Positions 1 through 64,000 of a DNA stretch of 64,000 nucleotides are shown in pieces (positions within the stretch are counted from its first letter, which is position 1; the number at the start of each line of letters is the position of its first letter). The DNA comes from Olsenella porci. Lineage in GTDB: Bacteria; Actinomycetota; Coriobacteriia; Coriobacteriales; Atopobiaceae. The notes under the pieces are model-generated. The model was not told the origin of the DNA and did no database searches. It saw only the letters and a program-made list of their open reading frames with translations. The stretch covers positions 1-64,000 of the forward strand of contig NZ_VUNC01000004.1 in assembly GCF_009695875.1 (NCBI RefSeq), read 5' to 3'. The position numbers were made by a program, and so were the translations under genes.

Positions 1-1766
1 TCGTAGGGCAGGGCGCCCTTGGAGTCGTCCGGGGCGGTCTGGGAGTCCGCGGTGCCGCTGAACCACACGCCCGCGGAGGCGTCCCAGGTCCCCTCGCCCG
101 CCGAGTCGTTGGCGTTCGTGCGCGTGGCGTGGGAGGCCCAGGACGACGAGGTGCTGGCCTGGCCGTTCTCGTCGGTCACGATGACGTGGGACTCGCCCGT
201 GGTGGCGGAGGTGATCCGGAAGGGCACGCCCGCTAGGCGCCGCATGCTTCCGGACTCCGCCTTCACGAGCTCGAGGTCGCCGCGGCGGACCTGCTCGGCG
301 ACCGTGGGCGCGGCGTAGGTCGAGACGTGCTCGGCGGTCCCCTCGGCGGTCACGCGCGTGACGAAGGTCTTGTCCGAAGCCACGTATCCCTCCGGCGCCC
401 TGGTCTCCCTTATGGCCACGGTGCCCAGCGGAACGACGGCGTTGCCTGCCGCGTCGCGGTAGAGGTCGTCGCCCGTGGCGGACGAGAGGTCCGCGGTGCC
501 GTCCTCCCCCGTGGAGACGGTCCAGGTGCGGGTGGCCTTCGCGGGGAGGCTCCCCTCGTCGTACTGGCCTGCGTAGTAGCGGACCTCGAACTCCGCGCCC
601 GCGAGGCTGGCCGCGCCGAGCGGGGACGCCTCGCCCGTCTCCGCGTCGGCCTTCGCGAGCACGAGGCCGAGTGGGTTCGTCTGCGGGACGTCCGACGCGC
701 TCGCGTCGGCCTCGCCGCCCGCGGGCACTTCCACCCTCGTCGTCGCGTTCGAGAGGGCATATCCCCTTGGCGCCGAGAGCTCGCGCGCCCAGTAGGTCCC
801 GGGCGAGACCTCGACGGCCTCGCTCGTGCCGTCCTCCCTGGTGGTCAGGCGCACCCCCGTGTCCTTTGTGCAGCCCTCGTCAGAGAAGAGGCCGTATACG
901 GCTCCCCCGACGGAGTAGAGTGTGTTGCCGTCGGTGACCGCGGGGTCGGTTGACGCCTTCGTGACGGTCACCCTTCCCCTCGACTGTCCGAGCGGGATGA
1001 GGATGTAGTGCGACGGCCAGACCTTCCCCTGGATCGCGGAGGTCTGGTTGCCGCTCTCGATCGTGCCGAACCCGTTGCTCGAGTGCACGGAGTGCCACAT
1101 GAGGTCCTCGGAGGGGCTGGAGCCCCAGAAGAAGCCCGCATGGCCGTCCCAGGTGTTGCCGTATCGGTCGGTCCCGCCCACGGGCACGGACGAGTCGGGG
1201 GTCGCGACGATGATGTCTCCCCGTTGCGCGAGTCCCGAGGCGAGCAGCTCTTCCTTGGTGTCGAAGCGGTAGGACACGACGTCCTGCGCCTTGCATATCC
1301 TCTCCCACACGTTGGTGTTCCACCAGTTGGCGCCGTTCGTGGATAGTGCCGAGTAGGGGTTCCCGCCGGCGGCGGCCATCACGTAGCAGACGAAGCCCGT
1401 GCACTGCATCCCCGCTCGGTACGAGCCGTGGTCACCGTTCGGTCTAGGCATGTCGCCGGTGTCCCCGAGCCCGAGGTAGGGCGTGCCGAGGTAGAACGAG
1501 TCGCCCTGGTGCGACTCGAGTTCGCCCACCACCTGCTCTCGCGTGACGCCGACGACGTCGCTTATGTACCTCGTGCCGTTCGGGTTGTCGAACCATGAGC
1601 TCGATTCCGCCGCGAGCGCGACGGTCGGCGCGAGCGCTCCGAGCAGCTGGCTCAGGACGAGCGCTACCGATAGGAGGGCGGCCTTCACGCGCTTGGCCCC
1701 GCCGTCACGTCTCCACGCCCGCAGGGCGCGCCGGGCCGAGTGGGCCCTTTCCTTAGCGATCCTCAT
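1..1766 (-). CDS. ICE surface adhesin, NlpC/P60-like plus Cna-B/SpaA domains (3' end missing)
   Basis: Partial; the reading frame runs off the left edge after 588 codons. The ATG at 1766 follows a purine-rich AGGGGAAGAG. A signal peptide (hydrophobic ALLSVALVLSQLLGALAP, then AxA-type site near residue 53) precedes a papain-like/NlpC-type domain: Cys in MQCTGFVCYVMAAAGG (about residue 120) and His in DGHAGFFWG. After about residue 260 come Thr/Val-rich modules typical of Cna-B/SpaA isopeptide domains (for example LELVKAESGSMRRLAGVPFRI). By family this is a cell-wall-anchored adhesin at the end of Gram-positive T4SS operons, probably aiding mating-pair contact; the LPXTG end would lie outside. 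Starts 8 bases after the preceding cistron. Function is inferred from domains and context. Confidence 0.8.
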   Translation of the reverse strand, partial: MRIAKERAHSARRALRAWRRDGGAKRVKAALLSVALVLSQLLGALAPTVALAAESSSWFDNPNGTRYISDVVGVTREQVVGELESHQGDSFYLGTPYLGLGDTGDMPRPNGDHGSYRAGMQCTGFVCYVMAAAGGNPYSALSTNGANWWNTNVWERICKAQDVVSYRFDTKEELLASGLAQRGDIIVATPDSSVPVGGTDRYGNTWDGHAGFFWGSSPSEDLMWHSVHSSNGFGTIESGNQTSAIQGKVWPSHYILIPLGQSRGRVTVTKASTDPAVTDGNTLYSVGGAVYGLFSDEGCTKDTGVRLTTREDGTSEAVEVSPGTYWARELSAPRGYALSNATTRVEVPAGGEADASASDVPQTNPLGLVLAKADAETGEASPLGAASLAGAEFEVRYYAGQYDEGSLPAKATRTWTVSTGEDGTADLSSATGDDLYRDAAGNAVVPLGTVAIRETRAPEGYVASDKTFVTRVTAEGTAEHVSTYAAPTVAEQVRRGDLELVKAESGSMRRLAGVPFRITSATTGESHVIVTDENGQASTSSSWASHATRTNANDSAGEGTWDASAGVWFSGTADSQTAPDDSKGALPY

Positions 1767-1774
1767 CTCTTCCC

Positions 1775-2299
1775 CTATCTTCTCCTTGGTGTGGCGTCGC
1801 ATGGCGTGCCGATCGCCTCGGAGGCGGCCCGCGCCTCCTGCGCCCGGGCGGAGAGTCCCCCGGCGCCGTCTGTCCGCTCCTCTGCGCGCCCGCGGCAGTT
1901 CTGCTCGTACCACCTGCGCCTCGACTCGACGAGCGCCTCTCCGAGCCTCGACGGGTCCACCTCCGCGCACTCCTTCTGGTTGCGCCCCTCCCCGTCCGGC
2001 AGTGGGTTGCCGTCAGCGTCGAGTACGTCCCGGCTGAGCCTCACCGGCCTGTCGGCGAGGAGCGGGACCTCCCTCCAGTGCTCGTCGTGGTACCTGGAGT
2101 GGTTGGGCTCCACGTACCTCGGGTGGAACTGCCACCCGCCGAGGTCGACGCCGTCGACCTCGGTCCCCCTGGGAAGGGTCACGGTGAAGAGGACCCTCTC
2201 CTCACCCGTCTTGCGGTCGGCGTACTCCGTCCGCCGCACGTACCTCTCGTGGAACGAGAGCCAGACCCGCTCCCTTCGCTTGCCTCCCGGACCTTCCAT
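1775..2299 (-). CDS. conserved-looking ICE hypothetical protein, 174 aa
   Basis: A soluble, charged 174-residue protein (starts MEGPGGKRRERVWLSFHERYV) with no signal peptide or membrane segment. The middle holds aromatic/His-rich stretches (GWQFHPRYVEPNHSRYHDEHWREVPLL) and the tail is Ala/Arg-rich. I do not recognise the family. It lies 58 bases after the VirB6-like gene and 8 bases before the adhesin, so it belongs to the same transfer operon. ATG start with an AGGAGGAAGG-type ribosome site in front. A cytoplasmic accessory role in conjugation is possible but unproven. Confidence 0.7.
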   Translation of the reverse strand: MEGPGGKRRERVWLSFHERYVRRTEYADRKTGEERVLFTVTLPRGTEVDGVDLGGWQFHPRYVEPNHSRYHDEHWREVPLLADRPVRLSRDVLDADGNPLPDGEGRNQKECAEVDPSRLGEALVESRRRWYEQNCRGRAEERTDGAGGLSARAQEARAASEAIGTPCDATPRRR

Positions 2300-2356
2300 T
2301 TCCTTCCTCCTTCTCTTCGCTTGCCGGGACGGTCCCGGCCCCTTGGCGCCTCTCGG

Positions 2357-3382
2357 CTACCCGCCCAGGACGTCCCTGGCCCAGGAGCCGCTCTTCGTGA
2401 GCGAGAGGATCAGCAGCACGCACATCGCGAGGTACTGGAGCGCGTAGCTGAGCCCCCCGACAACGCTGTCCACGGCTGCCCCGGCCCCGGCGCTCGCCGC
2501 GTTGAGCCCTCCCAGCACGACCGGGAAGGCGATGAGGGTGACGGTGATGATGAGCCCCGCGAGGCACACGGAGGCGAAGCTCCTGAGGTACGCGACGCCG
2601 GCCTGGCGCGTGTCCTCGAGCCCCAGCAGCGAAAGCGGGATCGGGCTCAGGGCCGCCATGAGGTAGAGCTGTATGGCGCGGGCCCACGAGACCACGAGCG
2701 CAACCACGTAGGCGGCGATGACCACGACCCAGCTCACGAGCGCGACGACGATCATCGCCACGAGGGCGGGGACGCTGTCCTCGGTGGTGACGATCGAGAC
2801 CTTTGCGAGGTCCATCGCGCCGCCGGACCCGAACGCCGAGGTCGTCCTCGTGATCGCGAGCCGCGCCACCTCGTAGACCGCGCGCATGAGCTCGAAGGAG
2901 TTCTGCACGAGGAAGAGGCACACGGCGAAGAAGACGAGGAGGAACACGACCTCCCGCACCGCCGGCATCGAGGCGTTCCCGTCCATGCGCTGGGAGAGGT
3001 GTATCAGCTGGACCGTGAAGATCATGCTGAGGACCCCGCAGCCTATGGGCAGGATCGCCGTCCTCCACACCCCGCGGGCGATGTCGAAGAGGGTCACCTC
3101 GCCCGCCGTGCCCAGCATCCTGTCGAAGGGCTTCGAAAGGACCCCGTCGACCCCTATGGATGCCAGCACCCTGGCCTGGGCGTCGAAGATCCAGTTGCAG
3201 GTGTCGCGAAGGACCCCGCACATCCAGGAGTTGATGTCGTCCCCGATGGAAGCCCAGGCGGGGCGCGGGACGAGGAGGGCGATGCCGATGGCGAGCGCGG
3301 CCGCCAGGGCCAGGCGGCACGCTCGGCTCGGCACGTGGCGTCCCACGGCTATCCCGTCACCGAGAAGGCGCCGTCGGCCCAC
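2357..3382 (-). CDS. VirB6/TrbL-like conjugation membrane protein
   Basis: A 341-residue polytopic protein: N-terminal signal-like segment (LALAAALAIGIALLVP, ending AWAS), a soluble part with paired cysteines (WMCGVLRDTCNWIF), then about six hydrophobic helices including VAMIVVALVSWVVVIAAYVVALVVSW and the TrbL-like motif AIQLYLMAALSPIPLSLL. VirB6/TrbL proteins form the inner-membrane channel of type IV secretion systems. The GTG at 3382 overlaps the preceding cistron by 34 bases; a GTG at 3334, just before the signal-like segment, is an equally good start. Position after the VirB1-like hydrolase fits a Tn1549-type order. Confidence 0.8.
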   Translation of the reverse strand: MGRRRLLGDGIAVGRHVPSRACRLALAAALAIGIALLVPRPAWASIGDDINSWMCGVLRDTCNWIFDAQARVLASIGVDGVLSKPFDRMLGTAGEVTLFDIARGVWRTAILPIGCGVLSMIFTVQLIHLSQRMDGNASMPAVREVVFLLVFFAVCLFLVQNSFELMRAVYEVARLAITRTTSAFGSGGAMDLAKVSIVTTEDSVPALVAMIVVALVSWVVVIAAYVVALVVSWARAIQLYLMAALSPIPLSLLGLEDTRQAGVAYLRSFASVCLAGLIITVTLIAFPVVLGGLNAASAGAGAAVDSVVGGLSYALQYLAMCVLLILSLTKSGSWARDVLGG

Positions 3383-4086
3383 GTGACCGAGACGATCGAC
3401 CTCCCCGGGTCGTCGCAGGTGAAGGTCGCCGTCACGCTGTCAGCCTTCGTGTCGATGTACACCTCGCCGTCGAACGCGGCCTCCGTGGCCCCGGGGACGT
3501 GCTCGGACACCCAGAGGGACACGGCGAGGTCGAGCGCGTCCTCGCTCCCGCCGACGAGCGCGAGGTACTCCTCGTCCACGCCCGTGACCCTGACCTCGCC
3601 GCCAGGCGGGGCGGGAACCCAGTCGAACGAGGTCTGGAGCTGCTCGCACCTGAGCCTCGCGCCGTCGCCCCTGCCCCTGATGGTCACGGTGGCCTGGACA
3701 ACGGTCCCGTCGGCGCGTGTCACCCTGAGGACGCACTCCCCGTCGCCGTCGGAGGTGACCTCGTAGGACGACGTGCGCGTGTCGGTGCCGTCGGTCTCGA
3801 CGAGCCTGCCCCCGGACGCCGTCATCCTGAGCGACGCGTCCTCGGCGCCCATCCACTCCCGCGACTCGAGCTCCTCCGCGCACGACTGCCGCGCCTCCTC
3901 CGCGCTTGCGCCAGAGTCGGAGCCCTGTCCGTCCGCGGCGTCGACCCAGGCGGCGGTCTCCGAGCCATTGTCCGTTGGGTCCGCCTTGTCGGCTCGTGAC
4001 GCAGCGCAGCGCGCCGCGCCCGCCCCCAGCGCGACGGCGACCGCCCCGGCGGCGAGCGCGGCGACGGCCTTTCGCCTCTTCTCCAT
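3349..4086 (-). CDS. exported/membrane-anchored T4SS accessory protein
   Basis: A 245-residue protein with one N-terminal hydrophobic helix (AVAALAAGAVAVALGAGAA) followed by an acidic extracellular part (ADKADPTDNGSET and on). The C-terminal half resembles the compact alpha+beta domain (about residues 130-245) of small T4SS scaffold proteins, but I see no diagnostic motif. A Cys after the helix (AARCAAS) is not a convincing lipobox. ATG at 4086 has an AAGGAGGAAGGGA-type ribosome site, 13 bases after the hydrolase stop. VirB8/TcpC-like function is a guess from position and topology only. Confidence 0.6.
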   Translation of the reverse strand: MEKRRKAVAALAAGAVAVALGAGAARCAASRADKADPTDNGSETAAWVDAADGQGSDSGASAEEARQSCAEELESREWMGAEDASLRMTASGGRLVETDGTDTRTSSYEVTSDGDGECVLRVTRADGTVVQATVTIRGRGDGARLRCEQLQTSFDWVPAPPGGEVRVTGVDEEYLALVGGSEDALDLAVSLWVSEHVPGATEAAFDGEVYIDTKADSVTATFTCDDPGRSIVSVTWADGAFSVTG

Positions 4087-4098
4087 GTCCCTTCCTCC

Positions 4099-5829
4099 TT
4101 ACTGGATTCTGACCGCGCACGTGAACCGGCTTATCCCGGTACCCACGCGGACGTGGTCCCCTGGCTGCGGCGCGTGTATGTAGGAGTCGCCGCCGATGTA
4201 GATGGCGACGTGGCCGGGCCTCCAGAGGATGTCGCCCGGCTCCGCCTGGGAGATCGGCACCATCGTCCCCGCCCTCAGCTGCGCGTCGCTCTGGTGCGGT
4301 ATCCGGATTCCCGCCTGCGCGTAGCACCACTGCGTGAGCCCGGAGCAGTCGAGCGCCTTGTTGGGCGTGGACCCTCCCCAGACGTAGGGCGTGCCGAGCT
4401 GGGTCTGGGCAGCGGCGACTATGGTCGCCCCCTTGCCCGATGCGGCGCCAGCGGGCCCGGCCCGCCTGAGGTCGTCCGCGCTCATCGAGTCGAAGCGCCT
4501 GAGGCCGTAGGCGTCCATCGCGGCCTTGAGCGAGTCGACGTAGGAGGACGACGTGGCGTAGCCCGCGTCCTTGAGGCCCTCGGCCATGAGGTCCGAGTCT
4601 CTGCCCTCGATGGCCCTGCGGATCTTCTCGTTTCCCGAGTACCTTCCCGCCTGCAGCAGGACGCGCGAGCGGAAGCGTATGCAGTCCTCGTAGGACCTGA
4701 ACCTCGTGAATGCGTCAACGACGGTGACCGAGGCGCCCCCGTACTCCTCCCGCGTCTGCCAGGACTCCTTTCCCGCGACCTCGGGGCAGGAGGCGAAGTT
4801 CGGTGCCCACTTGATGCCGAAGAGGTTGTTGTCCCTCGTGGCGAGGCCAGAGAGGTGGTCTCCTACGCCCGACTCGACGATGACCTGGGCGAGCGTGCAG
4901 CCCGCCGGGTGACCGTACTTGTCCTGGCACTCGAGGGCCGCCAGGACCATCGAGTAGGTGACGTAGGGAGGGAGCCCCTCCACCGACGCGCGCCTCGAGG
5001 CCTCGTTGTCCCAGAACCCGAAGAGCGAGCCGACCGCCTGCGAGATCATCGCCGCGGCGAGCACCGCGACGACGGCTCCGGCGAGGATGCCGGCTATCGG
5101 GACCGTCGCTGGCGCGCCCGCCGCGTACGCCGCCTTGCCGGCGGCTCTCGCCGTCTCCGCGGCCCTTGTCGTTCCCGGCATTTCCTCGCGAGGCGGCGCC
5201 GCCTCGCGCCTCCAGCCCCTCCGAAGGGGCCCGGTCCTGCGCGGGCGCGCCCTGCCGGGTCCGGCGCCCTCCCTGCCGTCGAGCGCTGCGAGCCTGGACC
5301 GCGCGCCGTGTCGGCGGGGCGCCTCTCGCACCGGGGCGGCCGCCCAGGTCGGCCGAGCGTCCCCGGGGGTTCCGGTCGCTCCCGTCGCCGTGATCGCCGC
5401 CTCCTCGCGGGTCGCCACCGCCGGAACGCCTTCCGGTGCGGGCGGCACTCCCTGCGCCGGTGCGGGGCGGGGCCCCGCGTGGCCTCCGCCGCCGGTCCCC
5501 GGCGAGCCGTCGCCTCCCCGTGCGCGCCGCAGGCGCCTTGATGTAGCGCGGGACGCCGCGCCGGCGGGGCGGGAAAGCGCGTCCGCCCCGAGCTCCTCGT
5601 CGGACTCCCCGAACGCGTCGCGCGATGCCGTTGCAGTCGCCCTGCGCGCCCTGGCCGCGCGCCCCATCGCCGCCGCGCGGCGACCCCCGAGCTCCGACAG
5701 GGCCGTTTCCGCCTCGTCGTGCGCGATTCCCGCGCTCACGGCGTCCGTGCGCCCCTCGAATGCGACGGCGGACGCGTTCGGGGCCTCGTGCGCTGCGGAG
5801 CTTGCCGCACCGGCCTCCCGGGCGCTCAC
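4099..5829 (-). CDS. VirB1-like bifunctional peptidoglycan hydrolase (glucosaminidase + NlpC/P60)
   Basis: 576 residues. Residues 1-216 are an Ala/Arg/Gly/Pro-rich, probably disordered and cytoplasmic extension. A transmembrane helix (IAGILAGAVVAVLAAAMISQ) lies near 245-265. A glucosaminidase/lysozyme-like domain follows (about 285-455; QVIVESGVGDHLSGLATRDN, NLFGIK), then an NlpC/P60 domain (about 465-576) with catalytic Cys in ALDCSGLTQWCY and His in PGHVAIYIGG. It opens the wall locally for the conjugation channel. The GTG at 5829 overlaps the virB4 stop as GTGA, implying coupled translation. An internal ATG at 5181 would give a 360-residue form lacking the extension. Confidence 0.85.
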   Translation of the reverse strand: MSAREAGAASSAAHEAPNASAVAFEGRTDAVSAGIAHDEAETALSELGGRRAAAMGRAARARRATATASRDAFGESDEELGADALSRPAGAASRATSRRLRRARGGDGSPGTGGGGHAGPRPAPAQGVPPAPEGVPAVATREEAAITATGATGTPGDARPTWAAAPVREAPRRHGARSRLAALDGREGAGPGRARPRRTGPLRRGWRREAAPPREEMPGTTRAAETARAAGKAAYAAGAPATVPIAGILAGAVVAVLAAAMISQAVGSLFGFWDNEASRRASVEGLPPYVTYSMVLAALECQDKYGHPAGCTLAQVIVESGVGDHLSGLATRDNNLFGIKWAPNFASCPEVAGKESWQTREEYGGASVTVVDAFTRFRSYEDCIRFRSRVLLQAGRYSGNEKIRRAIEGRDSDLMAEGLKDAGYATSSSYVDSLKAAMDAYGLRRFDSMSADDLRRAGPAGAASGKGATIVAAAQTQLGTPYVWGGSTPNKALDCSGLTQWCYAQAGIRIPHQSDAQLRAGTMVPISQAEPGDILWRPGHVAIYIGGDSYIHAPQPGDHVRVGTGISRFTCAVRIQ

Positions 5830-8324
5830 CTCTCCCCCCTCCGCGCCGTCGCCTTCCTGCGGCGCCGACTCGGCGCCTGCTCGCTCGGCTTCGTGTTGAA
5901 GAGGTCGTAGAGCGCGCCCCTGGGGAAGTCGTCCTTTATGGGGACGCGCGCGCCACCGGCGACGAGGAGCCCCTCGCCCGGCTTGATCGACTCGTCTATG
6001 TAGCGCGACTCCTGCTCGGAGAGGCCCAGGAGGTCGACCCAGGCCCTTCGGTCCACGGGCGACTGCTTGTGGAGGAGGATGAAGTCCGAGTTGAGCACCA
6101 TGTTCCTGGCCTCCTCGTGCTCCAGCATGTAGACCGAGTTCTGCGTTATGCCGGTGGCCACGAGGCCGAACTTTCGCCCCTCCGCCCAGAAGCGCGAGAA
6201 GTACGAGACGATCGCCGGGTGCTCGAAGAGGGACTGGACCTCGTCTATGTAGAGCCAAGTGGTGACTCCCCGCTCGTAGTTCGAGTACATGCGGTTGCGC
6301 ACGGACTCGAGCGCCGTGAGCATCCCGAAGGTCCGGAGGTTCGAGGTGAGGTCCCTGAGGTCTACGTCGACGATCCGGTTCGAGAGGTCGACGTCCGACT
6401 CGTGGTTGAAGAAGGACTGCGCGCCCACGGCGTAGCGCTCGTAGCGCAGCGCGATGTCGCGCGCCTCGCGCTCCTCCTGCGCGAGCAGCTCCTCGTAGAG
6501 GTTGCCGAGCGTGGGGGTGCCGCCGTCCCCGGAGCGGCTCTCGTAGCACGCCTCGACGCAGCGGGCGATGATGGACTTGTCCGCCTCGGGGAGCCCCTGG
6601 CTCCCCTCGGACATTGTCGCCGCGGAGAGCGCGAGGAAGGCGTCGATCTTGAACGCCCGCTGGGCGCTCGGGCTGAGATCTGCCACGTCGGTGAGGTCGA
6701 AGGGGTTGAGGTGCGAGTCGGAGTCCGGACCGAGCCTGATCGTGGTCCCGCCGCACGGCTCCGTCACCGCGGAGTACTCCCCCGCGGGGTCGAAGATGAT
6801 CACCTGGTCGTCGGGGTACGCGAGGATGGTGTTGAGGATCTCGCGCTTGGTGGAGAAGGATTTTCCGCTGCCAGGCTTGCCGGCGACGAACCCCATGGGG
6901 CTCGCGAGGCTGCGCCTGTTGCAGATCACCAGGTTCGAGCTCTCCTTGTTCTGGCCGTAGTAGCCGCCGCCTTCCTGGTTGAGCTCCTGCGTCGCGAAGG
7001 GCATCTGGATCGCCACCTCCGCGGTGGTCATCATCCTGCCTACATCCACGCGGTTGGCCCCGAGGGGGAGCACCGAGTTGAGCCCCTCCCTCTGCCGGTA
7101 GTCGAGGGTCCCCACGTCGATCGAGTTCGATCGCGCCGTGCGCATGATCTGCTCGACCTGGTTGCGCAGCGCGTCGCGGGTGTCCGCGTAGGTGTACACG
7201 AGCCCCGTGTAGCGGAAGAGCCTCTGGTTCTTGTTCTGCAGGTGGTCGAGGAGGTCCTCGGCCTCCGCCTTCGAGTACTTGAGCTCGGAGGGGAGGATGT
7301 CGAAGTCGTAGCCGCGCTTCACGGCGGTCATCTGCTCGTCGATGATCTCCTTGTCCATCCACGCGAGCCGCTTCTTCACGAAGGCGATCGCGCGCGACTT
7401 GTCCATGCCCCTCACATGCAGGCTCACCGCGAGCGGTACGGGAAGGTCGACGATCTCGGCCACGCACCGGTCCGAGAGCTCCGAGCCGAACGAGCGGAAG
7501 GCGAGCGTCTGGCACCACGTCCCGTCGACCCTGAGGCACGACGCGGACCCCTCGGGCTTCGCCTCGATGCAGTTGGGGCAAGCGAGGTCCTTCGCGCGCA
7601 GCCCGGAGGTGGCCCCGAGCGCCTCCCACCCGGCGGCGGGAGGGTTTCCGGGGCGCAGCAGCTCCGCGATGGCGCGCAGGCGCGCCGGGCCGTCGAGCGG
7701 AGTGGCGTCGCATCGTATCCTCTGGAGGGACTGGGTCACGTCCCCGCGCACGCGCGCGAGCCTGGGCACGGCGGACTCCACGTCTCTCGCCCCGACGGAG
7801 AACGTGATGTATCGCGAGCGAACGAGGTTCGAGACGCCCTCGCGCATCTTGTCGTTGAGGATTCGGTTGTACTCCTCGGCGAGCGCGGCAGTCCTCCCCC
7901 TCTCCGCGAAGAAGGAGCGGTGCCCGATCTCCTCGGCGGGGATGGGCGTGTTCACGACCGAGAGCTGAAGCGCGACGTCCTCGCCGATGGAGTCGAAGAG
8001 CTGGCACCAGGCCGAGAAGACGGACTCCTTCGCCTCCCTGCGGGCGCTCTGGTAGCTGATGTCGGAGAACTCGAGGGTCTGCGAGAAGATTCCCGGGTCG
8101 ACCTCGCAGATGCCGTCGGCCCACAGCGAGTCGAAGCCGACCGCGTTGTATACGTCGCGCGCCGCGCGCAGCGACCTCCTTCGGGCGGCCGCCCTCTCGC
8201 TCGCCTCGCGGTCGTGCTCCCTGAGGTCGCGCTCGGCGGAGGCCCCGCCCGATATCATCAGCGAGAGCCTCTCCCAGGGTCCCGCGCCGCGCGCGCTATC
8301 CCTCTGTTTCCCTGCTCGGCTCAC
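5826..8324 (-). CDS. virB4: VirB4/TraE conjugation ATPase
   Basis: 832 residues, the usual size for Gram-positive VirB4. Walker A is GFVAGKPGSGKSFSTK near residue 480 and Walker B is WLYIDEVQSLF near residue 693; a C-terminal SPVDRRAWVDLLGLSEQE segment is typical. Known role: cytoplasmic ATPase that energises channel assembly and substrate transfer. The GTG at 8324 overlaps the PrgI gene by 29 bases, and the TGA overlaps the GTG of the next gene. No transmembrane segment; membrane attachment would be through PrgI/VirB3, encoded just upstream. Confidence 0.95.
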   Translation of the reverse strand: MSRAGKQRDSARGAGPWERLSLMISGGASAERDLREHDREASERAAARRRSLRAARDVYNAVGFDSLWADGICEVDPGIFSQTLEFSDISYQSARREAKESVFSAWCQLFDSIGEDVALQLSVVNTPIPAEEIGHRSFFAERGRTAALAEEYNRILNDKMREGVSNLVRSRYITFSVGARDVESAVPRLARVRGDVTQSLQRIRCDATPLDGPARLRAIAELLRPGNPPAAGWEALGATSGLRAKDLACPNCIEAKPEGSASCLRVDGTWCQTLAFRSFGSELSDRCVAEIVDLPVPLAVSLHVRGMDKSRAIAFVKKRLAWMDKEIIDEQMTAVKRGYDFDILPSELKYSKAEAEDLLDHLQNKNQRLFRYTGLVYTYADTRDALRNQVEQIMRTARSNSIDVGTLDYRQREGLNSVLPLGANRVDVGRMMTTAEVAIQMPFATQELNQEGGGYYGQNKESSNLVICNRRSLASPMGFVAGKPGSGKSFSTKREILNTILAYPDDQVIIFDPAGEYSAVTEPCGGTTIRLGPDSDSHLNPFDLTDVADLSPSAQRAFKIDAFLALSAATMSEGSQGLPEADKSIIARCVEACYESRSGDGGTPTLGNLYEELLAQEEREARDIALRYERYAVGAQSFFNHESDVDLSNRIVDVDLRDLTSNLRTFGMLTALESVRNRMYSNYERGVTTWLYIDEVQSLFEHPAIVSYFSRFWAEGRKFGLVATGITQNSVYMLEHEEARNMVLNSDFILLHKQSPVDRRAWVDLLGLSEQESRYIDESIKPGEGLLVAGGARVPIKDDFPRGALYDLFNTKPSEQAPSRRRRKATARRGER

Positions 8325-8718
8325 GGAGCTCCGCCCCCTTCCTCCTCGCTTTCCTCCTGTGACTCCTGGTCGTCCGCTTTGCGATCGGCTCCGGCGGTGC
8401 GGCGAGCATGCACGACGTCCCGTACGCGAGCACCCCGTCCCAGGTCGCGTGCTCCCAGAGCATGGGGGCGAACTCCTCAGCCCTCATCCCGTGCGGCCGC
8501 CAGAAGCCCAGCAGCCAGAATGGGAGGGACGCGCACATCACCGGCAGGCTCGCGTCGGCGAGCTCCACGCCAAGAGCCGCGTAGAGCGCGGACGCTGTCG
8601 CCACCGACGTGGCGAGCCCGCCCGTGACGCAGAGCAGCGTCCTCAGGCTGAGCTTGCCCACGACCTTCTCCTGGTACTCGCCTATGTCCTTGTGGACCGC
8701 GACAGAGAGCGACGCCAT
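8296..8718 (-). CDS. PrgI/VirB3-like T4SS membrane protein
   Basis: 140 residues with the PrgI pattern: an N-terminal VHKDIGEYQEKVVGKLSLRTLL segment leading into two hydrophobic helices (about residues 28-48 and 58-72), then a soluble tail rich in Arg/Lys. PrgI/VirB3 proteins partner VirB4 in the inner membrane, and virB4 follows directly with a 29-base overlap. ATG at 8718, 10 bases after the Maff2-like gene's stop. Confidence 0.85.
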   Translation of the reverse strand: MASLSVAVHKDIGEYQEKVVGKLSLRTLLCVTGGLATSVATASALYAALGVELADASLPVMCASLPFWLLGFWRPHGMRAEEFAPMLWEHATWDGVLAYGTSCMLAAPPEPIAKRTTRSHRRKARRKGAELREPSRETEG

Positions 8719-8728
8719 CGCCGCCCCC

Positions 8729-9028
8729 CTAGGCCGGGAGCCAGGACGTGTCTAGCATCCCGAAGTAGACCGAGGCGGCGATGATGATCGCCCCGCCCGC
8801 GATGGTCGATATGGCGCTCGCGATCTGCGCGCCGCCCTGCTGCTCGCGTATCGCGAGGCCCAGGCTCACGGCGCCCCAAACGACGAGGAACCCGCCGAGG
8901 AACGAGACGCAGCCCGACACGAGCTTGATGATTTGGTTGAGCAACTTGTCCTCCGAAGCGTAGGGACCCATGGTGGCGGCGTGGTCTCGGCCCGGCGCCG
9001 CCGCCCTCTCGCCGGGCCGGCCGTTCAT
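8729..9028 (-). CDS. Maff2/VirB2-like small membrane protein (pilin-like)
   Basis: Two hydrophobic helices separated by a short charged loop: CVSFLGGFLVVWGAVSLGLA, then IREQQGG, then AISTIAGGAIIIAASVYFG. This is the layout of Maff2/VirB2-like subunits located between VirD4 and PrgI in Tn1549-type elements. The ATG at 9028 overlaps the virD4 stop (ATGA) and has a GGGGAGGTGG about 12 bases upstream, giving 99 residues. The ATG at 8971 (80 residues) lacks a ribosome site but starts closer to the membrane part. Confidence 0.75.
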   Translation of the reverse strand: MNGRPGERAAAPGRDHAATMGPYASEDKLLNQIIKLVSGCVSFLGGFLVVWGAVSLGLAIREQQGGAQIASAISTIAGGAIIIAASVYFGMLDTSWLPA

Positions 9029-10794
9029 TTCATCGCGACCACCTCCCCGCGCCATGCCGGGTGATTCCTCGGGTCGTACTTCCTGTCCAGGACCGGGTTT
9101 GCGCCGGCGATGAGGACGATCGCCTTTCTCCGGTCGAGCCTCGCGAGCTCCGAGGGCTGTATCAGGTCGCGCTCCGCGGCCTGCCTGCTCTGGGTGGAGC
9201 TGCTGGACGCCCCCCTGCTCTCGCTGGCGCCGATGACCGAGACGGTCTGCTTGCCGACCTTCTCCGAGATTCCCCTGTTCGTCTCGTTGGAGTTGCCGCC
9301 CAGGAAGAGCGTCGTGTCGCAGCAGTCCACGATCGTCTGCGCCGACTCCCCGTATCGGGCCTTGAGCTGCGAGAGCGACTGGAGGATGACCGAGACCCCG
9401 ATGTTCCTCGAGCGGACGACGGCGATGGTGCGCTCGAAGTCCGGTAGCCTCCCGATGTTCGCGAACTCGTCCAGGACGAGGTGCACGGGGGTCGGTAGCG
9501 ACCCGCCGTGCACCCTCAGGGCTCGCTCGCAGAGCAGGTTCGTCGCCTGCCAGACGAGGAGCGCCAGGAGGAACGAGAAGGTCCCGTTCGTGTCCGACGT
9601 TGTAGCGAAGACCGCGACCCTGCGGCCCGGCTCGCCCATGAGGTCGATCCCGAGGTCGTCGCCCGAGAGGACGCGCCGGATCTCCTCGCCGCCGAGCGGG
9701 GCGAGCCTCGCGTTGCAGCTGATGATTATCGACTTGAGGGTCCTGCCCGCGGCGACCCTGAAGGCGCGGTAGCGGCCGAGCGCGAAGTCCTCCTCCGGCG
9801 CGAGCGGCTCCGCGACCCTGACCCACGTAACTCGGCTCCCGCCCGAGAAGGAGCGCGCGCCCCCGTCGCGGGGGCAATCGTCGACGACGCACCTCTTTCC
9901 TGTCTCGAGCTCGTCGAAGAGCACGTCGAGCGGGCTCTTGTAGCCCTCGTCCCCCTCGCTCGCCGACGCCAGCGAGAGGAGCGTCATGAGGCCCGGGAGG
10001 TTCCTGTCGGCCTCCGGGCAGTGCCAGACGAGGTATGCCACGAGCGCGCTGTAGAGGAGCCTCTCTGCGTTCTCCCAGAACGGGTCCGCCGAGGAGGAGC
10101 CCTCCCTCGTGGTGTTGGCGATGATGCAGTCGACGACCTCGAGCACGTCCTGCTGCGTGCGCACGTAGGCGAGCGGGTTGTAGCGCGCCGAGCGGCCGAA
10201 GTCCACGGTGTCGATCCTGGCGACCTCGTAGCCGGCGGAGCGCAGGGCCGGCCCCAGCTCGGCCTCGAGCGTGCCCTTGGGGTCGGTCACCAGGAGGCTC
10301 GCGTTCATCTGTAGGACGTTGGGGATCACGTAGGAGCGGGTCTTGCCGGAGCCGGACCCTCCGATCACGAGGACGTTCCTGTTGCGCTCGAGCCTGGGGT
10401 CGTGGTCGGCCCTGGACATGGCGAGGGAAACGTGCTGCGTGAGGATGATGTTGTTCCTTGGGTCCCCACGGTCGGCGAACGCCCTGGCCTCCCTCGGGCT
10501 CGCCCACCTAGCGCTGCCGTGCTCCTCGCCGCTCCTATGCTCCCCGGCGAGAGAGAGCCTCCTCGCCCAGGCGAGCCAGACTCCCGCGGCGCAGGCTAGC
10601 CCAACGGCGAGCGGGATCGGCTCCGCGCTCGGCGACACCGTCCCCTCGATGATCCCTGAAAGGACTCCGCGAACCGTGGATTCTGGGTCGGCGGGCGCGC
10701 CGGCTGGCAGTGCCGCGGCGGCGACGTTGCCGATCGCGAACGCGGCGGCGGAGAGCCCGGCCGCGGTCGCGGCGCCCGTTCCTCGCGCCCTCAC
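9025..10794 (-). CDS. virD4: VirD4/TraG type IV coupling protein
   Basis: 589 residues. Two N-terminal hydrophobic segments (about 10-30 and 62-80) anchor a cytoplasmic ATPase with Walker A VIGGSGSGKTRSYVIPN near residue 145 and Walker B HLVLDEFANIGRLPDFERTI near residue 440, then the VILQSLSQLKARYGE motif of the TraG/TraD family. It brings the relaxase-DNA complex to the channel; no relaxase lies in the window. The GTG start overlaps the PcfB-like stop (GTGA). Confidence 0.95.
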   Translation of the reverse strand: MRARGTGAATAAGLSAAAFAIGNVAAAALPAGAPADPESTVRGVLSGIIEGTVSPSAEPIPLAVGLACAAGVWLAWARRLSLAGEHRSGEEHGSARWASPREARAFADRGDPRNNIILTQHVSLAMSRADHDPRLERNRNVLVIGGSGSGKTRSYVIPNVLQMNASLLVTDPKGTLEAELGPALRSAGYEVARIDTVDFGRSARYNPLAYVRTQQDVLEVVDCIIANTTREGSSSADPFWENAERLLYSALVAYLVWHCPEADRNLPGLMTLLSLASASEGDEGYKSPLDVLFDELETGKRCVVDDCPRDGGARSFSGGSRVTWVRVAEPLAPEEDFALGRYRAFRVAAGRTLKSIIISCNARLAPLGGEEIRRVLSGDDLGIDLMGEPGRRVAVFATTSDTNGTFSFLLALLVWQATNLLCERALRVHGGSLPTPVHLVLDEFANIGRLPDFERTIAVVRSRNIGVSVILQSLSQLKARYGESAQTIVDCCDTTLFLGGNSNETNRGISEKVGKQTVSVIGASESRGASSSSTQSRQAAERDLIQPSELARLDRRKAIVLIAGANPVLDRKYDPRNHPAWRGEVVAMK

Positions 10795-11405
10795 TTCGAC
10801 CTCGTCTCCACGCGGTCCTGCTCCGGCACGCGGTCGCGTTCTGCGTCATGCGACTGGGCCTCGGAGGCCCTCCTCGCACGCTCCGCCCTCTCCTTGAGGG
10901 GCTCCCGGTCGCGGTCGGCGCCGCGGGACCCGCCTTCCCGCTCCTGCTCCTGGCGGATCCGCTCCGCAGCCCTGCTCGCGGCCTTCCTCGTGTCCGATAC
11001 GAGCTGGTCGAAGGTCGACGCGACCGCCGGCGCGTCGGCCGTCTTGAAGACGAGCCAGGGCGTGCCGCCGTCCTCCGTCATCCCGTGCCAGATGTCGTTT
11101 GCGGCGAGCTTCGCGTCCACCGCGGAGATCACCCTCTGCCCGTCCTCGAGCTCGGCGAACTCCGACATGTCGAGCCGCGCGAACCTCGCATCGGTCCGAG
11201 CCTCCTTCGGGGCTCCGCCGGATTGCTCGGGCTGTGCGCCTATGGCGTCCCTGGCGCTCTCCAGCGCGGCCTCGAGGCGCCCTATCGCCTCCTCGACGGC
11301 GCGCTGCCCCGCGGGGCCTCCGCCGCGGCGGTACCCCTCCAGGCCGAGTCGCAGCGCCCAGTCGAATATCTGCTGGCCGGCGTCGTCGCCGAAGTCGTCT
11401 GCCAT
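10791..11405 (-). CDS. PcfB-like (DUF3801) conjugation accessory protein
   Basis: 204 residues, soluble. The central part (AANDIWHGMTEDGGTPWLVFKTADAPAVASTFDQLV) matches the layout of PcfB/DUF3801 proteins encoded directly upstream of virD4 in Gram-positive conjugative elements, where they assist the coupling protein. The C-terminal 60 residues are highly charged (RQEQEREGG... RDREPLKERAERARR). First gene of the transfer operon as far as visible; ATG with GGAGGGAAC in front. Family assignment rests on pattern and synteny. Confidence 0.7.
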   Translation of the reverse strand: MADDFGDDAGQQIFDWALRLGLEGYRRGGGPAGQRAVEEAIGRLEAALESARDAIGAQPEQSGGAPKEARTDARFARLDMSEFAELEDGQRVISAVDAKLAANDIWHGMTEDGGTPWLVFKTADAPAVASTFDQLVSDTRKAASRAAERIRQEQEREGGSRGADRDREPLKERAERARRASEAQSHDAERDRVPEQDRVETRSK

Positions 11406-11757
11406 GTTCCCTCCATGGCGGGCGGCTCGTGGACGGGCCGGCTTGCGCGGCCTGTCTCTCTCGTCGTTAGCTGGGTGCCGGTTTCGGCCCGCCGCCTACG
11501 ATTCAATGCGAGGCGGCTGTCCCCGTGGGCCGAGTTGTCCGTGGTGGCCGACCCTAGCGGGACCTTGGGCTGGCTTGAGGGGCCACGTGCGTTTGATTGA
11601 GTCAGAGACGCGTCGCCCGGCTCCGCGAGGACCCACGCCGGGGGCTTCAGAGAGATCGGCGGGACGCTCAGAAAGCGCACTGGCGGAAGCGGCCGGCTGT
11701 GGATAATGGGGGTTGACGACAGGAGCCTGACCGAGTTCGAGAACGAGGCGGTCGAGA
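11406..11757. other. intergenic stretch upstream of the transfer operon, no convincing gene
   Basis: About 350 bases between the PcfB-like gene (minus) and a small plus-strand gene. It should hold the promoter of the transfer operon, but I could not pick -10/-35 boxes with confidence. A short plus-strand frame beginning ATG at 11706 (MGVDDRSLTEFENEAVENA, 19 codons) ends in a TAG overlapping the start of the next plus-strand ORF; it could be a leader peptide or the end of a decayed gene. Confidence 0.4.
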
Positions 11758-11925
11758 ATGCGTAGCGGAAGCATGTCAGGAGAGCGAGACCCCAGAGCGA
11801 TGAGCGAAGAGGAACTGTGCGAGGAAATGGAGAAGAGGTATGGTGACGACTTTGACTTCAAAGACCTCGACATCAACGACCCATTCGTCGTCGAGTTCCT
11901 CGACAGAATTTCAAGAGGCAGGTAG
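11758..11925 (+). CDS. small acidic ICE protein, 55 aa
   Basis: Plus-strand ORF, MRSGSMSGERDP then an acidic helical-looking body (MSEEELCEEMEKRYGDDF, DLDINDPFVVEFLDRIS). Composition is that of a folded protein rather than chance GC-rich frame, and AT-richer codons (GATGAC, TTTGAC, GAATTT) differ from the surrounding transfer genes. An inner ATG at 11773 gives 50 residues. No strong ribosome site; the start overlaps a 19-codon frame that ends at 11765. Function unknown. Confidence 0.45.
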   Translation: MRSGSMSGERDPRAMSEEELCEEMEKRYGDDFDFKDLDINDPFVVEFLDRISRGR

Positions 11926-12123
11926 ACGGATAAGCGACTCCCGCTCCATGACCTGCATCTTGTGAGCCATCCGCTCGCGTGATGAGCGGCCGGTCGGCGT
12001 GGCTTCCGTGAGCCCGAAGGCCCTGGGAGCCCGCGAGGGGCGACGCGACGTGCCGCCCGCCAAGTTCCAGCGCACTGGCAAGGCGGAGTTGAACGACCGG
12101 GCGAAAACGTCCGTCGTCCTACC

Positions 12124-12155
12124 GAACGGGGCCGCCCCGAAGGGCGGCCCCGTTC
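12124..12155. terminator. strong 14-bp hairpin with CGAA loop
   Basis: Perfect 14-bp inverted repeat (left arm GAACGGGGCCGCCC at 12124-12137) around CGAA. It lies 27 bases past the stop of the minus-strand immunity-like gene and would end that transcript, though no U-run follows. A GC-rich plus-strand frame (GTG 11999 to TGA 12178) passes through it and reads protein-like, but is not supported otherwise. Apart from this, 11926-12181 holds no gene I can support. Confidence 0.6.
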
Positions 12156-12181
12156 CCACCGTGGCAGATGGTCCTTGACGC

Positions 12182-12472
12182 CTATCGTTTTCCCCTGCCG
12201 AGGAGCGCGTCTGCGAACTCGTCAGAGATCTCCATGTCATTGTGCTCGAGGTTCCAGGCCTCTTCCCTTGACCAGCGTACGCCGTTCTTCTCGTATAGCA
12301 TGTCGACAATATCTGTCGGCTTGCCCGTCGAGTAGTCGACCAGGTACCCAGCCGCAATGGCGATCGGCTCCTCGCTTGTCATGGCGCGAAGCAGGGCCTC
12401 CTTGTCGCGCCTTGGCACGCCGAGCTTCGGGGCAATGCCGTTATCGTAGTCACTCGAATTTGCGTATATCAT
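12182..12472 (-). CDS. probable immunity protein of a decayed toxin
   Basis: 96 residues (MIYANSSDYDNGIAPKLGVP and on), soluble, acidic C-terminus. ATG at 12472 has AAGGAGAG 7 bases upstream. Its ATG overlaps by ATGA the stop of an upstream frame encoding the end of a toxin-like protein (VEFTPRKERR), the arrangement expected of a coupled toxin-immunity pair. I do not know the exact family. The gene is intact while its partner is frameshifted. Ends just before a strong hairpin. Confidence 0.6.
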   Translation of the reverse strand: MIYANSSDYDNGIAPKLGVPRRDKEALLRAMTSEEPIAIAAGYLVDYSTGKPTDIVDMLYEKNGVRWSREEAWNLEHNDMEISDEFADALLGRGKR

Positions 12473-12807
12473 CGCCTCTCCTTCCTCGGCGTGAACTCCA
12501 CCATGTTGCCGTTCTCGCGTCTGCCTATGTAGAGCGACTGTCCGGGTTGACGTATAGCGTGTCGTTCGGTGCAGACACCTTGGCTCCAAGCCTGTCTGCC
12601 AGCTCCTGTGCGATGCAATTGCCGCCATCGTCAATTCTATCCGTCGAGCTGCCGCACGCCGCCATGGACCCTCCTGCCGCGAATGACACGCACCAGCGTC
12701 CTGCCGTCTATGTCGGGGCTGAGGCGCTTTGCCGACGTGCTGCCCCGTGGCGCCTGACGTCGTGCGCGCTCCAATTGAACGATGGGCGGACCTTTGCCGT
12801 TGCGCAT
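12469..12807 (-). pseudogene. frameshifted C-terminal remnant of a polymorphic-toxin-type protein
   Basis: From 12665 one frame reads AACGSSTDRIDDGGNCIAQELADRLGAKVSAPNDTLYVNPD and stops at a TAG; shifting by one base continues QSLYIGRRENGNMVEFTPRKERR to a TGA overlapping the next gene's ATG. The pattern ACGSS..(x)NCIAQELADRLGA.V.APNDTLYVNPDGxS is a recognisable C-terminal region of large secreted toxin proteins, so a 1-2 base indel near 12540 has broken the gene. Farther upstream (to 12807) another frame reads AKRLSPDIDGRTLVRVIRGRR, possibly more of the same gene in a third frame. The toxin body is absent. Confidence 0.5.
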
Positions 12808-12956
12808 CTGACGCCTACCACCCTAGAGAGGTCTCCACTTTGCGGATGCACTGAAGAGGCGCTGATGGAAGCGAGGTAGAATGTTGCCCGTGGTTGGTCT
12901 CGACCTCGGTCGGACCGACGGGAAGTTTCCATTCAGGCTGAGGAGGAGGCCAAGGC

Positions 12957-13190
12957 ATGCCGAATCTCGACCCCGATTCCCGCATCGCGGCGGAAGAGCT
13001 CAAGGACTTCAGGACCGTGACGCCGAGCAGCGAGTTCCTGTGCGATGACGGCAGGGTGCGCACCTGGTGCGAGATGATTGGCGGCATCGACGCCGGGCTC
13101 GCCCCCGACGACCCCGGCGTCTCGGACGAGGAGCGGGCGGCGAGGTACCACGATCTGCTCTGGAGCTTCGGCGCGAAGCGCATCTCTTAG
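12957..13190 (+). CDS. small acidic ICE protein, 77 aa
   Basis: ATG at 12957 preceded by GAGGAGGAGG about 8 bases upstream, a good ribosome site. The protein (MPNLDPDSRIAAEELKDFRTV... WCEMIGGIDAGLAPDDPGVSDEERAARYHDLLWSFGAKRIS) is acidic and protein-like, with no membrane segment. It is one of the few plus-strand genes of the element, lying opposite the replication module. Function unknown. Confidence 0.55.
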   Translation: MPNLDPDSRIAAEELKDFRTVTPSSEFLCDDGRVRTWCEMIGGIDAGLAPDDPGVSDEERAARYHDLLWSFGAKRIS

Positions 13191-13592
13191 CGGCAATCGT
13201 GCCTTATCTCGTGCGACGGGAAGTAGGCCTAGCGTCATGACGGACGGGCGTTTTGCCCGCGCTCTTGCCGGTCAGCGGGGTTACGTCACCCCGTGGTTTG
13301 GCGGCTGGGCGAAATGCCCCATCGTTCAAGAACTGAGGCATGGATCGTCTGGCCCGACGGGACCTCCCGCCTGTGGGGGCGGGCCATCGGGCCATTTTTG
13401 CGATGGCGGGGTTCGCCGCCGCCCGGCGCGTGCGCTTCGGTGAGTTCGTCTCTCCTTGCGAGCCCCGCGCGTGCCTCCTATCAGCATCCCGCAACCCCGA
13501 GGCCTTCAAGCGCGACTCGCCGTCAGGCGCACGACTGGCTCCCAGGCAATCGGGCATGGCAGACCGGGGCGAAGGGCGCTGCGGGCCCGCCG
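13191..13592. other. non-coding, hairpin-rich region; oriT or single-strand origin candidate
   Basis: No credible gene. Several short inverted repeats crowd into 13245-13430: CGGGC(GTTTT)GCCCG at 13245-13259; CGGGGT(TACGTC)ACCCCG at 13276-13293; CCCGCC(N6)GGCGGG at 13366-13383; CCAT(N7)ATGG and GGCGG(N5)CCGCC up to about 13430. Such clusters are typical of transfer origins or single-strand replication origins in conjugative elements. There is no relaxase nearby to pair it with, so the role is inference. Confidence 0.4.
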
Positions 13593-14498
13593 CTACCTGA
13601 AGCCATCAAGCCTCGATCGCCCCCTGCCGGGGTCCGTGCCCCGTGCGGGCCGCGCGTCCCGCTGCCCCCAGGCGCCCCTCCTCAGGTCGGGTCCCGTGAG
13701 CTCCACGTCGGCGCACGTCGCGGCGATTCGCGAGGCTATGGCGGCGGCCGTCTCCGCCTCGCCGGTCGACGCGAGCCTCGACCTCAGCTGCGACAGCGTG
13801 TACTGCGACGTGACGACCGTCGGCCTCATGCCCTCGTACCTGGCGTTGACGATGGTGAACAGCGTCGTGAGGGACCACCTCGAGCTGGACTCCTTGCCCA
13901 GGTCGTCCAGGACGAGCATCTCGCACGACGAGTACCTTTCGAGGGCCCTCCTGCTCGAGCCTCCCCCGTCGAAGGTCTCCCTGATGCTCGAGAATATGGC
14001 GATCGCCGAGGTGAAGACGGTCCTCAGCCCCCGGTCCGAGGCCGCTATGGCGACCGCCGCGGCGTTGTGGGTCTTCCCCGTGCCGACCGGGCCGTGGATG
14101 AAGAGCCCGTTGGGCCCCGACCCGGGAAGGGCGTCCGCATAGGCGGCGCACCGGGCCTCTGTTGGGGTCGCCTTTCGGAACCTGAGCGGGATCCCCGACC
14201 TCTCGAGCCTGCGCTCCCTCTCCGCGGCCATCTCGTCCAGGGCCCTCCTCTCCTCCTCTCTCCTCTCGCGCTCGGCCCCGTCGCATTCGCATGGCTCGTG
14301 CGACACCCAGGCGACGCTCCCGAAGACTGGGACTCCGAGCGGCCTGAGCGGCCTCCCGCAGTGCGCGCACCTCGCGGGAGGCGGGACCTCGCGGACCAGT
14401 CCCTGCGCGAGCGCCTCCTCGGGCGTCACGAGCGCCTGGCGACACGGCTGCCGCCCGTCGCATTCCGCGTCCGCGCCGATCCTGCCAACCGAGTCCAC
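13593..14498 (-). CDS. DnaC-like ATP-binding helicase loader of the ICE
   Basis: 301 residues. A Cys-rich N-terminal knuckle (CAHCGRPLRPLG ... CECDGAERE, about residues 42-78) is followed by an AAA+ domain with Walker A IHGPVGTGKTHNAAA near 135 and Walker B EMLVLDDLGKESSS near 199, then a sensor segment (TVVTSQYTLSQL). DnaC/DnaI-like proteins load the replicative helicase; ICEs of this type carry one beside their initiator. GTG start at 14498, 40 bases after the initiator stop. Confidence 0.85.
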   Translation of the reverse strand: MDSVGRIGADAECDGRQPCRQALVTPEEALAQGLVREVPPPARCAHCGRPLRPLGVPVFGSVAWVSHEPCECDGAERERREEERRALDEMAAERERRLERSGIPLRFRKATPTEARCAAYADALPGSGPNGLFIHGPVGTGKTHNAAAVAIAASDRGLRTVFTSAIAIFSSIRETFDGGGSSRRALERYSSCEMLVLDDLGKESSSRWSLTTLFTIVNARYEGMRPTVVTSQYTLSQLRSRLASTGEAETAAAIASRIAATCADVELTGPDLRRGAWGQRDARPARGTDPGRGRSRLDGFR

Positions 14499-14538
14499 GA
14501 CGCCCGTCTCCTCTCCGGTCTCTCGTATGAGATTCGTT

Positions 14539-14982
14539 CTACTCTTCTCTTCTATCTATATAGGGGCGGACAATCTGTCCGCGGCCGTGGCCAGGATGTC
14601 CGGAGCCGCGGACAATATGTCCGCCTCCCGCCTTGCCCGCGGACAATTTGTCCGTGGTCTCGCCGCCCTCCACGCGCGTTATCGCCGCGCTGACGGCCTC
14701 CCTGCGGAGGACGAAGGTTCTGCCCCTCGGGCACGTTTCGGCGTCGGCGGTCTCTGCTATGAGGTCCCTCGAGACGAGGTTTCCGAGGGACCTTCTGACC
14801 TGTCTCTCCGACATGTTCAGGAACGCGGCGCAGCTCTCGGCCGACTCGAAGTAGGTGCCGCTCTCCTCCTGGCAGAAGCTGAAGACCCTCGCGTAGACGA
14901 GGAGGTCGGATCCCCTGAGCCCCAGCCCCTCTGTCATGAAGCGGTACACCGTGGCGAACTCGCCGGCCGAGTGCCTTTGCAT
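14539..14982 (-). CDS. winged-helix replication initiator-like protein (RepA-type)
   Basis: 147 residues. Residues 8-105 look like the winged-helix initiator domain of ICE/plasmid proteins: FATVYRFMTEGLGLRGSDLLVYARVFSF, then FESAESCAAFLNMSERQVRRSLGNLVSRDLI. The last 40 residues are low-complexity and encoded by DNA carrying three GGACAAT-type palindromes. The ATG at 14982 overlaps the upstream HTH gene's TGA, so the two are coupled. With the DnaC-like gene it forms the element's replication module. Confidence 0.7.
   Translation of the reverse strand: MQRHSAGEFATVYRFMTEGLGLRGSDLLVYARVFSFCQEESGTYFESAESCAAFLNMSERQVRRSLGNLVSRDLIAETADAETCPRGRTFVLRREAVSAAITRVEGGETTDKLSAGKAGGGHIVRGSGHPGHGRGQIVRPYIDRREE
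14566..14655. repeat. three GGACAATNTGTCC palindromes at the 3' end of the initiator gene
   Basis: Palindromes at 14566-14582 (GCGGACAATCTGTCCGC), 14608-14624 (GCGGACAATATGTCCGC) and 14639-14655 (GCGGACAATTTGTCCGT), with a half-site ATGTCCGG at 14596. Start-to-start spacing is 42 and 31 bases. They resemble iterons or operator sites for a dimeric DNA-binding protein, perhaps the initiator itself. They lie inside coding sequence, encoding DKLSA, HIVRG and QIVRP. Confidence 0.7.
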
Positions 14983-15257
14983 CACGCCTGGCCCATCTGC
15001 TTCTTCGCGGCGTCGCGGACGAGCTGCGAGTTCGACTCGAGCCAGTCCATGAGGTCCTCGCGGTGTATGAAGGAGTTCCTCTGCTGCCCGAAGAGGAGCC
15101 GGAACGGGAGCGGGTCCTCCTCGCGGTGCGCGAGCTCCCTCACCGTCCTCTCGCTGATGTGCAGGAGGCGGGATACCTCCTCGACGGAGTAGTACTCCTT
15201 GATGAGGATGGTGCTGCGGCTGCCGTTGATTCTCCCTGCGTTTGTGGTCTGTCTCAT
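14982..15257 (-). CDS. excisionase-family HTH protein (1 of 3)
   Basis: 91 residues with an HTH_17/MerR-like DNA-binding motif: YYSVEEVSRLLHISERTVRELAHR, then FRLLFGQQRNSFIHREDLMDWLESN, the helix-wing layout of Xis-type recombination directionality factors and plasmid regulators. ATG at 15257. It overlaps the initiator gene, so it may instead regulate replication. Distinct in sequence from the next two HTH proteins but of the same fold. Confidence 0.75.
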   Translation of the reverse strand: MRQTTNAGRINGSRSTILIKEYYSVEEVSRLLHISERTVRELAHREEDPLPFRLLFGQQRNSFIHREDLMDWLESNSQLVRDAAKKQMGQA

Positions 15258-15314
15258 CTCTGATCAGCTCCATTCGAGACGCCGCGCGAGACCGACCGCA
15301 GACGGGATCCGAGC

Positions 15315-15536
15315 CTATTTGCCATCCATTCCGAGCCAGCAGGACATCCTGCTGTCCCTGGCGAGCGTCCTCATGAGCTCCGTCCTGTCGATGCGCCACT
15401 GGCTGCCCACCTTGACGGCGGGGATCTTCCGGTCCATGCAGAGCCGCCTGACCGTCCTCGGGGAGACCCTGAGGATCCTCGCGGCCTCGTCCGCCGATAT
15501 CATGTCCAAGCTGCTTCCGATTTCCCGACGACTCAT
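15315..15536 (-). CDS. excisionase-family HTH protein (2 of 3)
   Basis: 73 residues from the ATG at 15536, which has AAGGGGGTCC about 6 bases upstream; longer frames upstream lack a ribosome site. Core MISADEAARILRVSPRTVRRLCMDRKIPAVKVGSQWRIDRTELMRTL is a textbook helix-turn-helix excisionase-family (HTH_17) domain. Candidate Xis or transcription factor; 58 bases separate it from the third gene of the set. Confidence 0.8.
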   Translation of the reverse strand: MSRREIGSSLDMISADEAARILRVSPRTVRRLCMDRKIPAVKVGSQWRIDRTELMRTLARDSRMSCWLGMDGK

Positions 15537-15675
15537 CTGGACCCCCTTGCCCCTCGGCAGCGAGGATACGGCGGGATGTTGCATCCCCCGTCGGCAGGCC
15601 ACGGGACAGCCTTCTGCAAGCTTCTGCAACGGCGGCCTTCGCGGAAAACGCATGACGCCACTCCCATGGGCGGCG

Positions 15676-15876
15676 TCATTGGTCCAGCATCCCGACCAGC
15701 TGGGCGATCTTCCTTGGCGAGTAGTACCAGTTGTGGCCGAACTTCTTTGCTGGAATCTGCCCGTTATGGACCATGCGCAGGACCTGGCGCTCGCAGAGCC
15801 CGAGGTACCGCGAGACCTCCTGCGTACTGAGCGGCCGGTTCATCCGGGAGAGGTCTGGTGTCTGCTCTTCCTGCAT
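15676..15876 (-). CDS. excisionase-family HTH protein (3 of 3)
   Basis: 66 residues; core PLSTQEVSRYLGLCERQVLRMVHNGQIPAKKFGHNWYYSPRKIAQLV is an HTH_17/excisionase domain. It is the gene nearest the tRNA end of the element, the usual place for a recombination directionality factor, although no integrase is visible. ATG at 15876; upstream ribosome site GGGAAGGCGAC. Confidence 0.8.
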   Translation of the reverse strand: MQEEQTPDLSRMNRPLSTQEVSRYLGLCERQVLRMVHNGQIPAKKFGHNWYYSPRKIAQLVGMLDQ

Positions 15877-16353
15877 GCGTGTCGCCTTCCCTCATCTGGT
15901 GTCACCTCCCATCCTCGGATGGAGCGTGACGCCCTTGGGTTACCTGACGATTCGCATGCTATCCGCTGGTGTCGGTGCCTCTGGCCGCGTCTGCCGGCCT
16001 GTCCCCGCTGTCCGCGTCGTCCGCAATGGCCGGGAATTCCCCCAGGACGCCACGGTTCCTTCACAAGCGCCCAAGCCGAGGATACACAAGGCGGGCCGAT
16101 GGTTCGTATGCTGCGTGCAGAGTCTCGGGCACTTGTCGACAGGCGATCCACTATGCGAAGGCGAGAGGTCGAACGGCGGTCTGACCTCATGCGCGCAAGC
16201 CGGCTTGGGAGCCCCATGGAGGCGCGCGAACTGACGCACTCCTGATGTGGCGATACTGCACGAAGACGCGTATCGCAACCGTTCGCCGAGGAGTTTCTCG
16301 CGGCGGGAGAAAAGACAAAAGTGGACTTCAGAAGAAACGAGGAACACGGTTTG
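15877..16353. other. element terminus, no gene found
   Basis: About 480 bases with no frame that reads as a protein on either strand. It should hold the promoter of the HTH-initiator operon and probably the attachment site. GC content falls towards the right end (16300-16385), where TAGTACGT repeats begin. Confidence 0.4.
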
Positions 16354-16384
16354 TAGTACGTAAATAGTACGTCAAATAGTACGT
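16354..16384. repeat. three TAGTACGT direct repeats near the element end
   Basis: TAGTACGT at 16354-16361, 16365-16372 and 16377-16384, spaced 11 and 12 bases, in an AT-rich tract that stands out from the 65-70% GC surroundings. Close to one-turn spacing suggests protein binding, for example arm-type integrase or Xis sites, or the att region itself. No second copy elsewhere in the window defines a core duplication. Confidence 0.6.
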
Positions 16385-16385
16385 A

Positions 16386-16419
16386 TAAGAAAAAAGGTCA
16401 GAGGCTTAAGCCTCTGACC
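16386..16419 (-). terminator. rho-independent terminator of the tRNA-Pro transcript
   Basis: A perfect 24-base palindrome at 16396-16419 (arm GGTCAGAGGCTT) followed on the minus strand by six T residues. It lies 10 bases past the CCA end of the tRNA. Confidence 0.9.
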
Positions 16420-16429
16420 TGCGGTTTCG

Positions 16430-16506
<77 letters not shown>

Positions 16507-16542
16507 TCTGCTTCTGCTCGGTCTCCCTCGCAGCGCTTGGCA

Positions 16543-16572
16543 ATAGTAACACTTTAGGAACGTCGGATTCAA
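16543..16572 (-). promoter_or_regulatory. tRNA-Pro promoter
   Basis: Reading the minus strand: TTGAAT (16567-16572), an 18-base spacer, then TACTAT (16543-16548), followed 37 bases later by the first base of the tRNA. Confidence 0.6.
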
Positions 16573-16686
16573 CCGAGAATGCAAAAACATTTACCACTCG
16601 CAGACAGCCTCCCGCGAGGGGAGAAGGGCGAGGCATTCCCCGCGGGCGTGACGGACGGCAGGAATTCACGGTAGGAATTCCCGCGA

Positions 16687-16709
16687 GGGAGAGGCAACGG
16701 CCCTCTCCC
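16687..16709. terminator. hairpin at the end of the CPBP gene
   Basis: GGGAGAGG (16687-16694), a 7-base loop, CCTCTCCC (16702-16709). It directly abuts the TAG (16710-16712) that would end the full-length CPBP frame. The same CCTCTCCC-type arms occur in the terminator after argR. Confidence 0.6.
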
Positions 16710-17606
16710 CTACTTCACCCCGCTCGGGGCGTGCTTGCTTGCGCCCACGAGAATCCAAGCGCACAGCAGCAGTGTTGGGATGCAAGCGAGAAGCCCCAGC
16801 GGCGCGGGACCAAGGATGCCGATCCCATCGGTGGAGAACCACGCGGGGAGCCCTGCCACGGCGTTGAGGGCACCATGCGCGAGGGCGCAGGGTCACACGC
16901 TCTGGGTGGCGTCCCTCAGCAGGCAGAGCAGGGCGCCAAACCCCATGCAGAACAGCATCATCGCGAGGATACCCACCATCGGGAACCCAGGATAGGACGT
17001 ACCGTAGTTGTATCCCATCGCGATGAGCGGGGCATGCCACAGACCCCAGATGGCACCGGTGGCGAGCATCGCCGCGGGACGGGGCAGCCAACCCCTGAGG
17101 GCGGGGTACAGGAAGCCGCGCCATCCCGCCTCCTCGCCGATGGCGAAGAGCATGTTGAGGAACGGGGCGACAAGCATCGCAAACGCAAACTGCGCGACCA
17201 TCAGCATGGGCACCCGCGAGCCATGGGCACCGAGCTGCGCCTTAGCCGCCTGGGCGTAGGCGGTAGCGGCGGAATCGAAGGACCCCGACACGAGGGCGAA
17301 GTACACGAGGGCGCCCAGCAGCGTGAGGACGGACGGGGCGAGGAGCGCCACCACGTACCAGCGGACGTTGCCCCTGACGCGCGGCCTCCAGCCCCTGGGC
17401 ACGTCGGCTCCGGGGACGACCCTCACCACGAGCGCGGCGACCAGGGGGCCAAACATCGTGAGGGGCAGCACGACCGGCCACGGGCCAGACCCCTCCGCCA
17501 CGCTCCAGCCGGTCTGCGACCCCGCCCAGACCCAGCAAACCCAGTCGATGGCGAACGCGAGGACGAGGAAGAGCGCCACTCTCCCCCGCGATGTCCTACC
17601 GTCCAT
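16710..17606 (-). pseudogene. CPBP-family intramembrane protease broken by an in-frame TGA
   Basis: ATG at 17606 (MDGRTSRGRVALFLVLAF) with GGGAGGC upstream. Multi-helix CPBP (Abi/CAAX-like) protease with motif 1 EEAGWRGFLYP and motif 2 IWGLWHAPL. At 16893-16895 the frame meets TGA (LRDATQSV-stop), yet the same frame continues with PCALAHGALNAVAGLPAWFSTDGIG and a last helix (GLLACIPTLLLCAWILV) to TAG at 16710. The HGALN segment is the third CPBP motif. A Trp is expected at the stop (SVWP), so TGG to TGA by one base is the simplest explanation. As written, a truncated 237-residue product would lack a catalytic motif. Confidence 0.75.
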
Positions 17607-17882
17607 GCGAGAGCCTCCCGTCACGAGGACGCGGCGACACCAGGCTGCCAACACCGACGAAACCGTCCGTACCCGTCGCAATCATAGCCCCGTGCGAACC
17701 ACTGGACAAACCGGGGAACGGAATAGAGGCCCCATGGCCCAGGAATCGCCCCCAACGGACGCACGCAGCCCCTGAGCCACCTGCGCGCACGGCAGAGGGG
17801 CGCGGGGCTGACGCCTCCCGACGCCGTCCCACGCCCCTCACAGGCGCTCGCCGTACTGGACCCCGTGGCCCGTCCCTCTCCC

Positions 17883-19835
17883 CTACTGCTGCAGGCTCAC
17901 GTTGCCCAGCGGCGTCTGGTCCACGGTGAGGTCGCCGGTGGCCTCCTTTGGCACCGTGACCGTGTACTTGAGGGTGGCGGACTGCTGCGCGTCGAGGCTC
18001 AGCGACTGCCGCACGCCCGCATGCCCGTACAGCATGATGGCATCGCCCGAGGTGGCGCCGTTGAGGGTCACGTCCGTGATGTTGCCGCCCGCGGGGGCAA
18101 TCAGGAAGCAGTTGATGATCATGGTGCTGACATCGGCCTTTGCCGGGTTGCCGCCCGAGATGTAGGCGGGTGCGGACTTTGCCTCGTCCTCGGTGATGGT
18201 GTTGCCGACCGTGGTGGTCACCTGATAGCTCACGGTGCCGTCGGAATTGGTCGTCGCCTGGCCCACCTCGGTCTTGGTCGAGAGATACCAGTCCATCTTG
18301 GCCCAGGTGTCGTCGTTGAAGTAGACTCCCAGCACGGGATTGGAGGTGTCGCCCGAGACCTCGCCGGCAAGGCCCGCCTTCTCGATCGCCTTCTCCTGAT
18401 CAGAGTCGGCCATCCACACCTGCAGGCGACGCTCCGAGGCGGAGGAGTCGATGACCTCTGCGAGGTTGCTGGCGCCCGCCTTGCCCAGGTTGCCCATCAC
18501 CTGCTTGAATGCGGCACCGGCGACCTCGGCAAAGAACGCGTCCTCGGAGGCGTTGTCGTTGCCGTAGCGCCAGTACACCTTGCTCAGCAGCTCCTCGGCG
18601 GCGTTGGAGCCGTCCACCACCGTTCCGTCACTGGCGGTGACCCCGCCCGTGAGCTTGAGCAGGCTCTGAAGGAACACCGGGTCAACCGCGATGGTGCCGT
18701 CCACGTGGGTCCCCACGTAGGCCTCGTAGGCCTGCGCGAGAAGGTCGCCGGCGCGCTCGAAGTTGGGGGTGGAGTTGAGGTTGCCGGGGCTCACGCCCAT
18801 GGCGGCGCCAAACGTGACCGCCTCGTCCTCGGTGAGCTGGAACTCCTTGCCGCGTTGGCCCACGATCGTGGTGAAGTCGCCCACGCTGATCTGGCCGTCG
18901 GTCACGGTGATGATCCCCATCGAGCCCGGGAACCCGCCCGTTGCGCGGATCTCGGAGTTGTTCTGCGCCACGAGGAGGTAGGTCTTGGTCTGGCCGCCGT
19001 CACCCAGCATCGTGGGCAGGTACGGGGCCAGGTCGCTCAGCCTGGACACCACCGAGTTGGCCGTGTCGATCTTGTCCTTGGCCTTGTCGATGGCGGAGGC
19101 GAGCTGGCTCACGTGCGCCTGGGGAAAGCCATCGACGGTCTGTGCCGACCTCTGGAGCGCGGGCGCCGCCTGGTCGAGGACGCCCACCAGCGCCTTGACG
19201 CCATCGACGTTGACCGAGCCATCGGAGACGAGCGCCTTGAGGTCGGTCGACTCCGCGTTGGAGGCGAGCGGAGACAGCACGTTGTCCGAGAGGTCCACGA
19301 GGACGCCCGCCAGGCTCCTCGCAGTGGTCACGTCCTGGCCGTACGAGGGCACGAGGGAGGCAATCGTCCACTGCGGGCCGGAGAGCGCCGACTGCACGCC
19401 TTGGGCGGAGTCGCTCGCCGTGGAGGCCGCCTCCTTGAGCGCGGACGAGTCGCCGTTGGAGACGGCGTCCCTGGCCTGCTCAAGCGCCGCGACCGCTTGC
19501 TCGGCGTCCGCCTTCGCGGTCCTAGCGGTGAGCGCCAGCGACGCGCCAAGGGCAACGACGAGCGCGACGATCACGCACGCCACGATCGCCACCACGCGAC
19601 GGCGGTGGTGCCCGTGGGGATGGCGCCCGTGCCCCCTCCCCCTCGGCTCGTCAGACCCGCCGGTGGGGTTGGGAAGGAACCAGTTTGCCGGGGGCTTCTC
19701 GCCCGCGCCGCCGTCCCCCATTCCCGCGACGGGGGCATCGACACGAGCGTCATCTGGCTCGGAGCCACTGGGGACGGAGACGTGCCTGCCCTCGTCCTCG
19801 CGGCTCTCCCCTGCATTAGAAAAGTGCTTGCCCAT
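17883..19835 (-). CDS. DUF4012 domain-containing membrane-anchored protein
   Basis: 650 residues: a His/Gly/Arg-rich cytoplasmic N-terminus (about 1-80), one transmembrane helix (VVAIVACVIVALVVALGASLAL, about 81-102), a helical Ala/Ser-rich stretch, then the DUF4012 region with YLLVAQNNSEIRATGGFPGSMGIITV near residue 290-315. Exported and anchored; DUF4012 proteins are common in actinobacteria and some lie near polysaccharide genes, but no function is established. ATG at 19835 has a weak ribosome site. Ends a few bases after a CCCTCTCCCC tract. Confidence 0.8.
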   Translation of the reverse strand: MGKHFSNAGESREDEGRHVSVPSGSEPDDARVDAPVAGMGDGGAGEKPPANWFLPNPTGGSDEPRGRGHGRHPHGHHRRRVVAIVACVIVALVVALGASLALTARTAKADAEQAVAALEQARDAVSNGDSSALKEAASTASDSAQGVQSALSGPQWTIASLVPSYGQDVTTARSLAGVLVDLSDNVLSPLASNAESTDLKALVSDGSVNVDGVKALVGVLDQAAPALQRSAQTVDGFPQAHVSQLASAIDKAKDKIDTANSVVSRLSDLAPYLPTMLGDGGQTKTYLLVAQNNSEIRATGGFPGSMGIITVTDGQISVGDFTTIVGQRGKEFQLTEDEAVTFGAAMGVSPGNLNSTPNFERAGDLLAQAYEAYVGTHVDGTIAVDPVFLQSLLKLTGGVTASDGTVVDGSNAAEELLSKVYWRYGNDNASEDAFFAEVAGAAFKQVMGNLGKAGASNLAEVIDSSASERRLQVWMADSDQEKAIEKAGLAGEVSGDTSNPVLGVYFNDDTWAKMDWYLSTKTEVGQATTNSDGTVSYQVTTTVGNTITEDEAKSAPAYISGGNPAKADVSTMIINCFLIAPAGGNITDVTLNGATSGDAIMLYGHAGVRQSLSLDAQQSATLKYTVTVPKEATGDLTVDQTPLGNVSLQQ

Positions 19836-19864
19836 GACCAGCCAATCGTGTTGCGCGAATACGA

Positions 19865-19895
19865 CAAAATGGCGGGGGACGAATCCCCCGCCAGC
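19865..19895 (-). terminator. terminator after the ABC exporter operon
   Basis: GGCGGGGG (19871-19878), ACGAAT loop, CCCCCGCC (19885-19892); on the minus strand the hairpin is followed by ATTTTGT. It closes the marR-ABC-ABC transcript, whose last stop is at 19977. Confidence 0.75.
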
Positions 19896-19976
19896 CTTCC
19901 ACGACTCTTCAGCTTAGGACTTCTTGGCCAATCTGTCTTTGCGGTGTGGACAACACCATCCAAACATGGCAACCCC

Positions 19977-21863
19977 CTACGCAAACTGGCTTTGGTACAG
20001 CTCCGCGTAGGCACCGCCTGCCGCCAGGAGCTGGGCGTGGCTTCCCTGCTCCACGATGGTGCCGTGGTCCATCACCAGGATGAGGTCGGCGTCCACGATG
20101 GTCGAGAGCCTGTGGGCGATGACAAAGCTGGTGCGGCCCTCCATCGCCGTCTCCATGGCGTGGACGATCGCCTGCTCCGTGCGGGTATCCACGCTCGAGG
20201 TCGCCTCGTCCAGGATGAGGATCGCCGGATCCACGAGCATGGCGCGCGCTATGGTGAGCAGTTGGCGCTGGCCCTGGCTTATCTCCTCCGCCTCGTTGGA
20301 GAGCATGGTCTGGTACCCCTTGGGCAGCGTGTGCACGAAGAAGTCCACGTGCGCCGCCTTTGCCGCCGCCACGACCTCGTCGTGCGTGGCACCGGGCCTG
20401 CCGTACGCGATGTTCTGTTCTATGGTCCCCTCGAACAGCCAGCTGTCCTGCAGGACCATGCCAAACTGGGCGCGCAGGTCGGAGCGGGCCATACGCCGGG
20501 TGTCCACGCCGTCGATGGTGATTCGGCCGCCATCCACCTCGTAGAATCGCATGAGCAGGTTGACGAGGGTGGTCTTGCCGGCGCCCGTGGCGCCCACAAT
20601 CGCGACCTTCTGCCCCGGCTCCGCCACAAACGAGACATCGCGCATGAGCGGGCGATCGGGCGAGTAGCCAAAGCGAACGTGCTCGAAGGCGACCCTGCCG
20701 CGGACGGGGCTCGCCGGGAGCTCGGGCTCCGCCGGGTCGGGCTCGACCTCGTCCTCGTCCAGCAGGGCAAACACGCGCTCAGCGGCTGCAAGCGCCCCCT
20801 GCAGCATGTTCACCGTGAGCGAGAGCTGCGTGAGCGGCTCGGTTGCCTGAGTCACGTACTGAAAGAAGGCCTGGAACACGCCGACCGAGAGCCTTCCGGC
20901 GATGAGCATGGACCCCGCCATCAGGCCCACGACCACCTGGCACAGCCGCGTGAGAAAGCGGATGGCGGGGCTGATGGCGTTGGTCACGAAGTCCGCCTGG
21001 GCGCTCGTACGTGCGAGGTCCTCCGAGCAGGCGCGGATGTCGTCCAGGCTGTCGCCCTCCCGGCCAAACGCCTTGATCACCGCACGGCCGCTGTACGCCT
21101 CCTCCACCTTGCCCGTAAGGGTCCCCAGCGCCTCCTGGCGCCGTGACGCGATGGAGAGCGTGCGCGCCGCGACGACCTTGGTGAGGAGGGCGGACGCCGC
21201 CGCAAAGCAGCAGAACACCAGGGTAAGCACCACGCTGTACCTGGCCATCATCACGACGGCGCCCACGAGCGTGACGGCCGAGATGATCAGCTGCATCACG
21301 CCGCGCTGCAGCACCTCGGACACCTTGTCCAGGTCGTTGGTGGCGCGGCTGATGGTGTCACCAGGTTGGTGGCGGTCGTAGTACGAGAGCGGCAGGCGTC
21401 CCAGCTTGGCCGAGATGAGCCCGCGAAGGCGGAGGTTGAGCCTCTCCGCAAAGCTCGACATCACGAAGGACTGCACGCTGTAGAAGGCCCACGACACGGT
21501 CCAGAGGGAGAAGAACGTCAGGATCTGCCTGCCGCCGTTCTCCATGGTCACCACGTAGTCCCTGCCCTGGGCAAAGGACTCCTGCACGTTCCTCCACACC
21601 AGGTCGACCACGTAGGCGCTGTAGGCGGGCGCAGCGAGGCTAAACGCAACGTACAGCACCGTCGCAATGGCGGACACCACGAGCCTCCAGCGGATGCCCC
21701 GGGCGCTCTCCCACAGGCGGCGCGCCGTCCCCATGGCGTCCGAGGGAACCTCGGAGTCGCCCTCCGCGCCCCCATCGGCGGGAGCGGCGCCGACCCGCTC
21801 GCCCTCGATGCCGTCGGGTGCCTTCCGCAGCGCGGCTGCCTTGTCCCTCTCGTCACTCGCCAT
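19977..21863 (-). CDS. heterodimeric ABC exporter subunit, canonical ATPase site
   Basis: 628 residues: acidic N-terminal extension (about 1-40), six-helix transmembrane domain (about 55-350), then an ATPase with Walker A VGATGAGKTTLVN near 424, signature ISQGQRQ near 529 and Walker B AILILDEATSSVD with the catalytic Glu. Overlaps the partner gene by 11 bases. Its partner has a degenerate Walker B, so the two should form an asymmetric type IV exporter of the BmrCD/LmrCD kind, probably for drugs or lipids. Substrate unknown. Confidence 0.9.
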   Translation of the reverse strand: MASDERDKAAALRKAPDGIEGERVGAAPADGGAEGDSEVPSDAMGTARRLWESARGIRWRLVVSAIATVLYVAFSLAAPAYSAYVVDLVWRNVQESFAQGRDYVVTMENGGRQILTFFSLWTVSWAFYSVQSFVMSSFAERLNLRLRGLISAKLGRLPLSYYDRHQPGDTISRATNDLDKVSEVLQRGVMQLIISAVTLVGAVVMMARYSVVLTLVFCCFAAASALLTKVVAARTLSIASRRQEALGTLTGKVEEAYSGRAVIKAFGREGDSLDDIRACSEDLARTSAQADFVTNAISPAIRFLTRLCQVVVGLMAGSMLIAGRLSVGVFQAFFQYVTQATEPLTQLSLTVNMLQGALAAAERVFALLDEDEVEPDPAEPELPASPVRGRVAFEHVRFGYSPDRPLMRDVSFVAEPGQKVAIVGATGAGKTTLVNLLMRFYEVDGGRITIDGVDTRRMARSDLRAQFGMVLQDSWLFEGTIEQNIAYGRPGATHDEVVAAAKAAHVDFFVHTLPKGYQTMLSNEAEEISQGQRQLLTIARAMLVDPAILILDEATSSVDTRTEQAIVHAMETAMEGRTSFVIAHRLSTIVDADLILVMDHGTIVEQGSHAQLLAAGGAYAELYQSQFA

Positions 21864-23673
21864 CTGCCTCGCCCCCCTCCATCTGCTGCGACTCCACGAT
21901 TGCCCGGTATGTCGGACATGTCCTTACCAGCTCGTCGTGCTTGCCCACGCCCGCCAGGCGGCCCTCGTCCAGAACAACGATCTGGTCGGCGCCGCGGATC
22001 GTACTCACCCGCTGGGCGATGAGCAGCGTCGCCGCCCCTTCCAGCTCGCCCGAGAGGGCGTGCCTCAGCGCCGCGTCCGTCTTGAAGTCGAGCGCCGAGA
22101 ACGAGTCGTCGAACACGTACAGGTCGGCCTTGCGCACCAGAGCGCGGGCGATCGCCAGGCGCTGCCGCTGGCCGCCCGAGAAGTTGGTGCCTCCCTGCGA
22201 CACGCGGGCGTCCAGCCCATCCGGGAGCTCGTGCACAAACGACGCCTGGGCCACGTCCAGGGCGTGCCACAGCCGCTCGTCCGTCGCCTTGGTGTCCCCG
22301 TCACGCAGGTTCTGGGCGATGGTGCCCGAGAACAGCCACGCTCGCTGCGGAACGTACGAGATGCGGTCCCTCAGCTCGTGCTGCGACACGTCTCGCACGT
22401 CCCTGCCCAGGAACAGCAGCCTGCCACCCGTGGCGTCGTGGAAGCGCAGGAGCATCTTGGCGATGGTCGACTTGCCGGAGCCGGTGTTGCCGATGACCGC
22501 GGTGACCTCGCCCCTCCGGAGCGCGAAGTCCAGATTGTGCAGGGTGTCCTCGTCCGCGTCGCCAAAGCGGAAGCTGACGTGGTCAAAGCGGGCGACCTCC
22601 GCCGGAACGTCATCACCAGACGGCAGCTCTGCCGGGACTTCCGGATCCAGGATCACGGGCGTTGCCGAGAGGACCTGGGCGGCACGGGACAGGCAGGCAA
22701 GGCCGCGTGGCATCTGCAGGATCGCGAACTGCGCCATCATCATGAAGAACATGATGAGCATGGCGTACTCGATGAGCGCCGAGATGGAGCCTATCTGCAT
22801 GGCGTGCGCCCCCACCCGGTCGGCGCCAACCCACAGGATGGTGGACTCGACCACGTTCATGAGGAAGAACGTGGCGCAGTCGCAGGTGGAGAAGACCAGA
22901 TTCACCCGGATGGCACGGTCCGCATACGACTCGAAGGTGGAGTCGAGCCGCTCGCGTTCGCGCGACTCCCTCCCAAAGGCACGGATGACGCGCACGCCCG
23001 TGATGTACTCTCGCAGGCGCACGTTCATGCGGTCGATGAACGACTGCAGCATCACGAAGATGGGGGCGGACCTCCACACCGCCAGCCCAAAGATCACCAG
23101 GATCACGAGGGTGACAGCCACCAGGAGACGGCCCATCACGGGGTCGACGCCAAAGGCGAGCAGGATCGCCACCACGCACGTGACGGGGACCGGCCCCATC
23201 ATGATGAACCCCATGAGCAGCATCTGCTGCACCACGTTGGCGTCCGAGAGCGTGCGCGTGATCATGGACCCCGTGCCAAACTGCTCGAAGTCCGAGTGTG
23301 CGAGCTCGAGCGACTTCTGGTACACCCTCACGCGCAGGTCCCTGCCCACGTTGGCGGCAAACTTGGATGCCAGGTAGTAGGAGGCAATGCAGCCGCCCGA
23401 CCCCACGACGGCGGCGACGAGCATGGAGACCCCATGCCCCGCCAGGGCGTCGGCGTCACGAGCCGCGATGGCGGTGTTCACGAGCGCCGCGAGCTCGGTG
23501 GGGATGTACAGCATGCCCACGATGTCGCAGAGCAGCGTGACCACCATGCCGGCGACGAGCCACTTGTACGGGGCAACCAGCTCGCGGAACAGCGCGAGTG
23601 CCGCCCTCCTGCCCTCGCGGCCGATGGAGGCGGTTGCGACCTCCGCCTCCACGTCCCTCTCCCCCGCGCTCAT
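21853..23673 (-). CDS. heterodimeric ABC exporter subunit, degenerate ATPase site
   Basis: 606 residues: six transmembrane helices (about 25-320) and an ATPase with Walker A IGNTGSGKSTIAK near 398 and signature FSGGQRQRLAIARAL near 499. Walker B is DLYVFDDSFSALD: the catalytic Glu is Asp, the hallmark of the non-catalytic half of heterodimeric exporters. Overlaps the MarR-family gene (23670-23673 as ATGA-type junction) and the second subunit, so all three are one coupled operon. Confidence 0.9.
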   Translation of the reverse strand: MSAGERDVEAEVATASIGREGRRAALALFRELVAPYKWLVAGMVVTLLCDIVGMLYIPTELAALVNTAIAARDADALAGHGVSMLVAAVVGSGGCIASYYLASKFAANVGRDLRVRVYQKSLELAHSDFEQFGTGSMITRTLSDANVVQQMLLMGFIMMGPVPVTCVVAILLAFGVDPVMGRLLVAVTLVILVIFGLAVWRSAPIFVMLQSFIDRMNVRLREYITGVRVIRAFGRESRERERLDSTFESYADRAIRVNLVFSTCDCATFFLMNVVESTILWVGADRVGAHAMQIGSISALIEYAMLIMFFMMMAQFAILQMPRGLACLSRAAQVLSATPVILDPEVPAELPSGDDVPAEVARFDHVSFRFGDADEDTLHNLDFALRRGEVTAVIGNTGSGKSTIAKMLLRFHDATGGRLLFLGRDVRDVSQHELRDRISYVPQRAWLFSGTIAQNLRDGDTKATDERLWHALDVAQASFVHELPDGLDARVSQGGTNFSGGQRQRLAIARALVRKADLYVFDDSFSALDFKTDAALRHALSGELEGAATLLIAQRVSTIRGADQIVVLDEGRLAGVGKHDELVRTCPTYRAIVESQQMEGGEADGE

Positions 23674-24146
23674 CGGGCATCGACCTCCCCTAGGGCGTCG
23701 AACTCGTCCGACACCGCCGCGGCGAACTCCCCCACCAGGCGGACGAGCTCCGAGCGGTCCCTCTCCGCGAGCCTCTCGAACGCACGCTGCTCCGCAGCAA
23801 GGGCGGGCTCAACGCGCTCTGCCGAGAAGGCTCGGCCGGCATCGGTGAGGAGGGCGACCTTGTTCTTCCTGCTTCCCGGCTCAAATTCCAGGCTCACGAG
23901 GCCTTTTGACTCAAGCGAGCGCAGAGCCGAGTTGGCTGTCTGGGGCCGGATCGACAGGTCCTCCACGAGGCTGCGAACCGAGGCGCTGCCCCCTCCCACA
24001 ACCACGCCGTACAGCACCCAGTACGCAGACTCCGAGAGCCCGCAGCTGCGCGCGAACCGATAGTAGAGCTTGTCCGTCTCCCTATAGATGCAGTCGAGGT
24101 CGCGCACGGTGCAGCCCGCGCGACCTCCATTGGCGCCCACGCCCAT
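23670..24146 (-). CDS. MarR-family transcriptional regulator of the ABC exporter
   Basis: 158 residues with a winged-helix core: LSESAYWVLYGVVVGGGSASVRSLVEDLSIRPQTANSALRSLESKGLVSLEFEPGSRKNKVALLTDAGRAF. MarR proteins bind their own operator and respond to ligands; this one heads the exporter operon, so it most likely represses it. ATG at 24146 has GGAG 8 bases upstream. A possible promoter (TTGCGA, 17 bases, TATCAA at 24186-24158) sits very close to the start codon and outer CTCCGT/ACGGAG arms may form an operator; both are weak calls. Confidence 0.85.
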   Translation of the reverse strand: MGVGANGGRAGCTVRDLDCIYRETDKLYYRFARSCGLSESAYWVLYGVVVGGGSASVRSLVEDLSIRPQTANSALRSLESKGLVSLEFEPGSRKNKVALLTDAGRAFSAERVEPALAAEQRAFERLAERDRSELVRLVGEFAAAVSDEFDALGEVDAR

Positions 24147-24235
24147 CTCACGCTCCGTTGATACGAGTTCGGATGATTTCTCGCAAAACGATACGGAGGC
24201 GAGACGGGCGTGTCAACTGAGGGCTGGAGGAGGGG

Positions 24236-24490
24236 CTACCCCCTGACCACGACCGTGCCGTCCTCGCGCACCTCGACCTGGTTGCCGTCGCGCACGCTCT
24301 CAAGGAACTCGTCGCCCAGGCCGTCCACCACGACCATGGGGTGAGACGTCCAGTTGCGGGCGAGGAAGGCCCCCGCCGCGGCAAGGGCGTCGTGGATGCG
24401 GTGCGCCCACGAGACCAGCTGCTCCAGCGAGCATACTAACCAACATTCGAGTTCGTAAGTGTTTAAGGATGGTTGCCGAGGGTCATCCAT
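24236..24490 (-). CDS. small hypothetical protein
   Basis: A minus-strand frame of up to 84 residues whose C-terminal half (MVVVDGLGDEFLESVRDGNQVEVREDGTVVVRG) reads like a folded beta-rich domain, preceded by an amphipathic helix (LEQLVSWAHRIHDALAAAGAF). The 5' part is AT-rich and may be non-coding, so the true start is unclear; it could also be the tail of a lost larger gene. Function unknown. Confidence 0.35.
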   Translation of the reverse strand: MDDPRQPSLNTYELECWLVCSLEQLVSWAHRIHDALAAAGAFLARNWTSHPMVVVDGLGDEFLESVRDGNQVEVREDGTVVVRG

Positions 24491-24556
24491 GGGGCCGTTG
24501 CGACGCCCTGTGACGCGACGTCGTACGATGGTGGCGACGAGCGAAGGGAGACGCGC

Positions 24557-25186
24557 ATGTGCCACCGCATGAACCCCCTCACCATGGACGAGGTGCGCAG
24601 GATCTGTGAGGAGCTGCGGGAGGGCGGTAGGGCGAGTGCACCCAGCCAGCCCACGCGAACCCCCGACGCCTATCCCGGCACGCAGCTGCCACTCCTGGTT
24701 CCGGGTAAGGGCGGGGAGCTGGAGCCGACACTTCTCACCTGGGGCTTCGCGCTTCCCGGACGAGACGGACTCGTGTTCAACACCCGCCTCGAGACCGCCC
24801 TGGAGCAGACGCGCGCCGGCCGCGGCATGTGGGCGGGCCCAATGACAGAGGGGCGGTGCCTCGTCCCCGTGCACGGGTTCTACGAGTCGTGGACCCAGCC
24901 CAACGCTCCCGCACGGAAGGGAGATGCGCCCGGAGGGAAGGGTCGCAAGAGCAGGAGGCAGGTCCTCTTTCGCCTAGACGGGCACCCCGTGTTCCTTATG
25001 GCCTGCGTGCGGACGGAGGACCGGTTCTCCGTGGTCACCACGGTTCCCAACTCAACGGTGTTCCCGGTGCACAACCGCATGCCCCTCGTGCTGGGACGGG
25101 GAGAGTCGCAGCGCTGGCTCAACGGCGACTTTGCCGGGCTGGCAAACCGGGGCTCGATCAAGCTCACGTCCGAATTGGAGAGTTGA
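24557..25186 (+). CDS. SRAP/HMCES-family abasic-site processing protein (YedK-like)
   Basis: 209 residues. The start is fixed by the MC dipeptide: the catalytic Cys must be residue 2 after Met removal (MCHRMNPL), with AAGGGAG 6 bases upstream. Further SRAP motifs: RCLVPVHGFYESW (catalytic Glu region) and FPVHNRMPLVL, carrying the conserved His-x-Arg-Met-Pro. The family forms a thiazolidine crosslink with abasic sites in single-stranded DNA. The family usually has MCGR; His here is a mild variant. Confidence 0.9.
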   Translation: MCHRMNPLTMDEVRRICEELREGGRASAPSQPTRTPDAYPGTQLPLLVPGKGGELEPTLLTWGFALPGRDGLVFNTRLETALEQTRAGRGMWAGPMTEGRCLVPVHGFYESWTQPNAPARKGDAPGGKGRKSRRQVLFRLDGHPVFLMACVRTEDRFSVVTTVPNSTVFPVHNRMPLVLGRGESQRWLNGDFAGLANRGSIKLTSELES

Positions 25187-25318
25187 GAGTAAACGCCCAC
25201 TCTGTTGTCTCGCTTCCCCATGGCGCAGAAAGCCTCGCGTGAGCACCTTCCCCTGGGAGCAATGGTCGGGGCCTCTGCGTTTCCGCAGTTGGCAACATAT
25301 CAATCGCTGAACGTTATC

Positions 25319-25346
25319 AGCAGCAAACTCCCGAAGTGAGCACTTT
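25319..25346 (+). repeat. partial copy of the 47-bp repeat
   Basis: CAGCAAACTCCCGAAGTGAGCACT matches the first half of the 47-base repeat at 25433 and then diverges (TTCCCGC instead of CACATCG). Same orientation as the full copy. Confidence 0.6.
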
Positions 25347-25432
25347 CCCGCAGGGCAGCCCCCAGGAACCGGGACAGATTGACGCTTTCCCAGTTAAGAG
25401 GGGCCAGCGGAGATGCCATCCCCCCAATCCAT

Positions 25433-25479
25433 GGCAGCAAACTCCCGAAGTAAGCACTCACATCGGGCTTCCGTTGCCA
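25433..25479 (+). repeat. 47-bp repeat, left copy
   Basis: Runs from GGCAGCAAACTCCC to CGGGCTTCCGTTGCCA; 41 of 47 bases agree with the inverted copy at 32972-33018. The ends (GGCA/TGCC) are complementary. Non-coding; not an IS I recognise. Confidence 0.75.
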
Positions 25480-25834
25480 TGGTTCACGCCTTGGCACCAG
25501 ACCAAGACCATCCAGAAGAGCTCAGAGGAGGGCAGTGGTCACAATCCACTGGTCTCGGCTGCGGGAACATGTCCCTTTCCTCTCTTTGACCTCGGAGCCC
25601 TTCGCTCCGCGCCGAGGCTAGAGCCCAATGTTCTCTTTGGCGGGCGAACGTCTGCGAAAGGGCCCATTGAGGGGATGGAAGGGGGCAGGGCAGGATAACA
25701 CGCCCCTGCAATCCGCGGCAGGGATTCCGGTGCTCCGATGCGAGGGCAGGCCGCACGTGCTAGGACATCCAGGGCGTCTTCCGAATGGCGATTCCGAGCT
25801 GCTGCTGTCGGAGACCCGCAACGGTATGACCCCC

Positions 25835-26165
25835 TGTCGGAAACCGCATGCCGTGTGTACACGCGGGAGAGACTTTCTGACAGCGTCAGTATCCCCGACG
25901 TCTCACCAACAGGGACAACACAATGGAAGGAAGGACCTCCGTCAGAAACCTCGTGGTGTGTGTACACACGGGACGAACTTTCTGACATCAAGAGGGTCTG
26001 GAGGGATAATCCTGTCATCAATCCCGCAGAGCGTGTACACATGGGGTGCGCTTTTTGACAAGGACGCAGTCCAGATGCGACTCCATAAGGGGCAACGCGC
26101 CGCTGAAGAATATCCCATGTCAGAAATCACGTACCGCGTGTACACACGAGATGGACTTTCTGGCA
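25835..26165. repeat. array of four 48-bp palindromes (left locus)
   Basis: Copies at 25835-25882, 25940-25987, 26013-26060 and 26118-26165, each exactly 48 bases. All share the core GTGTACAC, usually extended to CGTGTGTACACACG, and outer arms close to TGTCAGAAA ... TTTCTGACA. Start-to-start distances are 105, 73 and 105 bases, i.e. 10, 7 and 10 turns at 10.5 bp per turn. The spacers (57, 25, 57 bases) do not resemble each other. The palindromes lie between the SRAP gene and the end of the cell-envelope operon. Confidence 0.9.
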
Positions 26166-26366
26166 TGAGGAGTCACCGATGCATGCGAGGTCTACCCGTC
26201 TCGTCGGGGACGCACCCTCCCCTTCTTTTACCTTGAAGACCCTCCGGCTGACGATTGGATACGAGCCCTCGCCTCGGTGGGTCGTCAGGGGGCATTGCCC
26301 GCACGGCTGGTCCGAGCCCACCAAGCTGGGGCCGACCGCGCTCATGAGGAGCGAGGGCCGAACCCG

Positions 26367-27383
26367 TTAGATCTTTCCCCTGAAGAGCGGGATGCGACGT
26401 ACGAGCCACGTGATTGCGATCGAGCCCAGGACGCCGGTCACGAAGATCGCGACCTGCACCAGCGGAAACGGCCACTCCATGGGATGCCCCAGCAGGATGA
26501 TCACATGCCCGAACAGCGGGTGGATAACGTAGATGCCAAAGCTGTAGTCTGCCAGCAGGGCCACGACCGGGTGCGTCTCCACGGGACGGTCGAGCCAGCG
26601 CTTGAGTGCGAGAAACACCATCGCCGCATAGGGCAGCATGAAGGCATGCTCGGGCAGCACGACCCCGGCACCCGCATCGTCGGGCAGCGCGTAGAGCACC
26701 ATGCAGGCCACAACAGAGACGAGACCAGCTGCCACGACGCCACGACTCAGCCGGCCATAGCGGTGAAGCCAGTATCCTGCCAGGTAGTAGACGAGCGCGT
26801 ACGGCAGCGAGGAGAGGTACACGAAGTACTCTCCGCTCAGCACGTTCACGGTGTGGACCACGCAGTGCATGGCCCACAGCCCCACGATCACCCAGCCGAG
26901 CTCCCTCCTGGAGGCTCCCGCGACGAACGGCCTCACCAGCGGGGTCAGGAGGTAAAGGTCGATGAGGGCGTACAGGAACCAAAGGTGATCCCAGGTGTCA
27001 CCCGAGAGAAGAGCGACCACGGCGGCGCCCAGCTGGGCAAGCCCCAGGGCGTGGTCGTCGAAGGCCTGCTCCATGAGGCAGAAGGCAAGGCCAAAGGTGA
27101 GGAGCACGAGGGCGAGGCGCCACACGTGCCTCCCGACCTTGCGCCACCCCATCTGCCGCTCCGGATCGAGCAACAAGGCACCCGAGATCATGAAGAACAC
27201 CGGGACCGCCCAGCGCGTGAGGGGGACAAGGATCTCCGCCTCCACGAACAGGGACGTGGCATGGGCGTCCGAGAGGGACTGTGACAGCGCGCACGCGACC
27301 TGCACGTGCAACGCAACGATGGCCAGGGCGCCAAGCGCCCTGGCCCACTCGAAGTACCCTATCTTCCCCTGCGACGACGCCAC
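26367..27383 (-). CDS. acyltransferase family 3 membrane protein
   Basis: 338 residues with about ten transmembrane helices. Family features: FEWARALGALAIVALHV (the conserved His in helix 1), PVFFMISGALLL and WFLYALIDLYLLTPLVRPF. Acyltransferase-3 (OafA/WecH-like) proteins transfer acetyl or succinyl groups to surface glycans or antibiotics. Start is a GTG at 27383, 12 bases after the ribokinase stop; last gene of the AmaP-to-acyltransferase operon. The acceptor is unknown; a wall polymer is plausible given the neighbours. Confidence 0.85.
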   Translation of the reverse strand: MASSQGKIGYFEWARALGALAIVALHVQVACALSQSLSDAHATSLFVEAEILVPLTRWAVPVFFMISGALLLDPERQMGWRKVGRHVWRLALVLLTFGLAFCLMEQAFDDHALGLAQLGAAVVALLSGDTWDHLWFLYALIDLYLLTPLVRPFVAGASRRELGWVIVGLWAMHCVVHTVNVLSGEYFVYLSSLPYALVYYLAGYWLHRYGRLSRGVVAAGLVSVVACMVLYALPDDAGAGVVLPEHAFMLPYAAMVFLALKRWLDRPVETHPVVALLADYSFGIYVIHPLFGHVIILLGHPMEWPFPLVQVAIFVTGVLGSIAITWLVRRIPLFRGKI

Positions 27384-27394
27384 GAGACCGAGGA

Positions 27395-28321
27395 CTACGC
27401 CTGCTCGCGCATCTTGACGAACTCCTCGACCTCATCCCAGCGAGGCATGGTCTCCTGCGCCCCAACGCGGGTGATGCAGATGGCTGCCGCCGCGGAGGCG
27501 TACTTCATGGACTCCTCGAGGGTGCCGTCAAAGGCGAGGTGCGCGACCAGCTCGCCCACGTAGGCGTCTCCCGCCGCGGTGGTGTCGACAACCGAGACGT
27601 GATAGGCGGGAACCTTGACCAGCTTGCCGTCGATCACAGTCGCGGAGCCCTGCGAGCCCAGCGTGATGACCGTGCTGCCCACGCCGCGCTCGCCAAACCA
27701 GTCGATCGCCTCCTTGATCGAGCCATCGTTCATCGGCGCGATTCCGCAGATGGAACGGCACTCGGTCGCGTTGACGCACAGGAGGTCGAGCGAGGGGTAC
27801 AGGTCGAGCGGCAGCGACTGCACGGGGGACGCGTTGAGCACCGTGTACAGCTCGTTGCGCTTGGCGCACTTGATGGACTCGAACGTGGCGTCGGGGTCGC
27901 AGCCCAGCTGGGCAAGGAAGATGTTCCCGCGCTGGCCAAGCCCGTGGATGGCGGCTCGGACCTCGGCGTAGGTCATCTTGTAGTTGGCGCCGGGATCGGT
28001 GACGATGGTCTTGTCCCCCTTGGCACGCGTGATCAGGGCGACGCCCGTCGCGGCGCGGCGCGTGATGCTGACGTTCATGGGAGAGACGCCGTGCTTCGTG
28101 AGCGCGGCGACGATCTGGCGGCCGTACTGGTCGTCTCCCACCTTGCCCACCATGAAGGTGTCGGCGCCCATGCGGGCACACTCAACGGCCTGGCAGGTGC
28201 CCTTGCCGCCGGGGGTCATGAGAAGGCCCCCTCCCGTGATGGTCTCCCCCCTCTTGGGGAAGTCGTCGCACTCGACTGAGATGTCCATGTTGAGGCTGCC
28301 GAAAACGATAACCTTTGCCAT
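27395..28321 (-). CDS. rbsK: ribokinase (PfkB family)
   Basis: 308 residues: N-terminal VIVFGSLNMDISVECDDFPKRGETI, substrate motif TPGGKGTCQAVECARMG (usually GGKGANQA), and C-terminal DTTAAGDAYVGELVAHLA with the catalytic Asp in AAGD. Phosphorylates D-ribose to ribose 5-phosphate; the divergence from GGKGANQA leaves open another sugar. No ribose transporter is nearby. ATG with AAGGAGGACC upstream, 16 bases after the GatD stop. Confidence 0.85.
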   Translation of the reverse strand: MAKVIVFGSLNMDISVECDDFPKRGETITGGGLLMTPGGKGTCQAVECARMGADTFMVGKVGDDQYGRQIVAALTKHGVSPMNVSITRRAATGVALITRAKGDKTIVTDPGANYKMTYAEVRAAIHGLGQRGNIFLAQLGCDPDATFESIKCAKRNELYTVLNASPVQSLPLDLYPSLDLLCVNATECRSICGIAPMNDGSIKEAIDWFGERGVGSTVITLGSQGSATVIDGKLVKVPAYHVSVVDTTAAGDAYVGELVAHLAFDGTLEESMKYASAAAAICITRVGAQETMPRWDEVEEFVKMREQA

Positions 28322-28337
28322 CCTGGTCCTCCTTGCC

Positions 28338-29129
28338 CTACTGCGTCTCGATGTCCCCGCTCATCATCCGATCGTACATCGCCTGGTTTGCCGCAAGCTC
28401 CTCCGTGTCGTCGAGAGGCTCGAGCGAGCCGTCCCCGTACCTGCGCTCCAGCGCGCGCGACAGCAGGTAGTCCGCCACGCCCGGGTTCTTGGGGAGCAGC
28501 GGCCCGTGCACGTAGGTGCCCACGACGTTCTTGTACAGGCAGCCCTCGAACCCCGAGGTGCCGTCGTTCCCGTTTCCGTACGCGACGCGCCCGAGCGGCT
28601 CCACGCCGTCGCCCAGGTAGGTGCGCCCGCCGTGGTTCTCGTAGCCCACGATGACGTGGGGGCAGATGCGGCTCTTGACCGCAACGTTGCCAATCAGTCG
28701 CGGAGTCCCCCGCTCGGTGCGGAGGTCGACGAGCGAGAGGCCAGGGAGCTTCTCGTCCCCCATGGCGTAGCTCTCGCCCAGCAGCTGGTAGCCGCCGCAC
28801 ACGGCTGCGAGCACGCCGCCGTCCTCCACAAACGCTGCGAGCTCGTTGCGCACACCCAGGAGCTTCTCGCACACGATCCTCTGCTCGCGGTCGGTCCCGC
28901 CCCCAATGAACACCAGGTCCACGTTGGAGAAGGACGGGGTGTCGTCCACGTGGACCTCCATCACGTCGGCGCCGAGCCCACGCCACTCCAGGCGCTTGCG
29001 CAGCACCAGGATGTTGCCCGAGTCACCGTAGAGGTTGAGGAGCTCGGGGTACAGGTGCGCGATGCGGACCCTGCGCCCGCTCGATGCGCCTCTTGTGGCG
29101 TCTGCCCTTGTGACCTCAGCGCTAGGCAT
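28338..29129 (-). CDS. gatD: GatD, glutamine amidotransferase subunit of lipid II isoglutaminyl synthase
   Basis: 263 residues. A class I amidotransferase/CobB-CobQ-like fold: HLYPELLNLYGDSGNILVLRKRLEWRG, nucleophile Cys in LAAVCGGYQLLGE near residue 111 and His in GTYVHGPLLPKNP near 208. With MurT it amidates the D-Glu of lipid II. The gene overlaps murT by 8 bases, so the two are translationally coupled. Confidence 0.93.
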   Translation of the reverse strand: MPSAEVTRADATRGASSGRRVRIAHLYPELLNLYGDSGNILVLRKRLEWRGLGADVMEVHVDDTPSFSNVDLVFIGGGTDREQRIVCEKLLGVRNELAAFVEDGGVLAAVCGGYQLLGESYAMGDEKLPGLSLVDLRTERGTPRLIGNVAVKSRICPHVIVGYENHGGRTYLGDGVEPLGRVAYGNGNDGTSGFEGCLYKNVVGTYVHGPLLPKNPGVADYLLSRALERRYGDGSLEPLDDTEELAANQAMYDRMMSGDIETQ

Positions 29130-30474
29130 CCTTGCCCCCCAGTCTCTCGAGCTCGGCCTTGGTGGGGAAGAGCGCCGAGTAGTTTGTGAGCACGTACAGC
29201 GGGTGCGAGGTGGGGATGTCGCCCATCCTGCCCAGCGCCTCCGCCACGGAGCGCGCGATGGATGCGTCGATGCCCGCGTACTTCAGGCGCACCTGGACGT
29301 CGCCGGCTCGCGTGCCACCCGCAAAGACCCTGAGCCCGGGGCGTCCCACGAGCCTCTCGAAGTCCACGTCCCAGATCCACGAGACGTCCGTGCCGTCGTT
29401 GGGGTGGTCGTTCACCAGGATGAAGACGCCCTTCTCGCGCGGGTCCTCCTCCATCAGGCTGATGTTCTGGTTGAGGCCGGTGGGGTTCTTGGCCAGGTTG
29501 AGCACGACCTCCCTGCCGCCAATCTGGAAGTGCTGCAGGCGGCCGTTCTGCGGGTGGTAGTCGTCAAGGGCCCGCTGGAACGTCTGCGCGTCCACGCCGG
29601 CGAGCGACGCCGCCGCGTAGGCCGCAAGCAGGTTGTAGACCATGTAGATGCCACCGAAGTTGGCGGAGACCCTAACGGGCGCCTTCTCTCCCCTGCGCGT
29701 TACGTCAAACGAGACGCCCGTGCGGTCCGCCTTGACGCCCGTTGCCACAAAGTCGAGCTCCGGGCGCTGGAAGTCGCCGTTGGGGCACCGGAACGATCCA
29801 AGCTGCGCGTAGCTGCGGTAGTCGTACTCAAGCTCGGCGCCGCAGCGCTGGCAGAAGCGGGCCTCGGGCACGCGGTCGGGCCGCTGGTGCAGGTCCTCCC
29901 CTATGCCAAACGCGAGGACCTTGGTCCCCGCGGCAGCAGCCCGATAGGCGACCCCAACGCACAGCGGGTCGTCGCCGTCGACAACGAGCGTGGTATTGGG
30001 CGAAGCCGCCAGCGCACGCACGATGGTGTCCTGCACGCGGTCAATCTCGCCCGCACGGTCCAGCTGGTCGCGAAAGAGGTTGAGGAGGACCAGATACGTG
30101 GGCTTGAGCGCCGGGAGGATGTCGATGGTGGAGAGCTCGTCCGCCTCCATCACCGCCCAGTCAGCCGACGACCCGGGAAGGAGCGCCGAGGTGACCCCCG
30201 GGGCCATGTTGGCACCCACGCGGTTGCAGAGGACGGAGTTGCCCGCCGCCTCCACCGCAGATGCCAGCACGTTGTTGGTGGTGGTCTTGCCGTTGGTGCC
30301 GCACACCACGATGGAGCCGCACCGGAGCTTGCCGGCGAGCTCGCCCATAAGACCGGGATCGATAGCGAGGGCGACCCTGCCCGGCAGCTGCGAGGCGCTG
30401 CGGTGCAGCACGCTCCCCAGCGCCCAGTGGGTGAACCTGCCCGCCCCGGTTGCGACGGCGCTTCTCAGCCCCAT
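29122..30474 (-). CDS. murT: MurT, Mur-ligase subunit of lipid II isoglutaminyl synthase
   Basis: 450 residues. P-loop VVCGTNGKTTTNNVLA near residue 58; the MurT zinc ribbon CQRCGAELEYDYRS ... FRCPN near residues 206-230; central FGGIYMVYNLLAAYAAASLAG; and a C-terminal DUF1727-type part (VFILVNDHPNDGTDVSWIWDVDFE). Uses ATP and ammonia supplied by GatD to make D-isoglutamine in lipid II. Starts 2 bases after the Asp23-family gene's stop. Confidence 0.95.
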   Translation of the reverse strand: MGLRSAVATGAGRFTHWALGSVLHRSASQLPGRVALAIDPGLMGELAGKLRCGSIVVCGTNGKTTTNNVLASAVEAAGNSVLCNRVGANMAPGVTSALLPGSSADWAVMEADELSTIDILPALKPTYLVLLNLFRDQLDRAGEIDRVQDTIVRALAASPNTTLVVDGDDPLCVGVAYRAAAAGTKVLAFGIGEDLHQRPDRVPEARFCQRCGAELEYDYRSYAQLGSFRCPNGDFQRPELDFVATGVKADRTGVSFDVTRRGEKAPVRVSANFGGIYMVYNLLAAYAAASLAGVDAQTFQRALDDYHPQNGRLQHFQIGGREVVLNLAKNPTGLNQNISLMEEDPREKGVFILVNDHPNDGTDVSWIWDVDFERLVGRPGLRVFAGGTRAGDVQVRLKYAGIDASIARSVAEALGRMGDIPTSHPLYVLTNYSALFPTKAELERLGGKDA

Positions 30475-30475
30475 G

Positions 30476-31066
30476 CTACTCTCCGTCTGCCTGCGGTTTG
30501 GCGTCCGCCTCGTCGCCAGCGGTGGAGACGCCCTGCTCCTCGTGCTTGCCCTGCTCGTACTCCTCGGGCGTGAGGACGTCCTCGATCCTAAGGTTGACGC
30601 CCGCGACCTCCAGCCCCGTCATGCCCGTGACCTGCTTGACCACGGTACGCTTGACGTCTTCGAAGACCTTGGGCGCATAGGCGCCGTACTCCATGAGGAC
30701 CGAGATGTTGACCTTGACCGCCGAGTCCGGAGTGACCTCCACGGTGACGCCCTTGCGGGGGTCCGTGGCGCCAAAGGCGTCCTGCACGCGGTTGAGCCAG
30801 CCGCCCTTCATGCCGATGACACCGGGGACGTCGCGCATCGCGATGGCGACGATCTTCTCGATGACGCCGTTGGAGAAGGTGAGCGAGTCCTCCGAGTCAA
30901 GGTCCTCGTCACCCTCGGGGTCGCGCGAGACGATGTCAACGCCGTGCTCCCCCGAGTCGCCCGCCGTCCCGTCCGACGCGGTCGCGTCGGTGGGCAGCGC
31001 CTCGTCGCGAAGGACCTCCTCGGCCGCATCGCCCTTCGCGGCGACCGTGTTCTTGTCTTCAGCCAT
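30476..31066 (-). CDS. Asp23/Gls24-family envelope stress protein
   Basis: 196 residues from the ATG at 31066 (GGGAGGGG upstream). Acidic N-terminus (about 1-60), then the Asp23 domain: SLTFSNGVIEKIVAIAMRDVPGVIGMKG, VEVTPDSAVKVNISVLMEYGAYAPKVFEDVKRTVVKQVTGMTGLEVAGVNLRIEDV. Asp23 proteins coat the inner membrane through AmaP; both are encoded here. Known family link to envelope stress; coexpression with MurT-GatD suggests a wall-related role. Confidence 0.92.
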   Translation of the reverse strand: MAEDKNTVAAKGDAAEEVLRDEALPTDATASDGTAGDSGEHGVDIVSRDPEGDEDLDSEDSLTFSNGVIEKIVAIAMRDVPGVIGMKGGWLNRVQDAFGATDPRKGVTVEVTPDSAVKVNISVLMEYGAYAPKVFEDVKRTVVKQVTGMTGLEVAGVNLRIEDVLTPEEYEQGKHEEQGVSTAGDEADAKPQADGE

Positions 31067-31107
31067 GTGGACCCCTCCCGTGGGTATGTGCGGCGCCCGC
31101 AGGCGCA

Positions 31108-31500
31108 CTACCTGTTATCTGAGAAGAACCTGCTAATTGCCCCGACCACCGTGGTGTTGCCGTCGGCGTACTGGCCAATCGCCACGCCAACGAGCACGCA
31201 GATCACGATGAAGAGCGTCTTCCAAAACCCGATGGCGAACACCAGGATGGCCACCACCAGGCCGCAGATGCCGCCGAACACCGCGTGCTCGTGTCCCGGG
31301 AAGCTCTGCCTAAACCAGCTGCGTGCCGCAACCGCGAAGTCGCGCGGGGACGACTTGGGAGCGTCCTTCCCCGTGGTGGCGTCCGTCTCGCCCGCGGATT
31401 CCCGCCGAGGCTTCCCCGCACCCGCAGGCACATCCGCGTGGGGCGCCTCCTCGTCCGGTCGGGCCTCCTCAACGCTGAGCCTGGGACCAGTCTCTGACAT
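31108..31500 (-). CDS. DUF2273-type small membrane protein of the Asp23 cluster
   Basis: 130 residues: a polar N-terminus (about 1-70) followed by two close helices, HAVFGGICGLVVAILVFAIGF and FWKTLFIVICVLVGVAIGQYAD, the pattern of DUF2273 proteins found between AmaP and Asp23. The ATG at 31500 overlaps the AmaP stop (TGATG). Confidence 0.85.
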   Translation of the reverse strand: MSETGPRLSVEEARPDEEAPHADVPAGAGKPRRESAGETDATTGKDAPKSSPRDFAVAARSWFRQSFPGHEHAVFGGICGLVVAILVFAIGFWKTLFIVICVLVGVAIGQYADGNTTVVGAISRFFSDNR

Positions 31501-32228
31501 CACTGCTCCCCTCCCATCCCGTCCTCGTCACCACCGCGGTCCGCCCTGCCCATGGGGACCACGATCTCTCCCGTCGGCTCCGGCGCGGGCTCCGGACGAA
31601 CCTGCGTGGGCTCCTCTCCCGAGGTGCCTGACTCCTGCCCGATGGTGGGTGTCGGGTCGCCCGCCGCCGGCTGAAACGAAGTGTCCGTCGCCAATGGCTC
31701 GACCTCCTCGCCCTCGTACTCGTCCGCCTCCAGAAACTCGATGCCCACGGAATCCACGTTGTCGCCGCAGACGGTCATCAGGCCCGAGACGAGCCTGTCG
31801 TGCAACTCGCCGCCCGCTGCGACAACGTCGACCGTGCGAGTTGGCTGGATGCGAACCGACACGCGCACGTGACCGCGCTTCTTTGCCTTCACGCGCACCC
31901 TCTTGGCAACGAACCTGCCGTCGTCCTCAACCACGTGGCGCGCCTGCGAGGCTATGGCGTCGCGCGTGACCGTGATTTGGTCGCCGCCCTCGCGCGAGAC
32001 CGTGACCGTCTTGCGATTGCGCGTGAAGAGCGCGCGGAGCAGGCACACGAGCAGCCCCACTCCCGTGATCAGAACCAGAACCTGGAGTATCTGAAAGTAC
32101 CAGTCCTCGTTGATGAGAGAAGCCGCCTCCACCGTCCATGGGCCAACCCACGGCAGGCAGAGGGCAGCGAGCGCCGCCAGTCCCGCAACTCCAAACACGA
32201 GCAGGCAGAGACGCTTGAAGATACCCAT
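31500..32228 (-). CDS. AmaP-like membrane anchor of the alkaline shock protein
   Basis: 242 residues from the ATG at 32228 (GGAGG upstream). Two N-terminal helices (LCLLVFGVAGLAALAALCL; FQILQVLVLITGVGLLVCLLRALF), then an Asp23-like soluble domain (about 75-180: TVTVSREGGDQITVTRDAIASQARHVVED, KARGHV-type VRVSVRIQPTRTVDVVAAGGELHDRLVSGL) and an acidic, Pro-rich tail. Head of the operon running to the acyltransferase. Confidence 0.88.
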   Translation of the reverse strand: MGIFKRLCLLVFGVAGLAALAALCLPWVGPWTVEAASLINEDWYFQILQVLVLITGVGLLVCLLRALFTRNRKTVTVSREGGDQITVTRDAIASQARHVVEDDGRFVAKRVRVKAKKRGHVRVSVRIQPTRTVDVVAAGGELHDRLVSGLMTVCGDNVDSVGIEFLEADEYEGEEVEPLATDTSFQPAAGDPTPTIGQESGTSGEEPTQVRPEPAPEPTGEIVVPMGRADRGGDEDGMGGEQ

Positions 32229-32309
32229 TCCCTCGACCTCCGGATCCGCCTGGGACAACCTCGTACGCGCGCGGACCAATCGCACCGGTCGCGCTCATAC
32301 CCATAAAGG

Positions 32310-32333
32310 ATACCCCTAAGGGGAGCCACCAAC
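32310..32333 (-). promoter_or_regulatory. possible SigB-like promoter of the envelope operon
   Basis: On the minus strand GTTG (32330-32333), 14 bases, GGGTAT (32310-32315), about 80 bases before the AmaP start. This resembles the GTTT-N13-15-GGGTAT class used by SigB for asp23 in staphylococci. A second GGGTAT is at 32297-32302. Whether this lineage has such a sigma factor cannot be told from the window. Confidence 0.25.
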
Positions 32334-32586
32334 TCCACCGCCACGAGTTCTGCCATGTGTGCCGTGTGACGCCCTCCCGTGTCTGCCAACCCGCAGGGTC
32401 AGGCGAACGGTAGAGATGACCTTCATCGTGAACACGAAGCCCAATCTCCTACAATCCCATTCCAACGCCAGCTGGTAAGCCATCTGAAGTCAAGGAATGG
32501 GAGAAGGCTGGCCAGGTTGAACGGGGCAGTCATCGGGGTGGGCTTGCCCCGGGGCCCATCCGCGCGACCCGTTGACGTCAGGGCGT

Positions 32587-32811
32587 CGCCAGAAAGTGCA
32601 TCCCGTGTGTACACACGGGGCGTGACTGTAGGCAGGACCATCCCTCGCGGGTGGACGGATGCCAGAAAACCCATCCCGTGTGTACACACGGTACGTGGTT
32701 TCTGACAAAGGTCCGTCGTAGCACAGTGTTCCCCCAGTTGGTGGGGCATTCAGGCCTCAGTGCCGCCAGAAAGTGCGTCCCGCGTGTACACGTTGGACGT
32801 GCTCTCTGACA
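32587..32811. repeat. array of three 48-bp palindromes (right locus)
   Basis: Copies at 32587-32634, 32660-32707 and 32764-32811, each 48 bases, same core GTGTACAC and same outer arms (GCCAGAAA ... CTGACA) as the left locus. Start spacing is 73 and 104 bases. Read from the outside inward, the order of spacings (104, 73) mirrors the left locus (105, 73, 105). The inner palindrome of the first copy is perfect over 18 bases. The 32229-33085 interval otherwise has no gene. Confidence 0.9.
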
Positions 32812-32971
32812 TGGACCCAACCATTGCGGTCCGCGAGCAGCAGGGACGCGGAGCCGCAGGCCTGGAAGCCGGATATGCGCGTTTTCGCTGGGGCAATCTC
32901 CTTTCGACAATCTATCTGATCTTACGTTTGCGCAGTTGAAAGGACCAGGTGACCCCTTGGGCCTCAGCGAG

Positions 32972-33018
32972 TGGCAGGGGAAGCCCGATGTGAGTGCTCA
33001 TTTTGGGAGTTTGCAGCC
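32972..33018 (-). repeat. 47-bp repeat, right copy, inverted
   Basis: On the minus strand it reads GGCTGCAAACTCCC to CGGGCTTCCCCTGCCA, 41 of 47 identical to 25433-25479. Like the left copy it lies on the outer side of the palindrome array, completing the mirror arrangement. Confidence 0.75.
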
Positions 33019-33085
33019 AAGACCAGGCCCCCTGGGTGGCCAGGCGGACTCCGGCCACGGGCAACCTCGTCGTCGCCGCATCAAC

Positions 33086-34120
33086 CTATCGGACGGCGTG
33101 CTTCCCGGCGGGACCGCTGGCTGCCGGCTCGTCCGGGTCCGTCTCCCATTGCCCACAGCGCTTGAGCAGAGCCATCCTCGCAACCACGTAGCGGCGCTCG
33201 ATCGCGGCGCCCAGCGCATGGGAGAGGGACGAGGCGATGCCGCTCCCCAGCGTAGAGAGGAGCACGTCCACGGCGACGACCGCGCCCGCGACCAGGAGCA
33301 CGACGTGCGCCGGGCCCTCCGGCTGCGAGAGCCCCGTCCCCACCAGCCAGAGGGCGAGCGGCAGAACCAGGATGCCGTACAGCTGGGTCTCGACCAGGGT
33401 CGAGAGCGCGGAGCGGTACGCGCCCTTGCGCCGGATGTCCACGTGGACCCTGGTCTGGTAGCTCACGAGTCCGTTGATTGCCTCTCGCAGGGCGGACGAC
33501 ACATTGCCTGTAAGGGCCTCGTAGGCAAGCAGGTAGGTGGGGTAGATCGCAGCAGCGGAGAGGTGCGCCCACGCCAGGGGGTCCAAGCCGGGAATCTCCT
33601 GGTGCCCGGGCGTCCCGGACCCCAGGAGCGGGAATGTCCTCCACCACAGCAGGGCGAACAGCGCCACCAGGACAAGGCGTAGGAGGACCGGGCCGAGAAG
33701 GACGCGCCTCAGATCGTGCCCCTGCGCGTCGGCGGCGGCGTCGGCCCTCCCCACGGCGGAGCTGCCGCGCGCGTTGCCGTCCTGGTCCCAGAAGAGGCTG
33801 TCATCGACCTGGGTGCGAGCGACCCTCTCCCCCGTGGGCGAGAAGTGCACGCCGTCCCCGCGCGAGGGGTCAGCTCCCACGAGGTCGCGGTGCACGACTT
33901 TGACGCCACTATCGAACAGGGGCTTGAGCGTGGCATAGGCCTTGTTGACCCGCGTCATCTGCTCCTGCGCCTCGCTCGCGGGGATGCCGTTGCGCTCCGC
34001 GTTGTCGGGGTGGAAGCGACGGGCTAGCTGCGTGAGGTGTCTGCGGAGCTCCCCCTGGTCGTAGCGCTCGGGGAGGCCGAGGACCTCCTCCGCCTCTGCC
34101 TGGGTCATGTCCTGCCTCAA
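33086..34120 (-). CDS. J-domain membrane protein
   Basis: 344 residues. The N-terminal J-domain (about 6-65) has the RRFHPDNAERNG motif with HPD near residue 37; several hydrophobic helices follow (about 145-300; LLRLVLVALFALLWW, GILVLPLALWLVGTGL, VVLLVAGAVVAVDVLL). It should recruit DnaK to the membrane. The TTG at 34120 is preferred because AAGGAGG lies 6 bases upstream; the ATG at 34108 is too far from it. Confidence 0.8.
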   Translation of the reverse strand: MRQDMTQAEAEEVLGLPERYDQGELRRHLTQLARRFHPDNAERNGIPASEAQEQMTRVNKAYATLKPLFDSGVKVVHRDLVGADPSRGDGVHFSPTGERVARTQVDDSLFWDQDGNARGSSAVGRADAAADAQGHDLRRVLLGPVLLRLVLVALFALLWWRTFPLLGSGTPGHQEIPGLDPLAWAHLSAAAIYPTYLLAYEALTGNVSSALREAINGLVSYQTRVHVDIRRKGAYRSALSTLVETQLYGILVLPLALWLVGTGLSQPEGPAHVVLLVAGAVVAVDVLLSTLGSGIASSLSHALGAAIERRYVVARMALLKRCGQWETDPDEPAASGPAGKHAVR

Positions 34121-34210
34121 ACGGTCCCTCCTTGTGACAGGGCGGCGACCCGAAGGCCACCGCCCTGATCTACCTCAATTTCGTGCGCACAAAGTCGCGC
34201 CCGATGAACC

Positions 34211-35008
34211 CTAGTCCTCGTCGAGCTGCTCGGCGACCTCGTCGGACACGCTCATGGTGCTGTAGACGTTCTGGACGTCGTCCAGCTCCTCCAGGCGGTC
34301 GATGAGACGCTGGACCTTCTTGGCGTCGTTGAGCTCGAGCTGCGTGGGGGTGGTGGGGACCATCGTGAGCTCGGAGCCCTTGACCTCGATGCCCTGGTCC
34401 TCCAGGCCCTTCACCACGTCGTTCATCTTGTCGTACGCGGTGTAGACGATCCACTGGTCGCCGGCATCCTCGTAGTCCTCGCCCTCGGCCTCGGCGACGG
34501 CCATCATGAACTCGTCCTCGTCGGTGGCGTTGTCCTTGTCGGGAACCTTCTTGTCGTCGCTGTGGATGACCTTCTCCACTGCGATGGAGCCCTTGCGCTC
34601 AAACTGGAACGCGACGGAGCCGGAGGTGCCCAGGTTGCCACCCGCGTGCGTGAACGCGGAGCGGACGTCGGCCGCAGTGCGGTTGAGGTTGTCGGTCAGG
34701 CACTCCACGTACAGGGCAACGCCCGCGGGGCCGTAGCCCTCGTAGGTGACCTCCTTGTACACGGCGGCGTCGGCACCGGCGCCAAACGCCTTGTCGATGG
34801 CTGCCTTGATCTTGGCGTTGGGCATGGAGACCATGCGGGCGCGGGCGATGGCGGCGGCAAGCGTCGCGTTGTTCTCGGGGAGCGGGTCCCCGCCAACGCG
34901 AGCGGCAACGGTGATGTTGCGCGACATCTTGGAGAAGAGCGCAGAGCGCTTCGCGTCGATCGCAGCCTTCTTATGCTTGGTGGTAGCCCACTTAGAGTGT
35001 CCGGACAT
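34211..35008 (-). CDS. YebC/PmpR-family protein
   Basis: 265 residues from MSGHSKWATTKHKKAAIDAKRSALFSK, the conserved YebC N-terminus. Other family segments: LAAAIARARMVSMPNAKIKAAIDKAFG, YEGYGPAGVALYVECLTDNLNRTAADVRSAF, GNLGTSGSVAFQFERKG. Known as a DNA-binding regulator and, in recent work on the family, as a ribosome-associated factor for proline-rich stretches. Slightly longer than the usual 240-250 because of an acidic insertion (SDDKKVPDKDNATDEDE). ATG has AAGGAGAC upstream; a TATAGT -10 candidate is at 35049-35054. Confidence 0.95.
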   Translation of the reverse strand: MSGHSKWATTKHKKAAIDAKRSALFSKMSRNITVAARVGGDPLPENNATLAAAIARARMVSMPNAKIKAAIDKAFGAGADAAVYKEVTYEGYGPAGVALYVECLTDNLNRTAADVRSAFTHAGGNLGTSGSVAFQFERKGSIAVEKVIHSDDKKVPDKDNATDEDEFMMAVAEAEGEDYEDAGDQWIVYTAYDKMNDVVKGLEDQGIEVKGSELTMVPTTPTQLELNDAKKVQRLIDRLEELDDVQNVYSTMSVSDEVAEQLDED

Positions 35009-35138
35009 GCATGTCTCCTTCGAGTGACGGAACAAACGCAATGATGTTACTATACGCGCCCGCGCTGGGCAAGAAGGCCTATCATCCGCGTCTCTTCAAG
35101 TCAAGCACTTACTTTTCGGGTCTCCCGCAAACCCGACG

Positions 35139-36053
35139 CTACGAGGCCGCGACCTTGGTGAGGTTGAGCCTCTCCTCCAGCGCCGCCCACAGCTTGTCCG
35201 ACCCCGAGGTGGTGGGGTGGCACTGGTCGGCGTTGAAGTCGCTGGTACCCACCTGCAGGGCGTCGTAGAGCGACACGTGCTCGTACCCCTGCTCCTCGCA
35301 GATCTGGGTAAGAGCCTGGTCAATCTGGTCCATGCCATACAGGTTGGTGGCGTCGGTCCTCTGGTTGTTGGGCGGCGAGACCACCACGAGGTGCCTGCAC
35401 TTGGACGCAGCCGCCGCGAGGGCCTGGGTGGCGTACTCGCGGAACGACGAGACGGGCTCCTTGGCGGCGTCGTTGGTCCCCAGCATCACCACGATCACGT
35501 CGGCGCCGTCACCCAGCCAGGCGTCGGGCTCCTCGGCCAGGTACTGCATGCGAAAGCCGCTCACGCCCGCGTTCACGAAGGTGCCCACGCCGTGCGCGGT
35601 GGCCCACTCGCGGAAGTCGTTTGCCCAGCACCGCACGCTCTCGGGCGTCTCGTAGTAGGTGCCGAGCGAGCCGGAGTATGCCACGACCTGGGTGGTGGCC
35701 GCCTGGTCGTACCCGTCGCAGCCGTAGCCGGCGGTGATGGAGTCGCCCACAAGGCGAATCGACGACACCTCGCCCGCCTGGATCATGCCGGCAAGCGAGC
35801 TCTGGTCGAGCGACGACATCGACGAGCTGTCGGAGGTCACCTGCAAGTCGGGCGCCGACGCCTTGGACGAAGCCTCCGTGCCACCCTCGGATGCCGGAGC
35901 CGCGCCGTTTCCGCCGCACCCGCGCGCCTGCAGGGCGACGACGACCGCCACAGCAGCAATCGCGACCACTGCCAGCGGGACGAGCCACCGGCGGCGACGC
36001 CCATCCCTTCTCCCCGGCGCATTCTGATGCGTTTGACGCATGTGACGTGCCAT
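35139..36053 (-). CDS. exported SGNH/GDSL-family hydrolase
   Basis: 304 residues from the ATG at 36053 (GAGGGGGA upstream). One N-terminal helix (WLVPLAVVAIAAVAVVVALQA, about 24-44) anchors or exports it; a Ser-rich linker leads to the SGNH domain: block I IRLVGDSITAGYGCDGY, block II DFREWATAHGVG, block III VIVVMLGTNDA and the catalytic DQCHPTTSGSDKL. SGNH enzymes hydrolyse esters, often O-acetyl groups of glycans. Starts 12 bases after the S-component gene, so probably cotranscribed with it. Confidence 0.85.
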   Translation of the reverse strand: MARHMRQTHQNAPGRRDGRRRRWLVPLAVVAIAAVAVVVALQARGCGGNGAAPASEGGTEASSKASAPDLQVTSDSSSMSSLDQSSLAGMIQAGEVSSIRLVGDSITAGYGCDGYDQAATTQVVAYSGSLGTYYETPESVRCWANDFREWATAHGVGTFVNAGVSGFRMQYLAEEPDAWLGDGADVIVVMLGTNDAAKEPVSSFREYATQALAAAASKCRHLVVVSPPNNQRTDATNLYGMDQIDQALTQICEEQGYEHVSLYDALQVGTSDFNADQCHPTTSGSDKLWAALEERLNLTKVAAS

Positions 36054-36065
36054 GTTCCCCCTCAC

Positions 36066-36806
36066 CTATCCCTCTCCCTCCGCGGACGACGCCCTGCGCT
36101 CGCGCGGGTCGAGCCCGTACTTTGCGACGACCCTTTGTATGGACCTCCTCCAAGGGACCCAGATCGCGACGAGAAACGCGACCGTCGCAACGCCGTGGAC
36201 CACGTCGAGCGGCAGTCCCGCACCGTAGGCGAGCAGCACCCCCTGCCAGGTGAGGGGGCGCACGAAGCCCAGGCAGTACCAGCCGTTGAGCAGCAGCCCG
36301 TACAGCAGGGCGCTCGCGAACCCGTAGGCGTAGAGGACCCAGCCCCTGCGGAGCGCGCCGTGGTCGGACAGCACGCCGGCGAGGTAGCCCACCAGGCCCC
36401 AGGCGTACATCTGCCACGGGGTCCACGCACCCTGCCCAAAGAAGACGTTGGAGGCAAGGGCCGCGAGCGCCCCCACCATGAAACCGCTGCGCCTGCCCAG
36501 CACCGAGCCAGCGACGATGGCGATGGCAGAGACGGGCTTGACGTCGGGGATCGGGGCAAAGAGCACCCGCCCCACGGCGGCCACGGACCCCAGGACCACG
36601 GTGGGCATGAGCTGCCGTAGCGTTGGCCTCGACGCCTCGTAGCTCGCAAACATGAGCAGGACCGCGAGCGTCGTGACGAGGAGCGTGAGCACGGCGGTTG
36701 CCTCCACGTCCAGGACGGCGCAGACCGCCATCGAGACGGGCACCGCAACCAGGGCGAGCACCTCCACGACTACGGGCAGGCCGACCGCCTCCCCGCTGCC
36801 ACGCAT
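36066..36806 (-). CDS. ECF transporter S component (probable cobalamin specificity)
   Basis: 246 residues with six hydrophobic helices: VVEVLALVAVPVSMAVCAVL, LLVTTLAVLLMFA, PTVVLGSVAAVGRVLFAPIPDVKPVSAIAIVAGSVLG, FMVGALAALASNVFFGQGAWTPWQMYAWGLVGYLAGVLS and on. The PIPDVKP and GPWTPWQM-like segments are typical of ECF S components. Transported vitamin cannot be read from sequence alone; cobalamin is inferred from the EcfA/EcfT/DUF4430 genes beyond 37442. A GTG at 36815 with better GGAGG spacing is an alternative start. Confidence 0.8.
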   Translation of the reverse strand: MRGSGEAVGLPVVVEVLALVAVPVSMAVCAVLDVEATAVLTLLVTTLAVLLMFASYEASRPTLRQLMPTVVLGSVAAVGRVLFAPIPDVKPVSAIAIVAGSVLGRRSGFMVGALAALASNVFFGQGAWTPWQMYAWGLVGYLAGVLSDHGALRRGWVLYAYGFASALLYGLLLNGWYCLGFVRPLTWQGVLLAYGAGLPLDVVHGVATVAFLVAIWVPWRRSIQRVVAKYGLDPRERRASSAEGEG

Positions 36807-37003
36807 CCGTCGCGCCACGAGCTCCTCCCCTCTCACCCCGTCGGTTCCGTTCCCCCATAGTGTCGCATGTCCCCCTCCCCGGCAATGCCGTCCGCCGCCA
36901 CCAAACGTCGACCGCCCGCCAGAGCGGTGCGGGGATGCGGCCGCGCGAGCGATACATTGGGGACAGGCAAAACCAAGCAACCGTGCGATCGGGGAGGGGC
37001 ACC

Positions 37004-37408
37004 ATGTTCTACATTGGGAACTTCAACTACGACGATGCCAACGACTCGGCTGAGAACTACTGCCTGATGCCCGTGATAGTGCAGGCGGACGACCCCGAGG
37101 ACGCGCTCTCGAAGATGGCGGAGATGTTTGAGGACGTGAGGTCCAAGTCCGACCTCCTGGACGGCGCGGGCGAGATCTACCTGGACTCCCTGATCGAGCT
37201 GGAGCAGATCCCCACCGAGCCGCTGCTGACCCAATGGACCAAGATCGTTCCCGCCGTGGACGGGCTGAGCATGGTGAGCGCCGTACTTCCCACCGAGGAC
37301 TCGGCAGAGGCGGCGGAGGCCTACAGTTGGCAGAGCGGAGACGCCCAGGCAGACGACGACTCGGATGAGGAGGAAGGCGAGGAGGAGCCGTTCCTCACCC
37401 TGGAGTAA
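37004..37408 (+). CDS. acidic hypothetical protein, 134 aa
   Basis: ATG at 37004 with GGGGAGGGG 4 bases upstream. MFYIGNFNYDDANDSAENYCLMPVIVQADDPEDALSKMAEMFEDVRSKSDLLDGAGEIYLDSLIELEQIP, ending in a strongly acidic tail (ADDDSDEEEGEEEPF). It looks like a small alpha/beta protein; I do not recognise the family. It lies on the opposite strand between the S-component gene and the EcfA gene, splitting the transporter locus. Confidence 0.75.
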   Translation: MFYIGNFNYDDANDSAENYCLMPVIVQADDPEDALSKMAEMFEDVRSKSDLLDGAGEIYLDSLIELEQIPTEPLLTQWTKIVPAVDGLSMVSAVLPTEDSAEAAEAYSWQSGDAQADDDSDEEEGEEEPFLTLE

Positions 37409-37441
37409 CCGGGCGAGAGGGGCAGCGCCCGTCGTCGCGGC

Positions 37442-38860
37442 TCACAGCCACGACTGCGCAAAGTACTCCCCCGTAGCCTGCGTGCAAGCCTCCTGGCCGT
37501 CGAACAGCAGCGTCACCGAATCCGCGACCGCCCGCACGAACGCGAGGTCGTGCGTCGAGAGCAGGACCGTGGTCCCTCGCCCCCGCTCCTCCCTGAGCGC
37601 ACGGGCGAGGGACCTTCTTGCGGCGAGGTCGAGCCCCTTGGTCGGCTCGTCCAGCAGCATGAGCGCGGGGTGCGCGAGCGCGAGCTTGGCGTAGGCAAGC
37701 AGCTGCTGCTGTCCCCCAGAGAGGTCGTAGGGATGCCGTGGGAGGAGCTCCTCTCCCATGCCCATCTTGTCGAGCGCGTCCACCGCCTCGTCGCGACCGT
37801 AGCCCACGTTGCGGGACCACTCCATCAGCTCCTCCAGCACGCTCTGCTGCGACAGGAGCGCCTTTGGGTTCTGTGGCAGCAGCACCTGGCTGCCGCGGAG
37901 CCAATTGCGCACGCGTCCCCGCTGGGGACGTCCCACGCCCGCCACAAGTGAGAGGAGCGTCGTCTTTCCGCTGCCGTTGCCACCCACGATGGCGCGGGTC
38001 TCTCCCCCGGAAACCGAAAGGTCGAGCCCACGCAGCACCCAGTCGTCGTCCCGACCGTAGCGAAACCACGCGTCGCTCGCCTGGACCTGGGTCGCCCCAA
38101 GAGTGACGGCGGGGAGCGGCCCCTCGGCCAGGTCGGGCTCATCTCGCAGCGCGTCCGGCGAGACCTCTCGGAGGGCGCCACCCTCCATCGAGACCGCCAT
38201 GTCCGCGTAGTCCACGAGGGGGCGGGGGTCGTGCGTGGCAACCACCACGGTCACGCCGAGTTCGCGGTTGACGCGGAACAGCAGGGACGCGAAGTTGCGC
38301 TCTGCAACGGGGTCGAGCATGGACGTGGGCTCGTCGAGCAGCAGCAGGCGGGGGCGCATCGCCAGCACCGAGGCGAGCGCGAGCACCTGCCGCTGGCCCC
38401 CCGAGAGCTCGGAGCACTCGCGCCGGAACCAGGGGCCCATGCCCAGGAAGTCGCAGGTCTCGGCCACCCTGCGCCGCATTGTGTCGCGGGGCACGCACAG
38501 GCTCTCGAGCCCAAACGCCATCTCGCGCCACACGGAGTCGCACACGATCTGCCCCTCGGGGCTCTGGAACACGTACCCCACGGTGCGTGCGCTCTCCCTG
38601 GGGTCCGCGGCGATGCGGTCCAGCGGCTCGCCGAAGAGGCTGATCGAACCCTCCCGCCTCCCGACGGGCGCCAGCTCGGGCTTCGCCAGCCTGAGGAGCG
38701 TGGTCTTGCCGCAGCCGGTGGGCCCAACCAGCAGGCAGAACGCACCCTCCGGGACGGCCAGGCCCACGTGCCGGAGCACCCAGTCCGTCTCGCCACCATC
38801 CGTTCCCGGATAGGCAAACGAGAGGTCGCGCACCTCCAGCGCATTGCACAGACCCGCCAT
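37442..38860 (-). CDS. fused EcfA-EcfA' ATPase of an ECF transporter
   Basis: 472 residues made of two complete ABC ATPase domains. First: Walker A VGPTGCGKTTLLRLA, signature LSGGQRQVLALASVLAMRPRLLLLDEPTSMLDP. Second: Walker A VGGNGSGKTTLLSLV, signature LSGGQQQLLAYAKLALAHPALMLLDEPTKGLDL. Both Walker B Glu residues are present. It powers vitamin uptake with EcfT. ATG at 38860 is 2 bases after the EcfT stop. Confidence 0.93.
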   Translation of the reverse strand: MAGLCNALEVRDLSFAYPGTDGGETDWVLRHVGLAVPEGAFCLLVGPTGCGKTTLLRLAKPELAPVGRREGSISLFGEPLDRIAADPRESARTVGYVFQSPEGQIVCDSVWREMAFGLESLCVPRDTMRRRVAETCDFLGMGPWFRRECSELSGGQRQVLALASVLAMRPRLLLLDEPTSMLDPVAERNFASLLFRVNRELGVTVVVATHDPRPLVDYADMAVSMEGGALREVSPDALRDEPDLAEGPLPAVTLGATQVQASDAWFRYGRDDDWVLRGLDLSVSGGETRAIVGGNGSGKTTLLSLVAGVGRPQRGRVRNWLRGSQVLLPQNPKALLSQQSVLEELMEWSRNVGYGRDEAVDALDKMGMGEELLPRHPYDLSGGQQQLLAYAKLALAHPALMLLDEPTKGLDLAARRSLARALREERGRGTTVLLSTHDLAFVRAVADSVTLLFDGQEACTQATGEYFAQSWL

Positions 38861-38862
38861 CG

Positions 38863-39747
38863 TCACCCCAGCCTCGCCCATCGCGCCCGGTCAACCAGGG
38901 TGATCGCGGTGGGCGCCGCCGCGAGCACGCAATAGGGAAGGTACCCCAGCCACGGGACCAGGGTGGGCATGGACGGATAGAAGCGCCACTCGGAACAGGC
39001 CTTCCATGCGAGAACGGCGCTCCCCAGCGCGAGCAGGGCGAGACAGGCGGCGGCAAGCGCGTCACGCGCGCGCAGGGCCTCCCGCTGGTAGCTGGTCCTC
39101 TTGCCCATGGCGCCCCAGCCTCGGGCCCGCATGGAGTCGGACCTCTCCACCGAGTCCTCCAGCGCCCAGCCCAATAGCACGCCGGTCATCCGGACGCGGC
39201 CGGCCTTCCCGCCGGAGGACGGACCCCCGCCGGCGGTGCAGGCGTCGAGCGTTGAGCCCACCTCGCGCGACCGCGCCAGCAGCTGGGGGACGAGCCGCCC
39301 CGCCATCGAGAGTATGAGCTGCACGGTGGGGAGCGGTCCCCCTCCCAGGCCGAGCAGGCGGTCCGCCGAGAGCACGCGCGACGCGCACTCGATCCAGAGC
39401 AGGGTCGAGACGAGAGTCGCCCCCATGCAGGCGCCGTATGCCAGGCTCTCGGCGTGCACCTCCACGGGGCCCACGACCAGGAGCGTGGTGACCCCGGAGC
39501 GCACGAAGATGGGGTTTGCCAGGCACACCAGGGCGAGGAGCGGGAGCTGCCACCTCAGTCGCTCGGCGGTGAGGCGCGGGCCCAGACAGCAGAGCGAGAA
39601 CGAGATGGCCCCGACGAGCGAGACGCAGGAGAGGACCGGCTGGATGGCGAACATCGACACCAGGAGCGTCCCCGCGAGGCAGGTCGCGGGGACCAGGGGG
39701 TGCGACCCCTCGAAGGCCACGTGCCGGCGAGACAAACGGGCTGCCAT
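38863..39747 (-). CDS. EcfT/CbiQ transmembrane component
   Basis: 294 residues, several helices (LVPATCLAGTLLVSMFAIQPVLSC and on). The coupling motif DSMRARGWGAMGKRTSYQRE carries the Ala-Arg-Gly signature that docks EcfT on the ATPases; an upstream ARSREVGSTLDAC may be the first ARG-type motif in degraded form. Starts 3 bases before the end of the DUF4430 gene stop region. Confidence 0.88.
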   Translation of the reverse strand: MAARLSRRHVAFEGSHPLVPATCLAGTLLVSMFAIQPVLSCVSLVGAISFSLCCLGPRLTAERLRWQLPLLALVCLANPIFVRSGVTTLLVVGPVEVHAESLAYGACMGATLVSTLLWIECASRVLSADRLLGLGGGPLPTVQLILSMAGRLVPQLLARSREVGSTLDACTAGGGPSSGGKAGRVRMTGVLLGWALEDSVERSDSMRARGWGAMGKRTSYQREALRARDALAAACLALLALGSAVLAWKACSEWRFYPSMPTLVPWLGYLPYCVLAAAPTAITLVDRARWARLG

Positions 39748-39749
39748 CG

Positions 39750-40913
39750 CTACACGTAGCTCCACGTGACGACGTCGCCGTCGTGGACGGTGCACTCGTC
39801 GCTCATGACCGAGGGCATGGAGCCGTTGACCGCATAGGTCCAGCCGTGCGAGGCGTCCTGGGCCAGGCCGTTGATGCCGTACACCCAGGTTCCCGAGCCA
39901 TAGGGGTTGGCACCGGCGCTCACCGAGGCGCCCGTCGCGAGGAGGGCGGCGTACGCCGTGGAGCCGGAGGCGACGCTCACCCTCTGCGAGCTACCGCCGA
40001 TGGACACCGTGACAGAGATGGTTGAGCTGGACGAGCCGCTGGCAGCCGTTCCCGACGGGGAGGACGACGCTCCACCAGACTGGGAGCCGGACGCAGGAGC
40101 ACCAGACTTCGACGCGGAGGACGAGCCGGTGCCCTGGGAGACGACCTCGCCCCTCCCGCCCGACGAGAGGGTCACCGTGCCGTCGACCGTGGCATCGCTC
40201 CCGTCCGGGAGGGTCGGGGCCTCTCCCGAGGTCCGGGGGAAGGACGGCGAGTCCAGGCCGGCGTAGGTCTTCTCCGATATGAGGTAGCCCTTGGATGCCG
40301 CGAGCAGCTTGTCGAGAGTGCCAGATGCCTTTGCGTCTCCCCCAACGCACAGCACCATGCGGATGACGCCGTTGCCGTCCTCGGTGATCCAGGTGAGCGT
40401 GGAGACGGACACGCCCCTCCCCCGCACCCACTCCGCGAGGGCCGCGGCACGCTCGGCCGTGCGAGTCACCAGGCTAGCCGGGTCGTCCGAGCTCCTCTCC
40501 TCCACCCAGACTCCGTCTTTCGCAATCACCACGCGGGCGTCGTCGGGCGAGAGGGACACGTCGTCCGAGCCAAAGCGGAGGGTTCCCAGGGCAGACAGGA
40601 TGTCGTCGCCCGTGACGCTCGAGGTCTTGGTGACGGTGGAGGTGGATGGCGCCGAGTCCGACGCCGAGCTGTCCGCCGGGGAGGGCGAGGCGACGCTGCT
40701 CCCCGCCGAGAGGAACGCGAGCGGGTCCCTGCCGTTGACGTACTCCCCCATGCTCCAGGCGCAGAAGGCGATCACGAGGGCGGCGGCGACCGCCAGGACC
40801 ACCCGTGCCGCGTTGGGGCGATGTCCGCCGTTCCCGCCATCCGTTGGGGTTTGGGCCGGGGTGCCGGCGCCCCTCTCCCCCGTGGCCGCGGTGTTGACGT
40901 TAAGGTCTGCCAT
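39750..40913 (-). CDS. membrane-anchored DUF4430 (transcobalamin-like) protein
   Basis: 387 residues: cytoplasmic N-terminus, one helix (ARVVLAVAAALVIAFCAWSM, about 35-54), a Ser-rich extracellular stalk, a middle region (about 105-195), and a C-terminal DUF4430 domain (about 300-387): STAYAALLATGASVSAGANPYGSGTWVYGINGLAQDASHGWTYAVNG. DUF4430 is related to the C-terminal domain of transcobalamin/intrinsic factor, suggesting capture of corrinoids at the surface for the ECF importer encoded next to it. 4 bases after the giant protein's stop. Confidence 0.8.
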   Translation of the reverse strand: MADLNVNTAATGERGAGTPAQTPTDGGNGGHRPNAARVVLAVAAALVIAFCAWSMGEYVNGRDPLAFLSAGSSVASPSPADSSASDSAPSTSTVTKTSSVTGDDILSALGTLRFGSDDVSLSPDDARVVIAKDGVWVEERSSDDPASLVTRTAERAAALAEWVRGRGVSVSTLTWITEDGNGVIRMVLCVGGDAKASGTLDKLLAASKGYLISEKTYAGLDSPSFPRTSGEAPTLPDGSDATVDGTVTLSSGGRGEVVSQGTGSSSASKSGAPASGSQSGGASSSPSGTAASGSSSSTISVTVSIGGSSQRVSVASGSTAYAALLATGASVSAGANPYGSGTWVYGINGLAQDASHGWTYAVNGSMPSVMSDECTVHDGDVVTWSYV

Positions 40914-40916
40914 GTC

Positions 40917-43900
40917 CTAGTCCTCCCTGCCGTTGCGCCTGCGCGCCAGGAGCGCGAGGACGAGTGCGATTGCCCCGAGCGCCATGCCCACGATGGGCCA
41001 GATGGGGAGGGTCCGCGCGGGGCTTGCGGACTCGTTGTCGCTGCCCTGGGACGCGGGCTTGTCAGTCACGGTCGTGGTGATGCGCTGCTCCCCGGCGAGC
41101 GTTGAGGACTCCACGCCGTCGAGCAGTGAGAGGGCACGCCCCTGGACCTGCGTCGACGTTGTCGGCACCCCCGAGCGGGCGGAGATTCCAGCGGTGTCCC
41201 GCGAGGCGGAGGCACCTGACGTCCCGGGCGCTGTCCCCTTGGTGGAACCCGACGCCTTGGGACTGGTCGACCCACCCGTCGTGCCGCCAGACGTGGAGCC
41301 GCCGCCCGACGGCTTGGGGGGCGCCTGGGGCTCGGGCTGCTCCGGAAGGGTGCTTCCCGTAAGGATCTTGAAGAGGTAGCCGGAGTCGTTGGTGTAGTAC
41401 AGGCTGCCGTCGGCAGCGGCCACGACCGAGGACATGGTGTACTGCTGGCGCTCCTGGTCGGGGAGGTAGAGCAGGCTTGCCGCAGAGTCGCCGACCTTGT
41501 ACACGTACACCCCGCCGGGCTTTCCGTTGCAGGTGAAGTACACGTAGGTCCCGTCGGCGGTGGTCGAGACGAGCGGGGCGCTCTTGGAGTCGCCGGACAT
41601 CGTCGCGCCGGTGCCGAGCTTGGTCGCGGACGCGACCACCCGGAGCGTGGAGGCGTCGATCACGTACATCCCGCCCGTGCGGGACGACTGCGGGCCGTTG
41701 CCACCGCCCACGTAGATGCGGCCGTCCACAAGCGTGGGCGTGCTCGTGCTGTAGTCGCAGAACCGTATGCTGCCCGTCTCGGCAAGCGTCCCATCCTGCC
41801 CCACGGCCACGCGGTGGAGCACGCCGTCGGTGGTGACCACGTAGGCCGTCGCGCCGTCCGCACTGGTCACGACACCGGCACGGGACCCGGTCCCAAGCGA
41901 GAGGCTCGCGCGCACCTCTCCCGTGGAGGAGTCGCGCAGCCAGAGCGTGCCCGAGTCGTCGGCGACGAGCGCGCTGCCGCCGCTCACGGCGACGCCCGAC
42001 CAGTAGTAGCCGGTGCCCGAGTTGCCCGCCATCCAGCGCACCGCGCCGGTGCGGACGTTGACGCAGCCCAGGTAGCCCCCAACGGTGCCGCCAGAGAAGG
42101 TCGCCGCAGCGGTGCCAAAGTACACGTAGCCGCCGCTCACGGTGAGCGTGGAGATGGGCTGCTGCGCCACGCCGTCCCCCGCCGCGGTGACGGAGTCGGG
42201 CAGGGCGTCGGTGACCCAGACCGTCTTGAGGGAGTCTGCCGCGAGCGCCTGGAGCCTCCCGCCGTGCAGGGGAACGATCACGAGCCCGTCGGCGTAGACC
42301 AGGCGGCAGGTGGACTCCACGTTGGCGGCGAGGTCGGCGGTTGACCTGAGCTCGCCCGTCGAGGCGTCGCGAACCTGCAGCTTAGAGCCCGCCGCAACAT
42401 AGACGTCACCGTTCACCAGGATCGGGTCGCTCATGAGGGTCATCATCGAGCTTCCGATGAGCGACTGCTGCCATGCCAGCTTGGAGCCGGTGGTCGGGGT
42501 GTTCGCAGACGTGGTGCCCGCCTGCCCGGCCCCCTTGTACCCGGGCCACTCGGAGGACCAGCCGGGAAGCTTTGCGTCTGGGTACACCTGCACGTCTCCC
42601 GAGGGGACGGACGACCCCATGGTGCCAAAGCTCCAGGTTATTGAGTCGCCCGGCTTGACCACGTAGTTTGCCGCCATGGTGTCGGCAAGGGTGCCGTTGA
42701 CGTAGAACTGCCACCACGACCATTTGCCCTGGCCATCCTGCGAGTACGAGAGGGACGTGCCACCGTTGGGGAGCGTGGAGCCCCCCGCCGCGCTGATGGT
42801 GTACATGCCGTCGTCGCAGGTCATGCCACTGCGCTCGAGGATGGTCTTGGTGAGCTGCGCCGCGGTCGTGCCCTCGGGCACGCTGACCTCGGTCGACGGC
42901 ACCCAGTTGACCGGGTCGCCCGCCGCGTTGGGGCCAACGATCCTCACCGTGGCCGTGACGTTGTCCTCGTCCTGGGAGGGAAGCGCCTCTCCCCACGAGG
43001 AGTAGTACCACGTCACGCTGTCGCCGTCGGACAGGCTGACGCCGTCAGCCCCCACGTCCGAGGCCTTGCCGTTGACGAACAGCTGCCAGTACCTGCCGGT
43101 GGCGGCGTCGTAACCGTAGGGGGTCCCCGTCGAGGGAGACGAGATGGACTGCAGGTAGTAGCCGTACTGCGTCTGGCTCGACGACACCGTGAGTCCGCTG
43201 GCGGAGAAGAGCCGCTCGGAGAGCGTCGCCGCGGACGTCCCCTGCTCCACGTTATAGGTGGCGGTGCTCGCCCACACCTCCGGCTTGCCAAAGGCATCGC
43301 GCCCAATCACGGTGGCGGTGACCTTGGCCGTTGGGACGGGCTCGTCCTCGCCCGTGGTGCCCGCGACGCTCACGGTGGCGCTCACGGTCTGGTTGACCAG
43401 CTGCGAGAGCTTCGCGCCCCATGTGGGGTCGTCCGCGTACCTCTCGGCAAGCGCCTTGTAGCGGGAGTCGCTCACAACCGACGTGACGGTGACGGACTTG
43501 TTGTAGGTAGGCTGGTCGTGGTGACGACCCAGGTAGTCGCTGGGATCGACGTTCCAGGCGAGCTTGAGGTCCTCGTTCTCGAGGAGACTGGTGTCGCTGG
43601 GCTTGAAGGTGCGCGCCTGGTCTGCGGAGCCCATGCTGTCGTAGCCGGGAAGCTCCTCGAGCACGATCCCCTCGTGCGATGCCATCTCGGCGCTGCTGCG
43701 CGCCCACACCAGGTTGCCGTCGTCGTCCAGGTAGGCCCCGTAGAAGGTGCTGAGGTTCTGTGAGACGGGCTCCGCCTGGCCGTTGAGGAGCGCGTCCTTG
43801 TAGGCGGCCTTCACGCGAGCCATGAGCGCCAGCGCGTCGTCGACGTCGGAGGACGCGAGCGGCGCCACCGTGAAGTCAAGCGTCTTGCTCGCCGTGATCT

Positions 43901-46900
43901 CTGGGTTCGCCTTGCTCGTGATGGTGCAGGTCACGCTGACGTTGCCGGAGTCCGACCCGGGCAGCCCCCTCACGACCGACGCAGCATACCCGTTGGGCAC
44001 GATCTGGTCGCTCGAGGCGGTGTAGGTGACCTTGTAGTACTTTCCGTCCACGCCCAGGGTGCGCGTGGTGGGAAGCTGAAGGTCCTGGGAGAGGCCCGTT
44101 CCGTCAGAGGCGATGGCATCCCCGGTGGCATAGGTGACGGTGTCGTACGAGAACCTGTCCACCGCCTGCTGGAGCTGCTCCCGCTCCTCCTGGACCTTCT
44201 CGGGGTCGGCCTTGACCGTGACCTTGAACGCTCGCTCCACGCTCACGTCTGCGGGGAGGCCGTAGTTCTCAAGCCCGCTCACCTTGGCGGTGAGGGTCAC
44301 GGCCTTGTCCGACGAGCCCCTGGTCACCTTTCCGGCGTAGTCGTCCCAGCCATACCCGTCCACGGTCACGGCCGAGTCGTCCGAGGTCCACTCAACGTTG
44401 GTCCACGAGGCGGAGCCGTTCTCGCCCGCCTTGTAGGGCAGGGTGAGCGTCCCCGTGACGCCCGACGCGTCGTCGCCGTCGGCAAAGCCCACCGAGAGCT
44501 GCTCCGCCTTCTCCTCGAGCAGGGCTCGTGCGGCCGAGAGGTCCCAGGGAATCCCAAAGCTGCCCGTTGTGTAGGTGGCCGTCTCCCCTCCCCGGGTCAG
44601 CTCGAAGGTGGCGGAGTCCACGGTGTGAAGCAAGTTGTAGGCGTAGCGGCCCACGACGTCGGGGTCGCCCGAGTAGTAGGTAATCGTGCCGTTACTCTCC
44701 GACGAGGTGGAGAGCCCCACGGTGGCGTTGGGGTTGGTGGACGAGAAGGTGGCTGAGACGAGCCTCACGCTCAGCCCCGTGGTGTCAAACCCCGTTGCCG
44801 CGAGCTCGGCGAGGAGCATGTCGTCGACGTTGGTGTCGATGCCGTAGGTGGGGTTGGGCTTCCAGCCGGACGTCCCCTCGTTGGCAAGGATCGCAGCAGC
44901 GCCCTCGAGGGACGAGGCGGAGACCGCCTTGGAGGAGAGGGTCGCAGACGCGGAGCTGGTGCCGCTCGTGGCGACGACGGCGACCCACTTGCCGGCGGCC
45001 TCGGCAGGGACCACGAGCGTTGCCGACGTCTGTCCCTTGAGCGGGGTCCACTGGTCCGCCGGCGCGTCCTCGGAGTCCGCGACGTACCACTGGAGCGAGA
45101 CACCCTCCCTGCCCGTGACCTCCTTGCGAGACCCCGCAAGGTCCAAAGCGTAGGCGGAGGCGCTCACCACGTCACCCGTCAAGACCGCTGTGCCGGAGTG
45201 GCTCAGGGTAACACGGTCCAGCTTGTACTCGCCCTTGGGGGAGACCCTCACCTTCTCACTTGTGGCCGGGCTCATCAGAGCCGATGCGGTCACCCACACG
45301 AGCTTGCCGGAGAGCGCCGCAGTGGGGACGAGCGCCCCGTCCTCCCTGACGCCATCGGATGGCGTGAGGGCACGCTGGTTGGACCCGTCCGCGTCGCTCG
45401 CATACCACGTGTAGGTGAGCCTGGCATCGGAGGGAACGTCCGTCTCGTATGAGGAATACGTCCCCTGAACCTCGTACCTTGCCTGTGGGGTGATGGTGTC
45501 GCCGACCTTGGCGTTGACATCCGAGGAGGACAGCGCCACGCTGCTGAGGTCGTAGCCCCCGTCGGGCGAGACGGGCCCCACCGGGTCCACCGCCGTGGTG
45601 CCGTAGTACCCCTTGACGCTCGTGCTCACCACGCTGCCGTCGCTCACGGCCCTCACGCGCAGGTAGCACCCAACAAGCGAGACAGTCTGGCCTCCCACCG
45701 TGATGCTCTGGGGGACCGTGTAGGTCTGCGACGTGGCACCCGGGATGTCGCTGAACGCGTAGTCGCTCGTGGTCTTGGTCCGGCTGTACTGCCACTGGTA
45801 GGTGACCTTGTCGCCGCTCGCGACCGTCGCGTACGAGCTCTTGTAGGCGGTGGCGGTGAGGGTGGAGCCAATTTTGGCGGAGCCCGACACGCTCACGTGG
45901 TGGAGCCAGACCGAGCCCGCCTCCCTCACGGGGCCGGCAGCGGTGGTGGACGACACGCCGCCGGTGCCGCCATCGGCCACCGCATACACGTACTTGCCCA
46001 GGAAGGAATCATCGGAGGCGGGAATCTGGAATGTGCGACCGGTGGCACCCTCGATCTTGGTCCCACCGTAGGCATAAGGGGACGACGTCACGTACCACGA
46101 CCATGCGACCCCCTGCGAGTCGCTCACATCGGTGCCCGACGCCTTCGCCGTTGCCGTGACCGTCTCGCCCGGCTGGACCTGACCCGTTCGGTCGAGCGAC
46201 ACGCTGGTGACCGCAACCGCCCCGGCTGCCGTCACCGGGTTGCGCGACCTGGTGACCTTGGTGCTGGTGCCCGCCACGTCACTCACCTTGCAGCGCACGT
46301 ACCTGCCCGCATAGCCGGCAAGCGAGAGGGACTGCGAGGTCGCGCCCGCAATGTCCTCCCACGTGGAGTTATCGCTGGAGACCTGCCACTGAAACGCGAG
46401 GAGCGAGGGGTCCGCAAGAACGTACGTGGACCCGTCCTTGACGCGCCCCTGCGCCCAGAGCGTGTCGCCCTCCCCGTAGAGGGAGGTGCTGGACCCGTCC
46501 TGGGAGAGGCTCGTGGTCGCGCTGTAGATGTCGACGGGCGTGGACTTGCCGCCCTCGCCCGGGGTGGACGCAGCGGAGACGTGCGGGAGCCTCTGCGCTT
46601 GGATGGACCCGCCGGCGGAGGGCGCCCAGAGCGTGGACGAGCCTACGGTCACGCGCGCGGCGAGGTACTTGCCTGCAAGGTCCGACGTCAGAGTGATGGA
46701 CTGCGAGGTCTGCCCGGCGATGGGTGCGTAGGAGGAGACGTCCGTCGATGCCGTGTCGCACTCGAGCCACTGATACGAGGCGCTGCCGTCGTTGGCCCAG
46801 GTCTCGTAGTCGCCATCGCCGTAGTCCTCGTCCTCGACCCAGTCGTAGACGTTTGCCCAGAGGGTGGTGCCAACCGCCTGGTCGCCGTAGGCCTCGTCCG

Positions 46901-47300
46901 CCGCGCCGCCCTTGTCCTTCTGGTCTTGGATAGAGACGCAGGCCTGGGAGTCAAGGGCAGTCGCGCGTGCCGACGCGGCAGGCTCGGAGGACTTGGAGTC
47001 CGAGGAGGCGTCCTGAGCAGCGGTGGTCGAGGGGCCCTCGCTCGCACCCGCCGCACCCGCCGTGGCGGTACCCCCGTCAGTCGGAGCGGTCTCGCCCGTC
47101 TCGCCCGTCGTAGGCTGCACGGTCGACCCTGCTGACGAGCCCGCATCGGACGACTGGGATGCCTCCGTTGCCCCGTCTTGGGTCGAGAGCTCGTCGGCAA
47201 TCTCGGCGAGCGCCCTCGTGGGCACCCCGCCAAACGCCATCGCGGCAGAGAGGATGATCGCCAGCGCTCGGCTGGCGGTTGTGCATTGCTTGGGAAGCAT
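40917..47300 (-). CDS. giant surface protein with Ig-like, two DUF4430 and PQQ-type beta-propeller regions
   Basis: 2,127 residues from the ATG at 47300, chosen because GGAGGTG lies 6 bases upstream and longer frames begin inside the riboswitch. Signal peptide (ALAIILSAAMAFGGVPTRALA), low-complexity linker, about seven Ig-like modules with Y.W motifs (about 165-765; YQWLECD, FQWQVSSD, YQWQYS), atrophied Ig-like region (about 915-1150), two DUF4430 domains (about 1325-1430 and 1447-1565; GRYWQLFVNGKASDVG, WWQFYVNGTLAD), a PQQ-like propeller (about 1597-1985; PILVNGDVYVAAGSKLQVRDASTGE), a Thr/Gly/Ser linker and a C-terminal helix (LPIWPIVGMALGAIALVLALLARRRNG). Likely a surface corrinoid binder feeding the ECF transporter. 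Domain calls are by eye. Confidence 0.88.
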   Translation of the reverse strand: MLPKQCTTASRALAIILSAAMAFGGVPTRALAEIADELSTQDGATEASQSSDAGSSAGSTVQPTTGETGETAPTDGGTATAGAAGASEGPSTTAAQDASSDSKSSEPAASARATALDSQACVSIQDQKDKGGAADEAYGDQAVGTTLWANVYDWVEDEDYGDGDYETWANDGSASYQWLECDTASTDVSSYAPIAGQTSQSITLTSDLAGKYLAARVTVGSSTLWAPSAGGSIQAQRLPHVSAASTPGEGGKSTPVDIYSATTSLSQDGSSTSLYGEGDTLWAQGRVKDGSTYVLADPSLLAFQWQVSSDNSTWEDIAGATSQSLSLAGYAGRYVRCKVSDVAGTSTKVTRSRNPVTAAGAVAVTSVSLDRTGQVQPGETVTATAKASGTDVSDSQGVAWSWYVTSSPYAYGGTKIEGATGRTFQIPASDDSFLGKYVYAVADGGTGGVSSTTAAGPVREAGSVWLHHVSVSGSAKIGSTLTATAYKSSYATVASGDKVTYQWQYSRTKTTSDYAFSDIPGATSQTYTVPQSITVGGQTVSLVGCYLRVRAVSDGSVVSTSVKGYYGTTAVDPVGPVSPDGGYDLSSVALSSSDVNAKVGDTITPQARYEVQGTYSSYETDVPSDARLTYTWYASDADGSNQRALTPSDGVREDGALVPTAALSGKLVWVTASALMSPATSEKVRVSPKGEYKLDRVTLSHSGTAVLTGDVVSASAYALDLAGSRKEVTGREGVSLQWYVADSEDAPADQWTPLKGQTSATLVVPAEAAGKWVAVVATSGTSSASATLSSKAVSASSLEGAAAILANEGTSGWKPNPTYGIDTNVDDMLLAELAATGFDTTGLSVRLVSATFSSTNPNATVGLSTSSESNGTITYYSGDPDVVGRYAYNLLHTVDSATFELTRGGETATYTTGSFGIPWDLSAARALLEEKAEQLSVGFADGDDASGVTGTLTLPYKAGENGSASWTNVEWTSDDSAVTVDGYGWDDYAGKVTRGSSDKAVTLTAKVSGLENYGLPADVSVERAFKVTVKADPEKVQEEREQLQQAVDRFSYDTVTYATGDAIASDGTGLSQDLQLPTTRTLGVDGKYYKVTYTASSDQIVPNGYAASVVRGLPGSDSGNVSVTCTITSKANPEITASKTLDFTVAPLASSDVDDALALMARVKAAYKDALLNGQAEPVSQNLSTFYGAYLDDDGNLVWARSSAEMASHEGIVLEELPGYDSMGSADQARTFKPSDTSLLENEDLKLAWNVDPSDYLGRHHDQPTYNKSVTVTSVVSDSRYKALAERYADDPTWGAKLSQLVNQTVSATVSVAGTTGEDEPVPTAKVTATVIGRDAFGKPEVWASTATYNVEQGTSAATLSERLFSASGLTVSSSQTQYGYYLQSISSPSTGTPYGYDAATGRYWQLFVNGKASDVGADGVSLSDGDSVTWYYSSWGEALPSQDEDNVTATVRIVGPNAAGDPVNWVPSTEVSVPEGTTAAQLTKTILERSGMTCDDGMYTISAAGGSTLPNGGTSLSYSQDGQGKWSWWQFYVNGTLADTMAANYVVKPGDSITWSFGTMGSSVPSGDVQVYPDAKLPGWSSEWPGYKGAGQAGTTSANTPTTGSKLAWQQSLIGSSMMTLMSDPILVNGDVYVAAGSKLQVRDASTGELRSTADLAANVESTCRLVYADGLVIVPLHGGRLQALAADSLKTVWVTDALPDSVTAAGDGVAQQPISTLTVSGGYVYFGTAAATFSGGTVGGYLGCVNVRTGAVRWMAGNSGTGYYWSGVAVSGGSALVADDSGTLWLRDSSTGEVRASLSLGTGSRAGVVTSADGATAYVVTTDGVLHRVAVGQDGTLAETGSIRFCDYSTSTPTLVDGRIYVGGGNGPQSSRTGGMYVIDASTLRVVASATKLGTGATMSGDSKSAPLVSTTADGTYVYFTCNGKPGGVYVYKVGDSAASLLYLPDQERQQYTMSSVVAAADGSLYYTNDSGYLFKILTGSTLPEQPEPQAPPKPSGGGSTSGGTTGGSTSPKASGSTKGTAPGTSGASASRDTAGISARSGVPTTSTQVQGRALSLLDGVESSTLAGEQRITTTVTDKPASQGSDNESASPARTLPIWPIVGMALGAIALVLALLARRRNGRED

Positions 47301-47331
47301 GTCCCGCACCTCCGGTCCCATCGGACACAAA

Positions 47332-47485
47332 GAGGGCAGGCAGGATTGGAAGCCAGGAAGGCAACCCATCTGCGGGGGTGGCGCTACGCACCTCTCCCCT
47401 GCAACCTCGGAACACAGTTTCCGCTGATCCGGAGTAGAACCGGAATCCTTTTACCTAGGCATGACAGCTGTTGGACCGTGCCCTC
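47332..47485 (-). promoter_or_regulatory. cobalamin-type riboswitch
   Basis: Minus-strand leader between a -10 box and the giant protein gene. Closing stem GAGGGCA (47485 side) with TGCCCTC (47332 side). Inside: ACGGTCC, AAAAGGATTCCGGTT, CTACTCCGG, CAGCGGAAACTGTG (compare the family's GGUG-AA-UCC and CCCGC-ACUGUG core), a GCCACC ... GGGTTGCC arm and CTGCCTGCC at the B12-box position. A GTCC/GGAC hairpin then abuts the GGAGG ribosome site. Several core positions differ from consensus, so this is a variant or needs a covariance check. It would repress translation when cobalamin is plentiful. Confidence 0.65.
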
Positions 47486-47506
47486 AGAGTCTGTTCAGTT
47501 GCATGC

Positions 47507-47512
47507 ATTCTA
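47507..47512 (-). promoter_or_regulatory. -10 box (TAGAAT) of the cobalamin operon
   Basis: TAGAAT on the minus strand; transcription from about 47500 would begin just before the riboswitch closing stem. No good -35 at the expected distance. The remaining bases to 47662 hold no gene; hairpin GCGCCA/TGGCGC (47578-47591) may end the lgt transcript. Confidence 0.45.
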
Positions 47513-47662
47513 GCAGCAGGAAAAATGACCAGCGGGCGAAAAGGATTGACAAACTCGATATCGCACGAATGAAGTGGCGCCACCGTTGGCGCGAGTGGAC
47601 CCAAAGCCCACACAGGCGAGAGGGGCGCCCCCTCGGACGGGACGACTTGGCTCCCCCTGGGC

Positions 47663-48502
47663 CTACCCCCGCGCGGACTCCAGATGCCCCACCTGCGGCC
47701 GGTCCAGTCTGTGCGCCCATACCACGAGGACCACGCCCAGGATGGCGAGGGGAACCGATAGGCACTGCCCCATGGTGAGCCAGCCCGTGCCAAGCAGGTA
47801 GCCCAGCTGGCTGTCGGGCATGCGCACGAATTCAATCAGGAAGCGGAAGCAACCGTACAGCGCCAGGAAGGTACCGAGGAAGGTGCCCTGCGGCCGGGGC
47901 GGGACGCGACGCGAGAGCGCGTACAGCACGACGAAGATCACGATGCCCTCGAGGATGGCCTCGTAGAGCTGGGAGGGATGGCGATACACGTAGCCGCCGC
48001 CCGTGTTGGAGAACATGACGCCCCAGGGGAGGTCGGTCGGCTTGCCCCACAGCTCGCCGTTGATGAAGTTGGCGCAGCGGCCAAAGAACAGGCCGATGGG
48101 GGCGCCGATGACCGCGAGGTCGCACACCGTGGGGATGGAGATCCGCATCTGCCGGCACACGAGGGCGCCGCCCACGATGGCGCCCACCAGCCCGCCATGA
48201 AAGCTCATGCCGCCCTCGTTGAACGCGAGGATCTTGATGGGGTTGGCCAGGTAGTATCCAGCGCCGTAGAACAGGACGTACCCCAGGCGCGCGCCCACGA
48301 TGACCCCGAAGGCGACACCCACCACGATGTTGAGGACCTCGTCCGACGTGAGCCCCAGGCGCCAGCGCCGCGAGGTGCGCATCATCACGAGCCCCGCGCA
48401 CACGAACCCCGCGAGGTACGCGAGCCCGTACCAGCGGACTGTGAGCGGCCCAAGCGCAAACGCGACCGGGTTGGTGGCATGGTAGATGGTGTCAAGCCAC
48501 AT
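47663..48502 (-). CDS. lgt: prolipoprotein diacylglyceryl transferase
   Basis: 279 residues, seven helices. Lgt signatures: RWYGLAYLAGF, GARLGYVLFYG, EGGMSFHGGLVGA and the family fingerprint GRCANFINGELWGKPTDLPWGV; also YRHPSQLYEAILEG. Transfers diacylglyceryl from phosphatidylglycerol to the lipobox Cys of prolipoproteins in the membrane. ATG at 48502 has GGAGGGC 5 bases upstream. Confidence 0.96.
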   Translation of the reverse strand: MWLDTIYHATNPVAFALGPLTVRWYGLAYLAGFVCAGLVMMRTSRRWRLGLTSDEVLNIVVGVAFGVIVGARLGYVLFYGAGYYLANPIKILAFNEGGMSFHGGLVGAIVGGALVCRQMRISIPTVCDLAVIGAPIGLFFGRCANFINGELWGKPTDLPWGVMFSNTGGGYVYRHPSQLYEAILEGIVIFVVLYALSRRVPPRPQGTFLGTFLALYGCFRFLIEFVRMPDSQLGYLLGTGWLTMGQCLSVPLAILGVVLVVWAHRLDRPQVGHLESARG

Positions 48503-48553
48503 GGGCCCTCCAAGCGCTCGATGTGCTCCGCCCCGAAACCGTTCCAGAGCGGA

Positions 48554-48581
48554 GGGGCGAGGGAACCGCTCCCCTCGCCCC
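48554..48581. terminator. hairpin downstream of the NifU-like gene
   Basis: GGGGCGAGGG (48554-48563), 8-base loop, CCCTCGCCCC (48572-48581). It lies 23 bases past the NifU-like stop on the minus strand; no U-run follows. Confidence 0.5.
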
Positions 48582-48603
48582 ATACCGTACTACTGCGTAC
48601 TCC

Positions 48604-48909
48604 CTACCAAGCCATTGCCGGCTGGACCTTGGTGACACCGGGGACGTGCTCCTTGAGGATGCGCTCGATCCCCTCGCTCATGTCGTAGGTCGAGAGCGGG
48701 CAGCCTGCGCAAGCGCCCTGCATCTCGAGGGTGACCACGCCGTCGTCGTCACAGCTCACGAGCACCACGTCGCCGCCGTCCGCCTGGAGGCTCTGGCGAA
48801 TGACGTCAATGGTCGCCTCGAGGAGCTCCCTGTTGACCTTGGGGGCCTGACCCTCTGCCGCACCCGTGGCCTCGGCCGTGGGCTCCGTGCTCTCCTGGTT
48901 CTCTGCCAT
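48604..48909 (-). CDS. NifU-like Fe-S scaffold protein (NFU domain)
   Basis: 101 residues. A short polar N-terminus precedes the NFU domain: LLEATIDVIRQSLQADGGDVVLVSCDDDGVVTLEMQGACAGCPLSTYDMSEGIERILKEHVPGVTKVQ, with the cluster-binding CxxC as CAGC. Assembles or carries Fe-S clusters in the cytoplasm. Stand-alone NFU proteins of this size are common. The ATG at 48909 is preceded by GGAGAGGAC. Confidence 0.92.
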   Translation of the reverse strand: MAENQESTEPTAEATGAAEGQAPKVNRELLEATIDVIRQSLQADGGDVVLVSCDDDGVVTLEMQGACAGCPLSTYDMSEGIERILKEHVPGVTKVQPAMAW

Positions 48910-49033
48910 GTGAGTGTCCTCTCCACCGCGGTGGAAATCCCACCGCCATTGTTGCAATTGAATCTGATGGTACCCGTTTGCCGACGCGATTTGCCCGTGG
49001 CGGAAAATCCGACGCAGGGAAGACGCGACTTCC

Positions 49034-51574
49034 CTATCCGATCCCCGAGAACAGATGGCCGGAGGTCGCCCCCGCCATGCACGGGGCGGGTTTCCTCCCG
49101 CTCAGCGCCGCCTGGGCGGCACGGGCCACCCGCGCACAGGCAAACTCAGCCTCGTGCGGTGTCAGCAGCGTGCAGTCCGCCATGAGGCGAGAGACGCCCG
49201 CCGACACGAGCTCCGCTGCCTGCGGCGTGGCATCGAGCGGGTACGCGGCGTAGATCCTGCTTCGAGCCTGGAGGTCGGTGCGCACCGGCAGCAGCTTGCC
49301 GTCGCGGTCCCTGAGCGAGTTCCTCCCCCTCCTGAGTGCGCACCTCGCGCAGTCGTGGATGCAGCGGTCGGCGACCTTGAGCACGCAATGCTCGCTGGTC
49401 ATGGCACGATTCCTCCCCAGGACCATGAGCCCAACGGGGACCGATGCGGCGCGGCCGAGGGCGAGGCACTCCTCCAGCGTGAGCTCGGGGGACAGCCAGA
49501 GCCCGCGGGCGCCGGCACGCTCCAGGGCAACGAGGCACGACTCGTTGTGGACCGGGATGCAGGGCCTGACCTCGGGAAGCGCACCCCTCTCCGCGGCAAG
49601 CGCCAGCTCGGAGACGTTGCCCACCCCGCACGGCCTGCGCTTCTCCACGAGGGGGTCAATGCGGTCGTGGTCGCACTCGCGGCACACCTCGTCCAGCCAG
49701 GGGATGACGTCCACGCCCTCCGGCCAGCTCGCTCCCCGAAGGCGCGCCTCCTCCAGGGCACCGTCGGTCGCATACAGCCTGGTTGCACCGCCTGCGAGCG
49801 CCGCCGCCGCAACCTCGGGCGTGGGGACCAGGGCGCAGACCTCCGCCGCGGGCGTGCCCTCGGGGCGCACCCCCGCCGGGGCAATTCCGGCACCGCTCCG
49901 GACGTTGGCGAGTTCGAGCGCCAGGTCGGGGAGGTCGGGGACCCTCGCGAGCGACCCCTCGCGCCCCGAGTACGGCGCGAGGAGCCTCTCCTCCAGAAGC
50001 TCGCACGCCTGCGCCCTCAGCCGGTGCACGACGGAGAAGCCCATGCCGCAGCCCTCGTCCATCCTCACGTCGACCGCGGCGGGCACGAAGGGCGTCCCGC
50101 CCATGCGCCCCACGTGCTCCACGAGCTCGTCGCGCGTGAGGGCCTTGGTGCGGGCGGGCTCCACCACGGGCCCCTCCGCGCTTGCCTCCGCCGCGCCGTC
50201 AACGCAGGAGAGGGATACGACGAGGGGCTGCCCCAGGCGGCAGGTGACGCTCACGTTCACCGCGCGCTTGTAGCGCTCGTCGCCGGACGAGACGCGAGCG
50301 GCCTCGTCCATGGCGCGCTTGGAGCGGATCACACGAACCGGGTTCCCCGGCCTCATGGGGCGGACGGTCTTGCAGGTGATGGTCGCGCCAGCCGGCGCGT
50401 CCGCCGGGGCATGCGTGGTGAGGAACTGCGACGGGTCGTCGACGGGACGGATCTCGAGGAGGTCGCCCTCCCCCACGTGGCGGTCGAGCCGAACGTCCAC
50501 CTCGGCGACGGTCTTGGACCTGAACCGCTCGCGGCCGCCGTTGGAGCCGCCCCTGCGCACCCTGGTGCCGCCGAGGTCGCGGGACGCCACCACGCTGCCC
50601 ACGAGCTCTCCCCTGTTGTTGGAGCGCTCGTAGCTCATCATGTCGTCGTCCGCGCGATGGTCCAGGTAGCTGTTGGTGAAGTCGCGGTTAAAGGCGCGGC
50701 GGAGCATCTCGTGCCGGCGGTCGTCGTCAGGGGCCGAGGGGGTCCGTCCCGCCGCAAGGTCGTCGAGGGCTCCACGGTAGGCGGAGATGACCGAGTACAC
50801 GTAGTCCGGGGCCTTCATCCTGCCCTCGACCTTGAGCGAGCCAAGCCCCGCCCTGGTGAGACGCTCCACGTCGTCGATGGTGCAGAAGTCCTTGGGACAG
50901 AGGGGGCGCCCCCTTCCCGGGGCCGAGATGACCTTGCCGTCACCGTCCACCAGGTCGAAGGGGAGCCGGCACGGCTGCGCGCAGAGGCCCCTGTTCGCGG
51001 ATCGGCCGCCTGCAAGCGAGCTCATCATGCACACGCCGGAGTAGCAGAAGCACAGGGCGCCGTGGCCAAAGCCCTCCAGCTCCACGCCCTCCTGAGAGAT
51101 GCGTGCGATCTCGTCCACGCTGAGCTCGCGCGACAGGGTCACGCGCTCCACGCCAAGGTCCCGGCACCACGCGACCCCACGCGCATCATGAACGTTTGCC
51201 TGGGTAGAGACGTGGCACTCCATCTGGGGGAAGCGCCGACGGACCTCGTCGAGCAAACCCCAGTCCTGGATGATGAAGGCATCTGCCCCCAGCGTCCACG
51301 CCTTGCGGATGAGGGAGAGGGCGCGGGGCATCTCGTCGGTCCTCACCACCACGTTCACAGTCACGTACACGCGCGCCCCAGCCAGGTGCGCGGAGCGGCA
51401 GGCGGCCTCGAAGGTCTCGTAGGTGAAGTTGTGCGCTCCGCGACGGGCGTTGAAGTCGTGCCCCAACGCACAGTAGATGGCGTCGGCGCCACCCGCGAGG
51501 GCTGCGTTGAACGGCTCGGGCCCGCCCGCAGGGGCAAGAAGCTCCGGAACGCTATGCGTGTCTCTAAATGCCAA
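49034..51574 (-). CDS. peptidase U32 family protein
   Basis: 846 residues. N-terminal U32 TIM-barrel (ELLAPAGGPEPFNAALAGGADAIYCAL) with the signature ELEGFGHGALCFCYSGVCMMSSLAGGRSANRGLCAQPCR, including the cysteine set expected for a 4Fe-4S cluster; a middle beta region (DUF3656-like, about 340-480) and a C-terminal half with further U32-like motifs (KVADRCIHDCARCALRRGRNSLRDRDG). Relatives include RlhA (23S rRNA C2501 hydroxylation) and UbiU-type hydroxylases; the substrate here is not predictable. TTG start at 51574. Confidence 0.9.
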   Translation of the reverse strand: MAFRDTHSVPELLAPAGGPEPFNAALAGGADAIYCALGHDFNARRGAHNFTYETFEAACRSAHLAGARVYVTVNVVVRTDEMPRALSLIRKAWTLGADAFIIQDWGLLDEVRRRFPQMECHVSTQANVHDARGVAWCRDLGVERVTLSRELSVDEIARISQEGVELEGFGHGALCFCYSGVCMMSSLAGGRSANRGLCAQPCRLPFDLVDGDGKVISAPGRGRPLCPKDFCTIDDVERLTRAGLGSLKVEGRMKAPDYVYSVISAYRGALDDLAAGRTPSAPDDDRRHEMLRRAFNRDFTNSYLDHRADDDMMSYERSNNRGELVGSVVASRDLGGTRVRRGGSNGGRERFRSKTVAEVDVRLDRHVGEGDLLEIRPVDDPSQFLTTHAPADAPAGATITCKTVRPMRPGNPVRVIRSKRAMDEAARVSSGDERYKRAVNVSVTCRLGQPLVVSLSCVDGAAEASAEGPVVEPARTKALTRDELVEHVGRMGGTPFVPAAVDVRMDEGCGMGFSVVHRLRAQACELLEERLLAPYSGREGSLARVPDLPDLALELANVRSGAGIAPAGVRPEGTPAAEVCALVPTPEVAAAALAGGATRLYATDGALEEARLRGASWPEGVDVIPWLDEVCRECDHDRIDPLVEKRRPCGVGNVSELALAAERGALPEVRPCIPVHNESCLVALERAGARGLWLSPELTLEECLALGRAASVPVGLMVLGRNRAMTSEHCVLKVADRCIHDCARCALRRGRNSLRDRDGKLLPVRTDLQARSRIYAAYPLDATPQAAELVSAGVSRLMADCTLLTPHEAEFACARVARAAQAALSGRKPAPCMAGATSGHLFSGIG

Positions 51575-51595
51575 GGTGATGAGTCTCCCAAAAGT

Positions 51596-51614
51596 GGGGC
51601 GTCACTTCCGCCCC
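51596..51614 (-). other. hairpin followed by TTTT in the U32 gene leader
   Basis: On the minus strand GGGGCG (51614 side), 7-base loop, CGCCCC, then ACTTTTGG, ending about 20 bases before the U32 start codon. Could be an attenuator or incidental. Confidence 0.3.
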
Positions 51615-51788
51615 TCCCGATGCATGTGACCCTGCAAGTCTATCGTGACGGAGATGCAGGGAACGCACACGCCCAAAGCAACGCAAAAACAAACCAGCCT
51701 GCCCCGTCCCGACGGAACACTCGCATAGCATCGATTGGGAATACCGTTCGACGCGACGCCCAGACGATGCAACCAGGGGAAGGGGCAC

Positions 51789-52505
51789 ATGCGATACAGC
51801 CTGGGGGCACCTCGGGAGGCGGTGCCCGCGACACGAACGGGTCAGGTGAAGCGCACCGCGGAACACGTGGCGCCCCTGGTGCTCTGCGTGATCATTCCCG
51901 CCTACGACGAGGAGGAGGCCCTCCCCGCAACCGCCCCATCCTCCTGGACGAGCTGCGCTCGATGATCGAGGGTGACCTGGTGAGCAACGAGAGCCGCATC
52001 CTCTATGCGGACGACGGGAGCTGCGACGCAACATGGCAGGTCACCGTGGCGCTTGCCTCCCGGGACCTCCACTTCGCGGACATCCAGCAGAGCCGAAACC
52101 GTGAGCATCAGGCTGCGGTCGTCGCAGGCCTCGTGGAGGCGAGGGCGTTCGCCGACGTCGCAATCAGCGCCGACTGCGACGGCTAGGACGATATCCATGC
52201 CATGACTGCCATGGTCGAGCGCTATCGCGAGGGCTACGGCGTGGTCTATGGGGTCCGGAGCTCGCGCACAACCGACACGGCGTTCAAGCGCGGGACGGCC
52301 AAGCACTACTACTACCGCCTGCTCCAGGGGATGGGCGAGCACCACGTGCATCATCTGCTTCGTAGGTGGCGTCCAGCTGGTGAGCCTGGAGATTGTCGGC
52401 GAGTACGTGGGCAAAAGACCTACCTCGAGGCAAAGCGCCGCCCCGTCTACATCATCTCGTGCGTGGTGGGCGACGTTCCCGACTCGATCGAGGGCGTCTG
52501 GGGAC
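51789..52505 (+). pseudogene. GtrB-type glycosyltransferase family 2, multiply disrupted
   Basis: Begins at an ATG (51789) with AGGGGAAGGGG upstream: VAPLVLCVIIPAYDEEEALP, then frameshift into LLDELRSMIEGDLVSNESRILYADDGSCDATW ... VVAGLVEARAFADVAISADCDG, a TAG where Gln is expected, DDIHAMTAMVERYREGYGVVYGVRSSRTTDTAFKRGTAKHYYYRLLQG, then a jump (about 140 residues missing) to WASTTCIICFVGGVQLVSLEIVGEYVGK in another frame, and one more shift to TYLEAKRRPVYIIS. Intact relatives transfer a sugar to polyprenyl phosphate. At least three shifts, one nonsense codon and a deletion make it dead. Confidence 0.85.
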
Positions 52506-52520
52506 TGGGTACCGAATGCC

Positions 52521-54113
52521 CTACTCCACGCCGATGTCCTCCGAGATTCCGTAGCGCTCGTTCAGCACCGGGTCAGCGTACCAGGTCGTCGTGAGCTCGC
52601 GCTTTGTGAGACCATGGACGTACAGGGTATGCGCCATCGACTCGACCATGCCCGGAGTCTGGGGCCAGTTGATAGCCTTGGGGTTGTCGAACCTGCAGGT
52701 GGCAACCGTCACCTCGGACTTCCCCTCGCTGTCAGCCCGAACAATCTGGCCGATGAGGTCGTTGGTGACGGCGATGTCCTGCCTCGCCGTCATGCGCCCG
52801 CTCACGGGAGGGATGTAGGACCCGATGTTGCCCACGACGGTCACCGCGAGAGCGAACGCACAAAGTGGCGCCAGCACCTGCAACCATCGGACACGCCCAA
52901 GGGCGTATCCCATTCCGACGCAGCACAGCATGAGGGGGGCCTCCATAACCGCAAGGAGAACGTCGCCCCTCACGATGTAGTATTCCGTGACCCCATCGAC
53001 CACGCGGAAGGGGTCGATCCGAGCGGAGAGGCACACCGAGAAGGCGAGAGCAAGCATGAGGTCGACGAAGACCACGACGACGAGCCTCCTGGCATCGCGC
53101 GCCTCGCCTGCGGGCGATGCACCGCGCACGTGCCACGCCACGTAGGCGACGAGGCACAGGGCGAGAAGCGCGAGGAGACGTTTGTAGAGCAGGTTCCAGA
53201 CGATCGCGAGGTTGCCCAGGACGGCGCCCAGGGCCAAGGGCTGGTGGGACATGGCCCCGGAGGCACGAGTCCCACTGAACTCGAAGGCCAGGGTAACGAG
53301 CCAGAACGCGATGACCAGCAGGAGAGCCGCGTTCCTGCGGGCGTACGACGCGACCGCCTGCGGCATGGTGGCATCGCCTCTGTGCGCCCTCCCCAGAGAG
53401 GGGAGGTCGACAAGGAGGCTCGCGCCGGCGAATGCCGCCAGCGCGATGCTGCTGAACAGGTTCGAGAACATTCCCAGGTAGATGAGAAGGACGCCCAGAG
53501 ACTTGCGTCCCATGCCCTCGATGAGGCCGTCATTGGGTTCAAGCCCGGCACCGCGGACGATCAGCGAGAAGGCGAGCGCACCACACCACAGGGCAGGGAC
53601 GATGTAGTGGTAGTACCCGGTGAGGTCGTAGGCGCCGAAGAGGTAGGCGGCCCCACCGTCCGAAAGGGCGCCGAAGAGCAAGGCGAAGTGACACAGGAAG
53701 AAGACGAGCATCACGCAGGCCGTGGCGAACGCGCCAGTCTTGGCGTAACGCTCGAGCACGCGCCCGAACGAGACGACGTACCAGGTGATGGCCCCCGCGA
53801 CCACGAGGGCCGACACGAGCGTGATGGCACCCAGGTAGTCGTGCGAGAGGGGATACACCACGTAGGCGGCAAGGTACCCCGCCAGCGGGAAGAGCGTCTC
53901 GGGCAGCACCTTGGACGGGTTGAAGCCTCCCCACTCCGGCAGACCGGAGCGCACCTTGGTGATGTTGAGCCAGTCGTCCGCGTTGCTCATGGCAAGGGGA
54001 TACACCTGGGTGAAGAAGACCAGGGACGCTACGAAGACGATGATGCCAGCGACCCAGAGGGCGCGGTCGTGGACCCGCGGTGTCGCGCCCCTCTCCCCTG
54101 CCAAGACCCTCAT
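52521..54113 (-). CDS. polytopic membrane protein, GT-C-like
   Basis: 530 residues with about 11 helices and a short soluble C-terminus (VTVATCRFDNPKAINWPQTPGMVESMAHTLYVHGLTKRELTTTWY). The first extracytoplasmic loop YPLAMSNADDWLNITKVRSG contains an acidic pair as in membrane GT-C sugar transferases and in Gtr-type surface glucosylation proteins. It converges with the dead GtrB-type gene, whose lipid-linked sugar it may once have used. ATG at 54113 has GGAGGGAG upstream. Family not certain. Confidence 0.65.
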   Translation of the reverse strand: MRVLAGERGATPRVHDRALWVAGIIVFVASLVFFTQVYPLAMSNADDWLNITKVRSGLPEWGGFNPSKVLPETLFPLAGYLAAYVVYPLSHDYLGAITLVSALVVAGAITWYVVSFGRVLERYAKTGAFATACVMLVFFLCHFALLFGALSDGGAAYLFGAYDLTGYYHYIVPALWCGALAFSLIVRGAGLEPNDGLIEGMGRKSLGVLLIYLGMFSNLFSSIALAAFAGASLLVDLPSLGRAHRGDATMPQAVASYARRNAALLLVIAFWLVTLAFEFSGTRASGAMSHQPLALGAVLGNLAIVWNLLYKRLLALLALCLVAYVAWHVRGASPAGEARDARRLVVVVFVDLMLALAFSVCLSARIDPFRVVDGVTEYYIVRGDVLLAVMEAPLMLCCVGMGYALGRVRWLQVLAPLCAFALAVTVVGNIGSYIPPVSGRMTARQDIAVTNDLIGQIVRADSEGKSEVTVATCRFDNPKAINWPQTPGMVESMAHTLYVHGLTKRELTTTWYADPVLNERYGISEDIGVE

Positions 54114-54195
54114 AGAGTTACTCCCTCCAAGGTGTTCATACTCGCGGGCGAGCAGCCAAAGCCACCCGCCCGCCCAAACACGTTGCGCTACGTCG

Positions 54196-55431
54196 CTAGA
54201 CCAGGCGCGCCCAGTGCTTCTTGCCCGACTGAACCACTGCTCCCGCCTTGAAGGGCTCGGGATCGACGTTATAGACCCTGGGCTGCTGCGCCACGCCGTC
54301 CACCTTGACGCCGCCGCCGTCCAGAAGGCGTCTACCCTCGCCGGCGCTCTTGCAGAAGCCGACCGAGGCGAGCAGGCGGGGCAGGTAGACCTTGCCCTCG
54401 TCGTTGAGCTGCACGACCGACGACGCGGGGAACTCGGGCATGTCGTCGGGAACCTGGCCCTTCTTGAAGGTGTCCATGAAGACCTTCTCGGCGGCCTCGC
54501 CGGCGCCCGCACCGTGATAGAGGTCAACGATGTTGCGAGCCAGCCGGTGCTTGAGCTCGTAGGGGTCCGCCGACCCGTCCTTGAAGGCCTGGTCTATCTT
54601 GTCGACCTCATCCACCGGAAGGGTGGAGCACAAGCGGAAGTACATGGGCACGAGCTCGTCCTTGATGGACATGAGCTTGCCAAACATGTCGTTGGCATCG
54701 TCCGTCAGGCCGACGTAGTTCTTGTAGCTCTTGGACATCTTCTTCACGCCGTCGAGACCCACCAGCAGCGGCATGGTGAGCGCGACCTGGGGCTCCATGC
54801 CCATGTCACGCATGAGGTCGCGGCCGGCGAGGAGGTTGAAGATCTGGTCGTTGCCGCCCATCTCGAGGTCGGCCTTCACCACGACCGAGTCGTAGGCCTG
54901 CAGCACGGGGTAGATGAACTCGTGCAGAGCGATGGACTGCCCGTTGGTGTAGCGGTTGTGGAAGTCCTCTCGCTCGAGGATGCGTGCCACGTTGAACTTG
55001 CTCATGAGCCCCAGCATCTTGCCAAGGTCCATCGACTTAATCCAGTCCCCGTTGTGCACGACGGTGGTCCTCTCGGGGTCAAGGATCTTCATTGCCTGCG
55101 TGACGTAGGTCTGGGCGTTTGCGTTGACCTGCTCCTCGGTGAGGGGCGGCCTGGTGCTGTCGCGACCCGATGGGTCGCCGATGAGCGCCGTGCCATCACC
55201 GATGATGAGTGTGACGTTGTGACCCAGATCCTGGAACTGGCGCATCTTGCGCAGGGGGACGGCATGGCCCAGGTGGAGGTCGGGGCTGGTGGGGTCAACG
55301 CCCATCTTGATGGTAAGGGGCTTGCCCCTCTTCAGCTTCTCCTTGAGCTCCTCGAGCGGCACGATCTGCATGGTGCCCGAGGTGATGACCTTAAGTTGCT
55401 CGTCGACTGGCAGCAATGCTCTGTCCTCCAT
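54196..55431 (-). CDS. tyrS: tyrosyl-tRNA synthetase
   Basis: 411 residues, class I synthetase of the TyrRS-Z type. HIGH-like motif DLHLGHAVPLRKMRQFQ near residue 52, KMSKS at GVKKMSKSYKNY near 233, and a C-terminal S4 domain (LPRLLASVGFCKSAGEGRRLLDGGGVKVDG). Charges tRNA-Tyr. The ATG at 55431 is preceded by a weak site; no T-box is seen in the leader. Confidence 0.96.
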   Translation of the reverse strand: MEDRALLPVDEQLKVITSGTMQIVPLEELKEKLKRGKPLTIKMGVDPTSPDLHLGHAVPLRKMRQFQDLGHNVTLIIGDGTALIGDPSGRDSTRPPLTEEQVNANAQTYVTQAMKILDPERTTVVHNGDWIKSMDLGKMLGLMSKFNVARILEREDFHNRYTNGQSIALHEFIYPVLQAYDSVVVKADLEMGGNDQIFNLLAGRDLMRDMGMEPQVALTMPLLVGLDGVKKMSKSYKNYVGLTDDANDMFGKLMSIKDELVPMYFRLCSTLPVDEVDKIDQAFKDGSADPYELKHRLARNIVDLYHGAGAGEAAEKVFMDTFKKGQVPDDMPEFPASSVVQLNDEGKVYLPRLLASVGFCKSAGEGRRLLDGGGVKVDGVAQQPRVYNVDPEPFKAGAVVQSGKKHWARLV

Positions 55432-55666
55432 GTTGTTGCGCGAAACGTCCTCCCCCCGCCCGCAGGCGTGGGAGCCCCTGCAAGGATACCGCACGCAGGC
55501 CGCAAGCCACCGCGAGGCGGCGGTGACCTCCTCCGGCACCCCCCACCCGCCGGCCCGTAGACGGCACAGACCTTTTAATACGCTGATGGATGCCACCCCG
55601 TTTCGCCAGGATTCTGTAGACTAGAGCGATTGCCTCCACACGCGGAGCCGCCATGGGGTCCTCAAC

Positions 55667-55672
55667 TATAAT
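55667..55672 (+). promoter_or_regulatory. -10 box (TATAAT) of the PBP gene
   Basis: Perfect TATAAT 32 bases before the start codon; no clear -35. GAGGAGG at 55693-55699 is the ribosome site. Confidence 0.6.
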
Positions 55673-55704
55673 GTCCTCCGACTGTCTCGAATGAGGAGGA
55701 TTAC

Positions 55705-57918
55705 ATGGGAATCCGCACCCGCAGGGCCCACCGGCACTCGCGCACGCACATCGTTGCGTTTGGCTTCGCCGGCTTCCTTGGCTTTACCGCCCTGCTCGTA
55801 GCGGCCCTCGCGATTTCGCTTGGGGCGCTCGTCAACACCTGGCTGCAGGACCTCCCCGACTACACGTCGGCGGACGCCTACCTCGTCTCAGAGCCCACGA
55901 CGGTGTACGCCGCGGATGGCTCGGTCATAGCCGAGTACTACCTGCAGAACCGCCGCAGCGTGGACATCTCCGAGATCTCCCCCTACGTCCTGGAGGGCGT
56001 GGTCGACACCGAGGACGTCCGCTTCTACCAGCACCACGGCGTCGACCTGCAAGGCATCTTGCGCGCCGTCTACGTGCAGCTCGCGGGTGGCTCGGAGGGC
56101 GCCTCGACCATCACCCAGCAGCTGGTGAGAAACACGATCCTCTCGGACGAGCAGTTTGAGATGACCCTCAGGCGCAAGGTCCGCGAGGCGTACCTGGCCA
56201 TCCAGATGGAGAAGATGTACACGAAGAACCAGATTCTCAACATGTACCTCAACACCATCTACTTTGGCCACAGCGCCTACGGCATCGAGGCGGCAGCCAA
56301 GACGTACTTCAACAAGGACGCTAAGGACCTCACGCTCGCCGAGGCGGCGACCCTCGCCGGCCTTCCCCAGTCCCCCTCCAGCTACGACCCCTTCGTCAAC
56401 CCCTCCGCCGCCACCGCAAGGCGCAACGAGGTCCTGGACCACATGCTCTCGCAGGGCGACATCACCCAGGAGGAGCATGACAAGGCCGTGGCTGAGCCCA
56501 TGCAGTGCAACGAGGGGTCGTTTGACGACGCCACCGGCAACTACCCGTACTTCTCCGACTACGTAAAGTCGGTCCTGCTCGAGGACTTTAGCGAGGACAC
56601 CGTCATGAAGGGCGGCCTCAAGGTCTACACCACGCTCGACCCCGCCACCCAGGAGGCCGCCCAGAACGCGGTCACCAGCACCCTGGACGACCTGGGCAAC
56701 GACAAGCTCGACTCCGCCCTGGTCGCCGTCAACCCCACCAACGGCTACATCGTCGCCATGGTCGGCGGCAGGGACTACAACACCAACCAGTTCAACCTCG
56801 CCACGCAGGCGCGCAGGCAGCCGGGCTCCAGCTTCAAGCTCTTCACCCTCACCGCGGCCCTGGCAAACGGCATGAGCCCGGACATCTACATCAACGCGAG
56901 CTCGCCCATGACCTTCTCCTCCACCTGGAAGGTCCAGAACTTTGGCAACGAGAGCTACGGCACCATCACCCTGAGGAAGGCCTTCGCGGTCTCGTCCAAC
57001 ACGGCCTTTGTCCAGGTGATACAGGCAGTCGGGGCCGACAAGGTGGTGAGCGAGGCAAAGGACATGGGTATTGACGTCGACCTGCCCGCCTACGACTCGC
57101 TGACGCTGGGCACCGTGGGCGTGCCGCCCATCCAGATGGCGGAGGCCTACGCGACCATCGCCACCAACGGCGTCCACCGCGACGCGATTGCGATCACCAA
57201 GATCCTCGACCGCAACGGCAACACGGTCTACGAGCACAAGGACGACCCCAAACAGGTCGTCGACGCCGCAGTTGCCCAGGACGTCCGCTCGGTGATGGAG
57301 GGCGTGGTCCAGGCGGGTGGCACGGCGAGCGCGGTCTCGACAGGCATGACCGTCGACCAGCCCGTGGCCGGCAAGACCGGCACCTCCGAGGACTACCGCG
57401 ACCTCTGGTTCTGCGGCATCACCCCGCAGCTGTCGGTCTCGATCTGGTGCGGCTACCGCGAGGAGGCGGCGGTCACCATCAACGGCGCCTACGGACACCC
57501 CTACACCACGTCCGTCCCCATCTTCATCAGCTTCATCAACCAGGCGCTCGCCGGCCAGACGCGCCAGGAGTTCCCCACCACAGACGAGAAGGCCACGTAC
57601 AAGGCCAACGGCGAGTGGACGTTCAGCAAGACGAGCGGCACCACGTCGTCCAAGACGTACTCGTACAGCAACGACGATGACGAGGAGAGCGGAACCGACT
57701 ACACCACGACGACCACGTATGCGCCATCGACCAACACCAACTCGGGCTACACCGGCAACACCGGAAACGGCACGACGACCACCGACACGACCGCAGACAC
57801 CGGAGGCACCACGGGTGGCGGCGACACCGGTGATGGCGGAGCCACCACGGGCGGCGACGCAGGCGGAGCCACCACGGGCGGCGGTGATACCGGCGGGGAG
57901 ACCGGAGGCGGCCAGTAG
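55705..57918 (+). CDS. class A penicillin-binding protein (PBP1A-type)
   Basis: 737 residues. N-terminal helix (FGFAGFLGFTALLVAALAISLGALV); GT51 glycosyltransferase with VVDTEDVRFYQHHGVDLQGILRA and EGASTITQQLVRN; then a transpeptidase with SxxK in RQPGSSFKLFT near residue 375, SxN in AVSSNTAFV near 434 and KTGTSEDYRD near 558. A Thr/Gly/Asp-rich tail (about 665-737) is probably disordered. Polymerises and crosslinks peptidoglycan outside the membrane. Confidence 0.96.
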   Translation: MGIRTRRAHRHSRTHIVAFGFAGFLGFTALLVAALAISLGALVNTWLQDLPDYTSADAYLVSEPTTVYAADGSVIAEYYLQNRRSVDISEISPYVLEGVVDTEDVRFYQHHGVDLQGILRAVYVQLAGGSEGASTITQQLVRNTILSDEQFEMTLRRKVREAYLAIQMEKMYTKNQILNMYLNTIYFGHSAYGIEAAAKTYFNKDAKDLTLAEAATLAGLPQSPSSYDPFVNPSAATARRNEVLDHMLSQGDITQEEHDKAVAEPMQCNEGSFDDATGNYPYFSDYVKSVLLEDFSEDTVMKGGLKVYTTLDPATQEAAQNAVTSTLDDLGNDKLDSALVAVNPTNGYIVAMVGGRDYNTNQFNLATQARRQPGSSFKLFTLTAALANGMSPDIYINASSPMTFSSTWKVQNFGNESYGTITLRKAFAVSSNTAFVQVIQAVGADKVVSEAKDMGIDVDLPAYDSLTLGTVGVPPIQMAEAYATIATNGVHRDAIAITKILDRNGNTVYEHKDDPKQVVDAAVAQDVRSVMEGVVQAGGTASAVSTGMTVDQPVAGKTGTSEDYRDLWFCGITPQLSVSIWCGYREEAAVTINGAYGHPYTTSVPIFISFINQALAGQTRQEFPTTDEKATYKANGEWTFSKTSGTTSSKTYSYSNDDDEESGTDYTTTTTYAPSTNTNSGYTGNTGNGTTTTDTTADTGGTTGGGDTGDGGATTGGDAGGATTGGGDTGGETGGGQ

Positions 57919-57941
57919 GTATACCGCGTATCCAGCATGGC

Positions 57942-57980
57942 AAGAGAGGGGCCTCGGGACTTTCCCGGGGTCCCTCTCTT
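57942..57980 (+). terminator. terminator of the PBP gene
   Basis: AAGAGAGG ... CCTCTCTT outer stem with an imperfect GGCCTCGGGA/TCCCGGGGTC inner stem, ending in CTTGTT. Confidence 0.85.
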
Positions 57981-58034
57981 GTTAGGCCAAACAACCATGC
58001 GAGCAGGTGTGGGAATTGCCGGCGGCATAAATAT

Positions 58035-58060
58035 GGGGAGAGGGACGATTCCCTCTCCCC
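58035..58060 (-). terminator. terminator of argR
   Basis: GGGGAGAGGG (58035-58044), ACGATT, CCCTCTCCCC (58051-58060); on the minus strand followed by ATATTTAT. Same arm sequence as the hairpin at 16687-16709. Confidence 0.85.
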
Positions 58061-58087
58061 TACTTCCAATCCCTAGGGCGCAGACCG

Positions 58088-58525
58088 CTACTTCTGCGCG
58101 TCGCGGAGCTTGTTGATGAGGTTGACCAAATCATCCGAGGCCTCGGAGCTTGCCGCAACAACGAGGACGGTGTCGTTGCCAGCAACGGAGCCGATGACCT
58201 CGGGGAGCGCGGCGGCATCGACAGCGGCGGCAACGCCGGGCGCCGTGCCGGGCTGGCTCTTGATGACCACGAAGTTGTCCACACGGTCCACGGAGTTGAC
58301 GAACTCCGACACCATGCGCTGGAGGTGGAGGTCCTCCGCCAGGACGTAGATACCCTCGCTCAGCTTGCGAAGGCCCATGTCTGCGATGTCGCGCGAGACC
58401 GTTGCCTGCGTGCAGTTGAAGCCGATAGCCTGCAGCTCGTCCACCAGTGCACGCTGCGTGCGTATCGACTTGCCTCGCACGATGTCCCTTATGGCATCCT
58501 GCCTGTTGTTACGCCTCTTGACCAT
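58088..58525 (-). CDS. argR: arginine repressor
   Basis: 145 residues, usual length. N-terminal winged helix (RQDAIRDIVRGKSIRTQRALVDELQAIGFNCTQATVSRDIADMGLRKL) and C-terminal oligomerisation/arginine-binding domain (VVIKSQPGTAPGVAAAVDAAALPEVIGSVAGNDTVLVVA, with the conserved GT.DT pattern). Hexameric repressor of arginine biosynthesis using L-arginine as corepressor. No arginine genes are adjacent. Confidence 0.95.
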   Translation of the reverse strand: MVKRRNNRQDAIRDIVRGKSIRTQRALVDELQAIGFNCTQATVSRDIADMGLRKLSEGIYVLAEDLHLQRMVSEFVNSVDRVDNFVVIKSQPGTAPGVAAAVDAAALPEVIGSVAGNDTVLVVAASSEASDDLVNLINKLRDAQK

Positions 58526-58580
58526 CTCTACCCCTCAGGTGCCTGCAATCGAATTTGCTGCATGCACGTCGCGTTATTCT

Positions 58581-58594
58581 CATTCACATGAATG
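58581..58594. promoter_or_regulatory. palindrome CATTCACATGAATG, possible argR operator
   Basis: 14-base palindrome 56 bases upstream of the argR start codon in an AT-rich tract. Its TGAAT/ATTCA halves recall ARG-box halves but in the opposite arrangement, so the link to ArgR is weak. Confidence 0.3.
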
Positions 58595-58706
58595 AAGCTA
58601 AGCGTAGAGTTGATAAGAGTCAAGAAGTATTGGTTAAACGCACCGCAATTCTCGGCATGCCGACAATTGGCGCAAAACCACGCTCGCCTAAGTTTTTATC
58701 CCCTGG

Positions 58707-59117
58707 CTAGGCCTCGCGGGAGTCCCCCGCATCGAGCCACTTCTTGCGGCTGAGGAAGTTCCACACCATCACGACCGCGGTGGCGATCACCTTGGTGACG
58801 GTGATGGCGAGGGGGCTCTTCCCCAGCGCCGCGACGCCCGCGTACATGATTGCCTCGTTTATGAGAAGGCCGATCACGGACAGAATGACGAAGATCACGA
58901 ACTCCCGCCTCTTGCTCAAGTCCTCGCGGTGGGTGAAGACGAACCGCATGGATGCGACGTAGTTGAACACGACCGAGACGGTGAACGAAATGGCTGCGGA
59001 GACGACGGGGTCCAAGCCTATCCCGACGGAAAGGAGCATGAGTACGCCGTAGTCGATGAAGAAGGCGATCACGCCCACCACGCCGAACTTGAGAAACTGT
59101 GCTATGAGCTTGCCCAT
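58707..59117 (-). CDS. GtrA-family membrane protein
   Basis: 136 residues with four helices: LKFGVVGVIAFFIDYGVLMLL, AISFTVSVVFNYVASMRFVF, FVIFVILSVIGLLINEAIMYA, VTKVIATAVVMVWNFLSRKKWL. The FNYVASMRFVF and WNFLSRKKW segments are characteristic of GtrA flippase-like proteins, which move polyprenyl-phosphate sugars across the membrane. The only GtrB-type gene in the window is dead (51789). ATG at 59117 follows GGGAAGGG. Confidence 0.88.
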   Translation of the reverse strand: MGKLIAQFLKFGVVGVIAFFIDYGVLMLLSVGIGLDPVVSAAISFTVSVVFNYVASMRFVFTHREDLSKRREFVIFVILSVIGLLINEAIMYAGVAALGKSPLAITVTKVIATAVVMVWNFLSRKKWLDAGDSREA

Positions 59118-59345
59118 GGATGGCCCTTCCCGCCGCTGAGATTGCGTGAAAATACTAGCACGCGCCTCTCGCCCGTCCCTTCCCCACGTGCATCCCAGCG
59201 GGTCGAATATGCCCGTTCCCCTCATTTCCTGCAAACATGCACGCACACCTGCCTTATGATGCGCTCAGACGTTGGGCATCCTTCAGCCTGGCGGAACCAA
59301 TCCCAGGCGCGCCGTTGGCGCGCGAGAAGACCAGGGGGACGCGCA

Positions 59346-60464
59346 ATGGCCTTGTCAAGCAACTCGGGACGAAACGGGCGCCAGCCTCACGACGTTCGTC
59401 GCTTTGGCTCCACGAACGAGCGGGACTACACCAGAAACCGCCCCGGCAGGGACCTCAAGGGGCACTCTCACCAGAGCACGAGGCGGGACGGAAAGTACCG
59501 GAGCGACCACAACTACCGCACCCTCACGGGACACGACACCGGCTACTCCCTGAGCGGGAAGCGCCGTGGCCGCTCCCCGCTGGGGGGCGGTGGCCAGCGG
59601 AGGGAGCTCATCCTCGCCGTCGTGGCGATCGTCGCCCTCGTAGTCCTCATCCTGGGCATCTCGTCCTGCGCACGCGGCTGCAGCAAGGGGAGCGACGTGA
59701 CGTCGGACTCCGTCGCCGCATCGGGCACCGGGAACGAGGCAGACTCGCGCGTCTCGGCCGGCGCGTCCTCCGAGCTCACCCAGAAGTTCACGACCGCCCT
59801 GGACAGTAACGAGAAGCTCGCCAAGATCGCACGGAGTGCGGGCGACTACTCGGACAAGAGGCTTCCCGAGCTTGCCCTGCTCGAGCCCGACGCGATCTCG
59901 TTCGTCGCCTCGCAGCCCAATGCGAGCACAAAGGCGTCCTCCTACGACGACGAGGTGAAGCAGGGCACCTACCCGCAGCTCCTCGACTGGGACTCCCGCT
60001 GGGGCAACGTGAGCTATGCAGGCAGCGTCCTCGCGGTCACGGGTTCTGGCCCCACGTCCCTCTCCATTGCTTACATGGGCCTCACGGGCAAGTCTGACAA
60101 GACCCCCGCCGACATCGCCTCCGCCTCCACCTCGGCGGGCTATGCCACCGACTCCGACCCATTCACCTCCGACGACCTCTTCTCCAAGGGGACGGCCGAC
60201 CTTGGCCTGACTTGCACGGGCTACACGCCCTCGAGCGACAACCTCTACTCGATTCTGTCCGAGGGTGGCAGCGTGGTGGTCGTGAAGCTCAAGAAGGACT
60301 TCGACTCCCCCTACGAGCACTGGGCCGTGGTGACGGCGCTCAACGACGACAACTCGGTCACGCTCTGCGACCCCACCTCCAAGCAGGCGTCGAGCCACAC
60401 CTGGGCCATGGGGACCATCGCCGGCAACTCCGAGGGCTTCTACGCCCTGTCGGTGAGCCAGTAG
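59346..60464 (+). CDS. exported C39-like protein with Ser in place of the catalytic Cys
   Basis: 372 residues: Arg/His/Gly-rich cytoplasmic N-terminus, one helix (LILAVVAIVALVVLILGISSCA, about 88-109), linker, and a papain-like C39_2-type domain (about 200-372). The domain reads LLDWDSRWGNVSYAGSVLAVTGSGPTSLSIAYMGLTG, where active relatives have GCGPT; His is kept in SPYEHWAVVTAL and Asp in TLCDPTS. The codon is TCT, one base from TGT. Either a pseudoenzyme or a non-proteolytic wall protein. ATG at 59346 is preceded by AGGGGGAC. Confidence 0.8.
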   Translation: MALSSNSGRNGRQPHDVRRFGSTNERDYTRNRPGRDLKGHSHQSTRRDGKYRSDHNYRTLTGHDTGYSLSGKRRGRSPLGGGGQRRELILAVVAIVALVVLILGISSCARGCSKGSDVTSDSVAASGTGNEADSRVSAGASSELTQKFTTALDSNEKLAKIARSAGDYSDKRLPELALLEPDAISFVASQPNASTKASSYDDEVKQGTYPQLLDWDSRWGNVSYAGSVLAVTGSGPTSLSIAYMGLTGKSDKTPADIASASTSAGYATDSDPFTSDDLFSKGTADLGLTCTGYTPSSDNLYSILSEGGSVVVVKLKKDFDSPYEHWAVVTALNDDNSVTLCDPTSKQASSHTWAMGTIAGNSEGFYALSVSQ

Positions 60465-60563
60465 GGAGACGGGCGCGACAACGCCCTCGTTCCGCCGCCC
60501 AAGGGGAGAATGCCATCGCGACGGACGCGACCCTCTCCCCCATCGCATCCGCACGCGAGACAG

Positions 60564-60598
60564 AAAGGGGACCCGAGGGCGATTCTCGGGTCCCCTTT
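60564..60598. terminator. bidirectional terminator between the C39-like and PGM genes
   Basis: Perfect 14-bp stem: AAAGGGGACCCGAG (60564-60577), GGCGATT loop, complementary arm ending CCCCTTT (60598). It lies between convergent genes. Confidence 0.9.
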
Positions 60599-60623
60599 GC
60601 GTCAGGCGTGATACGCGACGTGC

Positions 60624-62345
60624 CTACGAGAGCATCTCCTCCGCGGCCGCCTGCAGCTTGGCGCGGACCTCCTCGGAGTGCTCGCGGGTCTTGCCCTTGG
60701 AGAAGAGATACGCCTTGACCTTGGGCTCGGTTCCCGACGGGCGGAAGATGACCTTGTTGTCGTCCTCGAGCCTGAACTCGATGACGTTGGCGGGCGGGAG
60801 CTTCTGTGCCGGCTCCTTCTGGAGCCCAGAGACGCGCGGCATCTGGGCACCCGTCTCGTAGTCGGTCATACCGGTGACCTTGAAGCCGCCGATCTGCGCG
60901 GGCGGGTTCTTGCGGAGCCCTTCCATGATGGCCGCCATCTTGGCGGCACCGGACTCGCCGGGGAACATGGCGTTGACGGTTCCGTTGAGGTAGTAGCCGT
61001 GGCGCTTGTACAGGGCGTCCATGGCCTCGTAGAGGTCCATGCCCTTCTCGGCGTAGTAGGAGGCCATCTCGACGCACATCTCGGTGGCGACGATGGCGTC
61101 CTTGTCGCGAGCATGGGTGCCCACGAGGTAGCCGTAGGACTCCTCGAAGCCCATGAGGAAGCGGTCCTCCTCGCCCTCGTCCTTGAGCTGGTCGATCTGG
61201 TCTCCGATGTACTTGAAGCCGGTGAGCACGCGCCTCATCTCGAAGCCCAGGTCACGCGCCAGCGCATCGGGCATGGACGACGAGACGATCGTGGAGACGG
61301 CAACCTTGCGTGAGACGTCCTCCCCGCCATCCTTGGCGCGACCGGCAAGCCAGTCCATGAGGAGGACGCCCATCTCGTTGCCGGTGAGGAGCTTGTACTC
61401 GCCGGCGTGCGGGATCGCCGTGCCCATGCGGTCGGCGTCGGGGTCGGTCGCGACCACAAGGTTGGGCTTCTTCTCGTCCGCGAGCTTGAGGGCGAGGTCG
61501 AGAGCCTCGCGGAACTCGGGGTTGGGGTACTTGCAGGTGGGGAAGTTGCCGTCGGGCTCCGCCTGCTCGGGGACGACCGTCACGTTCTTGACGCCAATCT
61601 CCTTGAGGATGCGGCTCACGCACTCCATGCCGGTGCCGTTGAGCGGGGTGTACACCACCGAGTAGTCGTCAGACGCCTTGAACCCGGGAACCGAGACCCT
61701 CTTGACCGCCTGGATGTAGTTGTCCAGGACATCCTCGGGCGTCCACTCGATGAGGCCCTTCTCCAGGCCCTCGTCAAAGTCCATCATCTTGGGGCCGCCG
61801 AAGACGGGCGTGCGGGCGATGGCGGCAGAGATCTCGTCCGCCGCCTCGTTGGCAATCTGGCCGCCGTTGTCGTTGTAGACCTTGTAGCCGTTGTACTGGG
61901 CGGGGTTGTGCGAGGCGGTGAGGACGATGCCCGCCGAGGCGTGCAGATAGCGCACCGCGAAGCTCAGGGTGGGGACGGGCTCGATGCGCGGGTACACGTA
62001 CACGTGCACGCCGTTGGCCGCAAGCACGCCGGCGGCGACGCGCTGGAAGTCCTCGCCCTTCAGGCGGCTGTCACGCGCGATGGCAAGCGTGGGATGGTCG
62101 TAGTGTGCGTTGAGGTAGTCTGCCACACCCTGGGTCGCCTGGGCCACCACGTACACGTTCATGCGGTTGGTGCCCACGCCGAGGACGCCGCGCAGGCCCG
62201 CCGTGCCAAACGAGAGGTCGCGGTAGAAGGCGTCGTTGAGCCTCTCCTCGTCACCCGACACGAGCCCCTCGAGCTCATCCTTGAGGTCGGGATCGGTGAC
62301 GTTGTCCCTCCAAAGCTGGACCTTGGCCTCTGTAGCTTTGTCCAT
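60624..62345 (-). CDS. phosphoglucomutase/phosphomannomutase
   Basis: 573 residues, the length of PgcA-type alpha-D-phosphohexomutases. Motifs: FGTAGLRGVLGVGTNRMN, phosphoserine loop GIVLTASHNPAQYNGYK near residue 145, metal loop VVATDPDADRMGTAI near 303, sugar-binding GFEESYGYL near 395 and phosphate-binding FRPSGTEPKVKAY near 545. Interconverts glucose 1- and 6-phosphate for wall and glycan precursors. The ATG at 62345 is preferred over 62351 because GAGGAG then sits 6 bases upstream. Confidence 0.95.
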   Translation of the reverse strand: MDKATEAKVQLWRDNVTDPDLKDELEGLVSGDEERLNDAFYRDLSFGTAGLRGVLGVGTNRMNVYVVAQATQGVADYLNAHYDHPTLAIARDSRLKGEDFQRVAAGVLAANGVHVYVYPRIEPVPTLSFAVRYLHASAGIVLTASHNPAQYNGYKVYNDNGGQIANEAADEISAAIARTPVFGGPKMMDFDEGLEKGLIEWTPEDVLDNYIQAVKRVSVPGFKASDDYSVVYTPLNGTGMECVSRILKEIGVKNVTVVPEQAEPDGNFPTCKYPNPEFREALDLALKLADEKKPNLVVATDPDADRMGTAIPHAGEYKLLTGNEMGVLLMDWLAGRAKDGGEDVSRKVAVSTIVSSSMPDALARDLGFEMRRVLTGFKYIGDQIDQLKDEGEEDRFLMGFEESYGYLVGTHARDKDAIVATEMCVEMASYYAEKGMDLYEAMDALYKRHGYYLNGTVNAMFPGESGAAKMAAIMEGLRKNPPAQIGGFKVTGMTDYETGAQMPRVSGLQKEPAQKLPPANVIEFRLEDDNKVIFRPSGTEPKVKAYLFSKGKTREHSEEVRAKLQAAAEEMLS

Positions 62346-62607
62346 CTGCATCTCCTCGATCGCTCACGGGGCGGGGCGCGCCCCTGTTGGTCGTACAAAC
62401 CGCATGATAGTCGCATCCCGCGTTCCGCCCGTCCGCGATACGGCAAACGCGACGCGCTCGGGGGTCATCGGGACCAGTCGAATCCACGGCGTTCAAATCG
62501 CCCCCTGTGGTGTCTTGCTGGTAGCTCCCGCCCGGAGGTCCCAGGCAGGCGAGAAGCCCGTATGATGTGGGGAAACGACGGCATTCCCACGGGCGAGAGG
62601 TGTCCCG

Positions 62608-64000
62608 ATGCAACAGCTTGACCAGAACGCGCCAACCCAGGATGGGCAGCCTCGCTTTGTCGCGCGCTGCCCCAAGGGCTTCGAGTCCCTCCTTGCGGGG
62701 GAGCTCTCGTCCTTTGGCACCCCCCAGGTACGCCCCCTCCGCGGCCAGGTGAGCTTTGGGGGCACCCTGACCGACGCCTACGGCGTGTGCCTGTGGTCGC
62801 GCCTCGCCTCCAGCGTGGTCCTGGAGCTGGGGCACGTGGGGGCGCAGAGCTCGGACGCCCTCTACTCCGGCCTGTACGACATCCCCTGGGAGGACCACGT
62901 ACCCATGGGGGCAACCGTCGCCGTAGATGCGCACGGCACCAACGACGCCCTGAGGAACTCCCAGTTCGTGGCCCTGCGCGCCAAGGACGCCATCGTCGAC
63001 CGGCTGCAGGGCAAACGCGGCGTGCGCCCCATGGTCGACACGCACAGCCCCGACGTCCGCGTGTCGGTCCGCGTCTCGCGCGACCGCGCGGCGGTGGGCA
63101 TCGACCTGTCCGGAAGGCCCCTCTTCCGCAGGGGGTACGAGTCCACCCGCAGCCAGCGCTCGGGCGTCGTGCCCCTGCGTCCCGACTACGCCGCCGCCCT
63201 CCTCGAGGTGGGCGGCTGGTGGCGCGCCTGCCGCGATAACGACCCCGCTCTCGCCTCGCTCTACTGCGGCACCGGCACCATCCTCGCCGAGGCAGCCGGC
63301 CAGGCGCTCAACCGCGCCCCGGGGCTGCTCCGCACCTCCTGGGGCTTCACGGGATGGGGCGGGCACGACGGCGACGCATGGAACGCCCTGCTCGATGACG
63401 CCCGCGAGCGAGCGGAGGAGGGAGAGGCCCACGGCTGCACCCTCGTGGCCTACGAGCACCGCGGCAACGTCCAGGCGGAGGCGCGTCAGACCCTCCGGGC
63501 GGCGGGCATCCACGTGGAGCCCCGCTTTGTCGACGCTCCGCAGGTCCCCGCCTGCGTGAGCGAGGCGTCCGGGCGGTCCCTCCTCGTGGCGGACCTCTCC
63601 TGGATCGAGGCGGACGAGGTCGCTACCCAGGCATCCGCCCTCTCGGCCCTCACCGCCGCCATCACGGGGCTGCCGCAGGGCACGCAGGCCGCGGTCCTCT
63701 CCCCCAACGCCATGACCGACCGGGTGATGGGCGGCAGCCCCGTGGAGGAGACGTCCGTGCTGGTGGGCAGGGACGAGGCCTCGATCCGCCTGTACGACCT
63801 GGCCGAGGCGCCCGAGCGCACGACCGTCGAGCTCCCCGGACGAGGCTCCACGCCGGTGCTGGTCCCCACCTCGGAGCAGTTTGCCCGCCGTCTGGCCAAG
63901 GTCGCGAGGCTCCGTGCCAAGTGGGCCCGCAGGGAGGGCATCGACTGCTATCGCGTGTACGACGCCGACCTGCCCGACTACGCGGTGACGATCGACCTGT
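62608..64000 (+). CDS. RlmKL-type 23S rRNA methyltransferase (3' end missing)
   Basis: Partial; 464 codons before the right edge. N-terminal THUMP-type region (FVARCPKGFESLLAGELSSFG ... VAVDAHGTNDALRNSQFVALRAKDAIVDRL), an RlmL-like domain (VGIDLSGRPLFRRGYESTRSQRSGVVPLRPDYAAALLEVGGW, LYCGTGTILAEAAGQALNRAPGLLRTSWGFTGW) and the start of an RlmK-like domain (RLAKVARLRAKWARREGIDCYRVYDADLPDYAVTIDL). In relatives RlmL makes m2G2445 and RlmK m7G2069. The NPPY motif expected in the first catalytic domain is not present (LLVADLSWIEAD instead). Confidence 0.85.
   Translation, partial: MQQLDQNAPTQDGQPRFVARCPKGFESLLAGELSSFGTPQVRPLRGQVSFGGTLTDAYGVCLWSRLASSVVLELGHVGAQSSDALYSGLYDIPWEDHVPMGATVAVDAHGTNDALRNSQFVALRAKDAIVDRLQGKRGVRPMVDTHSPDVRVSVRVSRDRAAVGIDLSGRPLFRRGYESTRSQRSGVVPLRPDYAAALLEVGGWWRACRDNDPALASLYCGTGTILAEAAGQALNRAPGLLRTSWGFTGWGGHDGDAWNALLDDARERAEEGEAHGCTLVAYEHRGNVQAEARQTLRAAGIHVEPRFVDAPQVPACVSEASGRSLLVADLSWIEADEVATQASALSALTAAITGLPQGTQAAVLSPNAMTDRVMGGSPVEETSVLVGRDEASIRLYDLAEAPERTTVELPGRGSTPVLVPTSEQFARRLAKVARLRAKWARREGIDCYRVYDADLPDYAVTIDL

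Follow-up and report, generated by a model that had tools for sequence, protein, structure and literature searches.

Arrays of 48-bp palindromes, spaced by whole helical turns and carrying a second conserved box in their long spacers, were found in the genome of Olsenella porci (G000). There are about 40 arrays in this genome, built on two palindrome types; they are non-coding and lie mostly near gene ends. The DNA architecture of the arrays is established at the level of sequence. Our best reading is that they are dispersed DNA sites of a looping complex, similar to a repressosome or a BIME, with a structural role at the ends of transcription units. We lean modestly toward each array being the DNA template for a multi-subunit nucleoprotein complex with a chromosome-structural role, in which both the proteins and the function are putative.

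The window is the 64,000-nucleotide stretch that was analysed (NZ_VUNC01000004.1, positions 1 to 64,000). The initial annotation described four 48-bp elements in it, starting 105, 73 and 105 bases apart, and these were found at 25835-25882, 25940-25987, 26013-26060 and 26118-26165 (all type 1; no strand is assigned to any palindrome). They are indeed 48-bp palindromic elements, but single copies are imperfect, with 28-38 of the 48 positions symmetric. The spacers had been called unique, which does not hold since conserved motifs lie inside them. The first 105-bp interval contains the conserved box GTGTTGTCCCTGTTGGTG (25904-25921, minus strand), whose centre is 54 and 51 bp away from those of the palindromes on either side, and the second contains GCGTTGCCCCTTATGGAG (26081-26098, minus strand; 55 and 50 bp). 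Copy 3 starts 73 bp after copy 2, and the 25-bp spacer between them is boxless. A type-2 palindrome with the core GTAAGCACTCAC belongs to the same composite locus (25432-25479), and a degenerate half copy lies 114 bp upstream of it (25320-25344).

The four elements are part of a larger set, in which the type-2 copies and a second array in the window had been overlooked. This second array (32587-32811) has spacings of 73 and 104 bp between type-1 palindromes at 32587-32634, 32660-32707 and 32764-32811. Its box, GTGTTCCCCCAGTTGGTG, is on the plus strand at 32726-32743, at distances of 54 and 50 bp from the palindrome centres on either side, and a type-2 palindrome adjoins the array at 32972-33019. 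The motif GTGTACAC occurs 9 times in the window, compared to 0.33 expected, and 7 of the 9 are inside the two arrays; the other two (7192 and 61648) are without arms and were judged to be chance. Elsewhere in the window, three near-perfect GGACAAT.TGTCC inverted repeats (GCGGACAATCTGTCCGC, GCGGACAATATGTCCGC and GCGGACAATTTGTCCG) fall within 90 bp at 14565-14654, a cluster that looks like operators for one regulator.

Across the whole genome (2.36 Mb), the full type-1 motif, being palindromic, gave 39 matches per strand, and the reversed control gave 0. When the stretches around motif matches were scanned with position weight matrices, 55 copies of type 1 (core GTGTGTACACAC) and 76 copies of type 2 (consensus core GTGAGYRCTCAC) were found, a few copies scoring with both matrices. 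These matches scored 20-68, while shuffled sequence never scored above 6. A third type, with the core GTGCGTACGCAC, had 138 genome-wide element matches (control 0) in Olsenella sp. Marseille-P4559 (G094), which is treated here as a different genus of the same family. All three types share a length of 48 bp and the end pattern TGKCAGMAA...TTKCTGMCA, and the two halves of the consensus are TGKCAGMAA..GTGNGY and RCNCAC..TTKCTGMCA.

Among 121 genomes of the family, G000 included, only G000 and G094 matched the search pattern, which was type-1-like, so that arrays on other palindromes would escape it. A further Olsenella, G028, has a single array, at clpX. Since only 3 genomes had arrays when tested with motifs that match them, any role is lineage-specific. 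A wider survey of the class using the conserved arm ends gave no additional array family. Seven matches from that survey in G207 were rejected as array members since they belong to a separate, non-palindromic repeat. This unrelated dispersed repeat of another family of the order (loci L113-L117) is based on GTTACAGAAAATCGTACATAACCGTC and is unphased. Another separate dispersed repeat of about 80-90 bp has long terminal inverted repeats, AAAAGTGAACACGA...TCGTGTTCACTTTT, around an inner CTGGTACGTACCAG palindrome. It occurs at L130:3140-3229 (G028), G094:C1:1311477, G094:C1:934965, G090:C1:98439 and G064:C13:22219, and is also present in array-free Olsenella genomes.

The second box, GCGTTTnCCCAGTTGG (also given as GCGTTTNCCCAGTTGGGC), is common to all three palindrome types and both genera. 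It is asymmetric and sits midway between two palindromes in 60 of 75 long intervals and in 0 of 76 short ones, never appearing in the spacers of 72/73-bp intervals. In several type-1 arrays, the box has a weak or variant form. The four type-1 84-bp intervals (L023 5875, L024 6238 and 6395, L025 5719) have a different box, (G)TCTCCCGACGGTCGGAAG, also placed roughly midway. All 36 confident cases in G094 place the centre of the box 44 bp from that of the palindrome 5' of it and 40 bp (39 in two) from that of the palindrome 3' of it. The distances in G000 are 54 or 55 bp (21 of 23 cases) and, on the other side, 49-51 bp (22 of 23). Between the 84-bp and the 105-bp intervals, one turn is thus gained both 5' and 3' of the box (44+40 compared to 54/55+50), and one insertion or deletion by itself does not account for this. 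Two rarer intervals obey the same grammar (94 = 44+50 and 114 = 54+60), with weak box scores.

Spacings between neighbouring palindromes (90 pairs) cluster at 61, 71-73, 84/85, 94, 102-105, 114/115 and 124 bp, plus one at 81. Their phase coherence is R=0.90 (n=90 pairs) with a best period of 10.58 bp; after collapsing to seven spacing classes, p is about 7e-4. By regression, one turn corresponds to 10.47 bp. A larger set of G094 arrays together with the G028 array has 90 gaps, 49 at 72/73 and 36 at 84, and its best-fit period of 11.1 reflects the dominance of just these two classes. Interval lengths are mostly constant within 1 bp, and shifts are rare except by about one whole turn. By contrast, type-2 and type-1 arrays at shared loci lie 104 to 495 bp apart. 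The arrays of one genome are homologous to each other, with blocks of 65-84% identity over 200-700 bp, and descent therefore contributes to the regularity of the spacing. Spacer identity is 0.42-0.47 in 72/73-bp intervals and 0.42-0.43 in type-1 104/105-bp intervals, compared to about 0.31 when shuffled. At the level of sequence, the architecture has been held while the palindromes and spacers diverged.

These results strongly support the proposal in the initial annotation that selection acts on helical position, as for a multimeric DNA-bound complex: the whole-turn clusters extend over three palindrome types and two genera, and the second box lies at fixed offsets that differ by one turn per side between the genera. 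Randomly spaced, scattered copies and absence from all relatives had been named as findings that would speak against this proposal. The copies are not randomly spaced and the element does occur in relatives, and both outcomes favour it.

Every array examined is intergenic, with 0 overlap with called genes (rough gene calls). The gaps that hold arrays in the two genomes include 20 convergent and 2 divergent ones. Among unique G000 gaps, 15 are convergent and 2 divergent (p=3e-5 against the local background), and the larger Olsenella sample, including the G028 array, has 11 convergent, 17 tandem and 4 divergent gaps. Of the 35 intergenic gaps longer than 900 bp in the fetched sequence, which was selected to surround arrays, 31 bear one. 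The 30 flanking or near-flanking proteins checked, including SRAP, an acyltransferase, an ABC transporter, a histidine kinase, MurB, Ffh, RpoB and glutamine synthetase, showed no common function.

The arrays have no clear chromosomal-domain distribution. An ori/ter bias was considered and rejected: none of the listed G000 arrays is within C1:1-229 kb around parB at 157 kb, but G094 arrays occur within about 20 kb of G094 parB. An extra ParB/Noc paralogue was rejected as a candidate: G000 has one parB, like its relatives, and a weak second match is found only in G094. Conservation of array positions between the genera was likewise rejected, since two loci share an array-flanking orthologue (ffh and one more), which is about the rough chance expectation. 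The MarR-ABC-ABC genes at 19977-24146, near the window array, adjoin an array in G094 too (L143), but the other neighbour of that array is an orthologue of the gene beside a different G000 array (L021). The arrays may be rearrangement points.

The main rival to a looping complex is a mobile origin with retained geometry. The arrays would be a non-autonomous repeat, MITE-like or REPIN-like, that spread in bursts, with the phased palindromes and box as the assembly site of a transposase. The dispersal of about 40 arrays per genome, their sporadic occurrence across species and the divergence of their copies, with the block identities given above, agree with this. So does the clpX locus, where four Olsenella relatives have an empty site between clpX and GT8 (182-195 aligned bases compared to about 605). 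The G028 array there is probably recombination-borne, since G028 is 99% identical to G094 in the GT8 end and 88% in clpX. Two identical G094 arrays (C1:45177-45295 and C1:52326-52444), 7149 bp apart, suggest a recent duplication, which also suits mobility. However, the RAYT family (Y1_Tnp, PF01797) has 0 members in G000 and G094, the array-rich genomes, and 1-2 in each of the seven other Olsenella tested. No target-site duplication was seen at the clpX locus. An origin in phages or plasmids was rejected since no match was found, two viral-contig matches being treated as chance. The spacing also survives near-saturated divergence of the spacers, unlike in decaying MITEs. We consider a mobile repeat unlikely, though deserving of some weight.

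A terminator that works in both directions, or a transcription insulator, at gene ends would account for the bias of the arrays toward 3' ends and for the four terminator-like matches in 25187-26366, compared to 0.9 expected. Termination requires one hairpin and a U tract, however, and has no need of a box among four phased palindromes. The pairing of the arms is unconserved, and at clpX a separate GC-rich hairpin persists beside the array, making this explanation quite improbable. Operators of a transcription regulator that loops to control adjacent genes seem slightly more doubtful still. The palindromic sites with an apex site are arranged like the gal operators, but divergent gene pairs are avoided and convergent ones favoured, and the neighbours checked are unrelated housekeeping genes. 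Since the array at 25835-26165 lies between two gene 3' ends, there is no annotated promoter near it.

A structured non-coding RNA, which the initial annotation had allowed for and for which the palindromes could form hairpins, is barely credible, since no arm covariation was found within the three types (52, 58 and 22 copies) or between the arms of neighbouring palindromes, where direct-repeat similarity alone is slightly raised, complementarity equals that of shuffled columns both within and between palindromes, and no Rfam family matched. The two half-sites change independently of each other, a pattern that suits the sites of a dimeric protein better than a hairpin.

If the arrays are sites of a looping complex, a putative dimeric (or higher) protein would occupy each palindrome, and a putative second protein, perhaps a DNA bender, would occupy the box, at the apex of the loop. 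Proteins on the palindromes would touch each other along one helix face, and such contacts would close loops of 8 or 10 turns and stack units at intervals of 7 turns, in a manner resembling the closure of the gal loop by GalR and HU. The role at transcription-unit ends would be to mark or fold the chromosome structurally or to provide topological isolation, and not to regulate particular genes. More tentatively, and with the chances slightly against it, the arrays could represent an undescribed chromosome-organising system of the Atopobiaceae. At some 40 loci at gene ends, putative palindrome- and box-binding proteins would form multi-loop complexes that are helically locked, with palindrome specificity switched between genera and the box and geometry constant. 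If this is right, the geometry of a bacterial nucleoprotein complex is legible from DNA alone: between genera, distances change only by whole turns, symmetric about a fixed box, while binding-site sequences change. It would also point to putative architectural proteins among the Actinomycetota. Should the arrays have a mobile origin, they would still be a repeat family with a spatial grammar kept by selection.

No description of such a repeat architecture was found, and several known systems share some of its properties. In BIME-1 (RIP or RIB) of enterobacteria, extragenic palindromes flank a site for the architectural protein IHF and are dispersed at the 3' ends of transcription units, with several units per locus (PMC2817692). 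The arrays likewise have a palindrome, a conserved inter-palindrome site and a palindrome at gene ends; IHF binds the site in BIME-1, and a putative protein would bind the array box. Unlike BIME-1, whose REPs have a GTAG end, the arrays have symmetric sites of 48 bp, and they further differ by their whole-turn distances, unconserved arm pairing and lack of RAYT. More generally, the palindromes of REP and BIME elements measure about 20-40 nt and carry GTAG (or GTGG) at an end, which the array consensus does not have. The arrays do resemble REPs and REPINs with RAYT as high-copy, extragenic, 3'-end-biased palindromes, but differ by the lack of a hairpin constraint. An identity as REP/RAYT elements was rejected since the transposase is missing where arrays are abundant, and neither the consensus nor hairpin conservation agrees.

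The SlmA and MatP sites of E. coli are dispersed palindromes of the form GTG...CAC that are unconnected to gene regulation (PMC3116907). The type-2 consensus core contains the SlmA site GTGAGTACTCAC, which SlmA binds and from which Ter is free. SlmA and MatP sites are single sites of 12-13 bp with a macrodomain bias, whereas the arrays consist of phased 48-bp sites with no clear domain bias. In the GalR/HU repressosome of E. coli, two dimer sites are separated by about 11 turns, the apex of the loop holds an HU site, and repression works at 103, 113, 123 and 133 bp and fails at half-turn offsets (PMC4693257). The arrays share this layout of sites on one face with an apex site between them (44+40 and 54/55+50). 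In contrast to gal, which has one or few regulatory promoter loops, there are about 40 arrays at gene ends here, each with up to four or more palindromes.
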